NCBI RefSeq assembly: GCF_005153485.1
Contig: NZ_CP039740.1
Location: 2,731,001 to 2,795,000, forward strand
Source: Pseudolabrys sp. FHR47
Lineage (GTDB): Bacteria > Pseudomonadota > Alphaproteobacteria > Rhizobiales > Xanthobacteraceae
Length of the DNA stretch: 64,000 nt
Reading direction: 5' to 3'
Positions 1-64,000 of this stretch are shown here, piece after piece. The position numbers and the translations under genes were made by a program. Under the pieces are notes generated by a model. The model was not told the DNA's origin. It saw only the letters and a list, made by a program, of their open reading frames with translations, and searched no databases. Every line of letters begins with the position of its first letter. The stretch's first letter is position 1.

Positions 1-147
1 TCCGCCGGCCGCGTGGTGCGGCCCTACATTATCCAGAACTACCCGCGCGACATGGGCGACAGGGTCGTGATGATGTGGGAAATCGGCGCGCCGATCCGCG
101 TTTTCGGCAAGAAATGGGGCGGTTTCCGCACCGCCTATACACTTTGA
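1..147 (+). CDS. Methyl-accepting chemotaxis protein, C-terminal end (partial)
   Basis: The window opens inside an open frame of 48 codons ending at TGA 145-147. The tail reads RPYIIQNYPRDMGD, then a segment with APIRVFGKKWGG and a final FRTAYTL. This resembles the C-terminal Cache/PAS-like tail of many Bradyrhizobium-type chemotaxis receptors, where API.V.GRHWG..R.AY closes the protein. The signalling domain lies outside the window, so the assignment rests on this tail only. Confidence 0.6.
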   Translation, partial: SAGRVVRPYIIQNYPRDMGDRVVMMWEIGAPIRVFGKKWGGFRTAYTL

Positions 148-261
148 CCGGCTCGGCTCCGGCCGCCGGAATTCCATAAAATTTGACGCAAGTTCTTCAA
201 GCGATTGCAAGTCCGCAGGCCTAACGTCCAAGGCTAACGCCGGTTTACCCGGCTGCCTGGA

Positions 262-666
262 ATGGCCATGTACAAAAGCCGCCTGCTGCGAGCCCAAGAA
301 CGCAAGCAACTCCGCGCGACCGACGTCATTCGTCTCGCCGCCGGCGCCGCGCTGCTCACGGGCGTGCTGGCGGTACTGGTCTTCGTCGCGCCGCGTCTCA
401 AGCCGGCGCAAATCGAACTGTCACCGGAACAGATCGCCGAGAACGCCCGCCAGGCAACGCTGAAGGCGGCGCTGGCACACCGGGAGGGCACGATCCTCTT
501 TGTCGATCCGGAGATGTGTTACGAGCACAGCTTCGACAACTGGACCGGCGCCATCGCGTACAAGGAACAAATCGACTGCGACGCCCGGCTCGCCAAGTTG
601 CGCAAGTCGGAAACCGAACGGTCCGCCGAACGCGTGCGCAGCGTCGTCGAAGGTTTCCGCCGCTAG
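262..666 (+). CDS. Hypothetical single-pass membrane protein
   Basis: The product has 134 residues. A basic N-terminus (KSRLLRAQERK) is followed by one hydrophobic segment at about residues 26-45, so the protein is probably anchored in the inner membrane with the rest periplasmic. Two cysteines (MCYEH near 85 and IDCDA near 105) could form a disulfide. The C-terminus is charged and helical. Similar unnamed proteins occur in Bradyrhizobium relatives. No function can be assigned. ATG 262 is followed by a second ATG at 268, and neither has a strong ribosome binding site. Confidence 0.6.
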   Translation: MAMYKSRLLRAQERKQLRATDVIRLAAGAALLTGVLAVLVFVAPRLKPAQIELSPEQIAENARQATLKAALAHREGTILFVDPEMCYEHSFDNWTGAIAYKEQIDCDARLAKLRKSETERSAERVRSVVEGFRR

Positions 667-986
667 TGAATGCGTCAGATGACCTAACGGCATCTACTAA
701 GACATAACCGCCCTGCGCCCCGGCGTTCGATCCGCGCCGTTCCCTGGGCCGATGCTGCTCGGCAACACCAAAACACCTTGAGACGCATACGCGCCCGCCG
801 GATACAGGTTCGGCAGGCCTTTTGGTTTTTGAATTCCGGCCAGCACGCGGCAGCTATCTAATATATTGAACGAAATCGTCGTCTCCTTGGTCCCCCGATT
901 GCATCAACCGAATGGCGTTTGATGCGGCGCGCGCACCCGGCCACCGCTCAAAACGAAAATTGCAATCTGAACTAAGGAGTCGCTCC
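667..986 (+). other. Intergenic region without a gene
   Basis: This 320-base stretch has no convincing frame. It contains ACCAAAA at 767-773 complementary to TTTTGGT at 820-826, the second followed by TTTT. This could be a weak terminator for the upstream gene. AAGGAG at 975-980 is the ribosome binding site of the next gene. Confidence 0.4.
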
Positions 987-1769
987 ATGAACCTATCGTC
1001 GCCTACCCGTCGCGATGCCGTTGCCGGTATCGCCGCCCTCGCTGTCGCTTCCGCAGCGTCATCGGCCGACAAAGCATCAGCCGCTCCGATTGGCGGCATT
1101 CACGCCATTCCGGAGCTTGCACCGCAGTGGAAGAAACTCGATCTGGCTGAAATTCTATCTCGTCCGGCCGCATTCATGTCGGTCAGTCAAGTCAATTCGC
1201 TCTACGAGCCGTGGGGCGCCCAGGCGGCGGAAAAACACCGCGATCGCGGCAGCCTTCCTGCCACCGTGAAAGTCGCCAAAGCCGCCCGTGCTGCGAAGAA
1301 CTTCGTTTCCTTCAACTGGATCGGCTACGAGGTTTTCCGCGAATCCTATCCGCAGTCCGATTTCGACCGTGTGCAATTTGCAAGCTGGGTCGAGGGGCTG
1401 AATTTCACGCCGGAGATGAAGAAGAAGGACAACGAGCTGGTCGCCGAGCTGCGCGCACTCGTTCAGTCCGGCGACAATGAATTCAACGAACTCGCGCTTC
1501 AAACCGCTTTCACTGGCACGCAGCTTCCTCTCGTCCTTTCTCGCAAGCGGATCGAAGTGATCGTGCTCACCGGCATTCACCTCGACTGGTGCATCGAAGG
1601 CAATGCGCGAGCGGCGCGTGACGCCGGCTATCTGCCCATCGTTATCGGCGATGCTTGCGCCTGCCAGACGCCCGAGCAGGAAGCGGCGGCCATGCAGAGA
1701 ATAAACGACTTCTTCGCGCCGGTGATATCGGCCGACACGTTCGTTCAATTACTCAAAAAGCGGGCGTAA
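987..1769 (+). CDS. Isochorismatase-like cysteine hydrolase with Tat-type leader
   Basis: The product has 260 residues from ATG 987, preceded by AAGGAG seven bases upstream; an in-frame upstream GTG/ATG extension was rejected for this reason. The N-terminus SPTRRDAVAGIAAL has a twin arginine and a hydrophobic stretch, suggesting Tat export. The C-terminal third (VIVLTGIHLDWCIEGNAR, then GYLPIVIGDAC) matches the end of the isochorismatase fold, where the TxxCV-type cysteine is the nucleophile. The N-terminal half is divergent and the usual early Asp of the triad is not obvious, so the substrate is unknown. An XRE-cupin regulator and an acetyltransferase gene follow on the same strand. Confidence 0.6.
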   Translation: MNLSSPTRRDAVAGIAALAVASAASSADKASAAPIGGIHAIPELAPQWKKLDLAEILSRPAAFMSVSQVNSLYEPWGAQAAEKHRDRGSLPATVKVAKAARAAKNFVSFNWIGYEVFRESYPQSDFDRVQFASWVEGLNFTPEMKKKDNELVAELRALVQSGDNEFNELALQTAFTGTQLPLVLSRKRIEVIVLTGIHLDWCIEGNARAARDAGYLPIVIGDACACQTPEQEAAAMQRINDFFAPVISADTFVQLLKKRA

Positions 1770-1849
1770 ACTGGCCTCGGGCCGCGGGCGGTCCCGCGGC
1801 CCAATCCTTGCGTCACCCCCTGACCCCCCACGAAAACAGGCAGGCTCCC

Positions 1850-2494
1850 GTGCCCCGACAACTGAACAGGAGTAGCGTTACAAGGATATCCCAAGCGCGC
1901 GAGGCGCCGCGTTTTGACAGACCGGCCGCGCAGGATGCAGCCTCGCTCGACAAAGCCATCGGTGCACGGCTTAAAACGCTGCGCATCTCGGCGGGATTGA
2001 GCCTTGACGAACTCTCGAAACGCGCGAACGTCAGCAAAGCCATGCTTTCGCGCATCGAACGCGCCGAAAGCAGTGCGACCGCCAACCTCCTGGGCCGGAT
2101 ATGTTCGGCCCTTGGCGTAACGCTCAGCTCGATCATAGCGCTCGGAGAATCCGGCCCCGGCCGTATCGTATGCCGCGCCGATCAACCGGTCTGGCGGGAT
2201 CCTGAGACCGGCTACAAGCGTCGCCACGCATCGCCGCCGGGCGCACCCAGTGGCATCGAAATCATCGTCGTCGATTTGCCGGCGGAAACTCGCGTTCCCT
2301 ACAGCCCCTGGGGCGAGACCGCCTACTCGCAGCAACTGCTGATGTTGAGCGGGAAAATCCGCCTCTGGATCGACGATACCCCGCACATCCTATCGGAAGG
2401 CGACAGCGCCGATTTCGACGTCCAACGTCCGCTTGTTTTCGAAAACTCGTTTGAAGCTCCGGCGCAATACGTCCTCTTCATCCGGCAACGATAA
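1850..2494 (+). CDS. XRE-family regulator with C-terminal cupin domain
   Basis: The product has 214 residues from GTG 1850, which has AGG-type pairing at 1838-1844; the frame is open further upstream but overlaps the previous gene. Residues about 40-95 form a helix-turn-helix domain (GARLKTLRISAGLSLDELS, then SKAMLSRIERAES). Residues about 140-214 form a small beta-barrel cupin (SGKIRLWIDDTPHILSEGD). This is the usual layout of XRE-cupin repressors that sense a small ligand. The gene lies 14 bp before the GNAT gene, so it probably controls it and perhaps the cysteine hydrolase. Confidence 0.8.
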   Translation: MPRQLNRSSVTRISQAREAPRFDRPAAQDAASLDKAIGARLKTLRISAGLSLDELSKRANVSKAMLSRIERAESSATANLLGRICSALGVTLSSIIALGESGPGRIVCRADQPVWRDPETGYKRRHASPPGAPSGIEIIVVDLPAETRVPYSPWGETAYSQQLLMLSGKIRLWIDDTPHILSEGDSADFDVQRPLVFENSFEAPAQYVLFIRQR

Positions 2495-2508
2495 TAGGAA
2501 CTGAGATC

Positions 2509-3018
2509 ATGATCATCCGCGATGCGGCTCCCGGCGATCTGCCGGCCATTCTGGCCATCTATAACGACGTCGTCGCGACTTCGACTGCGATCTACGAGTT
2601 CGATCCGGTGACGCTGGAAAGCCGCGTTGCCTGGCTCGAAGCACGGCGCGCCGACGGCTATCCGGTCATGGTGGCCGCCGATGGGGACGAGGTTCTGGGC
2701 TACGCGTCATTCGGTGCCTTCCGCGCCTGGCCGGGCTATCAGCACACCGTCGAGCATTCCGTTCACATCCGCGCCGACCAGCACCGCCGAGGCCTTGGTC
2801 GTGCGCTGGTCGAAAGCCTGCTGCCGATCGCGAAAGGGCTCGGCAAGCATGTCATCGTCGCCGGTATCGACGCCGACAACGAGCCCTCACGGCGCTTGCA
2901 CGCCGCGCTCGGATTCGAGGAAGTTGGCCATTTCCGCCAGATCGGCCATAAATTCGGCCGCTGGCTCGATCTCGTCTTCATGCAGCGTCTTCTGGATGAA
3001 CGGAAAACGCCAGGGTAA
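2509..3018 (+). CDS. GNAT N-acetyltransferase, phosphinothricin/methionine-sulfoximine type
   Basis: The product has 169 residues. It begins MIIRDAAPGDLPAILAIYND and carries the acetyl-CoA pyrophosphate loop RADQHRRGLGRALVE near residues 85-100. The segment VAGIDADNEPSRRLHAALGF and the closing W.D.VFMQR are typical of the Pat/MnaT branch, which acetylates amino groups of methionine sulfoximine, phosphinothricin or methionine sulfone. AGGAACTGAG precedes ATG 2509. It is likely co-transcribed with the XRE-cupin regulator. The physiological substrate is inferred from the family only. Confidence 0.85.
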   Translation: MIIRDAAPGDLPAILAIYNDVVATSTAIYEFDPVTLESRVAWLEARRADGYPVMVAADGDEVLGYASFGAFRAWPGYQHTVEHSVHIRADQHRRGLGRALVESLLPIAKGLGKHVIVAGIDADNEPSRRLHAALGFEEVGHFRQIGHKFGRWLDLVFMQRLLDERKTPG

Positions 3019-3035
3019 ATGCGGCACCGTCGTCG

Positions 3036-3662
3036 TTACGGCGCCGACCAGGCGACGTAACGGTCGCGTCGGTGGTTCATCCAGATAACCATGTTGAGCG
3101 CGGAGACGCCGATCACCGAAGCGACCAGCGCCAGCGGCGTGACGATGAAAAACGACGCGGCGAGAATGACGAGATCGATGGCTAGCTGCAGCTTGCCGGC
3201 GCGGAGGCCGTAATGGTCCTGCACGTAGAGCGCCAGAATATTGACACCGCCAAGACTCGCCTGATGGCGGAACAGCACGATGAATCCGACGCCCATCAAG
3301 AGTCCGCCGAACACCGCCACATAAAACGGATTGGTGTCCGCCATGCGGATGAAGTGTGCATGCATCTCGGTGAAGCCCGATGTCAGCGCCACCGCGATAA
3401 AGGTCTTCACCGTGAAACGCCAGCCCATGCGCAGGAACGCGAGAACATAGAACGGCAGATTGATGACGAAGAATGCAGCGCCGAACGGCAGCCCCGTCGT
3501 ATAGAACACCAGAAACGCAAGCCCGGCCGTGCTGCCGGTCAGCAGCCCGGCGAGCTTGAATAGCGCCAGCGCGAACGAGACGAACAGGCTGCCGATGACG
3601 ATCGCCAGCGCGTCCTCGTAGACGCTGTGGCGCGGCGCTTCGCTTTGGATGGCGGCTGTCAT
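3036..3662 (-). CDS. YitT/DUF161-family membrane protein
   Basis: The product has 208 residues with five to six hydrophobic segments. It shows family features such as KLAGLLTGSTAGLAFL near the first helices and the LGGVNILALYVQD segment near residue 140. YitT-type proteins are inner-membrane proteins of uncertain transport function. This one lacks the C-terminal soluble DUF2179 domain of the longer members. It is convergent with the acetyltransferase gene (17 bp apart). Confidence 0.75.
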   Translation of the reverse strand: MTAAIQSEAPRHSVYEDALAIVIGSLFVSFALALFKLAGLLTGSTAGLAFLVFYTTGLPFGAAFFVINLPFYVLAFLRMGWRFTVKTFIAVALTSGFTEMHAHFIRMADTNPFYVAVFGGLLMGVGFIVLFRHQASLGGVNILALYVQDHYGLRAGKLQLAIDLVILAASFFIVTPLALVASVIGVSALNMVIWMNHRRDRYVAWSAP

Positions 3663-3796
3663 GGGAGGGAAGTTCGCATCGGGCTATAAAGAGGTATCGG
3701 TACGTTATTGCTTCTAACGAAGCGATTGATCTAGCGCAAAGCTGCGCCACTGCACTGTTGCATCCTGCGGGGCACGTCCGTGATGCGGAGGGACCG

Positions 3797-4243
3797 ATGC
3801 GTGCCCGTATCATCCTTGCCTTGCTCGGCGCCCTGCTTTGGGCTGGCTCGGCTATGGCCGAACCGGCCATGCCGAGCGAGGCCGTACAGGAAAAGCTGAT
3901 CAAGACCTGCCTGCTGACCCTCAACGACGCCAATATCACCGGCAACTACACCGTTCTCCATGCCAAGCTGGCCAAGCCGTTCCGCACGCAGTTCAGCCCC
4001 GACAAGTTGAAACAGGGCTTCAGCACCTTCGCCGAGAAACAGATCGACCTGTCGATCATCGCCATCAAGACACCCGTCGCCGCCACGCCGACGAAGATCG
4101 ACAACCGCGGCGTCCTGCAACTGCGCGGCTATTTCGAAACGCAACCGAGCCGCGTCCATTATGAACTCGACTTTCTCGTCTCCGAAGAAGAGTGGAAACC
4201 GCTTTCCATCAACGTCCGGGTGAGGCCGGCATCCGAGAACTAG
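3797..4243 (+). CDS. Hypothetical exported protein
   Basis: The product has 148 residues from ATG 3797, with GGAGGGA just upstream; the frame stays open 39 bases earlier. MRARIILALLGALLWAGSAMA is a clear Sec signal peptide with an AMA-type cleavage site. The mature part resembles small alphaproteobacterial periplasmic proteins of the SnoaL/NTF2-like size class, but no family is recognised with certainty. An RDD membrane protein gene follows 36 bp downstream and may be co-transcribed. Confidence 0.6.
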   Translation: MRARIILALLGALLWAGSAMAEPAMPSEAVQEKLIKTCLLTLNDANITGNYTVLHAKLAKPFRTQFSPDKLKQGFSTFAEKQIDLSIIAIKTPVAATPTKIDNRGVLQLRGYFETQPSRVHYELDFLVSEEEWKPLSINVRVRPASEN

Positions 4244-4279
4244 CCGCGCCGCACTCATTTCACGCACAGGCCCATTGCC

Positions 4280-4537
4280 ATGACACAGCCCGAAGTCGCA
4301 CCGATCAAGCAGGCTTCGACCGCCCGCAAGGTCTTCGCAGCGATCCTCGATTTCTTCTTCATCTTCATCGTCGGCGGCTACGTGGTTGCCCGCTTCACCG
4401 GCGGCACCACCGACGGAGGCTTCGAACTTCAGGGGATGCCGGCCTTCGCGCTGTTCGGCATCGTCATCCTGTATTTCATCGTGTTCTCGCGCTTCCTCGG
4501 CGGCACGCTGTTCCAGCGCCTGCTCGGGGTGCGTTAG
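4280..4537 (+). CDS. RDD-family small membrane protein
   Basis: The product has 85 residues. The N-terminus STARKVFAAILDFFFIFIVGGYVV contains the RDD-like start, where the aspartate in the first helix is retained, and a second helix spans about residues 55-75. The ending GGTLFQRLLGVR matches the typical RDD closing motif (G.T..k.llGlr). The protein is shorter than most RDD domains because it has only two helices. Function is unknown. Confidence 0.7.
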   Translation: MTQPEVAPIKQASTARKVFAAILDFFFIFIVGGYVVARFTGGTTDGGFELQGMPAFALFGIVILYFIVFSRFLGGTLFQRLLGVR

Positions 4538-4545
4538 AGAAGACG

Positions 4546-5763
4546 TCAATCGCTCTGCAGAATGACGTTCTTGACCTGCGGATAGATCTGGTTCTGCCAG
4601 CTCTTGCCAGAGAAGACGCCATAGTGGCCGACGCCCGCCTGCATGTGGTGTCGCTTGCGATAGGGGCGCAGCGACGTGCACAGATCGTGCGCCGCGAGCG
4701 TCTGGCCGACCGCGCAGATATCGTCGCGTTCGCCCTCGACCGTGAACAGCGTGGTGCGCTTGATCGCGGCCGGCTCGACCTTCTGGCCCTGATAGGTCAA
4801 CTGGCCGAGCGGCAGCGTGTGCTCCTGGAACACCAGTTGCACGGTCTCCAGATAGAACTCGGCGGCCAGATCGAGCACGGCGAAATATTCGTCGTAGAAC
4901 GCCTTGGTCTGCTCGGCCTTCTCGATATTGCCTTTGGCGATGTTCTCGTAAAGCTCGCGATGCGCTTTCACGTGCCGGTCCATGTTCATCGACATGAAGG
5001 CCATGAGCTGCACGAAGCCCGGATAGACCCGCCTGCCCGCGCCGGCATAACGCGACGGCACGGTGGCGATCATGTTCTTCTCGAACCAGTCGATCGGCTT
5101 GCCCTTGGCCAGTTCGTTGACCTTGGTCGGCTGGACGCGGGTATCGATCGGCCCGGCCATCAATGTCATCGAGCGCGGCTGCGCGGGGTGATTGCCCTGT
5201 GCCATCACGCTCGCAGCGACCAGCGCCGACACACAGGGCTGGCACACCGCGACCATATGCGCGCCCGGCCCGATCTTCTCGAGAAAGCGGATCAGATGCG
5301 TCGTGTAGTCCTCAAAGCCGAAACGGCCGGCAGAGAGAGGCACGTCACGTGCGTTGTGCCAGTCGGTGATGTAAACGTCATGCTCGGACAGCATGGTGCG
5401 CACGGTGGCGCGCAGCAGCGTCGCGAAATGCCCGGACAACGGCGCGATGATCAGGACGCGAGGCTGGGCCTGATCGATGTTCTTCTTGAAATGCAGCAGC
5501 GTGCCGAACGGCGTGACGTCGGCTGCTTCTTCGGTGATCGCGACTTCCTGATTGCCGACCGTGACGCTGTCGATGCCGTAGCTCGGCCGCGAGTGTGTCA
5601 ATGTGGCGCGCGCAATCAGCTCGTAACCGGCGCCGAGATTGCCCCAGAACGACGGCCTCGGCGCGCCGTTGAGTTGCGTCCCAACGGTGTCTGCGGCCAT
5701 GGCTGCGAACTTGCGCAGCGGATCGAAGAAATCCGATTGCGTTTGGTAGGTCTGATAGAGCAT
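4546..5763 (-). CDS. phaZ: Intracellular polyhydroxyalkanoate (PHB) depolymerase
   Basis: The product has 405 residues from ATG 5763 (MLYQTYQTQSDFF), which is the normal length and start for PhaZ1-type enzymes; the frame is open upstream but the extra part is not conserved-looking. It degrades stored poly-3-hydroxybutyrate granules in the cytoplasm. The catalytic cysteine replaces serine in this family: HMVAVCQPC places it at about C174. GERDDIC and GVGHYGVFSGK near the C-terminus supply the Asp and His. The gene is monocistronic and convergent with the RDD gene. Confidence 0.9.
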   Translation of the reverse strand: MLYQTYQTQSDFFDPLRKFAAMAADTVGTQLNGAPRPSFWGNLGAGYELIARATLTHSRPSYGIDSVTVGNQEVAITEEAADVTPFGTLLHFKKNIDQAQPRVLIIAPLSGHFATLLRATVRTMLSEHDVYITDWHNARDVPLSAGRFGFEDYTTHLIRFLEKIGPGAHMVAVCQPCVSALVAASVMAQGNHPAQPRSMTLMAGPIDTRVQPTKVNELAKGKPIDWFEKNMIATVPSRYAGAGRRVYPGFVQLMAFMSMNMDRHVKAHRELYENIAKGNIEKAEQTKAFYDEYFAVLDLAAEFYLETVQLVFQEHTLPLGQLTYQGQKVEPAAIKRTTLFTVEGERDDICAVGQTLAAHDLCTSLRPYRKRHHMQAGVGHYGVFSGKSWQNQIYPQVKNVILQSD

Positions 5764-5988
5764 CCAATCCCCGGAGGACCCCGGCGAGCCCTCGATTATC
5801 AACGCTAGTTGATTTGATGCTGCGCTGCGAGATATTTCTTGGCAAGGGCGGATTGAGCCCGGTACCAGCCGCCATGGGGACAATTCTCGTTTGCGGCCCG
5901 CAGTTTGGCGCGGAAACGATTGATTAGTCTGAACTTTCGTCTAAGCTGACGGGGCCGGGCTGCCTATCGATGAGGACACCGTATTCCC

Positions 5989-6660
5989 ATGGATTCGTTC
6001 GCCCCCGCGAAAGCCACCCTCACCATCGCCAGCAAGAACTACGGTTCGTGGTCGATGCGCGGCTGGTTGTTGTGCAAATTCGCCGGGCTCGATTTCGATG
6101 AGCAGCCGGTCGCCAGCGACGATCCTTCGACGCGCGCCGAACTCCTGCTGCTGTCGCCCTCTTTCCTCGTTCCGGCGCTGACTCATGACGGCGTCAAGAT
6201 CTGGGATACGCTGGCGATCGCCGAATATCTCAGCGAGAACGTGCCGAACTGCACCCTGCTCCCGGCCGATCGCGCCGCGCGTGCGCATTGCCGCTCGGTC
6301 AGCGGCGAGATGCATTCCGGCTTCACAAATTTGCGCTCGGCGCTGCCAATGAATCTGAAGGCGCGCCACCCCGGCTTCAAGGTCTGGGTCGGTGCGCAGG
6401 CCGACATCGAGCGCGTCATCTCGATCTGGCGTGAGTGCCTTGCCAAGAGCAAGGGCCCGTATCTTTTTGGCGGCACGCCGACCATGGCGGACGCCATGTT
6501 CGCGCCGGTGGTGACGCGCTTCATTACTTACGACGTCAAGCTCGATTCCGATTGCGCGGCCTATTGCCAGGCGATCATGGACCTGCCGGCGGTGAAGGAA
6601 TGGGTCGACGGCGCGCTGGCCGAACCGGACGAAGTGGTCGAGCTTGACGTCGAGTTCTGA
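5989..6660 (+). CDS. Glutathione S-transferase family protein
   Basis: The product has 223 residues. The N-terminal thioredoxin-like domain (about 10-85) reads LTIASKNYGSWSMRGWLLCKF, with SFLVPALTHDG providing the cis-proline. WDTLAIAEYLSEN is the GSH gamma-glutamate contact (usually D/E-S-AI). The all-helical C-terminal domain includes GGTPTMADAMFAPVVTRF, the conserved N-capping motif. It probably conjugates or reduces electrophiles with glutathione in the cytoplasm, substrate unknown. TGAGGA lies about 14 bases before ATG 5989. Confidence 0.85.
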   Translation: MDSFAPAKATLTIASKNYGSWSMRGWLLCKFAGLDFDEQPVASDDPSTRAELLLLSPSFLVPALTHDGVKIWDTLAIAEYLSENVPNCTLLPADRAARAHCRSVSGEMHSGFTNLRSALPMNLKARHPGFKVWVGAQADIERVISIWRECLAKSKGPYLFGGTPTMADAMFAPVVTRFITYDVKLDSDCAAYCQAIMDLPAVKEWVDGALAEPDEVVELDVEF

Positions 6661-6749
6661 GCCTCGCCTCGTTCTCCGCTGTCACGTCGCGCTGCCGCCA
6701 CAATAGCGATACGTGATCGTGGCCTGCGTCATCGGAACGAGGAAGCGCC

Positions 6750-7916
6750 TTGAAATTCGCCGCGACAATGACGGCCGTCTTGGCCGTCATGACAATCGCC
6801 TCGTCATCCGCCGCCCTTCGCGCCGCCGAGGCGCCCGAGAAACTCACCGCGACAGTCGAGCGCACTGTCTCTCCGCTGCTCGCCCAGCATGACGTGCCGG
6901 GCATCGCCGTTGGCGTAACAGCCGGTGGCCAACAGTATTTCTTCAGCTACGGAGTAGCTTCAAGGGAAGCGCAGACGCCGGTGACGAAGAACACGCTGTT
7001 CGAGATCGGCTCGATCAGCAAGACCTTCGCCGCGACGCTCGTCACTTACGGTGCGGCGACCGGCAGGCTGTCGCCCGGCGACCATCCCGGCAAATACATG
7101 CCCGCGCTCAAAGGGACGGCGATCGACAAAGCGACCCTGCTTCATCTCGGCACCTACACTGCCGGGGGCCTGCCGCTGCTGTTTTCCGCCAAGATCAAGT
7201 CCGAGGCTGAGGCGATTGCGTTCCTGCGAAAGTGGAAGCCATCGGCCGCGCCGGGCGCGCAGCGGCGCTACTCAAATCCCAGCATCGGGCTGTTCGGCCA
7301 CGTCGCGGCGCTGGCGATGAAGGGCGACTATGCCGAGCTCCTCGAAGCAGAGATTTTGCCGAAGCTCGGCCTCGCGCACACCTTCATCCGCGTGCCGCAA
7401 TCGGCGATGGCCGACCATGCGCAAGGTTACGACCGCGCCAACCAGCCTGTGCGTGCCGGCTCGGCGCCGTTCGCGGACCCAGCCTACGGCATCAAAAGTT
7501 CGGCCGCCGACATGATCCGCTATCTTGAGATCAACATGCGGCCCGAGGCGCTCGAACCGTCGATGCGCCGCGCCATCGACGACACACATGTCGGCTACTT
7601 CAAGGTCGACCCCATCGTGCAGGGCCTTGGCTGGGAGCAATACCCCTACCCGGTGCCGCTGGAACGTTTGCTCGCCGGCAACAGCGACAACATGGTGTTC
7701 GGCCCGAACGCAGCCACGGCACTCAAGCCACCGCGCGCGCCCACCGGCGCAACCCTGTTCAACAAGACCGGCTCGACGCGCGGCTTCGGCGCCTATGCCG
7801 CCTTCGTGCCGGCCATGAAGATCGGCGTCGTCATTCTCTCGAACCGGAACATGCCGACACCGGCGCGTATCACGGCGGCCCATGCCATCCTCGCCGCTAT
7901 CGCCCCCGCGCAATAA
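6750..7916 (+). CDS. Class C (AmpC-type) beta-lactamase
   Basis: The product has 388 residues. TTG 6750 is chosen because CGAGGAAG lies just upstream and because it yields a complete Sec signal peptide (MKFAATMTAVLAVM..). All class C motifs are present: S-I-S-K at 88-91 with the nucleophile S88, Y-S-N at 174-176, and K-T-G at 339-341. The length and spacing are those of true AmpC enzymes rather than the looser serine hydrolase relatives. It should act in the periplasm. No ampR is adjacent, so induction by AmpR is not evident. Confidence 0.88.
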   Translation: MKFAATMTAVLAVMTIASSSAALRAAEAPEKLTATVERTVSPLLAQHDVPGIAVGVTAGGQQYFFSYGVASREAQTPVTKNTLFEIGSISKTFAATLVTYGAATGRLSPGDHPGKYMPALKGTAIDKATLLHLGTYTAGGLPLLFSAKIKSEAEAIAFLRKWKPSAAPGAQRRYSNPSIGLFGHVAALAMKGDYAELLEAEILPKLGLAHTFIRVPQSAMADHAQGYDRANQPVRAGSAPFADPAYGIKSSAADMIRYLEINMRPEALEPSMRRAIDDTHVGYFKVDPIVQGLGWEQYPYPVPLERLLAGNSDNMVFGPNAATALKPPRAPTGATLFNKTGSTRGFGAYAAFVPAMKIGVVILSNRNMPTPARITAAHAILAAIAPAQ

Positions 7917-7922
7917 CGGCGC

Positions 7923-9095
7923 TCAGCCCTTGAGCCAGTTGCCAATCCGCTTCACCGCCTCGTGCATCTCGGGCGTCGAACCGGCGTAACAGAACCGCAG
8001 ATAATTGTGGCCGTTGACCGGATCGAAATCGATGCCCGGCGTCGCCGCCACATTGGCCTCGTTCAGCATGCGCTTGGCGAAGTCGAGGCTGTCGTTGGAG
8101 AAGCGTGACACGTCGGCATAGAGATAGAAGCCGCCATCGACAGGCAGGAATTTGTCGAGACCCGCTTTCGGTAAGCCGTCGACCAGGACCCGCCGGTTCG
8201 CCTCGTAGACGTGCTTGACCGCTTCCATCTCCTCAGCGCCGTCGAACGCAGCCTCCGCCGCGATTTGCGACAGAGCCGGCACCGAGATGGCGAAGTTCTG
8301 CTGCAGCCGCTCGACCGAGCGCGTCAATGGCTCCGGCATCACCAGCCAGCCGATGCGCCAGCCGGTCATGCAAAAGTATTTCGAGAACGAATTGATGATC
8401 ACGGCGTGGTCCGACAGCTTGGCGGCGGTTTCCGCTGCGAAGGCGTAATCGAGGCCGTGATAGATCTCGTCGGAGATCACCTTGATGCCTTCGGCTTCCG
8501 CCGCGGCGATGAGCTGCGCCAGATGTTCGCGGTCCATCATCGTGCCGGTCGGATTGGCCGGGCTGGCGATCAGGAGGCCGGCGAGCGGCGTCTTGCGGTG
8601 CGCGGCGATCAGCGCCTCCGGCGACATGACCCAGCGCGTCGCCGCCGAGGTTTCGATCAGCACCGGCTCGCAGCCGAGCGCGGACAGGATGTGGCGGTAC
8701 GGTGGGTATCCGGGGTTGGCCAGCGCCACTCGGTCCCCCGCTTCGAATAGCGACAGGAAGGCCAGTATGAAGCCGCCGGACGAGCCCGTCGTTACCACCA
8801 CCCGCGCCGGATCGAGGTCCAGGCCGTAGGTGTCGGCGTAGTGCCGCGCGATGCGGGCGCGCAGCGACGGCATGCCGAGCGCCTCGGTATAGGCAATGCG
8901 GCCGGACAGCGCCGCGCGCGCTGCGTCCAACGCTGTCTTCGGCGCCGGCTGGAATGGCTGGCCTACTTCCATATGGACGACGTGCCGCCCCTCCGCCTCG
9001 GCCTGCGCCGCCGCCGCCATCACGTCCATCACGATGAAGGGCGGCACCTCGCTGCGCCGAGACGGGAGAATGAGATTTTTCGCCTTGTCGAGCAT
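7923..9095 (-). CDS. Pyridoxal-phosphate aminotransferase, class I/II
   Basis: The product has 390 residues. The PLP lysine is K239 in NSFSKYFCMTGWRIGW. ASPANPTGTM near 178-187 and SDEIYHGL near 208-215 bind the cofactor, and YLRFCYAG near the end carries the carboxylate-binding arginine. This is fold-type I of the aspartate aminotransferase family. The exact amino acid cannot be read from the sequence. It is convergent with the beta-lactamase gene, six bases apart. Confidence 0.88.
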   Translation of the reverse strand: MLDKAKNLILPSRRSEVPPFIVMDVMAAAAQAEAEGRHVVHMEVGQPFQPAPKTALDAARAALSGRIAYTEALGMPSLRARIARHYADTYGLDLDPARVVVTTGSSGGFILAFLSLFEAGDRVALANPGYPPYRHILSALGCEPVLIETSAATRWVMSPEALIAAHRKTPLAGLLIASPANPTGTMMDREHLAQLIAAAEAEGIKVISDEIYHGLDYAFAAETAAKLSDHAVIINSFSKYFCMTGWRIGWLVMPEPLTRSVERLQQNFAISVPALSQIAAEAAFDGAEEMEAVKHVYEANRRVLVDGLPKAGLDKFLPVDGGFYLYADVSRFSNDSLDFAKRMLNEANVAATPGIDFDPVNGHNYLRFCYAGSTPEMHEAVKRIGNWLKG

Positions 9096-9335
9096 CGCCT
9101 TAAGTCCTGTGGGTGTATTGATCCGCCCCGCTGCTGCCGTATTCGGCGGCTTGCTTGGGATGGAAAGATTTCGCGATGACTCGCGGGTTCAACATCGCCA
9201 TTTCGTGATGACCGAACGCCGCAAAAGCGCGGTGGCGCCGCGCCAAATCGGCTTACATTGACCCGGTTCGCCCGTGTCTCCTAAGTTCCGCGCCAATCGC
9301 CTTAAAGCAGCAATAACGCCAGCGTTTAGAAGACC

Positions 9336-10766
9336 ATGGAATTGACGGGCTTACCTAACAGGACCGCTTCGCTCGCGCCAGCCGCCGGCCGCCGCATCCG
9401 GCAGGGCATCGGCCTTCTCACCGCTGCCGCGGTGGCGCTGGCCGGTATCGGATCGGCTGGGTCGCCGGCGACCGCTCAACAACGCGGCGGGGGCGGCCCG
9501 ACCGTCATTCGCGACGCCGAAATCGAGAACCTGCTGCGAGACTATGCCGCGCCGATCCTGCGCGCCGCCGGTCTCACACAACAGAATGTCCGCGTCGTCG
9601 TCCTCAACGATCGCACCTTCAACGCCTTCGTGATGGACGGCCGCCACATCTTCATCAATGCCGGCGCGCTGTTCGACGCCAAGACGCCGAACGAGATCAT
9701 CGGCGTCTTCGCCCACGAGACCGGCCATCTCGCCGGCGGTCACCTGCTCAAATTGCGCGAGCAACTGGCGCGCGCCCAGACGGCGTCGATCATTGCGCTG
9801 CTGCTTGGTGCAGGCGCGGCGGTCGCCGGTGGCGGCAATGCCGGCGCGGCGGCGATCATGGCGCCCCAATCGGCCATCCAGCGCTCGTTCCTTGCTTATG
9901 TACGCACGCAGGAAGACCAGGCCGATCATGCCGGCGTCAAGTTTCTCAATGCCTCGCATCAGTCGGCGCGGGGCATGATCGAATTGTTCAAGCGGCTGTC
10001 GAACGACGCGCTGTTCAACTCGCGCTATGTCGATCCCTATCTGCAGAGCCACCCGATGCCGCAGGAACGCGTCGCGGCGCTGGAGGCGGTCGCCAGACAG
10101 AGCCCCTATTTCGACGTCAAGGACCCACCGGCGCTGCAGGCCCGTCACGACATGATGCGCGCCAAGCTATCGGGCTTCCTCGATCGGCCGGATACGGTGG
10201 CGCGGCGCTATCCCATGAGCGACCAGAGCATGCCCGCGCGTTACGCGCGCGCCATCGCCGCCTATCGCCATGCCGATTTGCGCAACGCGCTCGTCCAGAT
10301 CGACGGCCTCATCCAGGCCCAGCCCGGCAATGCCTATTTCCAGGAGCTCAAAGGCCAGGCCCTGCTCGAAGCCGGCCGCGGCACCGAGGCCGTGGCGCCG
10401 CTGCGCCGCGCGGTACAACTGTCGAACAATGCCCCCCTCATCCAGGTGATGCTGGCGCAAGCGCTTATCGGCTCGAACAACCCCGCCAGCGCCGAGGAAG
10501 CGGTCGGCCTTCTGAATTCCGCACTGGCGCGCGAGCCAACCATCCCCGAGGCCTACGACCAGCTTGCCATGGCCTATGGCCGCAAGGGCGACCTCGGCCG
10601 CGCCGATCTTGCCGCGGCGCAAGCTGCCCTTAACCGGGGCGATTTAAAAACGGCCCGGCAGATCGCCGCCCGCGCCAAGGGGCGTCTGCCGGTCGGCTCG
10701 CCCCCATGGGTGCGCGCCAACGACATCACGAACGACAAGCCGCAATCCCGCGATGCCCGCAATTGA
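9336..10766 (+). CDS. M48-family metalloprotease with TPR repeats (BepA/LoiP type)
   Basis: The product has 476 residues. An exported N-terminus (hydrophobic about 25-48) is followed by the zinc site H-E-T-G-H at 127-131 and the third ligand Glu at about 193 (RTQEDQADH). TPR-like helices fill the C-terminal 200 residues. BepA-type proteins work in the periplasm on outer-membrane protein quality control. DsbA-like protein is encoded 21 bp downstream, which fits a joint role in envelope protein folding. Confidence 0.9.
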   Translation: MELTGLPNRTASLAPAAGRRIRQGIGLLTAAAVALAGIGSAGSPATAQQRGGGGPTVIRDAEIENLLRDYAAPILRAAGLTQQNVRVVVLNDRTFNAFVMDGRHIFINAGALFDAKTPNEIIGVFAHETGHLAGGHLLKLREQLARAQTASIIALLLGAGAAVAGGGNAGAAAIMAPQSAIQRSFLAYVRTQEDQADHAGVKFLNASHQSARGMIELFKRLSNDALFNSRYVDPYLQSHPMPQERVAALEAVARQSPYFDVKDPPALQARHDMMRAKLSGFLDRPDTVARRYPMSDQSMPARYARAIAAYRHADLRNALVQIDGLIQAQPGNAYFQELKGQALLEAGRGTEAVAPLRRAVQLSNNAPLIQVMLAQALIGSNNPASAEEAVGLLNSALAREPTIPEAYDQLAMAYGRKGDLGRADLAAAQAALNRGDLKTARQIAARAKGRLPVGSPPWVRANDITNDKPQSRDARN

Positions 10767-10787
10767 ACCTCGACAAGGACCGACCCG

Positions 10788-11552
10788 ATGAAAACCGCAA
10801 GCCGCATCCTCGCTGTATGTGCGGGCCTGTTCGCGCTGGCGCTGGCCCAGCCGGCGAGCGCCGCTGAATTCTCGGGCGCGCAGCGCGACGAGATCGGCAA
10901 GATCGTGCGCGAATATCTGCTCGCCAATCCTGAAGTTCTTCAGGAGGCCATGGCCGAACTCGAGAAGCGCTCGCAGGCGGCTGAGGCCGAGAAGCACAAG
11001 GCCGCGGTAAAGCAAAATGCCGAGGCCATTTTCTCGTCCAAGCGGCAAGTCACGCTCGGCAATCCCAAGGGCGACGTCACGCTCGTCGAGTTCTTCGATT
11101 ACAACTGCGGCTACTGCAAACGCGCCATGGAAGACATGATGGCGCTGCTTAAGGATCCGAACCTGAAGATCGTACTCAAGGAATTCCCGGTGCTCGGGCC
11201 TGGCTCGGTCGAGGCGGCGCAGGTCGCGGTCGCGGTGCGCATGCAGGACCCAACCGGCAAAAAGTATCTCGCCTTCCATCAGAAGCTGCTCGGCGGCCGC
11301 GGTCAGGCCGACAAGGCACACGCCATGACGGCGGCCAAAGAAGTCGGCCTCGACATGGCGCGGCTGGAAAAAGACATGGCGAGCACCGAGGTCCGGGAGA
11401 CGTTGCAGGAGAGCTTCAAACTCGCCGAAGCGCTCGGCATGAACGGCACGCCGAGCTACGTCATCGGCAACGATGTCGTCATCGGCGCCGTCGGCCTCGA
11501 AGCGCTGAAGGAAAAGGTCAATAACGCGCGTTGCGGCAAGGCTACTTGCTGA
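10788..11552 (+). CDS. DsbA-family thiol:disulfide oxidoreductase
   Basis: The product has 254 residues. A signal peptide ends near ASAA (about residue 26). A helical segment precedes a thioredoxin fold with the redox motif C-G-Y-C at 107-110 and the cis-proline loop NGTPSYVIG near 225. The protein ends in CGKATC, giving two extra cysteines. It belongs to the Com1/BdbD-like group with an N-terminal helical extension. It is in an operon with the upstream M48 protease and ends in a strong terminator. Confidence 0.88.
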   Translation: MKTASRILAVCAGLFALALAQPASAAEFSGAQRDEIGKIVREYLLANPEVLQEAMAELEKRSQAAEAEKHKAAVKQNAEAIFSSKRQVTLGNPKGDVTLVEFFDYNCGYCKRAMEDMMALLKDPNLKIVLKEFPVLGPGSVEAAQVAVAVRMQDPTGKKYLAFHQKLLGGRGQADKAHAMTAAKEVGLDMARLEKDMASTEVRETLQESFKLAEALGMNGTPSYVIGNDVVIGAVGLEALKEKVNNARCGKATC

Positions 11553-11599
11553 TTGATGACCTGATTGCTGCGCCGCGCTGCGGCATTCTGCTTATCCAC

Positions 11600-11632
11600 A
11601 AAGCCGCCGGGCCGCTGGTCCGGCGGCTTTTT
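11600..11632 (+). terminator. Rho-independent terminator after the DsbA-like gene
   Basis: An 11-bp perfect stem AAAGCCGCCGG / CCGGCGGCTTT (11600-11610 and 11620-11630) is followed directly by Ts. Confidence 0.85.
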
Positions 11633-11682
11633 ACGTTTAGAATGCGCGGGAACCCGAAACGCCGGAACGGGTTGTCGCGCGC

Positions 11683-12819
11683 ATGTATACGATCGGACTG
11701 GAAGAGGAATTCTTCGTCTTCGATGCGTCGACGCGCCGCGCGGTGCGCCGCCTCGACAAGCGCTTTCTCGTGCGTGTGAGGCAGACGCTCGGCAATTCCG
11801 TCGCCACCGAGATGCTGCAGTCGCAGATCGAAACCGTGACGCCGGTGTGCGAGACCATGGGCGAGGCCCGTGCGCATCTGGCGCGGATGCGGGAGGCGCT
11901 GGGAGAAGCCGCGCGCGAACGCGGCCTTGGCATCGCCGCCATGGGCACGTTTCCGCTCGCCTTTTGGCCGGAGATGACGCCGACGCGCAAGGAGCGCTAC
12001 GGCGCCATCATGGACGACCTGCAGATGATCGGCCTGCGCAACATGATGTGCGGCCTCCATGTCCATGTCGCGGTGCCGGACCTAGACACGCGCATCAATC
12101 TCATGATGCGGGTGACACCTTATCTGCCCCTGTTGCTCGCGCTGTCGACCTCCTCGCCGTTCTGGCAGGGCCACCTCACCGGCCTCACCGGTTATCGGCT
12201 CGCGGCCTACGACGAATTGCCGCGCACCGGCTTGCCCGAGCTGTTCCGTACCAATCAGGACTACGACGAATATGTCGCGGCGCTGGTCGGCGCCGGCATT
12301 ATCCCGGATGCGAGCTACATCTGGTGGGCGATCCGGCCGTCGGTCGCGAACCCGACGCTCGAACTGCGCATCGCCGACAGCTGCACGCGGCTCGACGATG
12401 CCATCGCCATCGCCGCGCTGTTCCGCTGCCTGGTGCGCGCGCTCGATCGCGACCGTAACGTGAATGCCGGCTTCGACCGCGTCGGCCGCGCCATCACCGC
12501 CGAGAACAAATGGCATGCGCAACGTCACGGCATCGCGGCGACTTTCGTCGAGCCATTCTCGCGCCAGCCCATCACCGCCGGCCAGTGGCTGGAGCAGATC
12601 CGTGCCTTCATCGCACCGGATATCGAGACCTTCGGCTGCGCCGCTGAGATCGCCCATCTCGGTCACATCATCGCCCAAGGCTCGAGCGGCGACCGACAGA
12701 TCGCTTTGTTCAAGGCAGCCACCGCGGCCGGCCGGCCGCGCGTTGCCGCCCTTCGCGAGGTCGTCGACTGGGCCGCCGCGGAGACGCTGGCAACGGGACA
12801 ACTCGCCTCGGCCGCCTGA
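11683..12819 (+). CDS. Carboxylate-amine ligase, GCS2/YbdK family
   Basis: The product has 378 residues, the normal size for the family. It opens YTIGLEEEFFVFD, the glutamate-rich metal/substrate motif of the glutamate-cysteine ligase fold. It continues with MMCGLHVHVAVPD and TLELRIADSC, both family signatures. YbdK-type enzymes have weak gamma-glutamylcysteine ligase activity in vitro, and their true role is unsettled. The gene sits between a terminator and aroQ, interrupting an otherwise conserved run. Confidence 0.88.
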   Translation: MYTIGLEEEFFVFDASTRRAVRRLDKRFLVRVRQTLGNSVATEMLQSQIETVTPVCETMGEARAHLARMREALGEAARERGLGIAAMGTFPLAFWPEMTPTRKERYGAIMDDLQMIGLRNMMCGLHVHVAVPDLDTRINLMMRVTPYLPLLLALSTSSPFWQGHLTGLTGYRLAAYDELPRTGLPELFRTNQDYDEYVAALVGAGIIPDASYIWWAIRPSVANPTLELRIADSCTRLDDAIAIAALFRCLVRALDRDRNVNAGFDRVGRAITAENKWHAQRHGIAATFVEPFSRQPITAGQWLEQIRAFIAPDIETFGCAAEIAHLGHIIAQGSSGDRQIALFKAATAAGRPRVAALREVVDWAAAETLATGQLASAA

Positions 12820-12968
12820 TTTCTCTTTATTTTTCTGATATTTACATCATCCCCGGCGAGATGGGCGGCGCTCTTCCCCTCGCCGCTTCGGCCACCTATA
12901 AAGCGTGCCAGCCGGTCCGCGCCCGCAATGCGAGGCAGCGCCGCAGCCGAACTGCCGGAAATCCGTAA

Positions 12969-13421
12969 ATGGCCCAGACGATCTACGTCCTCAACGGACC
13001 CAACCTGAACATGCTCGGCGTCCGCGAGCCGGCCAAATACGGCTCGGCCACGCTCAAGGATGTGGAGAGCCTGTGCGCCGACACCTGCAAGCGCTTCGGG
13101 CTCGACATGGTGTTCAGGCAATCGAACATCGAAGGCGAACTGGTGACCATCATCCAGGAAGCCCGCATCAACAAGGCGTCCGGCATCGTCATCAATCCGG
13201 CGGCCTATACGCACACCTCGGTCGCCATCCTTGACGCCCTGACCCTCACCGAGCTGCCGGTGATTGAAATCCACATCACCAACGTCCATCAGCGCGAAAG
13301 CTTCCGGCACCACTCCTATGTGTCGAAAGTAGCGCGCGGCGTGCTTGCCGGCTTCGGCGTCCAGGGCTACGCGCTGGGGATCGAAGGCCTTGCCGGCATG
13401 ATCGGCGCTAAAGAACGTTAA
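12969..13421 (+). CDS. aroQ: 3-dehydroquinate dehydratase, type II
   Basis: The product has 150 residues. It catalyses step three of the shikimate pathway (3-dehydroquinate to 3-dehydroshikimate). [18 protein letters not shown] holds the flexible lid with its arginine and catalytic tyrosine. [23 protein letters not shown] and [15 protein letters not shown] are the remaining conserved blocks, including the active-site histidine. accB follows 67 bp downstream, the usual order in this group. Confidence 0.97.
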
Positions 13422-13488
13422 GAACTCTTACGCTATGCGCATCTGCCGGCCCCGGGCCGGACAGAAGCCACAACCCGGAACCGCTTGA

Positions 13489-13956
13489 ATGGCAAAACCG
13501 CCGAAATCGCCTCTGGTCGACCGCGAGCTCATTCAGGAGCTGTCGAAGCTGCTCGACGAGACGGGCCTTACCGAAATCGAGATCGAGCAGGACGGCCAGC
13601 GCATCCGCGTCGCCCGCGGCGGCGTTGCTGTGTCGGCCGCCCCGGCGCCGCGCGCCGCGCCGGCCGCCGTGCCGCAGCCGATCACCGAATCCGTCTCCAA
13701 GCCGATCGATCCGGCCAAGCATCCGGGCGTGGTCAATTCCCCGATGGTCGGCACCGCTTACTCGGCGCCGGAGCCAGGCGCGCGCCCCTATATCGAGGTT
13801 GGCGCCAAGGTGAAGTCCGGCGAAACGCTGCTCATCATCGAAGCGATGAAGACTATGAACCAGATCCCCGCGCCGCGCGCCGGCACGGTGACGCAGATCC
13901 TGTTCGAGGACGGTCAGCCTGTCGAGTTCGGCGAGCCGCTGGTGATTATCGAGTGA
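13489..13956 (+). CDS. accB: Biotin carboxyl carrier protein of acetyl-CoA carboxylase
   Basis: The product has 155 residues. The C-terminal biotinyl domain carries EAMKTMN with the biotinylated lysine at K121; the usual sequence is AMKMMN, so Thr replaces the first Met after Lys. An Ala/Pro-rich linker (about 45-75) separates it from the N-terminal part. It is co-transcribed with accC (27 bp apart) and transfers CO2 from AccC to the carboxyltransferase for malonyl-CoA synthesis. Confidence 0.97.
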
Positions 13957-13983
13957 CGCCTCTCACGCCGCCGGGCAATCCCC

Positions 13984-15354
13984 ATGTTCGATAAAATCCT
14001 TATTGCCAATCGCGGCGAGATCGCGCTGCGCGTGCTGCGCGCCTGCAAGGAGCTCGGCATCAAGACAGTCGCGGTGCATTCCACCGCCGACGCCGATGCC
14101 ATGCATGTACGTTTCGCCGACGAAAGCGTCTGCATCGGCCCGCCTGCGGCCAAAGACTCCTACCTCAACATCCCGGCCATCCTCGCCGCTTGTGAGATCA
14201 CCGGCGCCGATGCCGTGCATCCCGGTTACGGCTTCCTGTCGGAGAATGCGCGCTTTGCGGAAATCCTCGCCGAACACGGCCTGCATTTCATCGGCCCGAA
14301 GGCCGAGCACATCCGCACCATGGGCGACAAGATCGAGGCCAAGCGCACCGCCAAGCGCCTCGGCATTCCGGTCGTGCCCGGCTCGGATGGCGGCGTCACC
14401 GACGATAACGAAGCCGCCCGCGTCGCCAACGAAATCGGCTTTCCGGTCCTGATCAAGGCGGCGGCTGGCGGCGGCGGCAAGGGCATGCGCGTTGCCCGCT
14501 CGGCCGAGGAACTGTCGAGCGCCCTGTCCACCGCGCGCTCGGAAGCCAAGGCCAATTTCGGCAGCGACGCCGTCTATATCGAGAAATATCTCGGCAAGCC
14601 GCGCCACATCGAAATCCAGGTGCTCGGTGACGGCAAGGGCAACGCCATCCACCTCGGCGAACGCGACTGCTCGCTGCAGCGCCGCCACCAGAAGGTGCTC
14701 GAGGAAAGCCCCTCGCCCGCGCTCAATGTCGCGGCGCGCGACAAGATCGGCGAGATCGTCGCGAAAGCGATGCGCGAAATCCAGTATCTCGGCGTCGGCA
14801 CCGTCGAATTCCTGTACGAGAACGGCGAGTTCTATTTCATCGAAATGAACACGCGCATCCAGGTCGAGCACCCGGTGACCGAAATGATCACCGGCATCGA
14901 CCTGATCTTCGAACAGATCCGGGTCGCCGCGGGCGCCGAACTGACGCTCAAGCAGAAAGACGTCAACTTCTTCGGTCACGCTATCGAGTGCCGCATCAAT
15001 GCGGAAAACCCGGTGTCATTCCGGCCCTCGCCCGGCAAGATCCTGCATTACCATCCGCCCGGCGGCCTCGGCGTGCGTATCGACAGCGCCGTGTACCAGG
15101 GCTACACGATCCCGCCCTATTACGACTCGCTGGTCGGCAAGCTCATCGTCCATGGCAAGACCCGCACCGAGGCTTTGATGCGGCTCAAGCGAGCGCTCGA
15201 CGAAGTCGTTGTCGACGGCATTGAGACGACGCTGCCGCTGTTCCGGGCGCTGGTGCGCGAAACCGACATTATCAACGGCGACTATCACATCCACTGGCTG
15301 GAGCAGTTCCTGGCCCAGGGTGGCATGGAGGAAAGCCAGCCGCTGTCCTCGTGA
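13984..15354 (+). CDS. accC: Biotin carboxylase subunit of acetyl-CoA carboxylase
   Basis: The product has 456 residues, full length. It has the opening [16 protein letters not shown], the glycine-rich ATP-grasp loop [12 protein letters not shown] near 160, and the [14 protein letters not shown] catalytic block near 288-301. It carboxylates biotin on AccB with ATP and bicarbonate. It lies in an operon with accB, downstream of aroQ. After it the usual gene aat is displaced by a two-component cassette. Confidence 0.97.
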
Positions 15355-15601
15355 CAGCGGACCAGCGTATTCCCGCGATCGTCCTGGCACGGCGCGCGAA
15401 GGCACGTCTGCCCGGCCCGGCGTCACCACGGCGCCAAATGGAACCAATGCCGGTCCCGCGAGTTCCCAACTGGCGCCCGAAACCCGGGCCACTTCGACAG
15501 CTTTATTTGACGGGGCTATTCTGTGATTTATTGCAGAAACGGCGACAGGACGGTCCTCAGATAAGGATTGCTCCACCTTGGGCCCATGGAGATTTGACTA
15601 A

Positions 15602-17116
15602 TTGAAGTTGGCCCTGCCCCGCTGGCGGTTTCTCAACCTGCAAACGCTCCTGCTTGGCGCCGGCTTTCTGCTACTGGTCGGCATCGGCGCAGCCACGATC
15701 TATCTGGTCGAGCGGGCTGCCAGCGACAGCCGAGAACTCGCCGTTACGTTGAGCATCGAGGACAAGCTTTCCGACATTCTGCTCACCGTGCGCCGCGCCG
15801 AGAGCAGTCAGCGCGGCTACCTCTTGACCAACGACAGCACCTATCTCGAGGACTTCCGTGGCGCCGAGCCGGAGGCGCAGGAGACCATCGCCGAATTGCG
15901 CGGGCTTTCGGAAGCCAGCGCCACCCGCGCGTCGACCCTTGACCGCGTGGCCACTCTGGTCGACGGCAAATTCCGCGAAATGCGCCGCATCGTCGAGCTC
16001 AATGAGGCCGGCCAGCGCGACGAGGCCCTGGCGCAGGTGCGGGAGGGCGAAGGCCGCCGCATCATGGTCAAGTTGCGCGATGTCATCGAGGAGGCCGTGG
16101 AGGCCGAGGGCGAACTCGCCACCGTCCGCGCCGAGACCTCACGCCGCACCAATACCCGGCTGCTGATCGTGACGCTCGTAGGAACGGCGTTGATCATCGG
16201 CATCGGCGCCATCTCGATCATGCTGGTCCAGCGCAATTATCGTCGCGCCGAGATCGCCCGCCAGGAACTCGCCGGCACCAACGCCAATCTGGAGCGCATC
16301 GTCGAATATCGTACCGCCGACCTGACCGAGGCCAACGAGGAGATCCAGCGCTTCGCCTATATTGTCAGCCACGATCTGCGCTCGCCGCTGGTCAACGTCA
16401 TGGGTTTTACCTCCGAGCTGGAGGCCCTGCGGCAGGACATCTTCGCAGAATTGGAAAGACTCCGGGCCGAGGTGGCTGCCCTCAAAAACGAAGCTGACAC
16501 TGCAATAGAAGAAGACCGCTCCGCGCAGCTCGGCCGCGACTTCGACGAGGCCGTCGGCTTCATCAAAACCTCGATCGCCAATATGGACCGGTTGATCAAC
16601 GCGGTGCTCCGGCTGTCCCGGGAGGGCCGCCGCCAGTTCAATCCGGAAACGGTCGACATGAATGCTCTGATCGGCGGGATTATCGAAACCGTTAGTCACC
16701 GGGCTTCGGAACTTCAGGCCACCTTACGCGTTGATGCGTTGCCGCCAGTTGAAACCGACTTGCTCGCGGCGCAACAGATTTTTGGGAATCTCATTGATAA
16801 TGCTCTCAAATATGGCCGCCATGACGAAAAGCTGCAAATCGACATTCGTGGCCGCCTGACCGCCACACATGCGATATACGACGTTCAGGACAATGGCCGG
16901 GGTATCGACCCGGCCGATTTTCAGCGAGTATTTGAATTGTTTCGGCGCGCCGGCAAGCAGGACAGGCCGGGCGAAGGCATCGGCCTTGCGCACGTCCGCG
17001 CCCTGGTCAGGCGGATGGGGGGAACGATGGGTTTGAACTCGGAACCCGGCAAGGGAAGCACTTTTACCGTAACGCTGCCGCGGCGCTGGACCGGGGACAA
17101 GAGGAGCGCTGTATGA
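15602..17116 (+). CDS. Sensor histidine kinase with CHASE3 domain
   Basis: The product has 504 residues from TTG 15602, with GGAG ten bases upstream. One membrane helix near 15-35, a CHASE3 sensor (about 40-180, with RRAESSQRGYLLTND) and a second helix near 185-205 are followed by a coiled region. The H-box YIVSHDLRSPLVNV has the phosphoacceptor at about H257. N (NLIDNALKYG), G1 (DNGRGID) and G2 (GEGIGLAHV) boxes form the ATPase. An acidic insert (about 280-305) separates the H-box from the rest of the dimerisation domain. It overlaps the next gene by four bases, so the two are coupled. Confidence 0.88.
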   Translation: MKLALPRWRFLNLQTLLLGAGFLLLVGIGAATIYLVERAASDSRELAVTLSIEDKLSDILLTVRRAESSQRGYLLTNDSTYLEDFRGAEPEAQETIAELRGLSEASATRASTLDRVATLVDGKFREMRRIVELNEAGQRDEALAQVREGEGRRIMVKLRDVIEEAVEAEGELATVRAETSRRTNTRLLIVTLVGTALIIGIGAISIMLVQRNYRRAEIARQELAGTNANLERIVEYRTADLTEANEEIQRFAYIVSHDLRSPLVNVMGFTSELEALRQDIFAELERLRAEVAALKNEADTAIEEDRSAQLGRDFDEAVGFIKTSIANMDRLINAVLRLSREGRRQFNPETVDMNALIGGIIETVSHRASELQATLRVDALPPVETDLLAAQQIFGNLIDNALKYGRHDEKLQIDIRGRLTATHAIYDVQDNGRGIDPADFQRVFELFRRAGKQDRPGEGIGLAHVRALVRRMGGTMGLNSEPGKGSTFTVTLPRRWTGDKRSAV

Positions 17117-17565
17117 ACAGCCGGACTTCGGAACGCCCGGTTGAGATCGTGATGATCGAGGACGATGACGGCCATGCGCGCCTGATCGAGAAGAACATCC
17201 GCCGCGCCGGCGTCAACAATCCGATCACGCCGTTCAAGAACGGCACCGATGGCATCAACTACCTGTTCGGCGCCGATGGCTCCGGGCTGACCAGCAAGGG
17301 CAAGCCCCTGCTCGTCCTGCTCGACCTCAACCTGCCCGACATGACCGGCGTCGAAATCCTCGGCCGCATCAAGTCGAACGAGCACATGAAGCGCGTGCCA
17401 GTCGTGGTGCTGACGACAACCGACGACGCCCTCGAGATTCAGCGCTGCTACGATCTCGGCTGCAACGTCTACATTACCAAGCCGGTCAACTACGAGAATT
17501 TCGCCAACGCCATTCGGCAGCTTGGGCTGTTCTTCTCGGTCATCCAGGTGCCCTCGCCCGAGTAA
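17113..17565 (+). CDS. Response regulator, receiver domain only (Rcp1-like)
   Basis: The product has 150 residues and consists of a single receiver domain. The acidic pocket is IEDDDGHARL near 17-20, the phosphoacceptor Asp is in LLDLNLPDMTG near 74, and the switch Thr and Lys are in LTTTDD and ITKPVN. The insertion after strand 2 and the VIQVP ending match the Rcp1 type that pairs with CHASE3 or phytochrome-like kinases. ATGA overlap with the kinase supports a cognate pair. Confidence 0.9.
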   Translation: MNSRTSERPVEIVMIEDDDGHARLIEKNIRRAGVNNPITPFKNGTDGINYLFGADGSGLTSKGKPLLVLLDLNLPDMTGVEILGRIKSNEHMKRVPVVVLTTTDDALEIQRCYDLGCNVYITKPVNYENFANAIRQLGLFFSVIQVPSPE

Positions 17566-17571
17566 GCGCCC

Positions 17572-18681
17572 ATGCCCCGCAAAGTTCTCTATATCGACGA
17601 CGATCAAGGCCTGTGTACGCTGGTCAAGCGCAGCCTGGGCCGCGACGGCATTGAGGTCGTGACCGCCGGCGACGGCGAAGCCGGCCTCGCGCTGCTCGCC
17701 GAACATCCCGATTTCGACGTGATCGCGGTCGATCTGTACATGCCTGGCCTGTCCGGCGTCGAGTTGACCGAGCGCATCAACGCCGTGCCCAATCATCCGC
17801 CGGTCATCGTGGTGACGGGCGCACAGGACTCGCGCATGGCGGTCGCGGTGCTCAAGGCCGGCGCCTTCGACTACGTCGTCAAGGACGTCCAGGGCGAGTT
17901 CATCTTCCTGCTCAAGGCCGCCTTCCATGCCGCTGTCGACGCCATGCGCATGCGCCGCGCCAAGGAAGCTGCCGAGGCCGAAGTCCGCGCCGCGCGCGAC
18001 CGCTTCGAGGCGCTGGCGGCCGAACGCGCGCTCATGATGCGAGAGGTCAACCACCGCGTCGGCAACAGTCTGCAACTCATCGCATCGCTGCTGACCATCC
18101 AGTCCAACGCGGCCAGCAATGACGAAGTCAAGGAAGCCCTGAGTGACGCCACCGGCCGCGTCATGGCGGTGGCGCAAGTTCACCGCCGCCTTTACACCTC
18201 GGACGACGTGCAGACGGTTGCCATCGACCTTTACCTCGAAGCCCTGGTCGAGGATCTGCGCCGTTCCGCCGAAGGCGGCGCGCTGGCGCAGTTGTCGCTC
18301 CACGCCGACCCGATCGCAGTAACGCCCGATCACGCCGTGGCCATCGGCATGATCGTCAACGAGCTCGTCACCAACGCGTTGAAGTACGCCTATCCCGGCG
18401 GCAAGGGTGCAATCCGCGTCGCGCTAACCAGCGACGACGCCAACCATGGCATCCTCATCGTCGAGGACGACGGCGTCGGCATCGCGCCGAAAGGCGGACC
18501 TAAGTCAACCGGGTTAGGGCAGCGCATTGTGCGGGCGATGGCGGAGAAAATCCGCGCCCAGATCGAACAGGACCGCAGCCATCGCGGCACCCGCCTCATC
18601 GTCACCTTCGAACTCTGCGCCCCTGTTCCTGGCGCAGCGCCAAAGGCTGCACCGGCGGCCGCGCCAAAGCCCGCGGCCTGA
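17572..18681 (+). CDS. Hybrid: N-terminal receiver plus HisKA_2-type histidine kinase
   Basis: The product has 369 residues. Residues 1-120 are a receiver (YIDDDQGLCTLV, VDLYMPGLSG, VKDV). A helical linker of about 35 residues leads to the H-box MMREVNHRVGNSLQLIASLL, typical of HisKA_2 kinases, followed by an ATPase with IVNELVTNALKYAYPGG. It ends with an Ala/Pro tail. The gene starts six bases after the Rcp1-like regulator, so it is in the same operon. A soluble receiver-kinase suggests a phosphorelay from the CHASE3 kinase. Confidence 0.85.
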   Translation: MPRKVLYIDDDQGLCTLVKRSLGRDGIEVVTAGDGEAGLALLAEHPDFDVIAVDLYMPGLSGVELTERINAVPNHPPVIVVTGAQDSRMAVAVLKAGAFDYVVKDVQGEFIFLLKAAFHAAVDAMRMRRAKEAAEAEVRAARDRFEALAAERALMMREVNHRVGNSLQLIASLLTIQSNAASNDEVKEALSDATGRVMAVAQVHRRLYTSDDVQTVAIDLYLEALVEDLRRSAEGGALAQLSLHADPIAVTPDHAVAIGMIVNELVTNALKYAYPGGKGAIRVALTSDDANHGILIVEDDGVGIAPKGGPKSTGLGQRIVRAMAEKIRAQIEQDRSHRGTRLIVTFELCAPVPGAAPKAAPAAAPKPAA

Positions 18682-18691
18682 TCCGGGACGC

Positions 18692-19075
18692 TCAGTGCGA
18701 CGGCTCGGTCAGTCGCGCCAGCAAGGCGCAGACTTCGGCGGGACTGTAGGGCTTTGGCAGGAACAGCGAGCGCGTGACCATGCCGTCAAGTCCGAAGGCC
18801 GCATAGCGCCCCGACGCATAGACAATTGGCAGGTCGGGCCGCATGGCGCGGGCGCGGATCGCCAGTTCCCGGCCATCGACATCGCCGGGAAGATTGATGT
18901 CCGTGAGCAGGACCGCGATCTCGGGCTCGCTCTCGAGCCAGCCGAGCGCCTGTTCGCCTGTGCTCGCCTCGTGAACGACGAAGCCGTAGTCACGCAATTC
19001 GTCGGCGACAATGGCACTGATCAGGACGTCGTCCTCCACCAGCAGCACTTTGATCGGTTGCGGTCCGCGGCCCAT
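18692..19075 (-). CDS. Response regulator, receiver domain only
   Basis: The product has 127 residues and has no output domain. The pocket is VEDDVLISAIVADEL, the phosphoacceptor Asp lies in LLTDINLPGDVDG, and LPKPYSPAEV closes the fold. It is of the type often paired with HWE/HisKA_2 kinases in Rhizobiales. It is convergent with the kinase genes (ten bases from the previous stop), so it may be a further partner with its own promoter. Confidence 0.88.
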   Translation of the reverse strand: MGRGPQPIKVLLVEDDVLISAIVADELRDYGFVVHEASTGEQALGWLESEPEIAVLLTDINLPGDVDGRELAIRARAMRPDLPIVYASGRYAAFGLDGMVTRSLFLPKPYSPAEVCALLARLTEPSH

Positions 19076-19220
19076 GACGTCCTCGGCTTGCCATCGGTTT
19101 CAGGTTGCACGGCAACGCCGAGCCACAACCAAGTGTTCAAGGCTGACTAAAATTTGAGGCAATGATGGTAAGTAATCTCCTAATATCGCAAAACCTCATG
19201 TTCCGGTTTAAGATGAAGTG

Positions 19221-19892
19221 ATGGCCAGCCGCGACAATCCCCCATTCGAAATCACGCCGGATGTGCTGCTCAAAGCCTATGCCTGCGGCATCTTTCCGAT
19301 GGCGGAGACGGCCGACGATCCGGCGTTGTACTGGATCGAGCCGGAACAGCGCGGCATTATTCCGCTGTCCGGGTTCCATGTTCCGGCGCGATTGGCCCGC
19401 ACCGTTCGCTCGACCGCGCTCACCGTCCATGTCGACCGCGATTTCGACGCCGTGATCGACGGCTGCGCCGCGCCGGCACCCGACCGCGATCGGACCTGGA
19501 TCAACGGCCGCATCCGCAAGCTCTACCGCGGCCTCTTCGACCGCGGCCATTGCCACACGGTGGAAGTCTATGACGACGACCATCTCGTGGGCGGGCTGTA
19601 TGGTGTGTCGCTCGGCCGCGCATATTTCGGCGAGAGCATGTTTCACACCGTGCGCGACGCGTCCAAGATCGCGCTCGTGCATCTGATCGCGCGGCTGAAA
19701 GCCGGCGGGTTTACGCTCTGCGATACGCAGTACGTGACCGACCACCTGCGCACCTTTGGCGCCGTCGAGGTCCCGAAGAAGCGCTATCACAAGCTGCTCG
19801 AAGACGCGCTCACCGGCGCGGCGGATTTCGCCGCGCTGCCGGTCGATCGGCCGGTCAGCGGCGCCGAGGCACTCGCTATTCTCGAAGAATGA
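19221..19892 (+). CDS. aat: Leucyl/phenylalanyl-tRNA--protein transferase
   Basis: The product has 223 residues. It adds Leu or Phe to N-terminal Arg/Lys of proteins, creating N-degrons read by ClpS. Conserved blocks include [19 protein letters not shown]-like [31 protein letters not shown] and [14 protein letters not shown] 19221 is directly preceded by an in-frame GTG that could also serve. clpS, the adaptor acting downstream of Aat, is also in this window at 35.0 kb. Confidence 0.96.
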
Positions 19893-20861
19893 TCAGCGCT
19901 GCGGTGGACGCAACGCCGGGCGCGACTGCGGCTGCGGCGTCCGCTGTGCCGGAGCAGCGGCTGGTTTGCGCCCCGGCTGACCTTCGCCTGCGTCCGCGAC
20001 ATTCGGATTGGTGCCGCCTTTGCACTCGGTCAGCCACACGTCGTAGGTCGGATGCTCCACCGCATTGAGACCCGGACTGGCGGCGAACATCCAGCCGGAG
20101 AAGATGCGCTTGATCTCGCCGTTCAGCGTCACTTCGTCGACCTGGATGAAGGCGTCGGTGTTCGGCGTTTCGGTCGGCGGCCGCGAATAGCACACGCGCG
20201 GCGTCACGCGGAGCGCGCCGAATTGCACGGTCTCATCGATCGCGACGTCGAACGAGATGATGCGGCCGGTGATCTTGTCGAGACCGTTGAACACCGCCGT
20301 CGGATTGGCGATCCGCTGCGGCGGCGGCTCGACCACGACCTCGTCGCCGGGCTGCGGCGAGGTATCGGCCGGTTGCTGCGGCGTGCCCGGCGGCTGGCGC
20401 TGTCCCGGCGGCAGACCGGGAAGCGTTTGCGTCGGATTGGTGTTGGCGTTGTTCTGCGGCTGCTGACCCGGCGGCGGCGCCGGCGCGACCGGCGTCATGG
20501 GGGTCAAATCGCCAGGACCCGAATTCGTCCCCGGCAGCGGCGCCAGCTCGTCCGACTGGATGCCGCCGCGGCCCGGCCGGCTCGACGGCGGCAGGTTCAT
20601 CGGCGCCGGCAGAGGCTGCGCCGGCGGCAGATCGGGATTGACCCAGTTGCCCGATTGCGTGGCGGTCGCACCGCTCTGCACGTCGCGACCGCGGCCGAGA
20701 TCGGCCGGCGCTACATATGGCCCCTGCTGCGGTTGTCCACGCGGCACGGAGCCCGGCGGGCGCGGCGGCGGATCGCTGAAGATGTCGGTGAACTGGGCGA
20801 GCGCAGGACCCGCACCGAGCAGCACCATCATCGCTATCGCTGGAAGCCGGACCCGGGCCAT
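19893..20861 (-). CDS. DUF2155-domain exported proline-rich protein
   Basis: The product has 322 residues. A signal peptide (MARVRLPAIAMMVLLGAGPALA) precedes about 170 residues rich in Pro, Gln and Gly. The C-terminal DUF2155 domain runs from TGRIISFDVAIDETVQFG through FSGWMFAASPGLNAVEHP to VWLTECKG. DUF2155 proteins are conserved in alphaproteobacteria next to aat and the NDUFA12 gene, exactly as here. The function is unknown. The low-complexity middle is longer than in most relatives. Confidence 0.9.
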   Translation of the reverse strand: MARVRLPAIAMMVLLGAGPALAQFTDIFSDPPPRPPGSVPRGQPQQGPYVAPADLGRGRDVQSGATATQSGNWVNPDLPPAQPLPAPMNLPPSSRPGRGGIQSDELAPLPGTNSGPGDLTPMTPVAPAPPPGQQPQNNANTNPTQTLPGLPPGQRQPPGTPQQPADTSPQPGDEVVVEPPPQRIANPTAVFNGLDKITGRIISFDVAIDETVQFGALRVTPRVCYSRPPTETPNTDAFIQVDEVTLNGEIKRIFSGWMFAASPGLNAVEHPTYDVWLTECKGGTNPNVADAGEGQPGRKPAAAPAQRTPQPQSRPALRPPQR

Positions 20862-20988
20862 AAATGTCGCTTGATCAGGGGTTCTCGTGGCCAGCGCCGC
20901 GCATGGATTCGCCCGCGCGCGCTGACGGTCCGGTTAACACGGTGAATGCGGCGGCGGAAGGGCGGCCCGAAATGCTGCGATCTGCTGC

Positions 20989-21399
20989 TCAGCCTTCCGG
21001 CGACCAGGCCTTGTAGTCGCCGGTCGCCTGCGGGCGGCGGCCTGCGGCCAGCGTCGAGCCCTGCGGGCGGTAGGCACCCGGAGTACCGGTGAGGTTTGGT
21101 CGATGCGGCTTCTGCCATTCACGCGGCTGGTAGTTCTCGTCGGTCGGCGGAACATCGACCGTGTGATGGATCCAGCCATGCCACGACGGCGGGATGGTGC
21201 TCGCCTCGGCATAGCCGTTGTAGATGACCCAGCGGCGCTCGAACTTCAGCGTCGGGTCGATCTTACCGCCTTTGGTCCGGTAATAGGTATTGCCGAACTC
21301 GTCGGTGCCGACCTTTTCGCCATAGAGACGGGTCCACAAATCGGTGCCGAATGTGGATGAGTTCCACCAGGTAAACAATTTCAGCAGGAAACTTTTCAT
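20989..21399 (-). CDS. NDUFA12-family NADH:ubiquinone oxidoreductase accessory subunit
   Basis: The product has 136 residues from ATG 21399 ([19 protein letters not shown]); an upstream open extension is not part of the family. [17 protein letters not shown] and [25 protein letters not shown] are the family signature. It corresponds to the B17.2/NDUFA12 subunit of respiratory complex I, which alphaproteobacteria share with mitochondria. It is a separate locus from the nuo operon. Confidence 0.93.
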
Positions 21400-21520
21400 C
21401 GCCGACGCGCATTTCCGTTGCGAGACGCGCGCGTTGTGACACCTCGGAACGCCCCTGTCCAGCGCGCCACCGGCGCCATTCATCACATTTTTAACGCAGA
21501 AACTTGGGAGTTTCCGCGCA

Positions 21521-22711
21521 ATGGATTCGTTCAGATCGGCTCTCTCTATCCTCGCCGCCTGGCTCGCGTGGGTCCCGGATCAAGTGGTCGCGGTCGTCAT
21601 CGTCGCGCTGGCCGTCGCCATCGCCTATTCGCTGCACAAAACGGTGCGGCGGCTGCTCCGCAAAGTGCTGGCTCCGCGCTTCCCCTACGTTATCACCGTC
21701 ATTCAGCAGATGCGCGGCGTCACCCGTCTCGCCATCATCCTGTTGGCGTTGTCGATCGCGGTGCCGGCGGCGCCGTTCGATTCGCAAACGGCGGAATGGA
21801 TCGGCCGGCTCATGCTGATCGCTCTGATCGCCATGATCGGCTGGGCGGCGATGACGGCGCTGAAGATCGCGGCGGACCTCTATCTCCTGCAATTCCGCAT
21901 CGATACCGAGGACAACCTGCTGGCGCGCAAGCACTACACCCAGGTGCGGGTGCTGCTGCGCACGCTGGACGTCCTGATCATCATCCTGACAATCAGCGCC
22001 GCGCTGATGACGTTCGAGCCGGTTCGGCAATATGGCGTCAGCCTGTTCGCCTCGGCCGGCGTCGCCGGTCTGGTTGCAGGCCTTGCCGCGCGCCCGGTGC
22101 TGTCGAACCTGTTCGCCGGCGTGCAGCTTGCCATGACGCAGCCGATCCGCATCGACGACGCCGTCATCGTCGAGGGCGAATGGGGCACCGTCGAGGAAAT
22201 TACCTCCACTTATGTGGTCGTGAAAATCTGGGACTGGCGGCGACTGATCGTGCCGCTGACCTATTTCATCGAGAAGCCGTTCCAGAACTGGACCCGCGAG
22301 ACCTCGGCACTGATCGGCGCCGCCATGCTCTATGTCGATTACCGCGCCCCGGTCGGCATCATCCGCGACAAGCTTAAGGAGATTGCGGAGGCCTCGCCGG
22401 CCTGGGACGGCCAGGTCGTCGGCCTTCAGGTCACCGACTGCAAGGAAGAGACGATGGAATTGCGCTGCCTTGTCAGCGCGCCATCGGCCGGCAAGGCCTT
22501 CGAGCTGCGCTGCGAGGTACGCGAGAAGCTTGTCGACTTCCTGCAGCGCGAGCACCCCGAAGCCCTGCCCCGCAAGCGCGCGGATCTGGCGCTCGAGGCC
22601 GACGGCGCGCTGCTCGTGGCGCGCGACGGCAGCGGTGCGCAAGGCCGCGGCAGCGATGATGGCAAACAACGCAAAACCGCGACCGGGCGCAAGACGACCG
22701 AAAGGCACTGA
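21521..22711 (+). CDS. MscS-family mechanosensitive ion channel
   Basis: The product has 396 residues. Four to five hydrophobic segments (about 5-35, 65-85, 95-115, 145-165, 170-195) are followed by the pore-lining helix [21 protein letters not shown]. The MscS beta domain begins at [21 protein letters not shown]. The last about 30 residues are charged and low-complexity. It is expected to act as an osmotic release valve in the inner membrane. A strong terminator follows. Confidence 0.88.
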
Positions 22712-22834
22712 CGGCGCCTTGCCTGCCCCACCATTGCATTTGCCCGGATTCTGGAGTTATGGTGCCCGCGAATTCAGCAATGCCGCTGTTGTTTGGGCAT
22801 TTCGCTGGAAAAGAATGACAGTGCCGGGAAACGA

Positions 22835-22867
22835 GAAGGCGGGCTCTTAAGGCCCGCCTTCTTTATT
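22835..22867 (+). terminator. Rho-independent terminator after the MscS gene
   Basis: A perfect 10-bp stem GAAGGCGGGC / GCCCGCCTTC (22835-22844 and 22852-22861) is followed by TTTATT. Confidence 0.85.
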
Positions 22868-23188
22868 GGTCCTCCCGGCGGGCCTTTGAGTCCCTTGCCA
22901 AGCACTTAAGGTCGGCCCCCGGCGCATCATCAACAGCGGTGGGTGCGCTTCTCCCGCTGGTCAGTCTGCCGCACCCACAGGCTAAGGCTCTGACCTCAAA
23001 ACGAGAATCATCGACTCGTCGGCGGCTTCTCCGGTGTTTATCCCGCGCTTGTCCCCGCTCCGGGCGATACCAAAAAGAAGCTGTGGGTTGTCCGCAGGGC
23101 CCCATTTTTCGTCATTTTTGCTTCACCGGGCTAGGCATCAAAACCCACCGTACCAGCCGAAAAAATCGGGCTTCACGGTCGGGGCTGG

Positions 23189-23225
23189 AGGGTCATACTG
23201 CCCCGGGACATGACCCTCGGTCATG
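23189..23225. repeat. Overlapping GGTCAT/ATGACC inverted repeats
   Basis: AGGGTCAT (23189-23196) is complementary to ATGACCCT (23210-23217), and CATGACC (23209-23215) is complementary to GGTCATG (23219-23225) with a three-base loop. The middle arm can pair with either neighbour, so it is a candidate operator or a switchable hairpin. Confidence 0.55.
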
Positions 23226-23274
23226 AATCCCGTCACCGCACTGACACAAGATTTAGGGATTTAGTTACTCCTAC

Positions 23275-23322
23275 CCACTATCTGTTGTTGACGACGACGA
23301 CGAGTCCCATATAGTTTTGTGA
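23275..23322 (+). promoter_or_regulatory. Probable NrdR box pair controlling nrdJ
   Basis: CCACTATCTGTTGTTG (23275-23290) fits the NrdR consensus acaCwAtATaTwGtgt at most core positions. CCATATAGTTTTGTGA (23307-23322) is a weaker second copy. The two are 32 bp apart, about three helical turns, the spacing known for NrdR box pairs. NrdR is the ATP/dATP-sensing repressor of ribonucleotide reductase genes. Confidence 0.55.
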
Positions 23323-23617
23323 CAGTACGGTGTGGGTGATGCGTACCAAAGAGTTCCCGCCGGAACCTCCAAACCGACGCGATGTCAGGTTTTTGAGCCC
23401 CGACAGCCCCTCACAGGCGTTGTCAGGGAACGGGTGAAGTTTGCGTGCCGGCCCCTTCGGGGACCGGGTGGTACCGGGTGACGCTTCAAGAACCCCGGAC
23501 CACGACCAGGGTTGGTGTCAGACAGGGTTTTGAGTTGTCGGAAGGCGGACAAGGACGGGTCCGTCTGGAATAATCGTCGGCGGTCGCTGAGCCGCCCGGA
23601 ATTTGGGGACGAAGAAG

Positions 23618-26600
23618 ATGCGGATCGAACGGCGCTACACCAAGGATGCGGGTCAGGCTTACGCGGGCATCCAGTTTCGGCTGACCACGTCCGAGATCAA
23701 GAATCCCGACGGCTCCATTGTCTTCAAGCTGGACAATGTCGAAGTGCCGGAATTCTGGTCGCAGGTCGCCTCCGACGTGCTCGCCCAGAAGTATTTCCGC
23801 AAGGCCGGCGTGCCCGCGCGCCTCAAGAAGGTCGAAGAGAACTCCGTCCCCTCTTTCCTGTGGCGCTCCGTGGCCGACGAGGCCGCGCTCGAAGCCCTGC
23901 CCGAGAAGGAACGCTATATCGGCGAGACCTCGTCCAAGCAGGTGTTCGATCGCCTGGCCGGCACCTGGACCTACTGGGGCTGGAAAGGCGGCTACTTCGA
24001 CAATGAAGATGACGCCCAGGCCTTCTATGACGAACTGCGCTTCATGCTCGCCAACCAGATGTGCGCGCCGAACTCGCCGCAGTGGTTCAACACCGGCCTG
24101 CACTGGGCTTACGGCATCGACGGCCCCGGCCAGGGCCACTATTACGTCGATTACCAGACCGGCAAGCTCACCAAGTCGAAGTCGTCCTACGAACACCCGC
24201 AGCCGCACGCCTGCTTTATCCAAAGCATCAGCGACGACCTGGTGAACGAAGGCGGCATCATGGACCTGTGGGTGCGTGAAGCCCGCCTGTTCAAATACGG
24301 CTCCGGCACCGGCACCAACTTCTCCAACCTGCGCGGCGAAGGCGAAAAGCTGTCCGGCGGCGGCAAGTCGTCGGGCCTGATGAGCTTCCTCAAGATCGGC
24401 GACCGCGCCGCCGGCGCCATCAAGTCGGGCGGCACCACGCGCCGCGCGGCGAAGATGGTGATCGTTGACGCCGACCATCCGGATATCGAGAAGTACATCG
24501 ACTGGAAGGTGCAGGAAGAGCAGAAGGTGGCGGCGCTCGTCACCGGCTCCAAGATCAACCAGAAGCACCTCAAGGCGGTGCTGAAGGCCTGCGTGAACTG
24601 CGAAGGCTCGGACGATGACTGCTTCAACCCGGAAAAGAACCCGGCGCTGAAGCGCGAGATCAAGCTCGCCCGCAAGGCCTATGTGCCGGACAACTTCATC
24701 AAGCGCGTCATCCAGTTCGCCAAGCAGGGCTACACCGATATCGACTTCCCGACTTACGACACCGACTGGGATTCGGATGCCTATCTCACCGTGTCGGGTC
24801 AGAACTCGAACAACTCGGTGCGCGTCGACGACCAGTTCCTCAAGGCGGTCGAAGCCGATGGCAAATGGGATCTGACGTTCCGCAAGAACGGCAAGGTCGC
24901 CAAGACCGTGCAGGCGCGCGAACTGTGGGAAAAGATCGGCTACGCCGCCTGGGCCTGCGCCGATCCGGGCTTGCAGTTCCACACCACCGTGAACGACTGG
25001 CACACCTGCCCGGCCTCCGGTGAAATCCGCGGCTCCAATCCGTGCTCCGAGTACATGTTCCTCGACGACACGGCCTGCAATCTCGCCTCGCTGAATCTCC
25101 TCACGTTCCGCGACGGCAAGACCGGCGCCTTCGATGTCGAGTCCTACGAGCACGCCGTGCGCCTGTGGACCGTGGTGCTGGAAATCTCGGTGCTGATGGC
25201 CCAGTTCCCCTCCAAGGAAATCGCCCAGCTCTCTTATGAATTCCGCACGCTCGGCCTCGGCTACGCCAATATCGGCGGCCTCTTGATGACCTCGGGTCTG
25301 TCTTACGACTCCGATGAAGGCCGCGCCTATGCCGGCGCCCTCACCGCGATCATGACCGGCGTCTCCTACGCGACCTCGGCCGAGATGGCGGAGAAGCAGG
25401 GTCCGTTCCCGGGCTACAAGAAGAACCGCGAGCACATGCTGCGCGTGATGCGCAACCACCGCCGCGCGGCTTACGGCGAACGCCAGGGCTACGAGAAGCT
25501 CTCGCAGGCCCCGGTCCCGCTCGACCACGCCTCCTGCCCCGATCAAACCTTGATCGCGCACGCCAAGGCGGCGTGGGACCGCGCCATCGAACTCGGCGAG
25601 AAGCACGGCTATCGCAACGCGCAGTCCACCGTGATCGCGCCGACCGGCACGATCGGCCTCGTCATGGATTGCGACACCACCGGCATCGAGCCCGACTTCG
25701 CGCTGGTGAAGTTCAAGAAGCTGGCCGGCGGCGGCTACTTCAAGATCATCAACCGCGCCGTGCCCGAGGCATTGCGCACGCTCGGCTACTCCGAAGCGCA
25801 GATCGCCGAGATCGAGGTCTATGCCGTGGGCCACGGCTCGCTGGCGCAGGCCCCGGGCATCAACCACACGACCTTGAAGGCCAAGGGCTTCACCGACGAG
25901 GTGATCGCCAAGGTCGAGAAGGCGCTGCCGACGGCCTTCGACATCAAGTTCGTCTTCAACAAGTGGACGATCGGCGAAGCCTTCTGCCGCGACACGCTCG
26001 GCATTTCGGCCGAGCAGCTCGCCAACCCGACCTTCGATCTCCTCGCCGCGCTCGGCTTCTCCAAGCGCGAGATCGAGGCCGCCAACATCCATGTCTGCGG
26101 CGCCATGACCGTGGAAGGCGCGCCGCACCTCAAACTCGAGCACTATCCGGTGTTCGACTGCGCCAATCCCTGCGGCAAGATCGGCAAGCGCTATCTGTCG
26201 GTGGACAGCCACATCAAGATGATGGCGGCGGCGCAGCCCTTCATTTCGGGCGCCATCTCCAAGACCATCAACATGCCGAACGAGGCCACCGTCGAGGACT
26301 GCAAGAGCGCCTATCTGCTCTCGTGGAAACTGGCGCTGAAGGCCAATGCGCTGTACCGCGACGGCTCGAAACTCTCGCAGCCGCTGAACTCGCAGCTCAT
26401 CGCCGACGAAGAGGACGAGGACGACGCGATCGAGGCCTTCCTCGACAAGCCGGCCGCGGCGCGCGCCGCCATCGCCGCCGAGAAGGTGGTGGAGAAGATC
26501 GTCGAGCGCGTCACCGTGCTGCGCGAGCGCGAGAAGCTGCCGGCCCGCCGCAAGGGCTATACGCAGAAGGCCGTGGTCGGCGGCCACAAGGTCTATCTGC

Positions 26601-27304
26601 GCACCGGCGAATATGACGACGGCCGTCTCGGCGAAATCTTCGTCGACATGCACAAGGAAGGCGCGGCGCTCCGCTCCTTGCTCAACAACTTCGCCATCGC
26701 CATTTCGCTCGGCCTGCAATACGGCGTGCCGCTCGAGGAATATGTCGATGCCTTCACCTTCACCCGCTTCGAACCGCAAGGCCCGGTGCAGGGCAACGAC
26801 TCGATCAAATACGCCACTTCAATCCTGGACTATGTGTTCCGGGAACTCGCGGTGTCGTATCTGGAGCGTTACGACCTCGCCCATGTCGATCCGAGCCAGG
26901 GCTCGTTCGACGCGCTGGGCGCCGGCGAGCACGAAGGCAAGGCCGCGCCGAACTTCGTCTCCAAGGGCCTGACGCGCTCGCTGTCGGTGGTGGCGCCGAC
27001 GACCGCCTCGGCGGTGTCGACCGCTAACGTGACGGCCTTCTCCGGCGGGCACGCCGCGACCGCACTCAAGGCCGAGCCGGAGGCGAAACTGTCGCCGGCC
27101 CAGCAGCTCGAAGTCGGACACGCCTCCCCGGCCGCCGCCGTGGCGCAGCCTTCCGCCAAAGCGCTCGCCTCCGAACGCCGCGCCGAAGCCAAGGCCAAGG
27201 GCTACGAAGGCGAGATGTGCGGCGAATGCGGCAACTTCACCCTCGTGAGGAACGGCACCTGCATGAAGTGCGATACGTGCGGCGCGACGAGCGGGTGTTC
27301 GTGA
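23618..27304 (+). CDS. nrdJ: Vitamin B12-dependent (class II) ribonucleotide reductase
   Basis: The product has 1228 residues, the usual size for the long NrdJ type. It reduces ribonucleotides to deoxyribonucleotides using adenosylcobalamin and needs no oxygen or second subunit. ATG 23618 follows GGGGACGAAGAAG; a TTG 15 bases earlier is less likely. The substrate site N-P-C-S-E lies near residue 475 and the pair cysteine is in [11 protein letters not shown] near 200. The C-terminus ends in a cysteine cluster (CGECGNF.., CMKCDTCG..), the redox/zinc tail. It is a single-gene unit with its own leader and terminator. Confidence 0.96.
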
Positions 27305-27311
27305 GGGACTA

Positions 27312-27340
27312 CTAAGGCGGCGCTTAGCGCGCCGCCTTAG
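27312..27340 (+). terminator. Stem-loop after nrdJ
   Basis: A perfect 10-bp stem CTAAGGCGGC / GCCGCCTTAG (27312-27321 and 27331-27340) lies eight bases after the nrdJ stop. There is no clean T-run, so termination may be partial. Confidence 0.6.
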
Positions 27341-27354
27341 CCTGAGACTTTAGA

Positions 27355-27406
27355 GCCCGTCATCCTGAGGTGTGCGCCGCAAGGCGCGGCTCGAAGGGTG
27401 ACGGGC
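27355..27406. repeat. Palindromic repeat of the GTCATCCTGAGG type
   Basis: GCCCGTCA (27355-27362) pairs with TGACGGGC (27399-27406), with the internal segment CATCCTGAGG and GCTCGAAGGGTGACGG. Such elements are scattered in Bradyrhizobium-like intergenic regions. Confidence 0.6.
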
Positions 27407-27430
27407 TTCTGGTACGGCAGGCGCATCCAT

Positions 27431-28477
27431 ATGGATAAAGTCTACCAGGTCTTCGTAAGTTCGACTTACTCCGATCTTCACGAAGAGCGCAAAGAGGTCA
27501 GTGACACGCTTGCCAAGGCGGGCTTTATCCCGGCGGGGATGGAACTATTTCCTGCAACAGATCAACAACAACTCGAGTTTATCAAAAGAGTAATCGACCG
27601 CTGTGACTACTACGTAGTCATTGTGGGCGGTCGATATGGCTCATTGGATGGCGACAAGAGTTTTACTGAAAAAGAATTCGAATACGCCCTCGCACGACAC
27701 ATTCCTATATTAGCGTTTTTGCCTTTAGACCCGGGCAAAATTGCAACTGACAAAACCGATAATGACCCAATTCACGTTAAGCATCTTAATGAGTTCAAGA
27801 CCCGTCTAAAAACAAGTCGGATCGTTTCATTTTGGTCTGACATTAATGATCTAAAAACCAAGGTCCTGACCGCCGTAACGAACGCAGTAAATTTGCGTCC
27901 GGGAACGGGCTGGATTCGCGGCGATCAAGCCATCGATCCTAAGCTGTTGCAGGATCTCGAGCGGTTGCGCATCGAGAACGAAGAGCTCAAAGCGAGGCTC
28001 TCCGAAGTAAACGGAGCAGATATCAGTTTTCCGGATCACTTGGCCGGACCGGACCACGAAATCACGTTCGCCGTAACATTACACCGTCACAAGCAAACGC
28101 CTAGTGGCGGTGACGCCATCGTCAAAACCGAGACTGTCAACGTTGTAGCTTCCATAGGACAAATCCTTTTGGCCATAGTCGATGAAATAATTAAAGAGCC
28201 ATCAGAATATTCCCTTCGAAGAACAATTGGCGAAGCCTTGCTCGCCATAGCCGGACGCAATGAAAGGGAAACCTCCGGCGAGGTTTCTCCAAACGATGTC
28301 ACAAACCTGAGATTCCATATTGAAGCACTTGGACTCATACAAGCAATCGGCAAAGAATCTACGTCAGACATGTTTGGACGCCTAACTACTAATCACTACA
28401 TAGCTTGGGTCATTACGGACAAAGGCAGAAAATTTGTTAGTCTTCACCGCGCAATCTTGAAGGAAAGAAAGCTATAG
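27431..28477 (+). CDS. DUF4062 (TIR-like) domain protein with C-terminal winged-helix-like region
   Basis: The product has 348 residues from ATG 27431 (MDKVYQVFVSSTYSDL). The N-terminal domain (about 1-150) has the DUF4062 pattern: VFVSSTYSDLHEERKEV, GMELFPA, CDYYVVIVGGRYGSL and FTEKEFEYAL. This Rossmann-like domain is related to TIR and is common in NTPase-linked immune-type proteins. A coiled stretch (about 172-195, LERLRIENEELKARL) leads to a C-terminal region with NLRFHIEALGLIQAIG and WVITDKGRKF, typical of a winged helix. No NTPase domain is present. Base composition is visibly more AT-rich than the neighbours and the gene is bounded by palindromic repeats, which suggests acquisition. 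Confidence 0.8.
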   Translation: MDKVYQVFVSSTYSDLHEERKEVSDTLAKAGFIPAGMELFPATDQQQLEFIKRVIDRCDYYVVIVGGRYGSLDGDKSFTEKEFEYALARHIPILAFLPLDPGKIATDKTDNDPIHVKHLNEFKTRLKTSRIVSFWSDINDLKTKVLTAVTNAVNLRPGTGWIRGDQAIDPKLLQDLERLRIENEELKARLSEVNGADISFPDHLAGPDHEITFAVTLHRHKQTPSGGDAIVKTETVNVVASIGQILLAIVDEIIKEPSEYSLRRTIGEALLAIAGRNERETSGEVSPNDVTNLRFHIEALGLIQAIGKESTSDMFGRLTTNHYIAWVITDKGRKFVSLHRAILKERKL

Positions 28478-28505
28478 CCGGCCCTAACCGCAGCCCGTAG
28501 CCGTA

Positions 28506-28533
28506 GGGCGGATTAGCGCAGCGTAATCCGCCC
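28506..28533. repeat. Short palindromic repeat, GGGCGGATTA type
   Basis: A perfect 10-bp stem GGGCGGATTA / TAATCCGCCC (28506-28515 and 28524-28533) has the eight-base loop GCGCAGCG. This type is widespread in proteobacterial intergenic DNA. Confidence 0.75.
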
Positions 28534-28604
28534 TCTTTACTCCTCGGCGAACGCCGCCTGGCGGGTTAAGGCTTCGCCTCGCCCGCCGTACAGGCAAGGC
28601 GTAG

Positions 28605-28659
28605 ATGGCCGGGACATAAGGGCGCTGACGCCCGTCTTCGACGGGCTTTGCCCGGCCAT
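28605..28659. repeat. Nested palindromic repeat, ATGGCCGGG type
   Basis: The outer stem ATGGCCGGG / CCCGGCCAT (28605-28613 and 28651-28659) encloses an inner stem CCCGTC / GACGGG (28631-28636 and 28640-28645). It lies directly upstream of the small antitoxin-like gene. Confidence 0.7.
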
Positions 28660-28692
28660 GACAGCCAACATTGAAAGCACTATATTCTTTTG

Positions 28693-28917
28693 ATGATAAC
28701 AAAGCGCCTCACCGAAATTCTTGAGCGCGTCGAGAACTGGCCGCCCGAGTGGCAAGATCAGTTGGCAGAGATCGCGCTTGATATCGAGGCCGATATCAAG
28801 AACGGCGTTTATCAGCTCAGCCCCGAAGAAGTTGAGGCCATCGAGCGTGCCCGGCAATCGCCATTCCTGACCGAAGAAGAAGCCGCGAGCATCTTCGCCA
28901 AATTACGAGGCGCCTAG
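28693..28917 (+). CDS. Small antitoxin-like protein without an adjacent toxin
   Basis: The product has 74 residues from ATG 28693. It is acidic and helical: ILERVENWPPEWQDQLAEIAL, then YQLSPEEVEAIERARQSPFL and TEEEAASIFAKLRGA. The second half resembles the end of small RelE/ParE-partner antitoxins, where LsPeE...ieeg....f.teEE..a.fak precedes the toxin. No toxin gene follows; a palindromic repeat lies four bases downstream instead. It may be an orphan antitoxin or a small unknown protein. Confidence 0.5.
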   Translation: MITKRLTEILERVENWPPEWQDQLAEIALDIEADIKNGVYQLSPEEVEAIERARQSPFLTEEEAASIFAKLRGA

Positions 28918-28921
28918 CACC

Positions 28922-28971
28922 GTAGCCTGGATGGAGCGCAGCGAATCCGGGGCGCCAGCCGAAAGGGCTAC
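28922..28971. repeat. Palindromic repeat, GTAGCC type
   Basis: GTAGCC (28922-28927) pairs with GGCTAC (28966-28971) around GGATGGAGCGCAGCGAATCC, a sequence type seen repeatedly in proteobacterial intergenic regions. Confidence 0.65.
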
Positions 28972-28999
28972 GCCAGCCCGGCAGATGTAGGGGGGATGC

Positions 29000-29575
29000 A
29001 TGGGGCGCGTCTTTGGGATTGTCGTGGGGCTTGCAGGCGTCATCGGGGCGGTTTTTACGGTGATGCAATACTTCTCGGCTCAGCAGCAGCCGGATGCGAG
29101 GGCACCGTCGACCTCAACCCCACCGCCGACTATCGCAATTCCGGCGTTCCCGGAAATCGGACCCGATCGCGCAGTCGGAACGCGCGTGCAAATGCGGTCC
29201 CCATCGACCGCAGCTCACACTGTTATGACACTGATGAATTTTGACGTCTCGAATATCCGAGCGTCACTTTGGGCGCTATCGAATGGCCGGCTGGTGCAAA
29301 TCAACAGCCGAACGATTCCCTTTATCGAGAGCGGCGGTTATTCGGCTGCCGATCATATACCAACGCCGTTTACAATCGGAAAAATGGTTTCGTGCGTGCA
29401 ATATCGCCTAAATGGCCACAACGTCGAGATGATCGACTTTTACACGAACGAAGGACACACGCAGCAGCAGCTACTTTTTGGTACGATGACCAAATTTCGA
29501 GCGTCTGTTGTCGACGTCGATGGCGCGAAACATTTATGCAGTTCTATGCCCAGTTCTGCCGCGAGCCTTTTATGA
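29000..29575 (+). CDS. Hypothetical membrane-anchored protein
   Basis: The product has 191 residues. ATG 29000 follows a G-rich ribosome binding site (GGGGGG, 28990-28995). The N-terminus (VFGIVVGLAGVIGAVFTVMQYF) is a single membrane helix, followed by a Pro/Thr/Ser linker (about 30-50) and a soluble domain of about 130 residues with two cysteines. No family is recognised. It is more AT-rich than the core genes and sits in the same repeat-rich stretch as the DUF4062 gene. Confidence 0.55.
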   Translation: MGRVFGIVVGLAGVIGAVFTVMQYFSAQQQPDARAPSTSTPPPTIAIPAFPEIGPDRAVGTRVQMRSPSTAAHTVMTLMNFDVSNIRASLWALSNGRLVQINSRTIPFIESGGYSAADHIPTPFTIGKMVSCVQYRLNGHNVEMIDFYTNEGHTQQQLLFGTMTKFRASVVDVDGAKHLCSSMPSSAASLL

Positions 29576-29656
29576 AATCGACCCTGCGGGACAAGCCGAA
29601 AGCACCCGCCCCTCCCCACTTTCACCACGAACGACTCCGACTATAGTCATCCACCC

Positions 29657-30085
29657 ATGACGGATCGTTCCATGCCCCGCCCTGTTGTTCGCGCGTTTCT
29701 CACGGCGATCGTTGCGCTGCTGATCGCCGCGCCGCCTGTGGCGTCGCGGGCGCACGCAACGCCGACCTCCGAGGCCCGGCCGGCGGCGGCGGCAAAGACG
29801 GTCAAGAGCACCAAAACGGCAAAGACCAGGAAGAAGCACGTCGCCAAGCGCGTGCCGAAGGGCGTCGGCTTCCTGCCCGGCTATCGCACGCCGGAGCAGA
29901 TCGAGCGCGACCGCACGAAGGAAATCCAGCGCGAGCGCCGGGCGTACTACCGCGCCGGCGGCGGGCGCATCGCCTATTGGCGCTACCCGCAGCCGCAATT
30001 CTATCGCGGCCGCTGGAACGGCGGCGATTTCGGCCCGTGCTGGACGCATACGCCGATCGGCTATCAGTGGAATTGCGGCAAATAA
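29657..30085 (+). CDS. Hypothetical secreted basic protein
   Basis: The product has 142 residues. A signal peptide (about 1-35, ending near HATP) precedes a Lys/Thr/Ala-rich stretch (KTVKSTKTAKTRKKHVAKR) and a Tyr/Trp/Arg-rich C-terminus with two cysteines (FGPCWTHTP, QWNCGK). The cysteine-containing end (WTHTPIGYQWNCG) recurs in small exported Bradyrhizobium-like proteins of unknown role. Confidence 0.6.
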   Translation: MTDRSMPRPVVRAFLTAIVALLIAAPPVASRAHATPTSEARPAAAAKTVKSTKTAKTRKKHVAKRVPKGVGFLPGYRTPEQIERDRTKEIQRERRAYYRAGGGRIAYWRYPQPQFYRGRWNGGDFGPCWTHTPIGYQWNCGK

Positions 30086-30283
30086 GTGCGACTCGACCGG
30101 CGCCGGACATCGCGGCACCGTGCGCTTTCCTGCCCCGGACGCATCGCGGCTCTGCGAAATACATCGCGAAAATAGCCGTTTTCGCGCGCCTTTCACCCCC
30201 CATGCGGGTAACGACTCCGCCCGAAATATGTTACATACGACCAGTGGTTGTTGCCGGGCGCCAAGCCCCCACAACAGGAGGTC

Positions 30284-30532
30284 TTGCTGAACAAATCCAT
30301 CAACGCATCGTCGCCCAACGACGCCGGCGCCAAGCTGAAAAGGCGTCAGGAACAGGCGCGGGACGGTCTGAAAGCCGCCGCGGAATATGAGGCGGCCGCG
30401 ATCTCCATGCGCGCCAAGACCGCCAAGCTGCGGGCATTGCGACTCGCCAAGGAAGCCGAGGACGCAGCCAATAAGCCGGCCGAGCCGGCTGCGAAGCCGA
30501 AGACCAGGAAGAGTAAAAAAGCCGCGCCGTAG
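30284..30532 (+). CDS. Small Ala/Lys-rich helical protein
   Basis: The product has about 82 residues if translation starts at TTG 30284, right after a perfect AGGAGG (30276-30281); the spacing is only two bases, so the start is uncertain and TTG 30248 is an alternative. The middle (LKRRQEQARDGLKAAAEYEAA) is helical and the end is KPKTRKSKKAAP. It could bind nucleic acid through its basic tail, but nothing identifies it. Confidence 0.5.
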   Translation: MLNKSINASSPNDAGAKLKRRQEQARDGLKAAAEYEAAAISMRAKTAKLRALRLAKEAEDAANKPAEPAAKPKTRKSKKAAP

Positions 30533-30634
30533 CACGCCGCGTCATCGTCCTCGCCTTGGGTCATCGTCATCGCCTTGGACTGACGGCGCCTGACGGTCAC
30601 TGCCCTGCCGCATTCGCGTGGCACGCTTCGCGCC

Positions 30635-31276
30635 ATGAAGCCGCCTGTCACTTGGAATTATGACCGCGCCGAGATCGTTGCCGATGCGGTCGTGCACGGC
30701 TTAAGCATTGCGCTGGCCGTCGGCGGCGGCGCGGTGCTCATTGTCATCGCCGCCTTTCACGCCAATGTCTCGCAGTTCGCCGCGGTGACGGTCTATATCG
30801 CCGGCCTTGCCGCCATGATCGGCTTTTCCGCGGCCTACAATCTGTGGCCGCTGACGCCGGTCAAATGGTGGCTGCGGCGGCTCGACCATTCGGCCATCTA
30901 TCTCCTGATCGCCGCGACCTACACCGCCTTCGTGCTGCCGGTGAAGGGCACGGCATCGGACTTGATCCTCGCCGTGCAGTGGCTCTCGGCCGCGGCCGGC
31001 ATCGCGCTCAAAATATTCTTCCCCGGCCGCTTCGACCGGGCCTCGATCGCGCTCTATCTGGTGATGGGCTGGAGCGGCTTGTTCGTGATCGGGCCGATGG
31101 CCGCGGCGCTGGCGCCGGTGACCTTGGTGCTGATCGCGGCCGGCGGCGTTCTCTATTCCGTCGGCGTCATCTTCCATGTCTGGGAGAGCCTGCGGTTCCA
31201 GAACGCGATCTGGCACGGCTTCGTGCTGTCGGCCGCGTCGTGCCATTACGGCGCGGTGCTGACCTCGGTGGTGTGA
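30635..31276 (+). CDS. Haemolysin III / PAQR-family membrane protein
   Basis: The product has 213 residues with seven hydrophobic segments. The family residues are seen: YDRAEIVADAVVHGLSIALA in helix 1, RRLDHSAIYLLIAATYTAF near 85-105, and FHVWESLRFQNAIWHGFVL with the metal-binding His residues near the end. PAQR proteins are membrane hydrolase-like enzymes. Bacterial members are annotated haemolysin III without firm evidence of lysis. Confidence 0.9.
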   Translation: MKPPVTWNYDRAEIVADAVVHGLSIALAVGGGAVLIVIAAFHANVSQFAAVTVYIAGLAAMIGFSAAYNLWPLTPVKWWLRRLDHSAIYLLIAATYTAFVLPVKGTASDLILAVQWLSAAAGIALKIFFPGRFDRASIALYLVMGWSGLFVIGPMAAALAPVTLVLIAAGGVLYSVGVIFHVWESLRFQNAIWHGFVLSAASCHYGAVLTSVV

Positions 31277-31313
31277 GACACCGATACCGCCTCGCCGCCC
31301 CGCGCCCATAATA

Positions 31314-31950
31314 ATATTCCTAGGACTATTGACTCTTCGTTCGGCCTAGCCCTATATTCCCATCCATCCCGCCCCATCTAGCGAGGGGTGTCTGATCAGC
31401 GTCTCCAGATGCTGGGGCGGGGAGCGGTGGCCGGGTTGGGGCGTCGGAGATGCGGCGCAGTTTTCCCTCCCGGCAGGTCCAAGCCGCTCGGTCCCGATGC
31501 GCCCGCCGCGCATCACGGGCTGACGATTGTGCGTCGTAGGGCAGGAAAATTCCGGTCGCCGCCGGAGAGAACTCCACTCCAGGGTTCTCAAAGCGCGGTC
31601 CCGGAACGGAGCGCCCGAAGAAGCCTGTATCTCAGCCCTTAAGCGGTGGATAGGCCGTCCTTCGAAGAAGGGCCGCCTGAAAGGTTGGTCCACCGGGGGC
31701 CGTGCGGAGCAAACCTATAAACACCGCGCGCGGAACGCCAAAGGCTCGGCAATTCCGTGGTGACGACGTCTGTGCACTTTCTACAAACACCGTGCACAGA
31801 GCTGCGGGGCTGTTCGAGCCTCGGCGTTCCGCGCGCCCTCGTTAGGGGGCGTTGGATGGGAATGCGAACTGGGACTGCGGCCTGCCCGGGGCCGACCAAA
31901 CAATGCGGGCGATGACGCATGTCCGGATTTCTTCATTCCCTCATGTCGGC
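31314..31950. repeat. Long non-coding dispersed element with nested inverted repeats
   Basis: The 750 bases between the HlyIII and DUF2189 genes hold no gene. From memory, the motifs CCCATCCCGCCCCATC, GCGGAGCAAACCTATAA.. and GGCGTTCCGCGCGCCCTC belong to a long intergenic element repeated in Bradyrhizobium-like genomes. Here only one copy is in view, so its repetitive nature is inferred and the ends are approximate. The right-hand part contains two nested inverted repeats, described separately. Confidence 0.5.
31726..31836. repeat. Nested inverted repeats within the non-coding element
   Basis: The outer arms are 14-bp perfect (31726-31739 with 31823-31836), extended by AGGCTCG / CGAGCCT (31742-31748 with 31815-31821). 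The inner arms TCTGTGCAC / GTGCACAGA (31769-31777 with 31792-31800) enclose a 14-base loop. As RNA this would form a long two-tier hairpin. Confidence 0.8.
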
Positions 31951-32026
31951 GTGACACAGCGATACCGCCTCCCCGCGCGCCGCCGCGCTATAATTTCTAC
32001 AACAAGAATCTCCAGGGCAGGAAACC

Positions 32027-32851
32027 ATGAGTTCCATGTCGGGCGAGCCTTCCACCTCCGGCAAATCCATCTCCGGCAAGACCGATCCGGTGGTGCGCAC
32101 GATTACGGCGCGCGACGTTGCCGAGTCGCTGGCCGCCGGCTTGCGCGACTTCCAGGCGGCGCCGTGGATCGGCCTTGCATCCGGCGCGCTCTACGCCTTC
32201 GGCGGCATCGCCATCGTGCTCAGTGTCACGGCGCTCGGCCTGAGCTACCTCGCCTATCCGCTGGCCGCCGGCTTCGCGCTGATCGGGCCGTTTGTCGCGA
32301 TCGGGCTCTACGAGGTCAGCCGGCGGCGCGAGACCGGCGAAGCGATCACGTTCGGCGCGGTGTGGCGCAAGGTGATGAGCCGCAGCGAGATCGGCTGGAT
32401 GGCCTTCGTCACCGTGTTCGTGATGCTGATGTGGATGTATCAGGTGCGCCTGCTGATGGCGCTGCTGCTCGGCGTCAATGCCTCCTTCGCCTCGTTCGAG
32501 CAGTTCATCGCCGTGGTGCTGACCACCAATTCGGGCCTCCTGTTCCTCGCCATCGGCAATCTCGACGGCGCGGTGCTGTCGCTGATCCTGTTCTCGCTCA
32601 CCGTGGTGTCGTTCCCGCTGCTGCTCGATCGCGACGTCGATTTCATCACCGCCATGATCACCAGCGTGCGTGCGGTGGTGACGAGCCCGCTGCCGATGAT
32701 CGGATGGGCCGCGGCGATCGTCCTGCTGCTGATCGTGTCGGCGCTGCCGGCCTTCCTCGGCCTGATCGTGACCCTGCCGGTGCTCGGCCACGCCACCTGG
32801 CACCTCTACCGCCGCATCGTCGCGCCGGTCGCGGAGACGCAGCCGGCCTGA
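32027..32851 (+). CDS. DUF2189-domain membrane protein
   Basis: The product has 274 residues. A Ser/Gly-rich soluble start (about 25 residues) leads to RTITARDVAESLAAGLRDFQAAPWIGL, typical of DUF2189. Six hydrophobic segments follow, ending with LVTLPVLGHATWHLYRRIV, also a family hallmark. The function is unknown. It is transcribed with or just ahead of the SNase-type nuclease gene 48 bp downstream. Confidence 0.9.
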   Translation: MSSMSGEPSTSGKSISGKTDPVVRTITARDVAESLAAGLRDFQAAPWIGLASGALYAFGGIAIVLSVTALGLSYLAYPLAAGFALIGPFVAIGLYEVSRRRETGEAITFGAVWRKVMSRSEIGWMAFVTVFVMLMWMYQVRLLMALLLGVNASFASFEQFIAVVLTTNSGLLFLAIGNLDGAVLSLILFSLTVVSFPLLLDRDVDFITAMITSVRAVVTSPLPMIGWAAAIVLLLIVSALPAFLGLIVTLPVLGHATWHLYRRIVAPVAETQPA

Positions 32852-32899
32852 GGCGCGCCGCCAACCATTCGGTAACCGGCGCACGGCTAGCGTCGGCGC

Positions 32900-33454
32900 A
32901 TGAGCACGGTCATCCAATTCGGCCGCCGGCGCCGCCGCGCCCCGCGTTTTGCGGGGCTGGCGCTGTTCGCGCTGATGCTCGGCGGCCTTGCCCTGTTCCA
33001 GGCGTGGCAGAGCCGTGCGGTCGTCGCCCCGCCGACGCCCGCCCTGCTCGCGGTCGAGGCCATCGACGGCGACACTTTAAGAGCGGAGGGCCAGCGCATC
33101 CGCCTCGCCGGCATCGACGCGCCGGAGCTGGCGCAGACCTGCCGCGATGCGCAGGGGCAGGCCTGGTCCTGCGGGACGGCGGCGCGCGCGCATCTGGCGG
33201 CGCTGGTCGCACAGGGCAGCGTCATCTGCACCAAACGCGGCGAGGATCGCTACGGCCGCATGCTCGTCACCTGCTCGGCCACCGGTGTGGCCGATGTCGC
33301 CGAAGCCATGGTGCGCGACGGCCATGCGCTCAACTATGGCCGGTATACCTCCGACTATGCCGGCGCCGAGCGCGAAGCCCGTGCCGCGCGACGCGGCCTG
33401 TGGCGAGGCACGTTCGACAATCCGGAAGACTGGCGGCGCGCGCGCCCGCGCTAG
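32900..33454 (+). CDS. Thermonuclease-family (SNase-like) protein
   Basis: The product has 184 residues. After a basic start and one membrane/signal helix (about 19-38) the SNase fold begins: AIDGDTLRAEGQRIRLAGIDAPEL supplies the two metal-binding aspartates and the first catalytic arginine, and DRYGRMLVTC supplies the second arginine. YTSDYAGAEREARAARRGLW is the usual final helix. Four cysteines could form disulfides, so it probably works outside the cytoplasm. Confidence 0.88.
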   Translation: MSTVIQFGRRRRRAPRFAGLALFALMLGGLALFQAWQSRAVVAPPTPALLAVEAIDGDTLRAEGQRIRLAGIDAPELAQTCRDAQGQAWSCGTAARAHLAALVAQGSVICTKRGEDRYGRMLVTCSATGVADVAEAMVRDGHALNYGRYTSDYAGAEREARAARRGLWRGTFDNPEDWRRARPR

Positions 33455-33549
33455 CGAGGCGTCATGCACAGCCCTGCCCGCACCTTTGGCACGAATCGCC
33501 GGCGGCGATAGCTTGGCGCTCGCGAACGGTTCATCACGGGGAAAGCGCC

Positions 33550-33765
33550 ATGGCCAAGCGGACGACTTTGTATTCTTCGAAGGGCAAGAAGCTCTACGCG
33601 GTGCGCGACAAGGACGGCAAGTTCAAGGACATCCAGACCTACCAGCGCGCCCACGCCGCCGACATGCGGTCGAAGTCGAAGGCTGAACTCGCCACGGCGA
33701 AGAAGAAAAAGAAGAAGACCGCCAAAAAGGCGAAGAAGGCCGTGAAGAAGAAAAAGCGGCTCTAG
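33550..33765 (+). CDS. Small protein with poly-lysine tail
   Basis: The product has 71 residues from ATG 33550. The first half (MAKRTTLYSSKGKKLYAVR, then FKDIQTYQRAH) is a conserved-looking small domain. The C-terminus is an Ala/Lys tail, like histone H1-type bacterial tails. The gene is hidden in a longer artefactual frame that starts far upstream. Related short proteins occur in Rhizobiales. Nucleic-acid binding is plausible from charge alone. Confidence 0.7.
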   Translation: MAKRTTLYSSKGKKLYAVRDKDGKFKDIQTYQRAHAADMRSKSKAELATAKKKKKKTAKKAKKAVKKKKRL

Positions 33766-33769
33766 CTTT

Positions 33770-33985
33770 TTAGGCGCGCTCGCGGACGTCGTAGACCTTC
33801 ACCTCAAGGCCGGCGTCCTGCCCCTTCAGGGTCAGCCCGGCCGACAGCGCCTGGGTCAGCGAGCCGAACTGCGACACGCGACGCCCGCCGACCTCGACGA
33901 TGTAGCTCGGCTCCCCGACCGGGGCCGATGGCGGCGAAGCCATCGTGGGCAAGTCGGAAGTACGGGCAGCGGCATTGTCCGGCAT
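33770..33985 (-). CDS. Hypothetical small protein
   Basis: The product has 71 residues. The first 25 are Pro/Ala/Ser-rich. The rest (SYIVEVGGRRVSQFGSLTQALSAG, then EVKVYDVRERA) looks like a small alpha/beta fold. It is convergent with the lysine-tail gene, four bases apart. The family is not recognised. Confidence 0.5.
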   Translation of the reverse strand: MPDNAAARTSDLPTMASPPSAPVGEPSYIVEVGGRRVSQFGSLTQALSAGLTLKGQDAGLEVKVYDVRERA

Positions 33986-34088
33986 GGCAGCCTCGTTGCA
34001 GGCGGCCCGGGATTGTCGCCCCGGGGACCGCCGGCATCATTCCGCTGCCCCGTTAAGATTAGCTGAAAGGCTAAAAAGCCGAACAAAA

Positions 34089-34847
34089 TCAAGCATGTTG
34101 GCGGTCGGAGTCGATCGGGATCACCTGCCCCGAAATGGTCTTACCGGCCGGAGAGGCAAGGAATACCGCCAGGGCGGCGATGTCCTTCGGATCGACGAAT
34201 TTCTTGATCGATGTATAGGCGAAGGATTCGTCCTGCACTTCCTTCAATGATTTTCCCGAAAGCTGCGCCCGGCCCTGAAAGACGCGCTGGATGCGGTCGC
34301 CCTCGACCTGCCCCGGCGCGATGGCGTTGGCGCGGATGCCCCATGCGCCGAGCTCGACGGCCAGCGTCTTGGTGAAGCCGATGACGCCCCATTTGGTCGC
34401 CGCGTAAGGCGAGCGGTTGGCGAAACCGAAGCGTCCGGCGATCGACGACATGTTGATGATGACGCCAGCCTCCGACTCCTTAAGATACGGAATGGCAAGC
34501 CGCGTCACATCGAACATGCCAGTGAGGTTGATCGCCATCACCTTGTCCCAGTCATCGGGCGGATACTGATCGACCGGCAGGGTCATGCCGGCGACGCCGG
34601 CATTGTTGATGAGCACATCGATGCCGCCCAGCGCCTCGGCTGCCGACGGAACCATCTTCTCGATCTCGGCGCGCACCGCCATGTCGCAGCGCTTCGCCAC
34701 CAGGCCGGGGATTTCCTTGGCGATCGCGGTCAACGCTTCGTTGTCGATATCGCAGACGAATATCTTGGCGCCCGTGGCGGCGAAAGCGCGCGCAAATTCG
34801 CGGCCGATGCCGGCGGCACCGGCGGTGATCAGGACTTTCTGTGGCAT
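34089..34847 (-). CDS. Short-chain dehydrogenase/reductase (SDR)
   Basis: The product has 252 residues from ATG 34847, with GGAAGGA upstream; an earlier in-frame ATG lacks a site. The cofactor loop is TAGAAGIGREF, where the first Gly of the usual TGxxxGIG is Ala. NNAG near 85, the catalytic Ser in NMSSIAG near 137 and YAATK near 150 are all present, as is CDIDNEA, which favours NAD over NADP. The substrate is unknown. Confidence 0.9.
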   Translation of the reverse strand: MPQKVLITAGAAGIGREFARAFAATGAKIFVCDIDNEALTAIAKEIPGLVAKRCDMAVRAEIEKMVPSAAEALGGIDVLINNAGVAGMTLPVDQYPPDDWDKVMAINLTGMFDVTRLAIPYLKESEAGVIINMSSIAGRFGFANRSPYAATKWGVIGFTKTLAVELGAWGIRANAIAPGQVEGDRIQRVFQGRAQLSGKSLKEVQDESFAYTSIKKFVDPKDIAALAVFLASPAGKTISGQVIPIDSDRQHA

Positions 34848-34898
34848 GCGTTTCCTTCCCGAATACTTATGTTGTGCGCGCACCATATACTATTTGCG

Positions 34899-35001
34899 GT
34901 CATTCCGGGACGCGACGCAGTCTCGGGCCCGGAATCCATATCCCCGGTCTGTGATTATGGATTCCGGGGCTCGCGCGTTGCATGCGCGCCCCGGAATGAC
35001 G
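34899..35001. repeat. Mosaic palindromic repeat, GTCATTCCGGG type
   Basis: The outer arms GTCATTCCGG / CCGGAATGAC (34899-34908 and 34991-35000) enclose inner arms CGGAATCCAT / ATGGATTCCG. This intergenic repeat is of a type common in Bradyrhizobium-like genomes and separates the SDR gene from clpS. Confidence 0.7.
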
Positions 35002-35008
35002 CGAAGCC

Positions 35009-35329
35009 TTACTCCTCCTTCTCCGTCGCAAAATACAGCGGATAGCCGTTCATCTTGCCGAGTTCGGTCGCTTCCTTGGCCTTAGTCTCGGCGACGTCGC
35101 GGGTATAGACCGCGATGACGCAAGCGCCTTTCTGATGCGCGGTCATCATCACGCGATAGGCTTGGCTTTCGTTGAGCCGGAACACGGCCTTGAGCACCTG
35201 CACCACGAACTCACGCGGCGTGTAGTCATCGTTGAGCAGGATCACCTTCCACAAAGGCGGCCGGGCGACCTTCGTTTTAGGTTTGGTGCGCGGCCTGGTC
35301 GTGGTGCCGGGATTGTCGGCCGGGCTCAT
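35009..35329 (-). CDS. clpS: ATP-dependent Clp protease adaptor
   Basis: The product has 106 residues. ClpS delivers N-end-rule substrates to ClpAP. RPPLWKVILLNDDYTPREFVVQVL carries the N-degron pocket residues (LNDDYTP), and VMMTAHQKGACVIAVYTRDVAETKA is the second conserved block with the pocket His. The first 20 residues are a Pro/Thr/Lys-rich flexible tail needed for ClpA. aat, which makes ClpS substrates, is 15 kb away; clpA itself is not visible next door. Confidence 0.96.
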   Translation of the reverse strand: MSPADNPGTTTRPRTKPKTKVARPPLWKVILLNDDYTPREFVVQVLKAVFRLNESQAYRVMMTAHQKGACVIAVYTRDVAETKAKEATELGKMNGYPLYFATEKEE

Positions 35330-35440
35330 GAGGACGCTCCATCAGTCACCACGCGACGCCGCGGTTTCCTGTTCCCGGCGCCATTCCCCCAATTGCCTAT
35401 CTTTGCAAGTCCGGCCTAGATGCAAAAGCCCCGCCATCGC

Positions 35441-35480
35441 CATGCCAGGAAAAGTGGGAACCGGTTTTCCGTCCGGCATG
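35441..35480. repeat. Palindromic repeat with GGAAAAGTGGGAACCGG core
   Basis: CATGCC / GGCATG (35441-35446 and 35475-35480) flank GGAAAA and TTTTCC. The core is shared with the repeat at 38059-38107, so this is a second member of the same family. Confidence 0.65.
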
Positions 35481-35521
35481 GCGACAAAGGATGCGGGCCA
35501 AGAAACTCCGGGGGAAATCGC

Positions 35522-36517
35522 ATGCCGACCGTCCTGCTCACCCATACGCCCGACATGCTCGCCAACTACTATGGCGACCGCGCACTCGCTGCGCTGCGCG
35601 GGCTCTGCAACGTCCGGCTTAACGACACCGGCAAGGTGCTCGACGCCGCGGCGCTGGCAAAACTGGCGCAAGGTTGCGAGATTATCGTCTCCGACCGGCA
35701 AACCGCCGGGCCCGCAGAGTTCTTCGCCCAGGCGCCCGCCTCACTCGCCGCCTTTCTCCGTGTCGCCGTCGATATCCGCAACATCGACGTCGCCGCCGCC
35801 TCGAAAATCGGCGTCCTCGTCACCCACGCCACGCCCGGTTTCATCCCGTCTGTCGCCGAGCAGACCATCGGTTTCATGGTCGATCTCGGCCGCCACGTCT
35901 CCCGCTACACTGCCGAGTATCGCGCCGGCCACGATCCGGAACCGGTGATGGGCCGACAACTGGCCGGCGCCACGCTCGGCATTCTCGGCTATGGCGCCAT
36001 CGGCCAATATCTCGCCCGCCTCGGCGTCGCCTTTGGCATGAAGGTGATGGTGTCCGATCCCTTCAAGACCGTCAGCGAACCCGGCGTCGCGCAAGCATCG
36101 TTCGAGGATGTCGTGGCCGCATCCGACTTTCTGGTTTGCCTCGTCATCGCCAATGAAGAGACCGAGAACCTGATGAATGCCGCCGCCTTTGCCCGCATGA
36201 AGAAGTCGGCTTTCTTCATCAACATGTCGCGCGGCAATCTGGTCGACGAGAAGGCGCTTGAGGATGCCCTCGATCGCAAGTTGATCGCCGGCGCCGCCAT
36301 GGATGTCGGCCGGGCCCCGGACCAGAAGCCATCGTTATTCCTCGCCAAACGGCCTGACGTGATTGCCACGCCACACACCGCCGGGCTGACGCCGGACGCT
36401 GCCGAGCATCAGGCATTCGACACGGTCAATCAGGTCAAGGACATCCTCGCCGGCCGGATGCCGCCCGGCGCCGCCAATGCCGGCGCTGCGTATCGGCTGA
36501 GTATTTTCAGCAAATAG
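35522..36517 (+). CDS. D-2-hydroxyacid dehydrogenase (NAD-dependent)
   Basis: The product has 331 residues from ATG 35522; the frame is open 100 bases upstream across the repeat. The nucleotide fold is TLGILGYGAIGQYLARLG. The catalytic arginine lies in NMSRGNLVDE, followed by the glutamate region and the histidine in ATPHTAGLT. It belongs to the family of D-lactate, glycerate, phosphoglycerate and related dehydrogenases; the substrate cannot be told from sequence. Confidence 0.88.
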   Translation: MPTVLLTHTPDMLANYYGDRALAALRGLCNVRLNDTGKVLDAAALAKLAQGCEIIVSDRQTAGPAEFFAQAPASLAAFLRVAVDIRNIDVAAASKIGVLVTHATPGFIPSVAEQTIGFMVDLGRHVSRYTAEYRAGHDPEPVMGRQLAGATLGILGYGAIGQYLARLGVAFGMKVMVSDPFKTVSEPGVAQASFEDVVAASDFLVCLVIANEETENLMNAAAFARMKKSAFFINMSRGNLVDEKALEDALDRKLIAGAAMDVGRAPDQKPSLFLAKRPDVIATPHTAGLTPDAAEHQAFDTVNQVKDILAGRMPPGAANAGAAYRLSIFSK

Positions 36518-36607
36518 TCGGCTGATTTCCGACGACGGCACGAGCGACGGAACTTTGTTCCACGACCGGCGTTGTAGGCATGCAATCTCCACAGGGGTGA
36601 CCTGCTT

Positions 36608-36754
36608 ATGAATCGAAACGTACTCGTCCTGGCCGTCGCTGTGCTTTGCCTCGCGGTCGGCGCGCTTGGCTATAAGCTTTACGAAGAGCAGCGCGAACCG
36701 AAAGGCGTGCAGCTCAATATCGGTGCGAACGGCATTTCGGTCGAAAAGAAATAG
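36608..36754 (+). CDS. Small single-pass membrane protein, 48 residues
   Basis: ATG 36608 opens a frame that ends at TAG 36754. It begins MNRNVLVLAVAVLCLAVGAL, a membrane helix, followed by YKLYEEQREP and a short end LNIGANGISVEKK. AGGGGTGA lies about ten bases upstream. The layout (helix, YxLYxE, then V.(I/L)N(I/V)G..GISI(E)KK) is one I associate with small unnamed Bradyrhizobium-like membrane proteins. Function is unknown. Confidence 0.65.
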   Translation: MNRNVLVLAVAVLCLAVGALGYKLYEEQREPKGVQLNIGANGISVEKK

Positions 36755-37016
36755 ACCGCGCAACATCCGGCGCGAATTTTCGGCGCATTGGATTCTCTTT
36801 CAACGAACATTCGAACAGCAATTTACAACCGCTCGCGCCACCCCGGCGCGAGCGCGACTTTTTCGCGCAGCGGCACGGTATACGTCAGCCTTGCTGCTTC
36901 AATTGTCTTTCACCATCGATACGGTTAGCGGCGACGGTGTGGGGAAAGTGACGGACATTGGCTGGCGTGAATTGCGGCATTGATCGCAAGCGCGGCCGCA
37001 ACGAAAGGAGGAGTTC

Positions 37017-37220
37017 ATGAGCCCGCACGCCCGAAGCGACATCAATATCCTTCGGCGATCTCCGCGGTACCGCCCGGCCAATACATGCGCGCAATGTGGT
37101 GAAGCGCTTTATATGCCGGAGTACTCCGAGTGGCTGGACGCTGGCTATGCACGGCACCTGTGGCAGTGCGATGCTTGCGGCTACACATTCGAGACCACCG
37201 TTCATTTCGCAGCGGCGTAG
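37017..37220 (+). CDS. Small zinc-ribbon protein
   Basis: The product has 67 residues and a strong ribosome binding site (AAAGGAGGAG) before ATG 37017. Two CxxC knuckles (CAQC near 24-27 and CDAC near 51-54) form a probable zinc ribbon, with WLDAGYARHLWQCDACGYTFETTV as the second half. Homologues appear to be restricted to Rhizobiales-type genomes. It might act in RNA or protein binding, but that is not shown. Confidence 0.7.
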   Translation: MSPHARSDINILRRSPRYRPANTCAQCGEALYMPEYSEWLDAGYARHLWQCDACGYTFETTVHFAAA

Positions 37221-37298
37221 TGCGCTGGAACCGGCAGGAGTGGCCCCGGGCCCGGCCCGGCGAGGCAAGATTGGGCCCTGCTCGTCGCGCACACGCCA

Positions 37299-37377
37299 GA
37301 AAGGAACCGGCTTAGACGCACGCGCCCTCGCCCCCAGAGCAACCCAGCGGCGTAGAAGCGGTAAGTCGGTTCCTTTC
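37299..37377. repeat. 16-bp inverted repeat followed by a T-rich tract
   Basis: GAAAGGAACCGGCTTA (37299-37314) is complementary to TAAGTCGGTTCCTTTC (37362-37377) except for one G:U pair. The next 25 bases are T-rich. It could be a long terminator, the 3' part of a small RNA, or a miniature mobile element. Confidence 0.6.
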
Positions 37378-37477
37378 GCTTTCTTTTTCCGCTTTTCTTT
37401 TCAATGACAAAAAACGGACGCCTGTTCACAGGAAATTGTGGCGCGCCTCGCCGATTCCTGCCGCTAGACTTCACCCC

Positions 37478-38059
37478 ATGATGATGCGCCGTACCCTGCT
37501 CTATGCCGTCGCCGGACTCGTCGCCGCGCCCCGCACCCTTCTCGCGCAGGCGCCGCCCCTATCCCAAGCCCAAATGTCGCAGGTGTCGGCCTACGCCTTC
37601 CGCTTCAAGGCCTTGAGCGGCAACGATATCGCGCTCGCCGACTTCGCCGGCAAGCCGATCCTCGTCGTCAACACCGCTTCGCAGTGCGGCTACACCCCGC
37701 AATATGCCGGCCTGCAGAAGCTATGGGCCCGCTATCGCGACCGGGGCCTCGTCATCATCGGCGTGCCGTCCAACGATTTCGGCGGTCAGGAGCCCGGCGG
37801 CGCTTCCGAGATCGCCAAGACCGCCCATGACGAGTACCACGTCACCTTCCCGCTCGCGGCCAAGGCCGGCGTCAAGGGCGCGGGCGCGCATCCGTTCTAT
37901 CGCTGGGCCGCCGCTGAGCGACCGCGCGACACGCCACGCTGGAATTTCCACAAATACCTGATCGGCCGCGACGGCCGGCTCAAGGCCGCTTTCACGTCGG
38001 CGGTCGATCCGTCGGATCCGGGCCTGATCGTCGCGATCGAGACCGAGCTTGGCGCCTAG
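37478..38059 (+). CDS. Secreted glutathione peroxidase-like protein
   Basis: The product has 193 residues. The N-terminus (MMMRRTLLYAVAGLVAAPRTLLAQA) is an export signal with a twin arginine, so Sec or Tat is possible; most bacterial relatives are cytoplasmic. The peroxidatic residue is C70 in NTASQCGYTPQY. The catalytic Gln is in PSNDFGGQEPG, and WNFHKYLIGRDG supplies Trp and Asn. Thioredoxin is probably the real reductant, as in other Cys-type Gpx enzymes. Confidence 0.9.
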   Translation: MMMRRTLLYAVAGLVAAPRTLLAQAPPLSQAQMSQVSAYAFRFKALSGNDIALADFAGKPILVVNTASQCGYTPQYAGLQKLWARYRDRGLVIIGVPSNDFGGQEPGGASEIAKTAHDEYHVTFPLAAKAGVKGAGAHPFYRWAAAERPRDTPRWNFHKYLIGRDGRLKAAFTSAVDPSDPGLIVAIETELGA

Positions 38060-38107
38060 AGCATGATCCCGAAAAGTGGGAGCCGGTTTTCGGAAAAGAT
38101 CATGCTC
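38059..38107. repeat. Palindromic repeat GAGCATGATC..GATCATGCTC
   Basis: The outer 10-bp arms (38059-38068 and 38098-38107) enclose CCGAAAA / TTTTCGG. This is a well-known intergenic repeat of Bradyrhizobium- and Rhizobium-like genomes. It begins at the last base of the glutathione peroxidase stop codon and may act as a terminator. Confidence 0.8.
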
Positions 38108-38178
38108 AAACAAAGAAGCTAGACCGTGCTCTGATTCAACCTGGATGGATCATGGTCTAGGATTACGTGAAGCAAAAA

Positions 38179-39855
38179 CTAGGCGGCCGCCACGACCGGT
38201 GCCATGGCCGCATTGTCACCCAGCCCATCCATGGCATCCACCAGCTTGAGGAAGGCACTGCCCGGCAGAGGCGGTGCGAACACGTAGCCCTGCGCCGAGC
38301 GAATGCCGATTTCGCGCAGATGCATCACCTGCTCGAAGTTCTCAACGCCTTCGGCCACCACATCCATGCGCATATTGTTGGCGAGATCCACCAAGGTCTC
38401 GACGATGGTCGACGAATTGCGGTCGGTACCGATCGAGTCGATGAACATCTTGTCGATTTTGATGATGTCGACGCCGAGCTTGAGCATGTAGGACAACCCG
38501 CTGTGGCCGGTGCCGACATCGTCGATGGCAATGCGGATACCAAAGCCCTGAAGCGCGGCGATGATCTGGCGCGTCGCGGCGAAGTTCTCGATCGGGTCGC
38601 GCTCTGTCAGTTCGAGCACGACCTGCGCGAGTTTGATCGGCGACTTGGCAAAGATGCCGTAGACGTCCTTGACCACGGACTCGTCGGCGAACAGCCGGCT
38701 GGCGAAGTTGAACGAAATCTTCAGCCCCGGCCGTTCGCCGATCGCCTTGCCGGCCTCGTCACCGACCCGCCGCATCAGGTCGAGCGTCATGGCGCGGATC
38801 AACCCGCTCGATTCCGCGAGCGGAATGAAGGCCGCGGGCGGCACCAGAGTGCCGTCGGGCTTCTTCCAACGCACCAGCACCTCGGCACCGCGCAACTGCC
38901 CGGTCGTGATGTCGACGATCGGCTGGTAGTACGGCACGAATTCGCCGGCTGCCAGCGCGCGCTCCATCTCCAGAATCGGATTGTTCGGGTCGCGGCGAGC
39001 GATTAGCGCGGCAAACAGACCGAGGATCGCCAGTGCGAGGCCGCTGAGAAACAGGCCCAGCCATTTCAGCTCGGCGCCGCTGGCACCGATTAGCTTGTTC
39101 GGCACCATGACGAGTACCTTGAAGCCGTATTTGCGCGAGCGGTGCTCGGCCTTATAGCTGTCGCCGGCCGCAGTGGCAGCCGGGCGCCTGCCGAGCTCAC
39201 CGAGAATGACCTGGCCGCGGGTTTCGACCGCGGCATAGAGGCCGCGCGGCGTGCCGTTGATGTCCGGACCGCTACTGAATTCATCATGAAGGTTCGGGTC
39301 GAAGGCATGAACCGCCACATGCGGCAGGAACATCCCCGCCGGGACCAGCGCGGCGATCGCATTGGAACCGGAGCCGAGCGGCCGGCGAATCCGGACCATC
39401 GGCTGCGAACCGGGCAGATTCAATACATCGAGCGAGTAGCCGACCTGCCCCTCCAGCGGTTCGGTCGACAATATCCGGCGCACCGTCTCGCGTTCGGCAG
39501 GCCCGACCCTCTGCTGCGACGAGCACATCATGCGGCCGCCGACGTCGAGGATGGAAATTTCCTTGATCAGGGTGGTCTCGAATGTGGCACGCTGCATCGC
39601 CTCGAGCGCGGTGGGGCCGCAATCGGCAACGCCGGCCGCGCTCAAGCCATCAAGTGTTCTGACAACAGCATCGGTGCGCTGCTCGACCAGCATGATCGCG
39701 TGGCGCGCGGAAATGTCGGCCTCTTCCCGGCCGTTCCGGTCAAGGACGCCGCTGAGCCAGAAATTGAACGCGACCAGAGGTGCACCGGCTACCAATACGC
39801 CAACTGCAATCGCAACAACGTTCTGGCGCGTAAAACCGCGCGCGAAAAGAAACAT
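38179..39855 (-). CDS. Cyclic-di-GMP phosphodiesterase with CSS-motif sensor and EAL domain
   Basis: The product has 558 residues. Two membrane helices (about 12-34 and 262-288) flank a periplasmic CSS-motif domain, with MMCSSQQ near 110; this sensor responds to thiol state in DsbA-linked phosphodiesterases. The EAL domain (about 300-545) has the variant signature AEVLVRW (E-V-L), [19 protein letters not shown] and [10 protein letters not shown]. All metal and catalytic residues appear present, so it is probably active. It should degrade c-di-GMP. Confidence 0.9.
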
Positions 39856-40118
39856 TACCGGCTCGTCCGACCATTCTGGTGCGGCCCCCAGTGAGCCACG
39901 GCGCCGTAAAAAGCCGCTTAAGCCTAAAGCCCGGCATTATTGGAAAACTCGCTGAAACGGCACTGCACGCATGCATGGTTAATGGCCGCCTAAGGTGGAA
40001 GCTCTCTTGGATACACGATTGCCGCACTGCAGGGGTGGAGCAGCCAAATGCCGCCATGACACGGGCTCTCTGCGGTATTAACGTATTTTGGACGATCACA
40101 CAGCGACAGGAGCGGCGC

Positions 40119-41042
40119 ATGAGCTTCTTTCCCGGCAAGGACCCCGAGGCCGGCAATGCCTATAGCTGCGACGCCCTCGCCCATGTCGTGGTGCCGCGCA
40201 CGGTCGACCTCGGCGACGGCTTTTCGGTGCGGCGGGCCCTGCCCTCGGCGCGCTCGCGCATGGTCGGGCCATTCATCTTTTTCGACCATTTCGGGCCGGC
40301 GGAATTCCGCGCCGGTACTGGGCTGGACGTCCGCCCACACCCGCATATCGGGCTGTCGACCGTGACTTATTTGTTCGACGGCGAAATCATGCACCGCGAT
40401 AGTCTCGGCACCGCGCTGGCGATCCGTCCCGGCGAGATCAACTGGATGACCGCCGGTCGCGGCATCGTGCATTCGGAGCGCACGGAAGCCGGCTTGCGCG
40501 AAACCGGCAGCCCGATCCACGGCCTGCAGATGTGGGTGGCGCTGCCCAAAGCGCATGAAGAAACCGCGCCGGGCTTTGCGCATCACGACACGGGCGAATT
40601 CCCGGTCGTCGAAGACAACGGCAAGATCGTTCGTGTCGTCACCGGCTCGCTCTACGGCGCGACCTCGCCGGTGCCGGTGCTGCACGAGACCATCTTCGCC
40701 GACGTCACGCTCAAGGCTGGCCAAACGCTGCCGGTCGACGCCGATCACGAAGAGCGCGCAGTCTATGTCGTCAATGGCGTCATTGACATTGCCGGCGACA
40801 GGTTCGAGGCCGGCCGGCTTCTGGTGTTCAAGCCGGGCGACAGCATCACGGTGACGGCGGCGAGCGACGCGCATTTCGTCGTGCTCGGCGGCGCGCCAAT
40901 GGACGGGCCGCGGCACATCTGGTGGAATTTCGTCTCGTCCAGCAAGGACCGCATCGAGCAGGCCAAGGCCGACTGGAAGGCCGGCCACTTCGACAAGGTG
41001 CCCGGCGACGAGATCGAGTTTATTCCGCTGCCTGAGCGATGA
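40119..41042 (+). CDS. Pirin family protein
   Basis: The product has 307 residues from ATG 40119 with ACAGGAG upstream. It is a double cupin: [14 protein letters not shown], the metal-binding histidines in [25 protein letters not shown], and [15 protein letters not shown]. Some bacterial pirins are quercetin 2,3-dioxygenases and others are redox sensors, so the substrate is unknown. Its last 23 bases overlap the 3' end of metA on the other strand. Confidence 0.92.
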
Positions 41043-41985
41043 CGCGCGCGTTCGGCCCTGCCATTTCGACGGTGCCGATCTTGGCAACGTCGAACGGCGT
41101 CGTCTGGTAGATCTGGTTGATCCAGTTGCCAAACAACAGATGGGCGTGGCTGCGCCAGTGGTTGAGCGGCGGAACGTCCGGATTGTCGCCGGGGAAATAG
41201 TTCTTCGGCACTTCCACGGCGACATTGGCGGCGCGGTCGCGGAAATATTCGTCCGCCAGCGAGCCGCTGTCGTATTCGATGTGGTTGAACATGTGCAGCG
41301 CGCGATGCGCCGGATCGTCGATCAGACACACCCCGGCCTCGTCCGACTCCATCAGCACCTTCATGCCGCTCTGCGGCGGGATATCGGCGCGGCGCACCTC
41401 GGTCCAGCGCGACACCGGGATCGCGAAGTCGTCGGAGAAGCCGCGCAGATAGGGCGAAGTCCGGTCGAGCACGCGGTGACGGTAGACGCCGAACATCTTC
41501 TTGCCGAGCGCATATTTCGGCATGCCGTGGAAGCGATGGACCGCGGCCTGCGCGCCCCAGCAGATCGTCATCAGGCCGTGTACATGGGTTTGCGTCCAGT
41601 CGAAGATGCGTTCCAGCTCGCCCCAATACGTCACCTCCTCGAACGGCAGCGTTTCGACCGGCGCGCCGGTGACGATGAAGCCGTCGAACTTCTCCTCCCG
41701 CACGTCTTCCCAGTTGCGATAGAAGGACAGGATGTGATCGGCCGAGGTGTTGCGCGGCACGTGCTCCGACATCTTGACGAGCGTCATCTCGATCTGCAGC
41801 GGCGAGGCGCCGAGCAGGCGCGCGAACTGCGTCTCGGTCTTGGACTTGTTCGGCATCAGGTTGAGCAGACCGATCCGCATCGGGCGAATATCCTGCCGGA
41901 CCGCATCCTTCTCGAGCATGACGCTGACGCCTTCCGCTTCCAGAATGGAGCGCGCGGGCAGATTGTTCGGAATCTTGATCGGCAT
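41020..41985 (-). CDS. metA: Homoserine O-acetyltransferase, MetA type
   Basis: The product has 321 residues, full length. It makes O-acylhomoserine for methionine synthesis. The nucleophile is C142 in [10 protein letters not shown], and [12 protein letters not shown] holds the conserved His and Glu. Residue 111 is Glu (TGAPVET), which in studied MetA enzymes marks acetyl-CoA rather than succinyl-CoA use (Gly in E. coli). The gene is preceded by a structured leader RNA and a hairpin next to its ribosome binding site, so it is probably controlled by S-adenosylmethionine. Confidence 0.95.
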
Positions 41986-41989
41986 GGAT

Positions 41990-42026
41990 ACAGTCGGTCC
42001 TCAATCTCGTGAGCGCGACCGACTGT
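41990..42026 (-). promoter_or_regulatory. Hairpin at the metA ribosome binding site
   Basis: On the minus strand ACAGTCGGTC pairs perfectly with GACCGACTGT (42017-42026 with 41990-41999), ending four bases before the metA ATG (41985). The GAGGA at 41998-42002 lies partly in this stem, so folding could block initiation. Confidence 0.6.
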
Positions 42027-42053
42027 GACTGAGCCCGTTTCGTTGCCGGTTCG

Positions 42054-42134
42054 GCCACATCCTCCCTTTCGGGGAGCGCCACCTTGCTCGGGAAGCAGGT
42101 TGGCGTCGGGCGATGCCCAACTCTTGATGCTGGC
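42054..42134 (-). promoter_or_regulatory. S-box-like (SAM-I family) riboswitch candidate in the metA leader
   Basis: Read on the minus strand, the RNA begins GCCAGCAUC (42134-42126), which pairs with GAUGUGGC at its end (42061-42054). AAGAG follows, as in S-box RNAs. A small hairpin UUGGGC-AUC-GCCCGA takes the P2 place. GCCAACC pairs with GGUGGC with the AA/U internal loop kept, as in S-box P3. A P4 hairpin CUCCC-CGAAA-GGGAG comes before the closing arm. The kink-turn and pseudoknot of classic SAM-I RNAs are absent. metA is a classic target of SAM riboswitches. Confidence 0.6.
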
Positions 42135-42292
42135 TAATGAATATACGTTCGGGAGCCGGTCCGCAAGCAGCCGGTCCTGGCGGCCCCGGCGCGAGGTTGA
42201 CGGGATACCAGGGCCCAGCCCTCCGACGGAACGATACCGGCCCACCGGGGTTCCACATCCGCCCCTTCCATCGTCCCCGAATAGGAGCCCAC

Positions 42293-43590
42293 TTGATTCC
42301 ACGACTGCTGACGATCTGGGACAATGTCCGCACCAGCCTGTGGGCCATGCCGCTGGTCATGGCGATGACCGCCGCATTGCTGGCCTTTGTGATGCGCAGC
42401 ATCAACATCGATATCGGCGACGATCCGGTCTGGTTTCTGTATAGCGGCAGCGCCGAGCAGGCCCCGCAATTCCTTGGCAATCTTGTCGGTGCCATGATCA
42501 CGATGGCGACGCTCGCGATCTCGATCACCATGGTGGTGCTGACGCTGGCGGCGCAACAATTGGGGCCGCGGTTGATCCGCAATTTTATGAGCGACTGGCA
42601 AACCCAGGCATCGCTCGGCCTGTTCATGGCGACCGTGGTCTATCTGCTGCTCGTTTTGCGCAGCACGTATGGTGATGGCTCGGTTGCCAATCTTGCGGTG
42701 ACGGTCGGCACGATACTTGTGCTTGCGAGCCTTGCCAGTCTGCTGGTCTTCGTTCATCACCTCGCCCGCGCCATCATCGCCGACAATGTGATCGATCGCG
42801 TCGGCGCGGCGCTCGACCGTGACATCCGGCGCCTGCTGCCGGAGAAACATGCCGAGCAGCCCCCGTCGCTGTCGTCGGAAAAACCGCGACCGGTATCATT
42901 CCCGTCGCGACCGGCGGCTATGTCCAGGCGGTCGACATCGGGGCTCTCGTGCGCCAGGCCGCCGAAGCCAAGGCGCTGATCGAACTGCAGGTTAGGCCCG
43001 GCCAGCACGCCGTTCCCGGCACCACGCTGGCCCGTGTTTCCCCGCGCATGGCGGCCGAGGATCTCGCCCGCCCGGTGCAGTCGGCCTTTGTCGCCGGCCG
43101 TACCCGTACCGCCGTGCAGGACCTCGAATTCTCCGTGCATCAATTGGTCGAGGTCGCCCTGCGCGCCCTGTCACCGGGGATCAACGATCCATTCACGGCG
43201 ATCGCCGTCATCGACCGGCTGACATTGTCACTGCGGCTGGTAATGGATCGCGGCGCCGCGCAATCGCGTTTCGCCGATGACGAAGGCATCGTCCGTCTGG
43301 TACTTCCGGTGTCCACCTTCGAGGGGCTGACCGATGCGGCCTTCAACCAGATCAGGCAGACGGCCGAAGGACACGCCGCCGTTCTGATCCGTCTGGCCAA
43401 GAATATCGGGGAATTGCTGGAGCTGGCCAACGAGCGACAACGCCCGGCGCTGGAGAAGCATTTGCGTCTTGTGGTCAACGCCGGCGGCCGCAGCATAAAG
43501 GAAGACGACGATCGCAACGACCTCAAGGCAACCATCGACGCTGCGCGATCGAACGGTCGCAACGGCGAGGCATCGGGAGCCGGCGGTTAA
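42293..43590 (+). pseudogene. DUF2254-family membrane protein, frameshifted
   Basis: The first part (from TTG 42293, with AGGAG at 42283-42287) encodes three to four membrane helices and ends in the family region LARAIIADNVIDRVGAALDRDIRRLLP. The rest continues in another frame from about 42860, with VVGKTATGIIP, GGYVQAVDIGALV and then LSPGINDPFTAIAVIDRL, which is the normal continuation of DUF2254. A one-base loss near the C-run at 42861-42864 would explain the change. The whole would be about 430 residues. It is either a recent frameshift or a sequencing error. Its 3' end overlaps the amidohydrolase gene by four bases. Confidence 0.8.
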
Positions 43591-44483
43591 TCGACCTTCG
43601 CCGCGCCGAACAGACGCGCCGCGTTGCCCCAGGCGATGCGCTGCGCCTGCTCGCGCGGTAACTGCTTGAGCCATGAGCGATACTCGCCCATGATGTCGTC
43701 GTAGCTCGCCCAGCGCTCGTTGATCCATGTGTCCGAGCCAAGCAGGAAGCGATCGGAGTAACGTGCGAACAGGTCGCGCCACTCGGGCGTGAGTGCGCTT
43801 CCTCGCGTGATGCCGCCGCGATAGGAAAGCTCGCCCCACAGCATCGGATATTTGTCGAGCAGTTCGGCGACGCGCGCGGGTGGCGTTGAGAATCCAGTGT
43901 GGGCCCAAATGATCTTGGCCTTCGGGTTATGCTCGAACAGGATCAGCAGCGCTTCCTCATCGGCATGGGCATGCAGATAAAGATCGTTGGCGACGGCGAA
44001 ATCAACGATCTTCTTGACGATCGGATTCCAGGCCGACTTGCCGTAGAGATGGAATTCGCCAATGCCGCGATAGTAGCCGCGCTTGAACTCGCTCTCGATC
44101 AGTTCGATGCTGAGCGGATCGCCGAACCAGGTCTGAATGTCGGCGCGCACGCGGTAAGGCCTTATGAACGGCACCACCCACAGGCCCGGCGCCTTCTGAT
44201 CTTTCTGGGCTTGCATCAACTGATGCGTGCCCTTGTTCGGCCGGCTGGTGGCGAGGATGCCCTTGACGTTGTTGCGGTCGAAGACCTCGATCACCTTGTC
44301 GAGCGAGAAGAACGGATTAGGCTCTTGGTTGTAGTGCATGTGGGCGTCGAAGATCGGCATCGCCGCCGCGTCTTGCGCGCCGCCTTGCACAACGCCTTGC
44401 GCCTGCGCGCGTCCGGGCCAGCTCATCAGAACCAGCGCGGCGAGCCCCAGAGCCGCCAGAAATATCAGCCGTTCGAAACGCAT
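43587..44483 (-). CDS. Exported amidohydrolase-family protein
   Basis: The product has 298 residues from ATG 44483, after a strong GGAGAGGAGG site. A signal peptide ends near AQAQ (about 30). The TIM-barrel motifs are IFDAHMHYN (HxH metal site), YLHAHADEEAL, IIWAHTGFS and LLGSDTWIN (final Asp). It belongs to the amidohydrolase_2 type, which includes decarboxylases and lactonases. Export is unusual for that group. The substrate is unknown. Confidence 0.85.
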   Translation of the reverse strand: MRFERLIFLAALGLAALVLMSWPGRAQAQGVVQGGAQDAAAMPIFDAHMHYNQEPNPFFSLDKVIEVFDRNNVKGILATSRPNKGTHQLMQAQKDQKAPGLWVVPFIRPYRVRADIQTWFGDPLSIELIESEFKRGYYRGIGEFHLYGKSAWNPIVKKIVDFAVANDLYLHAHADEEALLILFEHNPKAKIIWAHTGFSTPPARVAELLDKYPMLWGELSYRGGITRGSALTPEWRDLFARYSDRFLLGSDTWINERWASYDDIMGEYRSWLKQLPREQAQRIAWGNAARLFGAAKVD

Positions 44484-44562
44484 GGACCTCCTCTCCACGG
44501 GGCGATCCTAGCGCGGGGCGTGCCGCCTCGCGATCACATCTTCGATAGATCAATTGTGGCGT

Positions 44563-46587
44563 TCAACCGGGCATCTTGGGGTGTGCGGCCGGAATGGCGG
44601 CATGCTGCGGCACGTCGCCGAAGGCGCGGCCCCACAGGCGGTCGATGATGCGGCCGAACTTCAGCGCCTCGATGTCCTGAGAATAGCCGCCCGTATAAAG
44701 CTTCACGATCAGCTGATCGCGGATGTCGGGCGCAAGGGGCTGATGCACGAGTATCAGTTCACGACCGTTGTCCCGCCGATCCCGCATCTCAATCTTCGCC
44801 GCAAAGGGCGCCACATCGGAAACCGTCAAGGTCGCCAGCTGCCCGACCGAGGAGGATAGATCCGCCGTCGTCTGCGCTGTCGATTCATCCATCGCGATGG
44901 CAACAAGGCGAACAGGGATCGCCCGGTCACCGAGGACGAGTTGCGCCTGTTCGTCGGCGGCGAACCGTTGGTGCTCGCTCCGCGGCGCCTCGAAGCACAT
45001 CAGCGCCGCCACCAGCAGGATGAGAATACTCAAGGCCGCCCAGTACTTCGCGATGCTCGAAAACTCAAAATTCTTGGCTGGCGCCCATTCCGGCACAACG
45101 TTCAAAAAAAGGCCCGCCGCCGTCACAATCAGGATCGTCATGATGCAGGAGAAGGTGTACGTGTCGAAACGCGCCTGCCCCTCGACCCCTTTCGGCGTAA
45201 CGCGAAACGGCACCCCGAATGGCCTGATCAAACTGCTGATGACGACTGGAAGCAGCCGGAACGTAGCAAAGACACCGACAGCGGTCGATATGACCGGCAA
45301 GTACCTGTTCGGTGCGAGCCAACGGATGAACAGAAAATACGCCACTAGCACGGGAACCTGATAGTAGAGGATATCGTCCACGCCCGTGAAATAGAGCGGC
45401 GATAATCCGGTCCACAAGAACACGGCCGGAACGATGATGCCGACAAAGCGGACGAAATATTGCAGCAGCCAACTCACGGGCAGGAACATGATGCGCTGGA
45501 ACAGCGTCAACCCGGGACCGCGGATCGGCCCGCTCTTGACATAAAGCGACTGGATGGCGCCACGGCACCAGCGGCTACGCTGGATGAAGAATCCCTCAAG
45601 GTCTTCCGCCGCAAGGCCCATTGACAACCGTTCATTCAGGTATCGCGTGATGTAGCCCTTGTTGAGGCACGCGAGGGTAGTCAGCAAGTCCTCAGTGATC
45701 GACTCGGTAGGTATGCCGCCCGCAGCCTCGATCGCCTCGCGCCGCAGGACCGCGCATGAGCCGCAACAGAAGCTCACATTCCAGGCGTCACGGCTTGCCG
45801 CCATTTCGTCGAAAAACAGGCGCTGCTCGTCGGGCCAGTATTCCTCCAGCGACAGGTTGGACTGGATCGGGTCCTTGTTGAAGAAGTGCTGCGGCGTTTG
45901 CACGATCCCGATCCGCGGATCAGCAAAGAACCCAAGAGTGCGACGCAGGAAGATACGGAAGGGGACAAAATCGGCATCGAATACGGCGACGAATTCGCCC
46001 CTGCTGAGGCTGAGTCCATGGTTGAGGTTTCCGGCTTTGGCGTCGGCATTGTCGGGCCGCGTCACATGGATGACGCCCTCCTCTTCGCAAAATTTGCGCA
46101 ACCACTCCCGCCGCCCATCGTCAAGCACATAGATGTTGAGCTTCTCTTTCGGGTAGTCCAGCGCGCACGCACCGACAATGGTGCGTTCGAGGACGCTCAG
46201 AGGCTCATTATAGGTTGGGATAAAGATATCGACCGTCGGCAGCCAATCCCGGCCACGGGAGAAGAGATTTGACTCCAGCCGGTCGGCCTCCGTACTCCGG
46301 TCGACATAGCGACTCATCGTCACCATGAAAAATGCGGCTTCGATGAACGCGAAGCACTCAATCAGAAAGATGAAGTATATCCACATGGAGGCCGCGCTGC
46401 CGTCGAACGGTTGCTGTAAAACCGTCGCGGTAAAACGCCAGATCATGTAACGCAGGGCGAGAGCCAACACAGCCGTACAGGCAATGGTGCGCGCCCAGGT
46501 CCGTTGGCGGGGCCAATTCAGAACGCCGACCAGATAGAAGGCGAGAACCAGGAAAGCCGGCCCCAGGGCTAGGAGATGCTGAACCAT
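44563..46587 (-). CDS. Family 2 glycosyltransferase, BgsA/cellulose-synthase-like
   Basis: The product has 674 residues. Three helices (about 5-25, 32-50, 65-90) precede the GT domain with VLDDGRREW, FDADFVPF, ITEDLLT and QRSRWCRGA, the D,D,D,QxxRW set of processive beta-glucan synthases. Five further helices follow. The last about 130 residues are soluble and lack a clear PilZ RxxxR..DxSxxG motif. Size, the diverged tail and the upstream HlyD-like partner match BgsA, the c-di-GMP-activated mixed-linkage beta-glucan synthase of Sinorhizobium. It overlaps the partner by 19 bases. Confidence 0.85.
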   Translation of the reverse strand: MVQHLLALGPAFLVLAFYLVGVLNWPRQRTWARTIACTAVLALALRYMIWRFTATVLQQPFDGSAASMWIYFIFLIECFAFIEAAFFMVTMSRYVDRSTEADRLESNLFSRGRDWLPTVDIFIPTYNEPLSVLERTIVGACALDYPKEKLNIYVLDDGRREWLRKFCEEEGVIHVTRPDNADAKAGNLNHGLSLSRGEFVAVFDADFVPFRIFLRRTLGFFADPRIGIVQTPQHFFNKDPIQSNLSLEEYWPDEQRLFFDEMAASRDAWNVSFCCGSCAVLRREAIEAAGGIPTESITEDLLTTLACLNKGYITRYLNERLSMGLAAEDLEGFFIQRSRWCRGAIQSLYVKSGPIRGPGLTLFQRIMFLPVSWLLQYFVRFVGIIVPAVFLWTGLSPLYFTGVDDILYYQVPVLVAYFLFIRWLAPNRYLPVISTAVGVFATFRLLPVVISSLIRPFGVPFRVTPKGVEGQARFDTYTFSCIMTILIVTAAGLFLNVVPEWAPAKNFEFSSIAKYWAALSILILLVAALMCFEAPRSEHQRFAADEQAQLVLGDRAIPVRLVAIAMDESTAQTTADLSSSVGQLATLTVSDVAPFAAKIEMRDRRDNGRELILVHQPLAPDIRDQLIVKLYTGGYSQDIEALKFGRIIDRLWGRAFGDVPQHAAIPAAHPKMPG

Positions 46588-47687
46588 AGGCTCCGCAACC
46601 AGCGCAAGAGGGGGACGCTTCGCCTCCGGAATCGCACATGAACCGTGCGGCCGACCTGGCAGAAATTCCGATAATCGGTGTTGAGGTCGGACGGCACCAA
46701 TTCGATACGAATTTTTGCGTATTTCCCCTCGGTCCGCGGAAGAGAGGCTGCGAGTATCCTGTCTTCGAAATCCGCGCGACTGCCCCTGACGAAGGCCACA
46801 CGGCCGGGAATGGAATCGCTGCGCCCGAGCAAGCGAACCTCGGCGTCCCGCCCCGGATAAATGTCGTCGTAATCAACCTCGTGGACCAAAATCTCCACGA
46901 ACAGGTCGCGGCAATCGAGGATGTTGACGAGTTCTTGTCCGACGGTCACGTTCGATCCGGTGGCGACGAAATTACGCCAGACCACGCCGGTCAGCTCGCT
47001 CAGCACCGATGCAAATCTGAGCCTCTCGGTACGGGCTTCCTCGTCCGCAATCTGTTGCTGAAACTTGACGATCCGTGCCTCCTGTTCGACGCGCATGGCC
47101 AAAAGGCTTTTGAGCGCCAGATCGATTTCGTCGACGCGCTGCAACGAATACGGCACGTCGTTACGCCCTTCTTCGATATACACATCGTTCTCGATTGCCG
47201 CACGTTTGCGCCGCAGTCGATCCAGTTCGTTCCTCGCACCCTCCAGTTCATGTTTGGCGACATCCTCGCCGGCAACGGATTTTTCCAGCTCCATCGCGGA
47301 CAGATGCCCGGAGGATCGCAGAGACTGCTTGCGTTCGAGATCGCTCTTGCGTTCCGTCCCGCGCGCTTCGCTGGAGCCGATACGCTCCTCCTGGCTGGCA
47401 ATTTCCCGATCCGTATTCTCCAGCATCGCCTTACGATAGACGGCGAGACGCCGCAGCATGTCATCGCGCAGCGACTGCAGTCCGGTTTGGCGCAACAGCG
47501 ATGCCTTCAGTGCCGCCTGCGTTGCGCGCAACTCTGCCTGATGTTCGCTCAGCATAGAACGGTTGACGCGCTCATTCTGTATGATCAGCAATTGCTCACC
47601 CTCGGATACGGTTGTGCCGGCTTTGGGCGGACTATTGACGACGGCCCCTTCGATCGGCGCGGCGACGACCACAAAGCGGGCGTTCAC
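46569..47687 (-). CDS. HlyD-like membrane fusion protein, BgsB-like (5' end damaged)
   Basis: The product has 372 residues if GTG 47687 is used, but this lacks the expected membrane anchor. The visible part starts in a biotinyl-lipoyl-like half (APIEGAVVNSPPKAGTTVSEGEQL) and continues through long coiled coils (about 45-190). The second lipoyl half and a beta-barrel end follow (LVNILDCRDLFVEILVHEVDYDDIYPGRDAEV). In bgsBA loci the HlyD-like BgsB is needed with BgsA for glucan export. Upstream the frame continues through an anchor helix to an ATG at 47798 but with a stop at codon 3. Confidence 0.7.
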   Translation of the reverse strand: MNARFVVVAAPIEGAVVNSPPKAGTTVSEGEQLLIIQNERVNRSMLSEHQAELRATQAALKASLLRQTGLQSLRDDMLRRLAVYRKAMLENTDREIASQEERIGSSEARGTERKSDLERKQSLRSSGHLSAMELEKSVAGEDVAKHELEGARNELDRLRRKRAAIENDVYIEEGRNDVPYSLQRVDEIDLALKSLLAMRVEQEARIVKFQQQIADEEARTERLRFASVLSELTGVVWRNFVATGSNVTVGQELVNILDCRDLFVEILVHEVDYDDIYPGRDAEVRLLGRSDSIPGRVAFVRGSRADFEDRILAASLPRTEGKYAKIRIELVPSDLNTDYRNFCQVGRTVHVRFRRRSVPLLRWLRSLWFSIS

Positions 47688-47798
47688 CGTCCCATCCAGA
47701 CTCGTGTATCCCGTAAGGCCCGGCAGAATGGCTATCAGGCCAAGGACAAGCAGGGCCAGTCCGACACCGATGCGTACGCTGCGGCGATTTCAGAACAT
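47688..47798 (-). other. Probable original 5' end of the BgsB-like gene, with in-frame stop
   Basis: ATG 47798 is followed by TTC and then TGA (47792-47790). After the stop the frame reads NRRSVRIGVGLALLVLGL and on through ILPGLTGYTSLDGTV into the annotated protein. This is a typical basic start plus anchor helix. No ATG, GTG or TTG lies between the stop and GTG 47687. Confidence 0.7.
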
Positions 47799-48046
47799 CC
47801 GTGCATATCCAAAAGTGCGATGCCGAATATTCTGTAAAATACCGCAAGAGCGGGTGTTGCCCTATGTCAAATTAAAAACTTCAAATCAGAATGATCAGGC
47901 GCAGCGACGGCATGACGCCTGCCTTTTCATGGTGCGGCGTATGATATCAATATAATTGTACTACCGACGAAGCCAGCATCAGTTTCGGCGATACCACCTG
48001 CGACACTGGCCTTCAATTGAAGAGGCGTCGCGTGCCGCCGCTGGGT
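47799..48046. other. AT-rich intergenic region upstream of the BgsB-like gene
   Basis: No gene is seen here. The stretch is clearly more AT-rich than its surroundings (for example 47850-47895 and 47940-47960) and probably holds the promoter of the bgsBA-like pair. Confidence 0.4.
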
Positions 48047-48114
48047 TTATTTCTTCGGCAGATCGATCCTGATGCTCAGTTCCTTGAGCTGCTTCGGCGT
48101 CACTTCGGCTGGCG
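48047..48114 (-). pseudogene. Duplicate of the aspS 3' end (fragment)
   Basis: These 68 bases match 50107-50174 at 64 positions. Translated on the minus strand they give [21 protein letters not shown] and a stop, identical to the AspRS C-terminus. All four differences are silent or change one stop codon to another (TAA versus TAG). The match ends abruptly at 48115. Confidence 0.9.
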
Positions 48115-48263
48115 AGCGCGCGGCTTTGCTCTATCGAGCCACACCATCACAGGAACGCGCTCCGCGATGCTAGCGATAGACAGTGAATTAACTCAAGAAC
48201 AGCCACAATCCTGCGGCCGGGCCAGTCACCTTCCCGACCCCCCGATCGTTTCACCCATTTTCG

Positions 48264-48668
48264 TCAGCTGGCGGTCGACCCGGCGTGATCCGACAACAGT
48301 TTTCGCGCAATCGCCATGGCCTCGTCGTGTGACGAGGCGAGCATCATTGGGTAACCCCAGAATTTCGCGAAGGTGATGCCGAACGCCTTGAACGCGAGGC
48401 GCTTGGCGGCGCTCGGCTCGACGATGATCATCGCCAGCACGAGCTTGCGCATTTCGGCCTTATGTTTCTTCATCCACAGCGAGGTGCGCTTCTTTTCTTC
48501 CTGGCTGTGCTCATGGTCCTCGCTCGGGGCGGAATCCGTCAGCACCACGAACGGCTCGCCGCGCTTCAGATTCTCTTCAAACGATGCGAAGTCCTCATCG
48601 TGGTCATGATCGGGTGCGTCTGCATAATCCAACCAGACGAAGGGGAAATTTGAATTGTCCATTGGCAT
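48264..48668 (-). CDS. Hypothetical protein with charged His/Asp/Glu-rich N-terminus
   Basis: The product has 134 residues from ATG 48668, seven bases after AAGGA. It begins MPMDNSNFPFVWLDYADAPD, followed by a His/Asp cluster (HDHDEDF) and GEPFVVLTD. The C-terminal half is helical (RTSLWMKKHKAEMRKLVLAM, then AFGITFAKFWGYPMMLAS). The RGEPFVVLTD..W...K part recalls small Rhizobiales proteins of unknown role. It lies 11 bp behind the membrane protein gene and forms an operon with it. Confidence 0.65.
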   Translation of the reverse strand: MPMDNSNFPFVWLDYADAPDHDHDEDFASFEENLKRGEPFVVLTDSAPSEDHEHSQEEKKRTSLWMKKHKAEMRKLVLAMIIVEPSAAKRLAFKAFGITFAKFWGYPMMLASSHDEAMAIARKLLSDHAGSTAS

Positions 48669-48679
48669 GGATTGGTCCT

Positions 48680-49126
48680 TTATCGGGGATTGATGCTGAT
48701 CATGCGGCCCGAAGGCGCCGCCCCGACATCGCAATTGCGAAGATGCCGCCACGACATCGCGATCGCGAATGAGCCGGGAAGCGTGATGGCTAACAACGCC
48801 AAGAAAACGAGATGGCCGCCATCGCGGATGCCGTCGAACACGCCCGAGAGCGTGGTCAATGCCACGAGAACCCCGCCGAAGATGAGCGACACCCAATTGG
48901 CGGTCGGCCGATCGATCAGCGCCAGCAGAGCCGGGATCACCCAGGCCCCATAGAAGGCCGAGATCACCCAAACTTGGGCGGCGGTGAAATTGAGCGCAGG
49001 CGTCGCCCCGTGCGATCCGGCGGAGGCATTCAAATAGGAGAAGATCTGGATCGTGGCGTAGATTATCGCGCCAACCGCCGTGATAAGCCAAACGAGCGAA
49101 AGGCGGCTTTGTCTCTTTTCGTCCAT
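48680..49126 (-). CDS. Hypothetical four-helix membrane protein
   Basis: The product has 148 residues with hydrophobic segments near 9-31, 49-70, 77-95 and 103-125. It starts MDEKRQSRLSLVWLITAVGAIIYA. It has no recognised motif. It is divergent from the AraC-type regulator gene (127 bp between start codons), which probably controls it and the next gene. Confidence 0.6.
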   Translation of the reverse strand: MDEKRQSRLSLVWLITAVGAIIYATIQIFSYLNASAGSHGATPALNFTAAQVWVISAFYGAWVIPALLALIDRPTANWVSLIFGGVLVALTTLSGVFDGIRDGGHLVFLALLAITLPGSFAIAMSWRHLRNCDVGAAPSGRMISINPR

Positions 49127-49253
49127 CTTGATCCATCCAAAATCTGGTCAGGGGCCGGCGACCGATGTCGGCCGGAGCCTTGCCGCCGACGATAGGCAGA
49201 CCCGCTAATGGCGTCATTGCGCAACTCGGACATTGTATGTTTTGATCCGGCCA

Positions 49254-50078
49254 ATGCGGCAGCGCAGCGGGGCCCCCGTGTATTTGGATGTCCGTGGAGA
49301 TTGGTCTTCGTATGTCGATGAGGTCCCTCGCGATCTCGTCGCGGCCAACGGGGTCGGCAGCCTGGAGAGCATGGAGCAATCAAAGCGTCACCATCACGAA
49401 AAGGCGCAGTTGCTCTATTCCACCCGGGGCATCATCAACATCGAGGTCGATGACGGCGTCTGGATCGTACCGCCGCAATGCGCCGTCTGGATTCCCGGCA
49501 GTTTGCCGCATGCCGCATTCGGCTCGGGCGAAGTCGAGTGCATCTGCCTTTGCGTTGCGCCGGATGCGGCTGCAAATCTGCCGGTCAGATGTTGCACGAT
49601 CGCGGTCTCGGGTTTGCTGCGGCATCTGCTGATCAGGGCCAGCGAGATTCCGGAGCGCTATGAGGTCGACGGCCCGGACGGTCGCATCGTTTCTGTACTT
49701 CTCGATGAGCTGGCCAAGGCCCCAGTCGAGGAACTCCGCCTCCCGATCCCCTCCGATCCGCGCCTGAAGCATCTCGCCGAGCTTTTGGTCACATCCCCGG
49801 CGGATCACGCGACCGTTGCGGAGTGGGCCCGCCGGGTCGCGCTCAGCGAGCGCAGTCTCAGCCGCATGTTGATGGAAGAGATCGGCATGAGTTTCGGCCG
49901 CTGGCGTCGCCAGTTACACGTCATCCTCGCCCTTCGGCGGCTGAGCGCCGGCCAGACGGTCCAGACCGTCGCGCTCGACCTAGGCTACGAGAGCGCCAGC
50001 AGTTTCGTGACCATGTTTCGCAAGATGATCGGCAAGCCGCCGAGCCGCTATCTCCAGGAGCAGCGGAAAGCCGTCTGA
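49254..50078 (+). CDS. AraC-family transcriptional regulator with cupin sensor
   Basis: The product has 274 residues from ATG 49254; TTG 49233 would add seven. The N-terminal cupin (KRHHHEKAQLLYSTRGIINIEVDDG, IWIPGSLPH-like VWIPGSLPHAAF) senses a ligand. The C-terminal pair of helix-turn-helix motifs is VAEWARRVALSERSLSRMLMEE and VQTVALDLGYESASSFVTMFRKMIGKPPSRY. This layout is typical of regulators of neighbouring export or resistance genes. It is divergent from the membrane protein operon. Confidence 0.88.
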   Translation: MRQRSGAPVYLDVRGDWSSYVDEVPRDLVAANGVGSLESMEQSKRHHHEKAQLLYSTRGIINIEVDDGVWIVPPQCAVWIPGSLPHAAFGSGEVECICLCVAPDAAANLPVRCCTIAVSGLLRHLLIRASEIPERYEVDGPDGRIVSVLLDELAKAPVEELRLPIPSDPRLKHLAELLVTSPADHATVAEWARRVALSERSLSRMLMEEIGMSFGRWRRQLHVILALRRLSAGQTVQTVALDLGYESASSFVTMFRKMIGKPPSRYLQEQRKAV

Positions 50079-50106
50079 GCCGCGGTGAACAGCGCCGGAA
50101 ACCACA

Positions 50107-50174
50107 CTACTTCTTCGGCAGATCGATCCTGATGCTCAGTTCCTTGAGCTGCTTTGGCGTCACTTCGGCCGGCG
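50107..50174. repeat. Direct repeat: intact aspS 3' end matching 48047-48114
   Basis: This is the functional copy of a 68-bp direct repeat (64 identical). The two copies lie 2060 bp apart and bracket the AraC/membrane protein/hypothetical gene set. Confidence 0.9.
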
Positions 50175-51909
50175 CGCCCATCATCAAATCTTCGGCCTTC
50201 TGGTTCATCGGGAACAGCACGACTTCGCGCAGGTTCTCTTCGCCGGCGAGCAGCATGACAATGCGGTCGATGCCGGGCGCGATGCCGCCATGCGGCGGAG
50301 CGCCGAGGCGGAAGGCGCTCAGCATGCCGCCGAACTTGGCCTCCAGCACTTCCTTCGGATAGCCGGCAATCGCAAAGGCCTTCTCCATCACCTCGGGGCG
50401 ATGGTTTCGGATGGCGCCCGACGACAATTCGGTGCCGTTGCAGACGATGTCGTACTGATAGGCCTTGATGCCGAGGATTTTGTCGGCGTCGTTCGCATCG
50501 AGCGCGAGGAATTCCTCGACGCCCATCTGCGGCATCGAAAACGGGTTGTGCGAGAAGTCGATCTTCTTGTCTTCCTCGTTCCATTCGAACATGGGGAAGT
50601 CGACAATCCAGCAGAATTCGAAACGGTCCTGCGCGATCAGGTTGAGTTCCTGCCCGACCTTGGTGCGCGCCGCTCCAGCGAACTTGTAGAAGTTCTTCGG
50701 CAGGCCGGCGACGAAGAAACACGCATCGCCAACCTTGAGGCCGAGCTGGTCGGCAATCTGTTTGGTGCGCTCGGGACCGATGTTCTTGGCCAAGGGACCT
50801 GCGCCGCCCTCCTCGCCTTCGCGCCAGAAGATATAGCCGAGGCCCGGCTGGCCTTCGCCCTGCGCCCAGGAATTCATGCGATCGGCGAAAGCGCGGTTGC
50901 CGCCACCGGGCGCCGGAATGGCCCAGACCTGCGCCTTGGAGTCGCCGGCGAGAATGCTGGCGAAAATCTTGAAGCCCGAGCCGCGGAAGGCTTCGCTGAC
51001 ATCCTGCATCACGATCGGGTTGCGCAGGTCCGGTTTGTCCGAGCCGTATTTGGTGATCGCCTCGGCATAGGGGATCATCGGAAACTTCGGCGTCACCGAC
51101 TTGCCGTCCGCGAACTCCTCGAACACGCCGCGCATCACCGGCTCGACGGCATTGAACACATCGTCCTGCGTGACGAAGCTCATCTCGAGATCGAGCTGAT
51201 AGAACTCGCCTGGCGAACGGTCGGCGCGGGCATCCTCGTCGCGGAAGCACGGCGCGATCTGGAAATAGCGGTCGAAGCCCGCCACCATGATGAGCTGCTT
51301 GAACTGCTGCGGCGCCTGCGGCAGCGCGTAGAACTTTCCGGGATGAATGCGCGAGGGCACGAGATAATCGCGCGCGCCTTCCGGCGACGATGCGGTCAGG
51401 ATCGGCGTCTGGAATTCGAAGAAGCCGGAATCCTTCATGCGCTTGCGGATCGAGTCGATGACGCGGCCGCGCAGCATGATGTTGTTGTGCAGCTTCTCAC
51501 GGCGCAAATCGAGGAAGCGGTACTTGAGGCGGATGTCTTCCGGATAATCGGCATCGCCGAACACCGGCATCGGCAGTTCGGCGGCGGCGCCGAGCACCTC
51601 GATCTCGGAGACATAGACCTCGACCTGGCCGGTCGGGAGGTCGGGGTTTTCGGTGCCTTCGGGGCGTTGGCGGGCTTTGCCGTCGACGCGGATCACCCAC
51701 TCCGAGCGCAGGGTCTCGGCGAGCTTGAACGCCTTGGAATCCGGGTCGCACACCACCTGCGTGATGCCGTAGTGGTCGCGCAGGTCGATGAACAGCACAC
51801 CGCCATGGTCGCGGATGCGGTGGCACCAGCCCGACAGGCGGACTTCCTTGCCGATGTCGCTCTCGCGCAGCGCGCCGCAGGTGTGGGAACGATAGCGATG
51901 CAGTGACAT
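50107..51909 (-). CDS. aspS: Aspartate--tRNA ligase (bacterial type)
   Basis: The product has 600 residues, normal for bacterial AspRS including the GAD insertion. The anticodon-binding OB fold (about 15-105) has [22 protein letters not shown]. Class II motifs are [17 protein letters not shown] (motif 1), [24 protein letters not shown] (motif 2) and [27 protein letters not shown] (motif 3). The last about 22 residues are also found as a separate fragment 2 kb downstream. Confidence 0.97.
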
Positions 51910-52096
51910 TCGGGGCTATTCCGGCAAACGATTCACGGATTGGGGTGGAGGCGGGCGAAAAACGCATGGGGGGTGGGCTTTGTCAAGCCGAGCCCGGACC
52001 TGCCCGAAGCCGCTGGAAAGCCCTGCAAATCCGCGCCTCGACAGACTCGAAGGGAGCCTGCACACTTACCCTCCAGGGGGAGTGTCCGGGTAAGCA

Positions 52097-53794
52097 ATGC
52101 CAAAATCAGCTGCCAGAAAGCCTGCCACCAAGGCCCCAAAGAAGGCCAAAACGGCCCTAACCGACATGTCCACGGCCGAGGCCACGGTCGAGACCTTGCT
52201 CGCCCACGGACTGAAGACGATTTACGCCCTGCCCGGGGTCCATAACGACCATCTCTTCGACGCCTTGGCTCGCGCCGCCGACCGGCTCGCGGTCGTTCAT
52301 ACCCGCCACGAACAGGGCGCGGCCTATATGGCGCTGGGCGCGGCCCTGGCAACCGGCAAGCCGCAGGCTTATTCGGTGGTGCCCGGCCCAGGGCTTCTGA
52401 ATTCGGGCGCGGCGCTGCTGACCGCCTATGGCATGAACGCCCCGGTGCTGGCGCTGATCGGCCAGATTCCGGCCGAAGCGATCGGCCGCGGCCAGGACCA
52501 CCTGCACGAGATCAAGGACCAGGCCGGCATCCTGTCGCGGCTGGTCGACCACACCGTGATGTTGCATGGCGCCGCTGAGGCGCCAGCCAAGGTCGCCAAG
52601 GCGATCCGGTCCATGGCCGAAGGCCGGCCGGGCCCGGCGGCGCTCGAATGCGCCATCAATGTCTGGGGGGCGCGCGGCAAGGTGGAGCCGATCCCGGCAC
52701 CTTCCCCGCCCCGCCAGCCGCGTATCGACGACGACGCGATCAAGCGCGCGGCCAAAATGCTCGGCAAGGCCAAACGTATTCTCATCGTCGTCGGCGCCGG
52801 CGCGCTTGACGCATCCCCCGAAGTGACCTGCCTGTCGGACATGCTGCAAGCGCCCGTTCTGGCCTATCGCCGTGGCAAGGGCATTCTCGATGGACGAAGC
52901 CCCTTCGCCGTCAACCTGCCCCTCGGTCATGAACTGTGGGGCGAGGCGGACGCCGTGCTCGCCATCGGCACAAGACTGTTCGCGCCGATGACACAATGGG
53001 GCATCGACCGTGATCTCAAGATCGTCAACGTCAACGCCACCGCCGAAGGCGCCGCCAAATTCCACAAGCCGGACGTGGCGCTGATCGGCAATGCCGCGCC
53101 CGTGCTGCGCCGGCTCATCGACACGCTCAGCAAGACCAATGACAAGCGCGCACCCCGCGCTGACGAGATGCACGAGCGGCAGGCCAGGATGCGCGCGCGG
53201 CTGGCCAAACTCGGGCCGCAACTGGAATTCCTCGACGCCATTCGCACTGAACTGCCCGAGGACGGCATCTATGTCGACGAGGTCACGCAGATCGGCTTTG
53301 CCGCCCGCCTCGCCCTCCCGGTCTACAAGCCGCGCACCTTCCTGTCGCCCGGCTATCAGGACAATCTCGGCTGGGGTTATGCCACCGCGCTCGGCGCGCA
53401 GCATGCGAGGAGCGACGTGCCGGTGGTCTCGATCAACGGCGACGGCGGCTTCATGTTCACGGCCAATGAACTGGCCACCGCCATGCGGCACCGCATCCCG
53501 CTCACCGCCATCGTCTTTACCGACGGCGCCTTCGGCAATGTGCGGCGTATCCAGCAGGAGCAGTTCGGCAACCGGGTGATCGCCTCCGATCTCGCCAACC
53601 CGGACTTCGTCAAGTTTGCCGAGAGTTTCGGCGCCCGCGGCATCCGCGCCCGGAATCCGGAAGAATTGCGCGGCGCGTTGCGCGATGCCTTCAAGGCGGG
53701 CGAGCCCTCTGTTATCGAGGTGCCGGTCGGCGCCATGCCCAGCCCCTGGGAGTTCATCCACATGCCGCCGGTGCGCGGCAAGGTCAAACGCTGA
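52097..53794 (+). CDS. Thiamine-pyrophosphate enzyme, acetolactate-synthase-like
   Basis: The product has 565 residues. An Ala/Lys/Pro-rich start of about 23 residues precedes the PYR domain with the catalytic Glu in VHTRHEQGAAYMA. A central domain follows, then the PP domain with NGDGGFMFTANELATAMRH and FGNVRR. The family includes acetolactate synthase, benzoylformate decarboxylase and sulfoacetaldehyde acetyltransferase; FAD-binding residues are not obvious. The substrate is unknown. GGGGGAG at 52077-52083 is the likely ribosome binding site. Confidence 0.85.
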   Translation: MPKSAARKPATKAPKKAKTALTDMSTAEATVETLLAHGLKTIYALPGVHNDHLFDALARAADRLAVVHTRHEQGAAYMALGAALATGKPQAYSVVPGPGLLNSGAALLTAYGMNAPVLALIGQIPAEAIGRGQDHLHEIKDQAGILSRLVDHTVMLHGAAEAPAKVAKAIRSMAEGRPGPAALECAINVWGARGKVEPIPAPSPPRQPRIDDDAIKRAAKMLGKAKRILIVVGAGALDASPEVTCLSDMLQAPVLAYRRGKGILDGRSPFAVNLPLGHELWGEADAVLAIGTRLFAPMTQWGIDRDLKIVNVNATAEGAAKFHKPDVALIGNAAPVLRRLIDTLSKTNDKRAPRADEMHERQARMRARLAKLGPQLEFLDAIRTELPEDGIYVDEVTQIGFAARLALPVYKPRTFLSPGYQDNLGWGYATALGAQHARSDVPVVSINGDGGFMFTANELATAMRHRIPLTAIVFTDGAFGNVRRIQQEQFGNRVIASDLANPDFVKFAESFGARGIRARNPEELRGALRDAFKAGEPSVIEVPVGAMPSPWEFIHMPPVRGKVKR

Positions 53795-53852
53795 TATCCG
53801 GTTTCCGAAACCGTGCGTGATGAACGCACAACGCTGAGAAGGCTTCTCGTTG

Positions 53853-55004
53853 ATGTCCCCCCTTGTTACGACCTCCGCCGAGCTCGCCGCTGTTTGCGAG
53901 CGCATGGCGAGCCACGAATTCGTCACCGTCGACACCGAATTCCTCCGCGAGACCACCTATTATCCCCTGCTCTGCGTCGCGCAGATGGCGACCGACGACG
54001 AAGCCGTCGTCATCGACGCGCTGGCCCCGGGCATCGACCTTGCACCGTTCTTTCAACTGATGGCCAATGAGAAGGTCATCAAGGTGTTTCATGCCGCGCG
54101 GCAGGACATCGAAATCATGTGGAACATGGCCAAGACCATTCCGCATCCGATCGTCGATACGCAGGTCGCCGCCATGGTGCTCGGCTATGGCGATTCCATT
54201 TCCTACGACCAGCTCGTGCAGCGCATCACCGGCGACGTGCTCGACAAGTCGAACCGCTTCACCGACTGGACTCGCCGGCCGCTCACCGACGCGCAAGTAT
54301 CCTACGCACTGTCCGACGTCACGCATTTGCGCGCCGTCTACGTCAAGCTAGCCGCCGATCTGGCCAAGCGCGGCCGCGCCAGCTGGGTCGAGTCCGAGAT
54401 GGGCGTGCTCACCTCGCCCGAGACTTATCGCATGGACCCGGAGCGAGCGTGGGAGCGGCTCAAGACGCGCGTGCGCAAGCCGAAGGAACTTGCGGTGCTG
54501 ATGGAAGTGGCGGCCTGGCGCGAGCGCGAGGCGCAGACCCGCGACGTGCCGCGCTCGCGCGTGCTCAAGGACGACGTCGTCGGCGATGTCGCGACGCAGA
54601 TGCCGACCACGATCGAACGGCTCGGCCAGTTGCGCTCGCTGCCCAAGGGCTTCGAACGTTCGCGCTGGGGCGAGCAAATCGTGGAGGCCGTGACGCGGGG
54701 CCTCGAACGCGACCCGAAGACGCTGCCGCGCTTCGAGCGCTCGCGCCCGGCGCAAAATGGCGCGGCCATTGTCGAACTGCTCAAGGTACTGCTGCGCATG
54801 ACATCGGAGAGCCACGCTGTGGCTGCCAAGGTCATCGCTACCGTGGACGACCTCGACCGCATCGCCGCCGACGACAACGCCGACGTGCCGGCGCTCAAGG
54901 GCTGGCGGCGCGAACTGTTCGGCGACAAGGCGCTGGCGCTCAAGCACGGCAAGCTGGCGCTGGCCATCGAGAAAGGCCGCGTGGTCGCCAGCGAGAAGGG
55001 TTGA
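53853..55004 (+). CDS. rnd: Ribonuclease D
   Basis: The product has 383 residues. It is a DEDD exonuclease for tRNA 3' maturation: [13 protein letters not shown] (D,E), [14 protein letters not shown] (D), [21 protein letters not shown] and [16 protein letters not shown] (final D and Tyr). HRDC-type helical domains fill about 205-380. It starts at ATG 53853; an in-frame TTG precedes it directly. pxpA begins three bases after its stop. Confidence 0.95.
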
Positions 55005-55007
55005 CTG

Positions 55008-55760
55008 ATGCCGGCATCCATCGACATCAACGGCGATGCCGGCGAAAGCTACGGCCGCTGGACGCTCGGCGACGACGCCTCGTTCCTGCCGCATGTGTCG
55101 TCCGTGAACATCGCCTGCGGCTTTCATGGCGGCGATCCGGCGACCATGCGCGCCACCGTCCGCATCGCCAAGCAGGCCGGCATCGCCATCGGCGCGCATC
55201 CGTCCTTTCCCGATCTCATGGGTTTTGGTCGCCGCATGATGACCATCGCGCCCGACGAGATGGTCGATTACACGCTCTATCAGCTCGGCGCCCTCACCGC
55301 GATCGCACGCAGCGAAGGCATGAAGGTCGCCCATGTGAAACCGCATGGCGCGTTCTACAAGGCGTGCTCGATCGACATGGTGCTGTCGAAGGCGCTCGGC
55401 GCGGCCATCGCCGCCTACGATCCGGAGATGTTCCTCGTGCTGCTCGCCGGTCCCGGCGCCGATGCGGCGGAAGCGGCCGGCGCGCGGGTCGCCCGCGAGG
55501 CCTTCATCGACCTCGATTACGACGATGGCGGGCTGATCATCGAAAGAGTCGCCAAACTGCGCGATTCCAAGGTCGTGGCGCAGCGTGCCCTCCGCGTCGT
55601 CCGCGAAGGCAAGCTGACCAAAGTCGACGGCCGCGACATCGACGTCTCCGTCTCGACTCTGTGCCTGCATGGCGACCGCGCCAACTCAGCCGAGGTGGCG
55701 CGCGTGGTCAAGGAAACCTTGCAGTCGAACGGCATCATGGTGAGGCCGCTGGGGACATGA
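55008..55760 (+). CDS. pxpA: 5-oxoprolinase subunit A (LamB/YcsF family)
   Basis: The product has 250 residues. IDINGDAGESYGRW, VNIACGFHGGDPATM, GAHPSFPDLMGFGRR and VKPHGAFYKA are the conserved blocks of PxpA. PxpA with PxpB and PxpC hydrolyses 5-oxoproline to glutamate with ATP. pxpB and pxpC are not next to it here. The gene is in a tight run between rnd and the aldolase gene, overlapping the latter by four bases. Confidence 0.92.
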   Translation: MPASIDINGDAGESYGRWTLGDDASFLPHVSSVNIACGFHGGDPATMRATVRIAKQAGIAIGAHPSFPDLMGFGRRMMTIAPDEMVDYTLYQLGALTAIARSEGMKVAHVKPHGAFYKACSIDMVLSKALGAAIAAYDPEMFLVLLAGPGADAAEAAGARVAREAFIDLDYDDGGLIIERVAKLRDSKVVAQRALRVVREGKLTKVDGRDIDVSVSTLCLHGDRANSAEVARVVKETLQSNGIMVRPLGT

Positions 55761-56791
55761 ACTTCGCCAGCGACAACACGGCCGGCGTCGCGCCCGAAAT
55801 CATGGCGGCGCTGGCGCGCGCCAATGAAGGCTTCGCCCTCGGCTATGGCAATGATGACTGGACGCGCCGCGTCGAGAAAAAGTTTTCCGAGCTGTTTGAG
55901 CGTGACGTCGCCGTGTTTCTCGTTCCGACCGGCACGGGCGCCAATGCGCTGGCGCTGGCGCATGTCACGCCGCCCTGGGGCGCAGTGCTGTGCCATGAAG
56001 ACGCGCATATCGCGGTCGACGAATGCGGCGCGCCGGAATTTTTCGGCGGTGGCATCAAGCTCGTCGAACTGCCCGGTGACAACGGCAAAATATCCGCCGA
56101 CACGCTGAAAGCCCGCCTCGACAACAAGGCGTCCTGGGGCCCGCCGCATCATGTCACGCCGGCGGCGGTGTCGATCTCGCAGGCCTCGGAAGCCGGCACC
56201 ATCTATCGCGTCGCGGAGATCCGCGCGCTGGCCGATATCGCGCATGAACACGGGGCCGCGCTGCACATGGACGGCGCCCGCTTTGGCAACGCGCTGGTAC
56301 GGCTGAATGCTTCGCCCGCAGAAGCGACATGGCAGGCCGGCGTCGATGTGCTCTCCTTCGGCGCCACCAAAGGCGGTGCCATGGGTGCGGAATCCGTGAT
56401 CTTCTTCGACCCCAAGCGCGCCGAGGGCATGTCGGCCCGGCGCAAGCGCGGCGGCGCGCTGCTCTCCAAGCACCGCTTCATCGCCGCGCAGATGGAAGCC
56501 TTCCTCGACGGCGATCTGTGGCTGCGCCTTGCGCGCCATGCCAACGGCATGGCCGACCGCCTGAGCGACGGCCTCACCAAAGCGGGCTTTGCGCCGAAAT
56601 GGCCGGTCGAGGCCAACGAAGTGTTCGCCGCCCTGCCCGCCGCGCTGTGCGACAGGCTGCAGGCCGCCGGGGCGGTGTTCTATCGCTGGGATGCCGACGG
56701 CGCGGGCAATGTCGTCGTGCGGCTGGTGACGTCGTTCCAGACGACGGCGGAGGAAGTGGAGCGGTTTGCAGATTTGATCCGGACGAGCTGA
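55757..56791 (+). CDS. Low-specificity L-threonine aldolase-like enzyme
   Basis: The product has 344 residues. It is a PLP fold-type I enzyme: NFASDNTAGVAPEIM, TGTGANALALAH, HMDGARFGNAL and the PLP lysine in SFGATKGGAMGAE. It cleaves threonine or allo-threonine to glycine and acetaldehyde. ATG 55757 overlaps the pxpA stop as ATGA, so translation is coupled. It is also open far upstream in the same frame, but that part is not protein-like. Confidence 0.92.
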   Translation: MNFASDNTAGVAPEIMAALARANEGFALGYGNDDWTRRVEKKFSELFERDVAVFLVPTGTGANALALAHVTPPWGAVLCHEDAHIAVDECGAPEFFGGGIKLVELPGDNGKISADTLKARLDNKASWGPPHHVTPAAVSISQASEAGTIYRVAEIRALADIAHEHGAALHMDGARFGNALVRLNASPAEATWQAGVDVLSFGATKGGAMGAESVIFFDPKRAEGMSARRKRGGALLSKHRFIAAQMEAFLDGDLWLRLARHANGMADRLSDGLTKAGFAPKWPVEANEVFAALPAALCDRLQAAGAVFYRWDADGAGNVVVRLVTSFQTTAEEVERFADLIRTS

Positions 56792-56805
56792 ATTTAATTC
56801 CGTTT

Positions 56806-56876
56806 GTTCCCGCGCAAGCGGGAACCCAGAAAGCCAAGACAACAAGCAAGAGCTGGATCCCCGCTTTCGCGGGGAT
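56806..56876. repeat. Double-hairpin repeat between convergent genes
   Basis: GTTCCCGC-gcaa-GCGGGAAC (56806-56825) and ATCCCCGC-tttc-GCGGGGAT (56857-56876) are two perfect 8-bp hairpins 31 bases apart. This is a common alphaproteobacterial intergenic repeat and may terminate transcripts from both sides. Confidence 0.8.
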
Positions 56877-56910
56877 GACCGGAGAAACTATCCGTCAGCA
56901 GTGAAAAACC

Positions 56911-58500
56911 TCAGGTCTCCACCACCGCTTCCCGGCCGATGAGCCGCGCCAGTTGGCGCAGGCGGCCGGACACACGTTCGGTGAACAGCTTGGCGTAAGG
57001 CCCGGTCAGCTTCAGCACCAGCCTGCCGCGCACCACCCGCATCGGCACTTGCGGCAATACGCCGTCCTGCCCCGCGGTGAGGATGTAGGCGACGCGCATG
57101 GCCGCCCCGAGCACGCGGGCGCGGTCGAGAATATAGGGCGTCGCCAGTTCGCGAATGCGCGACGGCAGCTCTTCCTCGTTCAATCCGGTGTGCCGCAGGA
57201 ACACCGACAGCGCGATATAGGTGCGGGAGGGATGATCGATGGCGACGAAGGGGCCATGCGCGATGATGTTCATCGCCTGCTCGCCGCGATAATCCGGATG
57301 GGCGCGCCAGCCGATGTCGGCCAACAGGCACGCGGCATGGCGCAGCCGCGCCTCCTCCGCCGTTTCATCAAGCCCCGACGAGGCAATGAAACGGTCGGTC
57401 CAGTCGACCAGTTCCTCGCCGTGGCGCGGCGCGCGCGAGCGCAGCACGTTGAGATCGGCCGCCGCCGAGATTAGCGGATCGCGGGCGCGCTCGGGGCTGT
57501 CGAGCAATGAATAGAGCAGCCCCTCACGCACGCCCATCGCCGAGATGATCACTTCCTTCGGCTTGAGGCTGCGTACCAGATTTTCCAGCACCAGCGCCGC
57601 GTAAGGCAGCAGCGGACGACGCGCCGAGTTGACGACTTCGATCTTCGATAGCGTCTCGGTATCGACGCGGTGCACCAGCCGCGAGAACTCCAGCGCTTCG
57701 CGCGCCGAGATGCGGTAGTTATGCATGACGTGGAACGGATAGCCGGTCTGCCACATATGCAGCCGCGCCAGCGCGCGCCAGGTGCCGCCGACGGCGTAGA
57801 AGGTGCGCCCCACCCCTGCATTCATGATATCGAGATTGGAGAAAGCCTGCTCGACCAGCTTCTCGGCCTTCTTGATCGAACGGCCGGTCAGGTCCTGCAG
57901 CGCCAGTCCTCCGAGCGGCAAGGTCAGGCCGCGCTTGACGGTCTGGCCACGCACATCGACGAGTTCGAGCGAGCCGCCGCCGAGATCGCCGACGATACCG
58001 TCCGGCTTGTGAATGCCGGACACGACGCCGTAGGCGGTGAGCTGCGCCTCGCGCTTGCCGGACAGAATTTCGATTCTGCTGCCGAGAATGCGCTCGGCCG
58101 CCGAGATGAAGGCCCGGCCGTTGCGGGCGTCGCGGCAAGCCGCCGTTGCGATCGGATAAATGGTGCGGACGTGCTGGATGTCGCACAGCGCCTTGAAGCG
58201 CACCAGCGCCCGCAGCGCGGTATCGATGGCGTCCTGCGCCAGCAGCCCGGTGGTCTGCACCTGCCGGCCGAGACCGGCGAGCACCTTCTCGTTGAAGATC
58301 GGCGTCGGCGACCGCGTCAGCCCTTCGTAGATGACGAGACGTACCGAATTCGAGCCGATGTCGATGACGGCGATCGCCGGCCCGTGGTCGAGCCGGCCCT
58401 TCACCGATTCGGTTTTCCCCGGGCTTTTGATCGCCTTACGCGCCTTCGATGAGACGGCGGATGAGGCTGCGCGGCGAGGAGTCCTTGAGCGATTTACCAC
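56911..58500 (-). CDS. ppx: Exopolyphosphatase / guanosine pentaphosphatase (Ppx/GppA)
   Basis: The product has 529 residues from ATG 58500; GTG 58404 would remove a basic 32-residue start and avoid the overlap with ppk. The sugar-kinase-like ATPase motifs are [16 protein letters not shown] (phosphate 1) and [15 protein letters not shown] (phosphate 2), with [14 protein letters not shown] and an HD-type C-terminal half. It degrades polyphosphate from its ends. It lies behind ppk on the same strand, so synthesis and breakdown are encoded together. Confidence 0.93.
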
Positions 58501-60658
58501 GGCCCGACAAGCTCGGATTCGTCATGAAGTACTTGTGGGCGTTGAACGGTTCCTCGCCCGGCGCGGCCTTTATGCGCGTCGATGCGCCGTCCGGCAAGAC
58601 CTTCCAGCTCTGCTCATTGTCCCGCAGATTGGCGACCATGATCTGGCCGAGGACCTGCTCGTGCACCGTCGGATTGACGATCGGGCACAGCACTTCAACG
58701 CGGCGGTCGAGATTGCGCGGCATCATGTCGGCGGAGGAGAAATAAACCGCGGCCTTGGGATGCGGTAGCGCGTGACCGTCGCCGAAGCAGTAAATGCGCG
58801 CATGCTCCAGGAAGCGGCCGACAATCGACTTGGCGCGGATATTGTCCGACAGGCCGGGTACGCCCGGCCGCAGGCAACATATGCCGCGCACCACGATGTC
58901 GACCTGCACACCGGCGGCCGACGCATCGTACAGCGCGTCGATGATGTCGGGATCGACCAGCGAATTCATCTTCATCCAGATCGCCGCCGGCTTACCCGCT
59001 TTGGCGTTGGCGGTCTCGCGCCTGATGTGATCGATAATGCGGGCGCGCAAGGTCACCGGCGACATCGCCATGCGCTCGAGCTCGGCCGGCTCGGCATAAC
59101 CAGTGATGTAGTTGAAGATGCGCGCCACATCGCGCGCGATGACCGGATCGGCGGTGAAGAACGACAGGTCGGTATAGATGCGGGCCGTTACCGGGTGATA
59201 GTTGCCGGTGCCGACATGGCAATAGGTCGCGAGCGCCCCGCCCTCGCGGCGCACCACCAGCGACAGCTTGGCGTGGGTCTTGAGTTCGATGAAGCCGTAG
59301 ACCACCTGGACACCGGCGCGTTCGAGGTCGCGGGCCCAGCGAATGTTGGCTTCTTCGTCGAAACGCGCTTTCAGTTCGACCAGCGCGGTCACCGATTTGC
59401 CGGCCTCCGCCGCCTCGACCAAGGTTTTGACGATCGGGCTTTCCGCCGAGGTGCGGTACAAAGTCTGCTTGATCGCGACCACGTTCGGATCGCGCGCCGC
59501 CTGCTGCAGGAACTGCACCACAACGTCGAACGATTCATACGGGTGATGGACGATCAAGTCCTTCTTCCGGATAGCGGCAAAGGCATCGCCGCCATGATCG
59601 CGGATACGCTCCGGATAGCGCGGATTATAAGGCGTGAATTCGAGATCGGGCCGATCGATGCGCGTCAGTTGCGACAGATCGTTGATGGCCAGCACGCCAT
59701 CGACATTGAACACCTCGTCGTCGGCCACCGCCAGGGCACGCTGCACGAAGTCGCGCAGTTCGACCGGCATCGTGGCATCGATTTCGAGCCGGATCACCGA
59801 ACCGCGGCGGCGCTGCTTCAGCGCCGTCTCGAACAGACGCACCAGGTCTTCGGCTTCTTCTTCGATTTCCAGATCGGAATCGCGAATGACCCGAAACGAG
59901 CCCGCGCCCTTCACCGTATAGCCGGGGAACAACTTGCCGACATGCAGCGCTGTCGCCTCCTCCAGCGTAATAAGGCGGATGCTCTGGTCGCCCGTCGCCG
60001 GTAGCCGGATGAAGCGATCGATCTTCTGCGGCATACGGATCAGCGCGTTCATCAGCTTGCCGTCGCGGCCGCGCGTGAGTTGCAGCGCCATCGAGAAGCC
60101 GAGATTGGGGATGAACGGAAACGGATGCGCCGGGTCGATCGCCAGCGGCGTCAGCAGCGGAAAAATGTGAGTGAGGAAATGGTCTTCGAGCCAGGTCTTC
60201 TCAGCTTTAGTGAGCTTGACGCCATCGACCAGGCTGATGCCGGCCTCCGCCAGATCGTCGCGCAGCTCGAGCCAGCGATGCTGCTGGTCATAGGCGAGTT
60301 GCGACACCGCCGCGCGAATTTGGGCAAGCTGCTCGGCCGGCGTCAGCCCCTCGGGGCTGCGGGTAGTGATACCTTGCCGCACCTGGCCCTTGAGGCCGGC
60401 GACTCGGACCATGAAGAATTCATCAAGGTTGTTGGCCGAAATCGACAGGAAGCGCACCCGCTCCAGCAGCGGGTGGTTCTCGTTGGCGGCCTCCTCGAGG
60501 ACCCGCCGGTTGAACTGCAGCCAGGAGATTTCCCGGTTGATGAAGCGTTCGGGTCGCTCGCGGACCGCCGGTTCGGCCGGCTCCGGCGCAGCCGATGCGG
60601 CCCGCGCCGAACCGGCGCTTTCCCGTTTTGAAACAGCAGCTTGCGTGTCTTCAGTCAT
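58436..60658 (-). CDS. ppk: Polyphosphate kinase 1
   Basis: The product has 740 residues from ATG 60658; ATG 60703 would add 15. [21 protein letters not shown] begins the N domain. The autophosphorylated histidine is in [17 protein letters not shown] and the second in [20 protein letters not shown], within phospholipase-D-like domains. It makes polyphosphate from ATP reversibly at the membrane. Its stop lies 64 bases inside the ppx frame, so the pair is co-transcribed. Confidence 0.96.
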
Positions 60659-60764
60659 GTTAAGGCTGAACCTGAGGCTGCCACGGACATAGGCCACGAT
60701 CATGGTCCCGGCATGACGTAGCGGCCAGGCACATGCGTGAGGTCGAGACCTTAGGGTAAGGGCG

Positions 60765-61469
60765 TTAAGTCGCCCTGAACAGCTCGGCGGCGAGCGCCCG
60801 GGTCACCGGCCGCTGCCGGCGCAGCGCTTCCTCGTCGAGTTCCGCCACCGCCCGGTGCGCACCGGCGAACGAGCGCTCGATGCGGTTGGCGAGGAAGTTC
60901 ACCAGCGCGGCGTCGACCGCCAGTTGCCGGTCGGCGGCGAGCTTCACCAGCAGCGCCCGCAGCAGCGCGTCGTCCGGCGCTTCCAGTTCCACCACCGGCA
61001 GCATGCGCAGGCGCGATTGCAGGTCGCGGATTTTAACCGGGAGCGACGGCGGCGAAACCCGCGAGGTGAACAGGATGTCGGCCCCCTCCTCGCGCGCCAG
61101 ATTGATCAGGTGAAACAGCGCCCGCTCGTCCAGCTCCGGCGTATCGAGGTCCTCGACCACCAATGCCCCGGTCGCCAGCGATTGCGGCAGATCGGTCTCG
61201 CCGAGGCGCTTGGCCGAGATGACGCGCGCGCCACTGGTCGCTGCCCAGATCGCGGCGAGATGACTCTTGCCCGATCCTTCCGGACCGACCAGCGCCATCA
61301 ACCGGCTCGGCCAGTCCGGCCAGCGCTCGATCAGCGCCAAAGCCTTGGCATTCGACGGTCCTTCGAGGAAATCCTCGCGCGCATAGGAGATTGCATGATC
61401 GAGCGCGAGCACGAGCTGACGCGGCGCACTCGCGCGCTGCAGATTGTCGCTGTTGTGACGCACTGACAT
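60765..61469 (-). CDS. hdaA: HdaA-type DnaA homologue (regulatory inactivation of DnaA)
   Basis: The product has 234 residues from ATG 61469. It starts with [28 protein letters not shown], typical of Hda. The P-loop is [15 protein letters not shown], and ALVVEDLD is the Walker B region. It lacks the DnaA DNA-binding domain. HdaA promotes hydrolysis of DnaA-ATP with the DNA clamp and so limits initiation. The order permease-HdaA-ppk on this strand is typical of Rhizobiales. Confidence 0.93.
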
Positions 61470-61485
61470 GACGTTTACTTGCCGC

Positions 61486-62586
61486 CTACTTTGTGGTCTC
61501 GCCCGTATAATACGGACTTGCGAGGTAGCGTCGGAGCGCGAAGCGCGCCAGAACGCCAATGGTCGCCGACACCGGCACGGCGACCAGCAGGCCGACGAAG
61601 CCGAACAGGTAGCCGAAGGCGAGCAGCGCAAAGATCACCCAGACCGGATGCAGCCCGGCGCTTTCGCCGACCAGCTTCGGCGACAGGATATTCCCCTCGA
61701 TGAACTGCCCGACGAAGAAGATGACGATGACGACAATGATCCAGGTGTAGTCCGGCCAGAACTGCGCCACCGCGACGCCGACCGACAGGACGAGTCCGGT
61801 CATCGAGCCGACATAGGGGATGAAGGTGATGAGGCCGGCAATCATGCCGATCAGCAGGCCGAAATTCAGGCCCGTCAGGGTCAGCGCCACCGCGTAGAAG
61901 GTGCCGAGGATGACGCAGACCGCGGCCTGGCCGCGCACGAAGCCGGCGATGGCGTCATCGGTTTCGTGCACGAGCTGATGCACCGTGTCGCGCTGACGGA
62001 CCGGGATCCAGCTGTCGACGGTGGTCACCATGCGGTGCCAGTCATACAGCAGGTAGAAGGCGACGACCGGCGTCACCACGATCAGCGAAAACAGCGACAC
62101 GATCGCCCGTCCGCCGGACCATAGTCCGGTCAGGAAGGTGGTGATCCAGCCGGCGCCCTGCGTGAGCAGATCGCTGATGCCCTTGTCGCTGCCGATACCG
62201 CTGCCGACCAGCTTGTTCAGCCACGGAATGCCCGGGTCGCTGATCAGCGTGCGCAGCTTGGTCACGTAAGTCGGGATGTTCTGGATCAGCGCGCCGAGCT
62301 GACCGCCGAGCAGCGGCAACACCAGCAACAACACCAACACGATCAACAACACCACCAACGTGATGATGCCCAGCGCCGCGATCATGCGGTTCACGCCCAT
62401 GCGTTCGAACCGGTCGACAAGCGGCGCCAGGAAATAGGCGATGGCAAGGCCGGCGATGAACGGCAGCAGGATGTCGGCCAGCAACCACAGCAGCAGCACG
62501 AAGATGGCGAGCGCCACCAGCCAGAACGTCATCTGGCGCTGCAGTGTCACCCCGCCATTCGGCGGGCTCGCTTCCGGGCCGGTCAC
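61486..62586 (-). CDS. AI-2E (DUF20) family membrane permease
   Basis: The product has 366 residues from GTG 62586, which overlaps the upstream stop as GTGA. It has about eight hydrophobic segments, with NGGVTLQRQMTFWLVALAIFVLLLW at the start, IPYVGSMTGLVLSVGVA near 255 and the family ending FGYLFGFVGLLVAVPVSATIGVLARFA. Family members export autoinducer-2 or act as sodium/proton antiporters. The role here is unknown. It is in an operon with the CDP-alcohol phosphatidyltransferase gene. Confidence 0.9.
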   Translation of the reverse strand: MTGPEASPPNGGVTLQRQMTFWLVALAIFVLLLWLLADILLPFIAGLAIAYFLAPLVDRFERMGVNRMIAALGIITLVVLLIVLVLLLVLPLLGGQLGALIQNIPTYVTKLRTLISDPGIPWLNKLVGSGIGSDKGISDLLTQGAGWITTFLTGLWSGGRAIVSLFSLIVVTPVVAFYLLYDWHRMVTTVDSWIPVRQRDTVHQLVHETDDAIAGFVRGQAAVCVILGTFYAVALTLTGLNFGLLIGMIAGLITFIPYVGSMTGLVLSVGVAVAQFWPDYTWIIVVIVIFFVGQFIEGNILSPKLVGESAGLHPVWVIFALLAFGYLFGFVGLLVAVPVSATIGVLARFALRRYLASPYYTGETTK

Positions 62587-63128
62587 GAGTGCGCTTTCGG
62601 AGCGTTCATGTGGCGGACCCATTCGTTGAGATAAGCGCCGATCGATAGCAGCGTCAGCACCGCGACCGCGCCCATCAGGACCAGCCGCAGCGTCGGCACC
62701 TGGAGATTGAAGCCGAGCGAGCCCAGCACCACGCAGGCAAAGGCGATCTGCGCCACGGTGTTGAGCTTGGACACCCACAGCGGCTTGATCTTCAGCGGAT
62801 TATCCATGAGCCAGGACAAGATGATGCCTCCGACGATCAGGATATCCCGCGACACCACCAGGATCACCAGCCATGGCGGGATGTCCCCGTTGATCCCAAG
62901 CGTCAGATAGATCGAGACGATCAGCGCCTTGTCGGCCAGCGGGTCGAGGTAAGCCCCGAGTTCCGTCGTCATGCCGAAGCGCTTGGCAAGAAAACCGTCG
63001 ACGGCGTCGCTCACGCCTGCCACCAGAAATAGAACGAAGGCGAGCCACATCGTATGCGAGGCGATCGCCCAGACCACGACGGGCACCATGAGGATGCGCG
63101 CCAGCGTAATAAGGTTCGGAATGCTCAA
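62583..63128 (-). CDS. CDP-alcohol phosphatidyltransferase family protein
   Basis: The product has 181 residues if TTG 63128 is used (LSIPNLITLARILMVPVVVW, the normal start of the family); GTG 63161 would add eleven. The catalytic motif is D-A-V-D-G-F-L-A-K, then 8 residues, then GAYLDPLADK, which fits D-x2-D-G-x2-A-R with Lys for Arg. Six hydrophobic segments follow. It may make phosphatidylglycerophosphate or cardiolipin, but the alcohol is not defined. A PgsA with the canonical motif could lie elsewhere. Confidence 0.9.
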   Translation of the reverse strand: MSIPNLITLARILMVPVVVWAIASHTMWLAFVLFLVAGVSDAVDGFLAKRFGMTTELGAYLDPLADKALIVSIYLTLGINGDIPPWLVILVVSRDILIVGGIILSWLMDNPLKIKPLWVSKLNTVAQIAFACVVLGSLGFNLQVPTLRLVLMGAVAVLTLLSIGAYLNEWVRHMNAPKAHS

Positions 63129-63289
63129 CGCCAGACCCGGCTCACGTAACGCCCCCGGCACGGGGCCACATCGGAAGGTATTCAAGTGGAGTATAACGGG
63201 GCGCGCGGCATTGCGCGAACGGCCTTTTCCACGTAAGCGACGGCCAAATGAAGGCGGGCGGGCACGGTTTGCCGCCCCGGAGAGCCAGG

Positions 63290-64000
63290 ATGGCGGATAA
63301 GGCCCCAAAAGATACCGGCCTGACCTATGCGCAGGCGGGCGTCGACATCGACGCCGGCAACCGGATGGTGGACCTGATCAAGCCCATGGTCCGCGCCACG
63401 GCGCGCCCCGGCGCCGACGCCGAGATCGGCGGTTTTGGCGGCCTGTTCGACCTGAAACGGGCCGGCTTCAAGGACCCGATCCTGGTCGCCGCCAATGATG
63501 GGGTCGGCACCAAGGTCAAGATCGCTATCGAGACCGGCCGCCACGAGACCATCGGCATCGACCTCGTCGCAATGAGCGTCAACGACCTCGTGGTCCAGGG
63601 CGCCGAACCCCTCTTTTTCCTCGACTACTACGCCACCGGGAAGCTGGAGCCGGAGATCGGCGCCGCAGTGGTCGCCGGTATCGCCGTCGGCTGCCGAGAT
63701 GCCGGCTGCGCCTTGATCGGCGGCGAGACAGCCGAGATGCCGGGCCTGTACCAGGGCGACGACTACGACCTCGCCGGCTTTGCCGTCGGCGCGGTCGAGC
63801 GCGGCGAGGTACTACCGCGGCCGGACATTACCGAAGGCGACGTTATCCTCGGCCTCGCCTCTTCCGGCGTGCACTCCAACGGCTATTCGTTGGTGCGCAA
63901 GGTGGTGGCCAAGAGCGGGCTCCTGTGGAGCACGCCGGCGCCTTTCGCGCCGCATCAGCAGCTTGGCGAAGCGATCCTGACGCCGACGCGCATCTATGTG
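63290..64000 (+). CDS. purM: Phosphoribosylformylglycinamidine cyclo-ligase (partial, 5' part)
   Basis: The first 237 codons are present and run off the window. [22 protein letters not shown], the ATP-binding [49 protein letters not shown] and [22 protein letters not shown] are PurM hallmarks. It closes the imidazole ring in purine synthesis. AGCCAGG lies just before ATG 63290. purN is expected next but is outside the window. Confidence 0.97.

Follow-up and report, generated by a model that had tools for sequence, protein, structure and literature searches.

A leftover aspS 3' end, best explained as a further example of gene-end displacement by recombination

Comparable systems described earlier

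In the minimal mobile elements of Neisseria, which are exchanged by natural transformation, a single interval bounded by two conserved genes can hold different genes; the concept is not known to include a duplicated gene end. Among cis-mobilizable elements and islands located at gene 3' ends are integrase-less segments with flanking direct repeats. Tip displacement is described for Rhs genes by Jackson et al. (2009; PMC2935791), who, in the part of the article used here, propose homologous recombination with circular intermediates. Displaced type VI secretion (T6SS) immunity genes are the subject of Kirchberger et al. (2017; PMC5361080), and homology-facilitated illegitimate recombination (HFIR) is proposed in the portion of that article drawn on. 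According to the excerpt used of Touzain et al. (2010; PMC2884548), 10–18% of variable segments in the species studied are flanked by direct repeats.

The locus described here lies in a 64-kb stretch of genomic DNA (the window) from the genome designated G000. The 3' end of aspS, the gene for aspartyl-tRNA synthetase (AspRS), is present twice: as the working end of the gene (P) and as a displaced copy (D), with three genes between them (Table 1). The locus resembles cis-mobilizable elements and islands in being an integrase-less segment with flanking direct repeats at a gene 3' end, but the aspS cases show no fixed core site, and a search with PF00589 found no partner integrase. As in the Rhs arrays, where dissociated old 3' ends remain downstream in series once new DNA bringing another end has been joined to the conserved gene by recombination, old aspS ends would be left downstream; the Rhs tip, however, is variable, whereas the two aspS ends encode nearly identical protein ends and it is only the cargo that differs (PMC2935791, in the part used). 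With the HFIR cases it would share one homologous anchor, one illegitimate join and old sequence moved downstream, but the anchor is a housekeeping tRNA synthetase gene and the aspS case is known from sequence alone (PMC5361080, portion drawn on). The likeness to the segments of Touzain et al. is a small variable segment with flanking direct repeats, although most of their repeats are under 30 bp and the excerpt used does not describe them as displaced gene ends (PMC2884548). The leftover aspS end is best explained as a further example of known gene-end displacement by recombination.

The two aspS ends and the extent of the extra DNA

Table 1. Features of the aspS locus in the window, in order of position
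Feature	Position	Strand	Basis or remark
Amidohydrolase, adjoins aspS in relatives	43587..44498	-	Pfam; loci of relatives
T1, putative decayed remnant of an aspS end, amidohydrolase side	44529..44566	-	20/30 nt, then TGATCGCG
Family-2 glycosyltransferase, cellulose-synthase-like; other cargo	44563..46587	-	Pfam
HlyD-type membrane-fusion protein; other cargo	46569..47687	-	Pfam; genus search
D, displaced aspS 3' end, 21 codons + TAA	48047..48117	-	Repeat comparison
Spacer of 146 bp, g1 stop to D	48118..48263	.	In G029 the g1 stop is ~5 nt from D
g1, 134-aa conserved protein	48264..48668	-	No Pfam, PADLOC or NCBIfam match
g2, 148-aa hydrophobic protein	48680..49126	-	No Pfam, PADLOC or NCBIfam match
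AraC-type regulator, cupin-like N-terminus, start codon uncertain	49233..50078	+	Pfam HTH_18, 1.8e-22
P, working aspS 3' end, proximal repeat copy	50107..50177	-	Repeat comparison
aspS, aspartyl-tRNA synthetase, intact, 600 aa	50107..51909	-	tRNA-synt_2, OB-fold, GAD

The two ends form a direct repeat of 70 nt with 94% identity (48048–48117 and 50108–50177) at a spacing of 2060 bp. It is the sole direct repeat of at least 45 nt at E <= 1e-6 in the window (E 4e-24; self-comparison under the low-complexity filter). When the genome was searched with positions 47700–48262 at E <= 0.001, one further copy was found, which is the aspS end itself. D codes for the last 21 residues of AspRS and a stop. 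In the last 66 nt, P and D differ four times (CCG/CCA, CCA/CCG, AAG/AAA and TAG/TAA), and each difference is silent or stop-to-stop. The silent share of random single changes in this stretch is 23% (36% for transitions), and the probability that four of four differences are silent is 0.003 (0.017 with transitions). This pattern suggests that both ends probably diverged as working gene ends. A sequence-only reading of this DNA had described the repeat around three genes, the 21 residues plus stop encoded by the distal copy, the silent or stop-to-stop nature of all four differences and the lack of an integrase among the three genes. The repeat is real, its coding content and the codon comparison agree with that description, and Pfam finds no integrase among the three genes; the view that both copies evolved as functional ends is favored by the silent differences.

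The extra DNA exceeds the interval between the repeat copies. In the relative G032, the amidohydrolase (window positions 43591–44549) abuts aspS (50107), so that approximately 44550–50106 is extra in G000. Empty sites with the amidohydrolase beside aspS are present in G032, G009, G026 and G011, and the two genes are likewise neighbors in G002, G005, G013 and G030. The extra DNA takes in the glycosyltransferase and HlyD genes (44563–47687). A two-kilobase insert, as proposed from the sequence, thus holds for the interval between the repeats but not for the size of the extra stretch relative to G032. In the same way, the empty site expected in relatives exists for the larger interval (the four genomes named), but none turned up for 48047–50107 alone: no locus was found in which an aspS end is followed directly by the sequence to the left of 48047, and the HlyD gene that lies there is matched in only one of 43 genus genomes at E <= 1e-30, namely G000.

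At the far edge of the extra DNA, T1 has the post-stop sequence common to G009 and G032, preceded by a decayed aspS end, and it overlaps the stop of the glycosyltransferase gene. G032 has a shorter decayed aspS end directly after its own aspS stop. By itself the similarity of T1 to the aspS end is not significant: 20 of 30 nt match, but the reversed strand reaches 19 of 30 and another genome, G007, up to 20 of 30. Its position has a P of 2e-6 for one given place, and it is because of position, not similarity, that T1 is accepted as a remnant. T1 is therefore a credible candidate for a third, decayed aspS end.

The gene set and displaced aspS ends in other genomes

The 134-aa protein is found in two of the 43 genus genomes (completeness is 90% or more and contamination 5% or less in 28 of them). 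These are G000 and G029, each with the complete three-gene set. Within the genus loci that were fetched, the set is beside aspS only in these two, and the HlyD and glycosyltransferase genes are beside aspS only in G000. In G029 two aspS ends surround the set. The working end is followed by ~160 bp that resemble the aspS-amidohydrolase spacer of G009, and then by 32 nt that can be read as the first 11 amidohydrolase codons, fused to the 3' side of the regulator. This joint is uncertain by ~11 nt, as the last 11 of the 32 nt resemble the sequence after the regulator in G000. Between the D copy of G029 and the stop of a DUF2254 gene there are ~10 nt. As read from this arrangement, the set and D replace the body of the amidohydrolase, and the set has no junction with the aspS end. 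At their inner boundary, D of G000 and D of G029 agree within 1–2 nt, but the flanks differ. The two D copies show 10 differences in 66 nt, 8 of them silent; since they differ mostly silently, they probably do not descend from a single non-functional copy, barring a later exchange of the end. The 134-aa gene of G029 (locus L033, 8030–8431, minus strand) has an in-frame TAG near its start, followed by an internal ATG.

A scan of one genome per species, from which G000 may be omitted, gives 69 loci for the 134-aa protein. At 55 of these loci, both the 148-aa protein and a related AraC regulator are encoded no more than 4 kb away. The aspS gene is in the fetched stretch, some of which end early at contig ends, for one of the 69 loci, the G029 contig. 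The set is widespread and has aspS nearby in this one locus, and so it is not a signature of an aspS element. A large receptor-like ORF neighbors the AraC/148-aa/134-aa set in loci L145, L142, L106 and L110. A TonB-dependent receptor is identified by Pfam beside the regulator in L145 and L110, which suggests that the set may be part of a regulated uptake system. There is no TonB-dependent receptor between the repeat copies of the window. In G187 and G276 (loci L067 and L068), inspection by eye shows a guaA-like gene with the set a few kb downstream; guaA is a target of islands.

Three further genera also have displaced aspS ends, around a NACHT gene in G078 and a resident-type gene in G273 and G333. 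The aspS tail was searched in 391 family and 397 order genomes (769 distinct) and matched in 367 of the 391 and 380 of the 397. Both ends are on one contig in five cases, G000, G029, G078, G273 and G333. This number is a lower bound, as G273 was missed by one query and caught by the other. The leftover starts ~70 nt before the stop in G000, ~71 in G029, ~121 in G078, ~92 in G273 and ~83 in G333. All five D copies thus fall in the final ~121 nt of a gene 1800 nt long. G179 was set aside because its ends are on two contigs (6% contamination), G591 because it has two full copies far apart, and G492, G036 and G583 because their matches at contig ends look like contig breaks.

In G078 (locus L070) the aspS ends enclose an 894-aa Mrr/NACHT/pentapeptide protein, encoded 228–2912 nt past the aspS stop. 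This NACHT protein with its Mrr-type N-terminus is defence-like; its PADLOC matches are weak. G121 and G145 have a single aspS end followed by the gene found after D in G078, so that D is the native end in G078 and P the end that arrived with the insert. In G333 (L183; 8% contamination, yet both aspS ends are on a single contig) a decayed leftover is located between two convergent genes for proteins of ~700 aa that are 48% identical and have no Pfam match. The leftover of G273 lies between a related gene and a maeB-like gene (by eye). In both G333 and G273 the long gene between P and D is related to the resident neighbor that follows D in G078. Differences between P and D are silent in 4 of 4 positions in G000, 8 of 10 in G029 and 7 of 8 in G078. 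In G333 the count is just 4 of 10, with an in-frame stop in D, and the D of G273 looks decayed.

Readings of the locus and the aspS-pirin interval

Recombination anchored in aspS, which displaced older gene ends and left a scar rather than a dedicated mobile element, is a fairly likely explanation of the locus; a product of recombination was one of three options offered by the sequence-only reading, and it is the best fit. The donor DNA would come from related lineages and would carry the 3' end of aspS together with the DNA that follows it there. One join would be homologous, inside aspS, and keep a full working gene; the second would form without long homology inside the last ~70–121 nt of the old aspS, whose end would be pushed downstream as a spare copy. 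Alternatively, the whole donor may enter as a circle by a single crossover. For G000, at least two events, or one with an already composite donor, would place P, D and T1 around two cargo blocks, the three genes and the HlyD/glycosyltransferase pair. The route, the order of events and the native end in G000 are presumptive. No donor lineage for the inserted DNA was found.

An old end kept downstream as a functional-type allele is found in G000, G029 and G078. The mostly silent P/D differences in these three of the five cases suggest that the ends were separated in different genomes. Sites that are empty or have a single end are found in G032, G009, G026 and G011 for 44.5–50.1 kb and in G121 and G145 for G078. 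Further points in favor of recombination are the varying boundaries of D, the recurrence in other genera, the variable aspS-pirin interval, the lack of a PF00589 match near aspS and, in G333 and G273, the long gene between P and D. Within aspS itself, 5 of 105 triples have a permutation P < 0.005, compared with ~0.5 by chance (uncorrected for multiple tests), which lends slight support to recombination within the gene. Against the recombination view, the inner D boundary is shared by G000 and G029, which one fixed site would explain directly, and D always lies in the last ~121 nt of aspS, as for an attachment site. D may be short in that longer repeats recombine out and shorter ones escape the search. 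G333 and G273 do not fit the argument from silent divergence.

An element that integrates at the aspS 3' end, as the sequence-only reading had it, would be expected to have flanking direct repeats of which one completes the target gene, and G000 has these. An integrase-driven element is nevertheless not supported: there is no tyrosine integrase nearby, the boundaries vary, and the set of G029 is not joined to aspS. The search for integrases in the five whole genomes used PF00589, which covers tyrosine integrases only. At E <= 1e-5 there is no match on the aspS contigs of G029, G078, G273 and G333, and the nearest match in G000 is ~150 kb from aspS. No integrase was found in the aspS-pirin cargo of the genus among ORFs of at least 100 aa in gaps over 400 bp, some analyzed by Pfam and the rest by eye. 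Longer relatives carrying an integrase, a further expectation of that reading, did not turn up either, at aspS ends in the five genomes with PF00589 or in IMG/VR stretches. Seven IMG/VR contigs have aspS, and no integrase is seen by eye at the aspS end in ~5 kb each of L093–L097 (more for L093 and L096) or in 10 kb of L099; the contig of L098 stops at aspS. An integrase-like ORF is present in L099, but between it and aspS lies a PPK2-like gene (by eye). The titles and abstract openings of the literature on integrases, genomic islands and attB that concerns aspS do not name the gene as an integration site. If a recombinase supplied in trans had inserted an element without its own integrase site-specifically at the 3' end of aspS, D would be an attR-like end, P the replacement end of the element and T1 a trace of a second element. 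In keeping with this reading are the architecture in G000 and G078, the nested ends P, D and T1, the almost equal inner boundary of D in G000 and G029 and the divergence of G000, G032 and G033 from the aspS stop onward (by eye). The reading is unlikely in light of the integrase searches of the contigs and of the IMG/VR stretches, and independent insertions do not share one core boundary: D begins at ~70, 71, 83, 92 and 121 nt, and the agreement of G000 and G029 may not represent independent insertions. Moreover, the set in G029 joins the amidohydrolase start with the aspS-amidohydrolase spacer still after aspS, and 68 of the 69 loci of the 134-aa protein have no aspS nearby.

It is quite improbable that the aspS end was duplicated in tandem, together with neighboring DNA, within a single lineage and that the genes between the copies were replaced later. 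Such a history would suit G333, where the order is aspS end, ~700-aa gene, aspS end and second ~700-aa gene, as well as the 18-nt tandem-like repeat at the aspS stop of G032 and the lack of a clear silent pattern in the D copies of G333 and G273. However, the two gene copies of G333 are just 48% identical, the silent divergence in G000, G029 and G078 argues for separation in different genomes, and the cargo genes are beside aspS only in G000 and G029 or, for HlyD and glycosyltransferase, in G000 alone among the fetched genus loci. Chance similarity or an assembly error, which the apparent duplications of G492, G036 and G583 call to mind but to which nothing at the aspS locus of G000 points, can practically be dismissed: the repeat has an E of 4e-24, the G000 genome is one contig, and a related arrangement is present on a 122-kb contig of another assembly.

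If recombination is the explanation, the displaced ends of housekeeping genes record, as readable scars, how genes can arrive beside essential genes with no integrase involved. The joining point and the minimum number of arrivals can be read from them, and their silent differences are evidence for another lineage as the source of the second end; by searching for 3' ends of core genes that occur in duplicate, this route of arrival could be measured genome-wide. The interest is modest and comes mainly from recurrence at one essential gene, aspS, across several genera. A more general reading, doubtful when its parts are taken together, would make the aspS 3' end a recurrent docking point in this bacterial family, where small cargo is swapped without a resident recombinase. 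Each cargo would bring a spare aspS end, so that the essential gene stays intact and the old end is shunted downstream; the cargo would be the regulator set in G000 and the NACHT/Mrr defence-like gene in G078.

The interval downstream of aspS is variable throughout the genus. A pirin gene is present in the fetched stretch in 31 of the 36 genus loci with an aspS end found. The aspS-pirin gap in these 31 ranges from 14 to 9068 bp, with 11 of 31 at 156 bp or less and G000 the largest. The cargo includes an amidohydrolase, DUF2254, metA, a GMC oxidoreductase, FUSC and a 1007-aa protein, i.e., different cargo is found between the same conserved genes, a likeness to the Neisseria minimal mobile elements. 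The DUF2254 gene of the window (42293–43584, plus strand) adjoins the amidohydrolase. Its relative in G029 aligns in two pieces in different frames, so the gene in the window appears frameshifted. A SAM-I/IV riboswitch (Rfam RF01725; 42029–42135, minus strand) is located just upstream of metA, which encodes homoserine O-succinyltransferase (41020–41985, minus strand).
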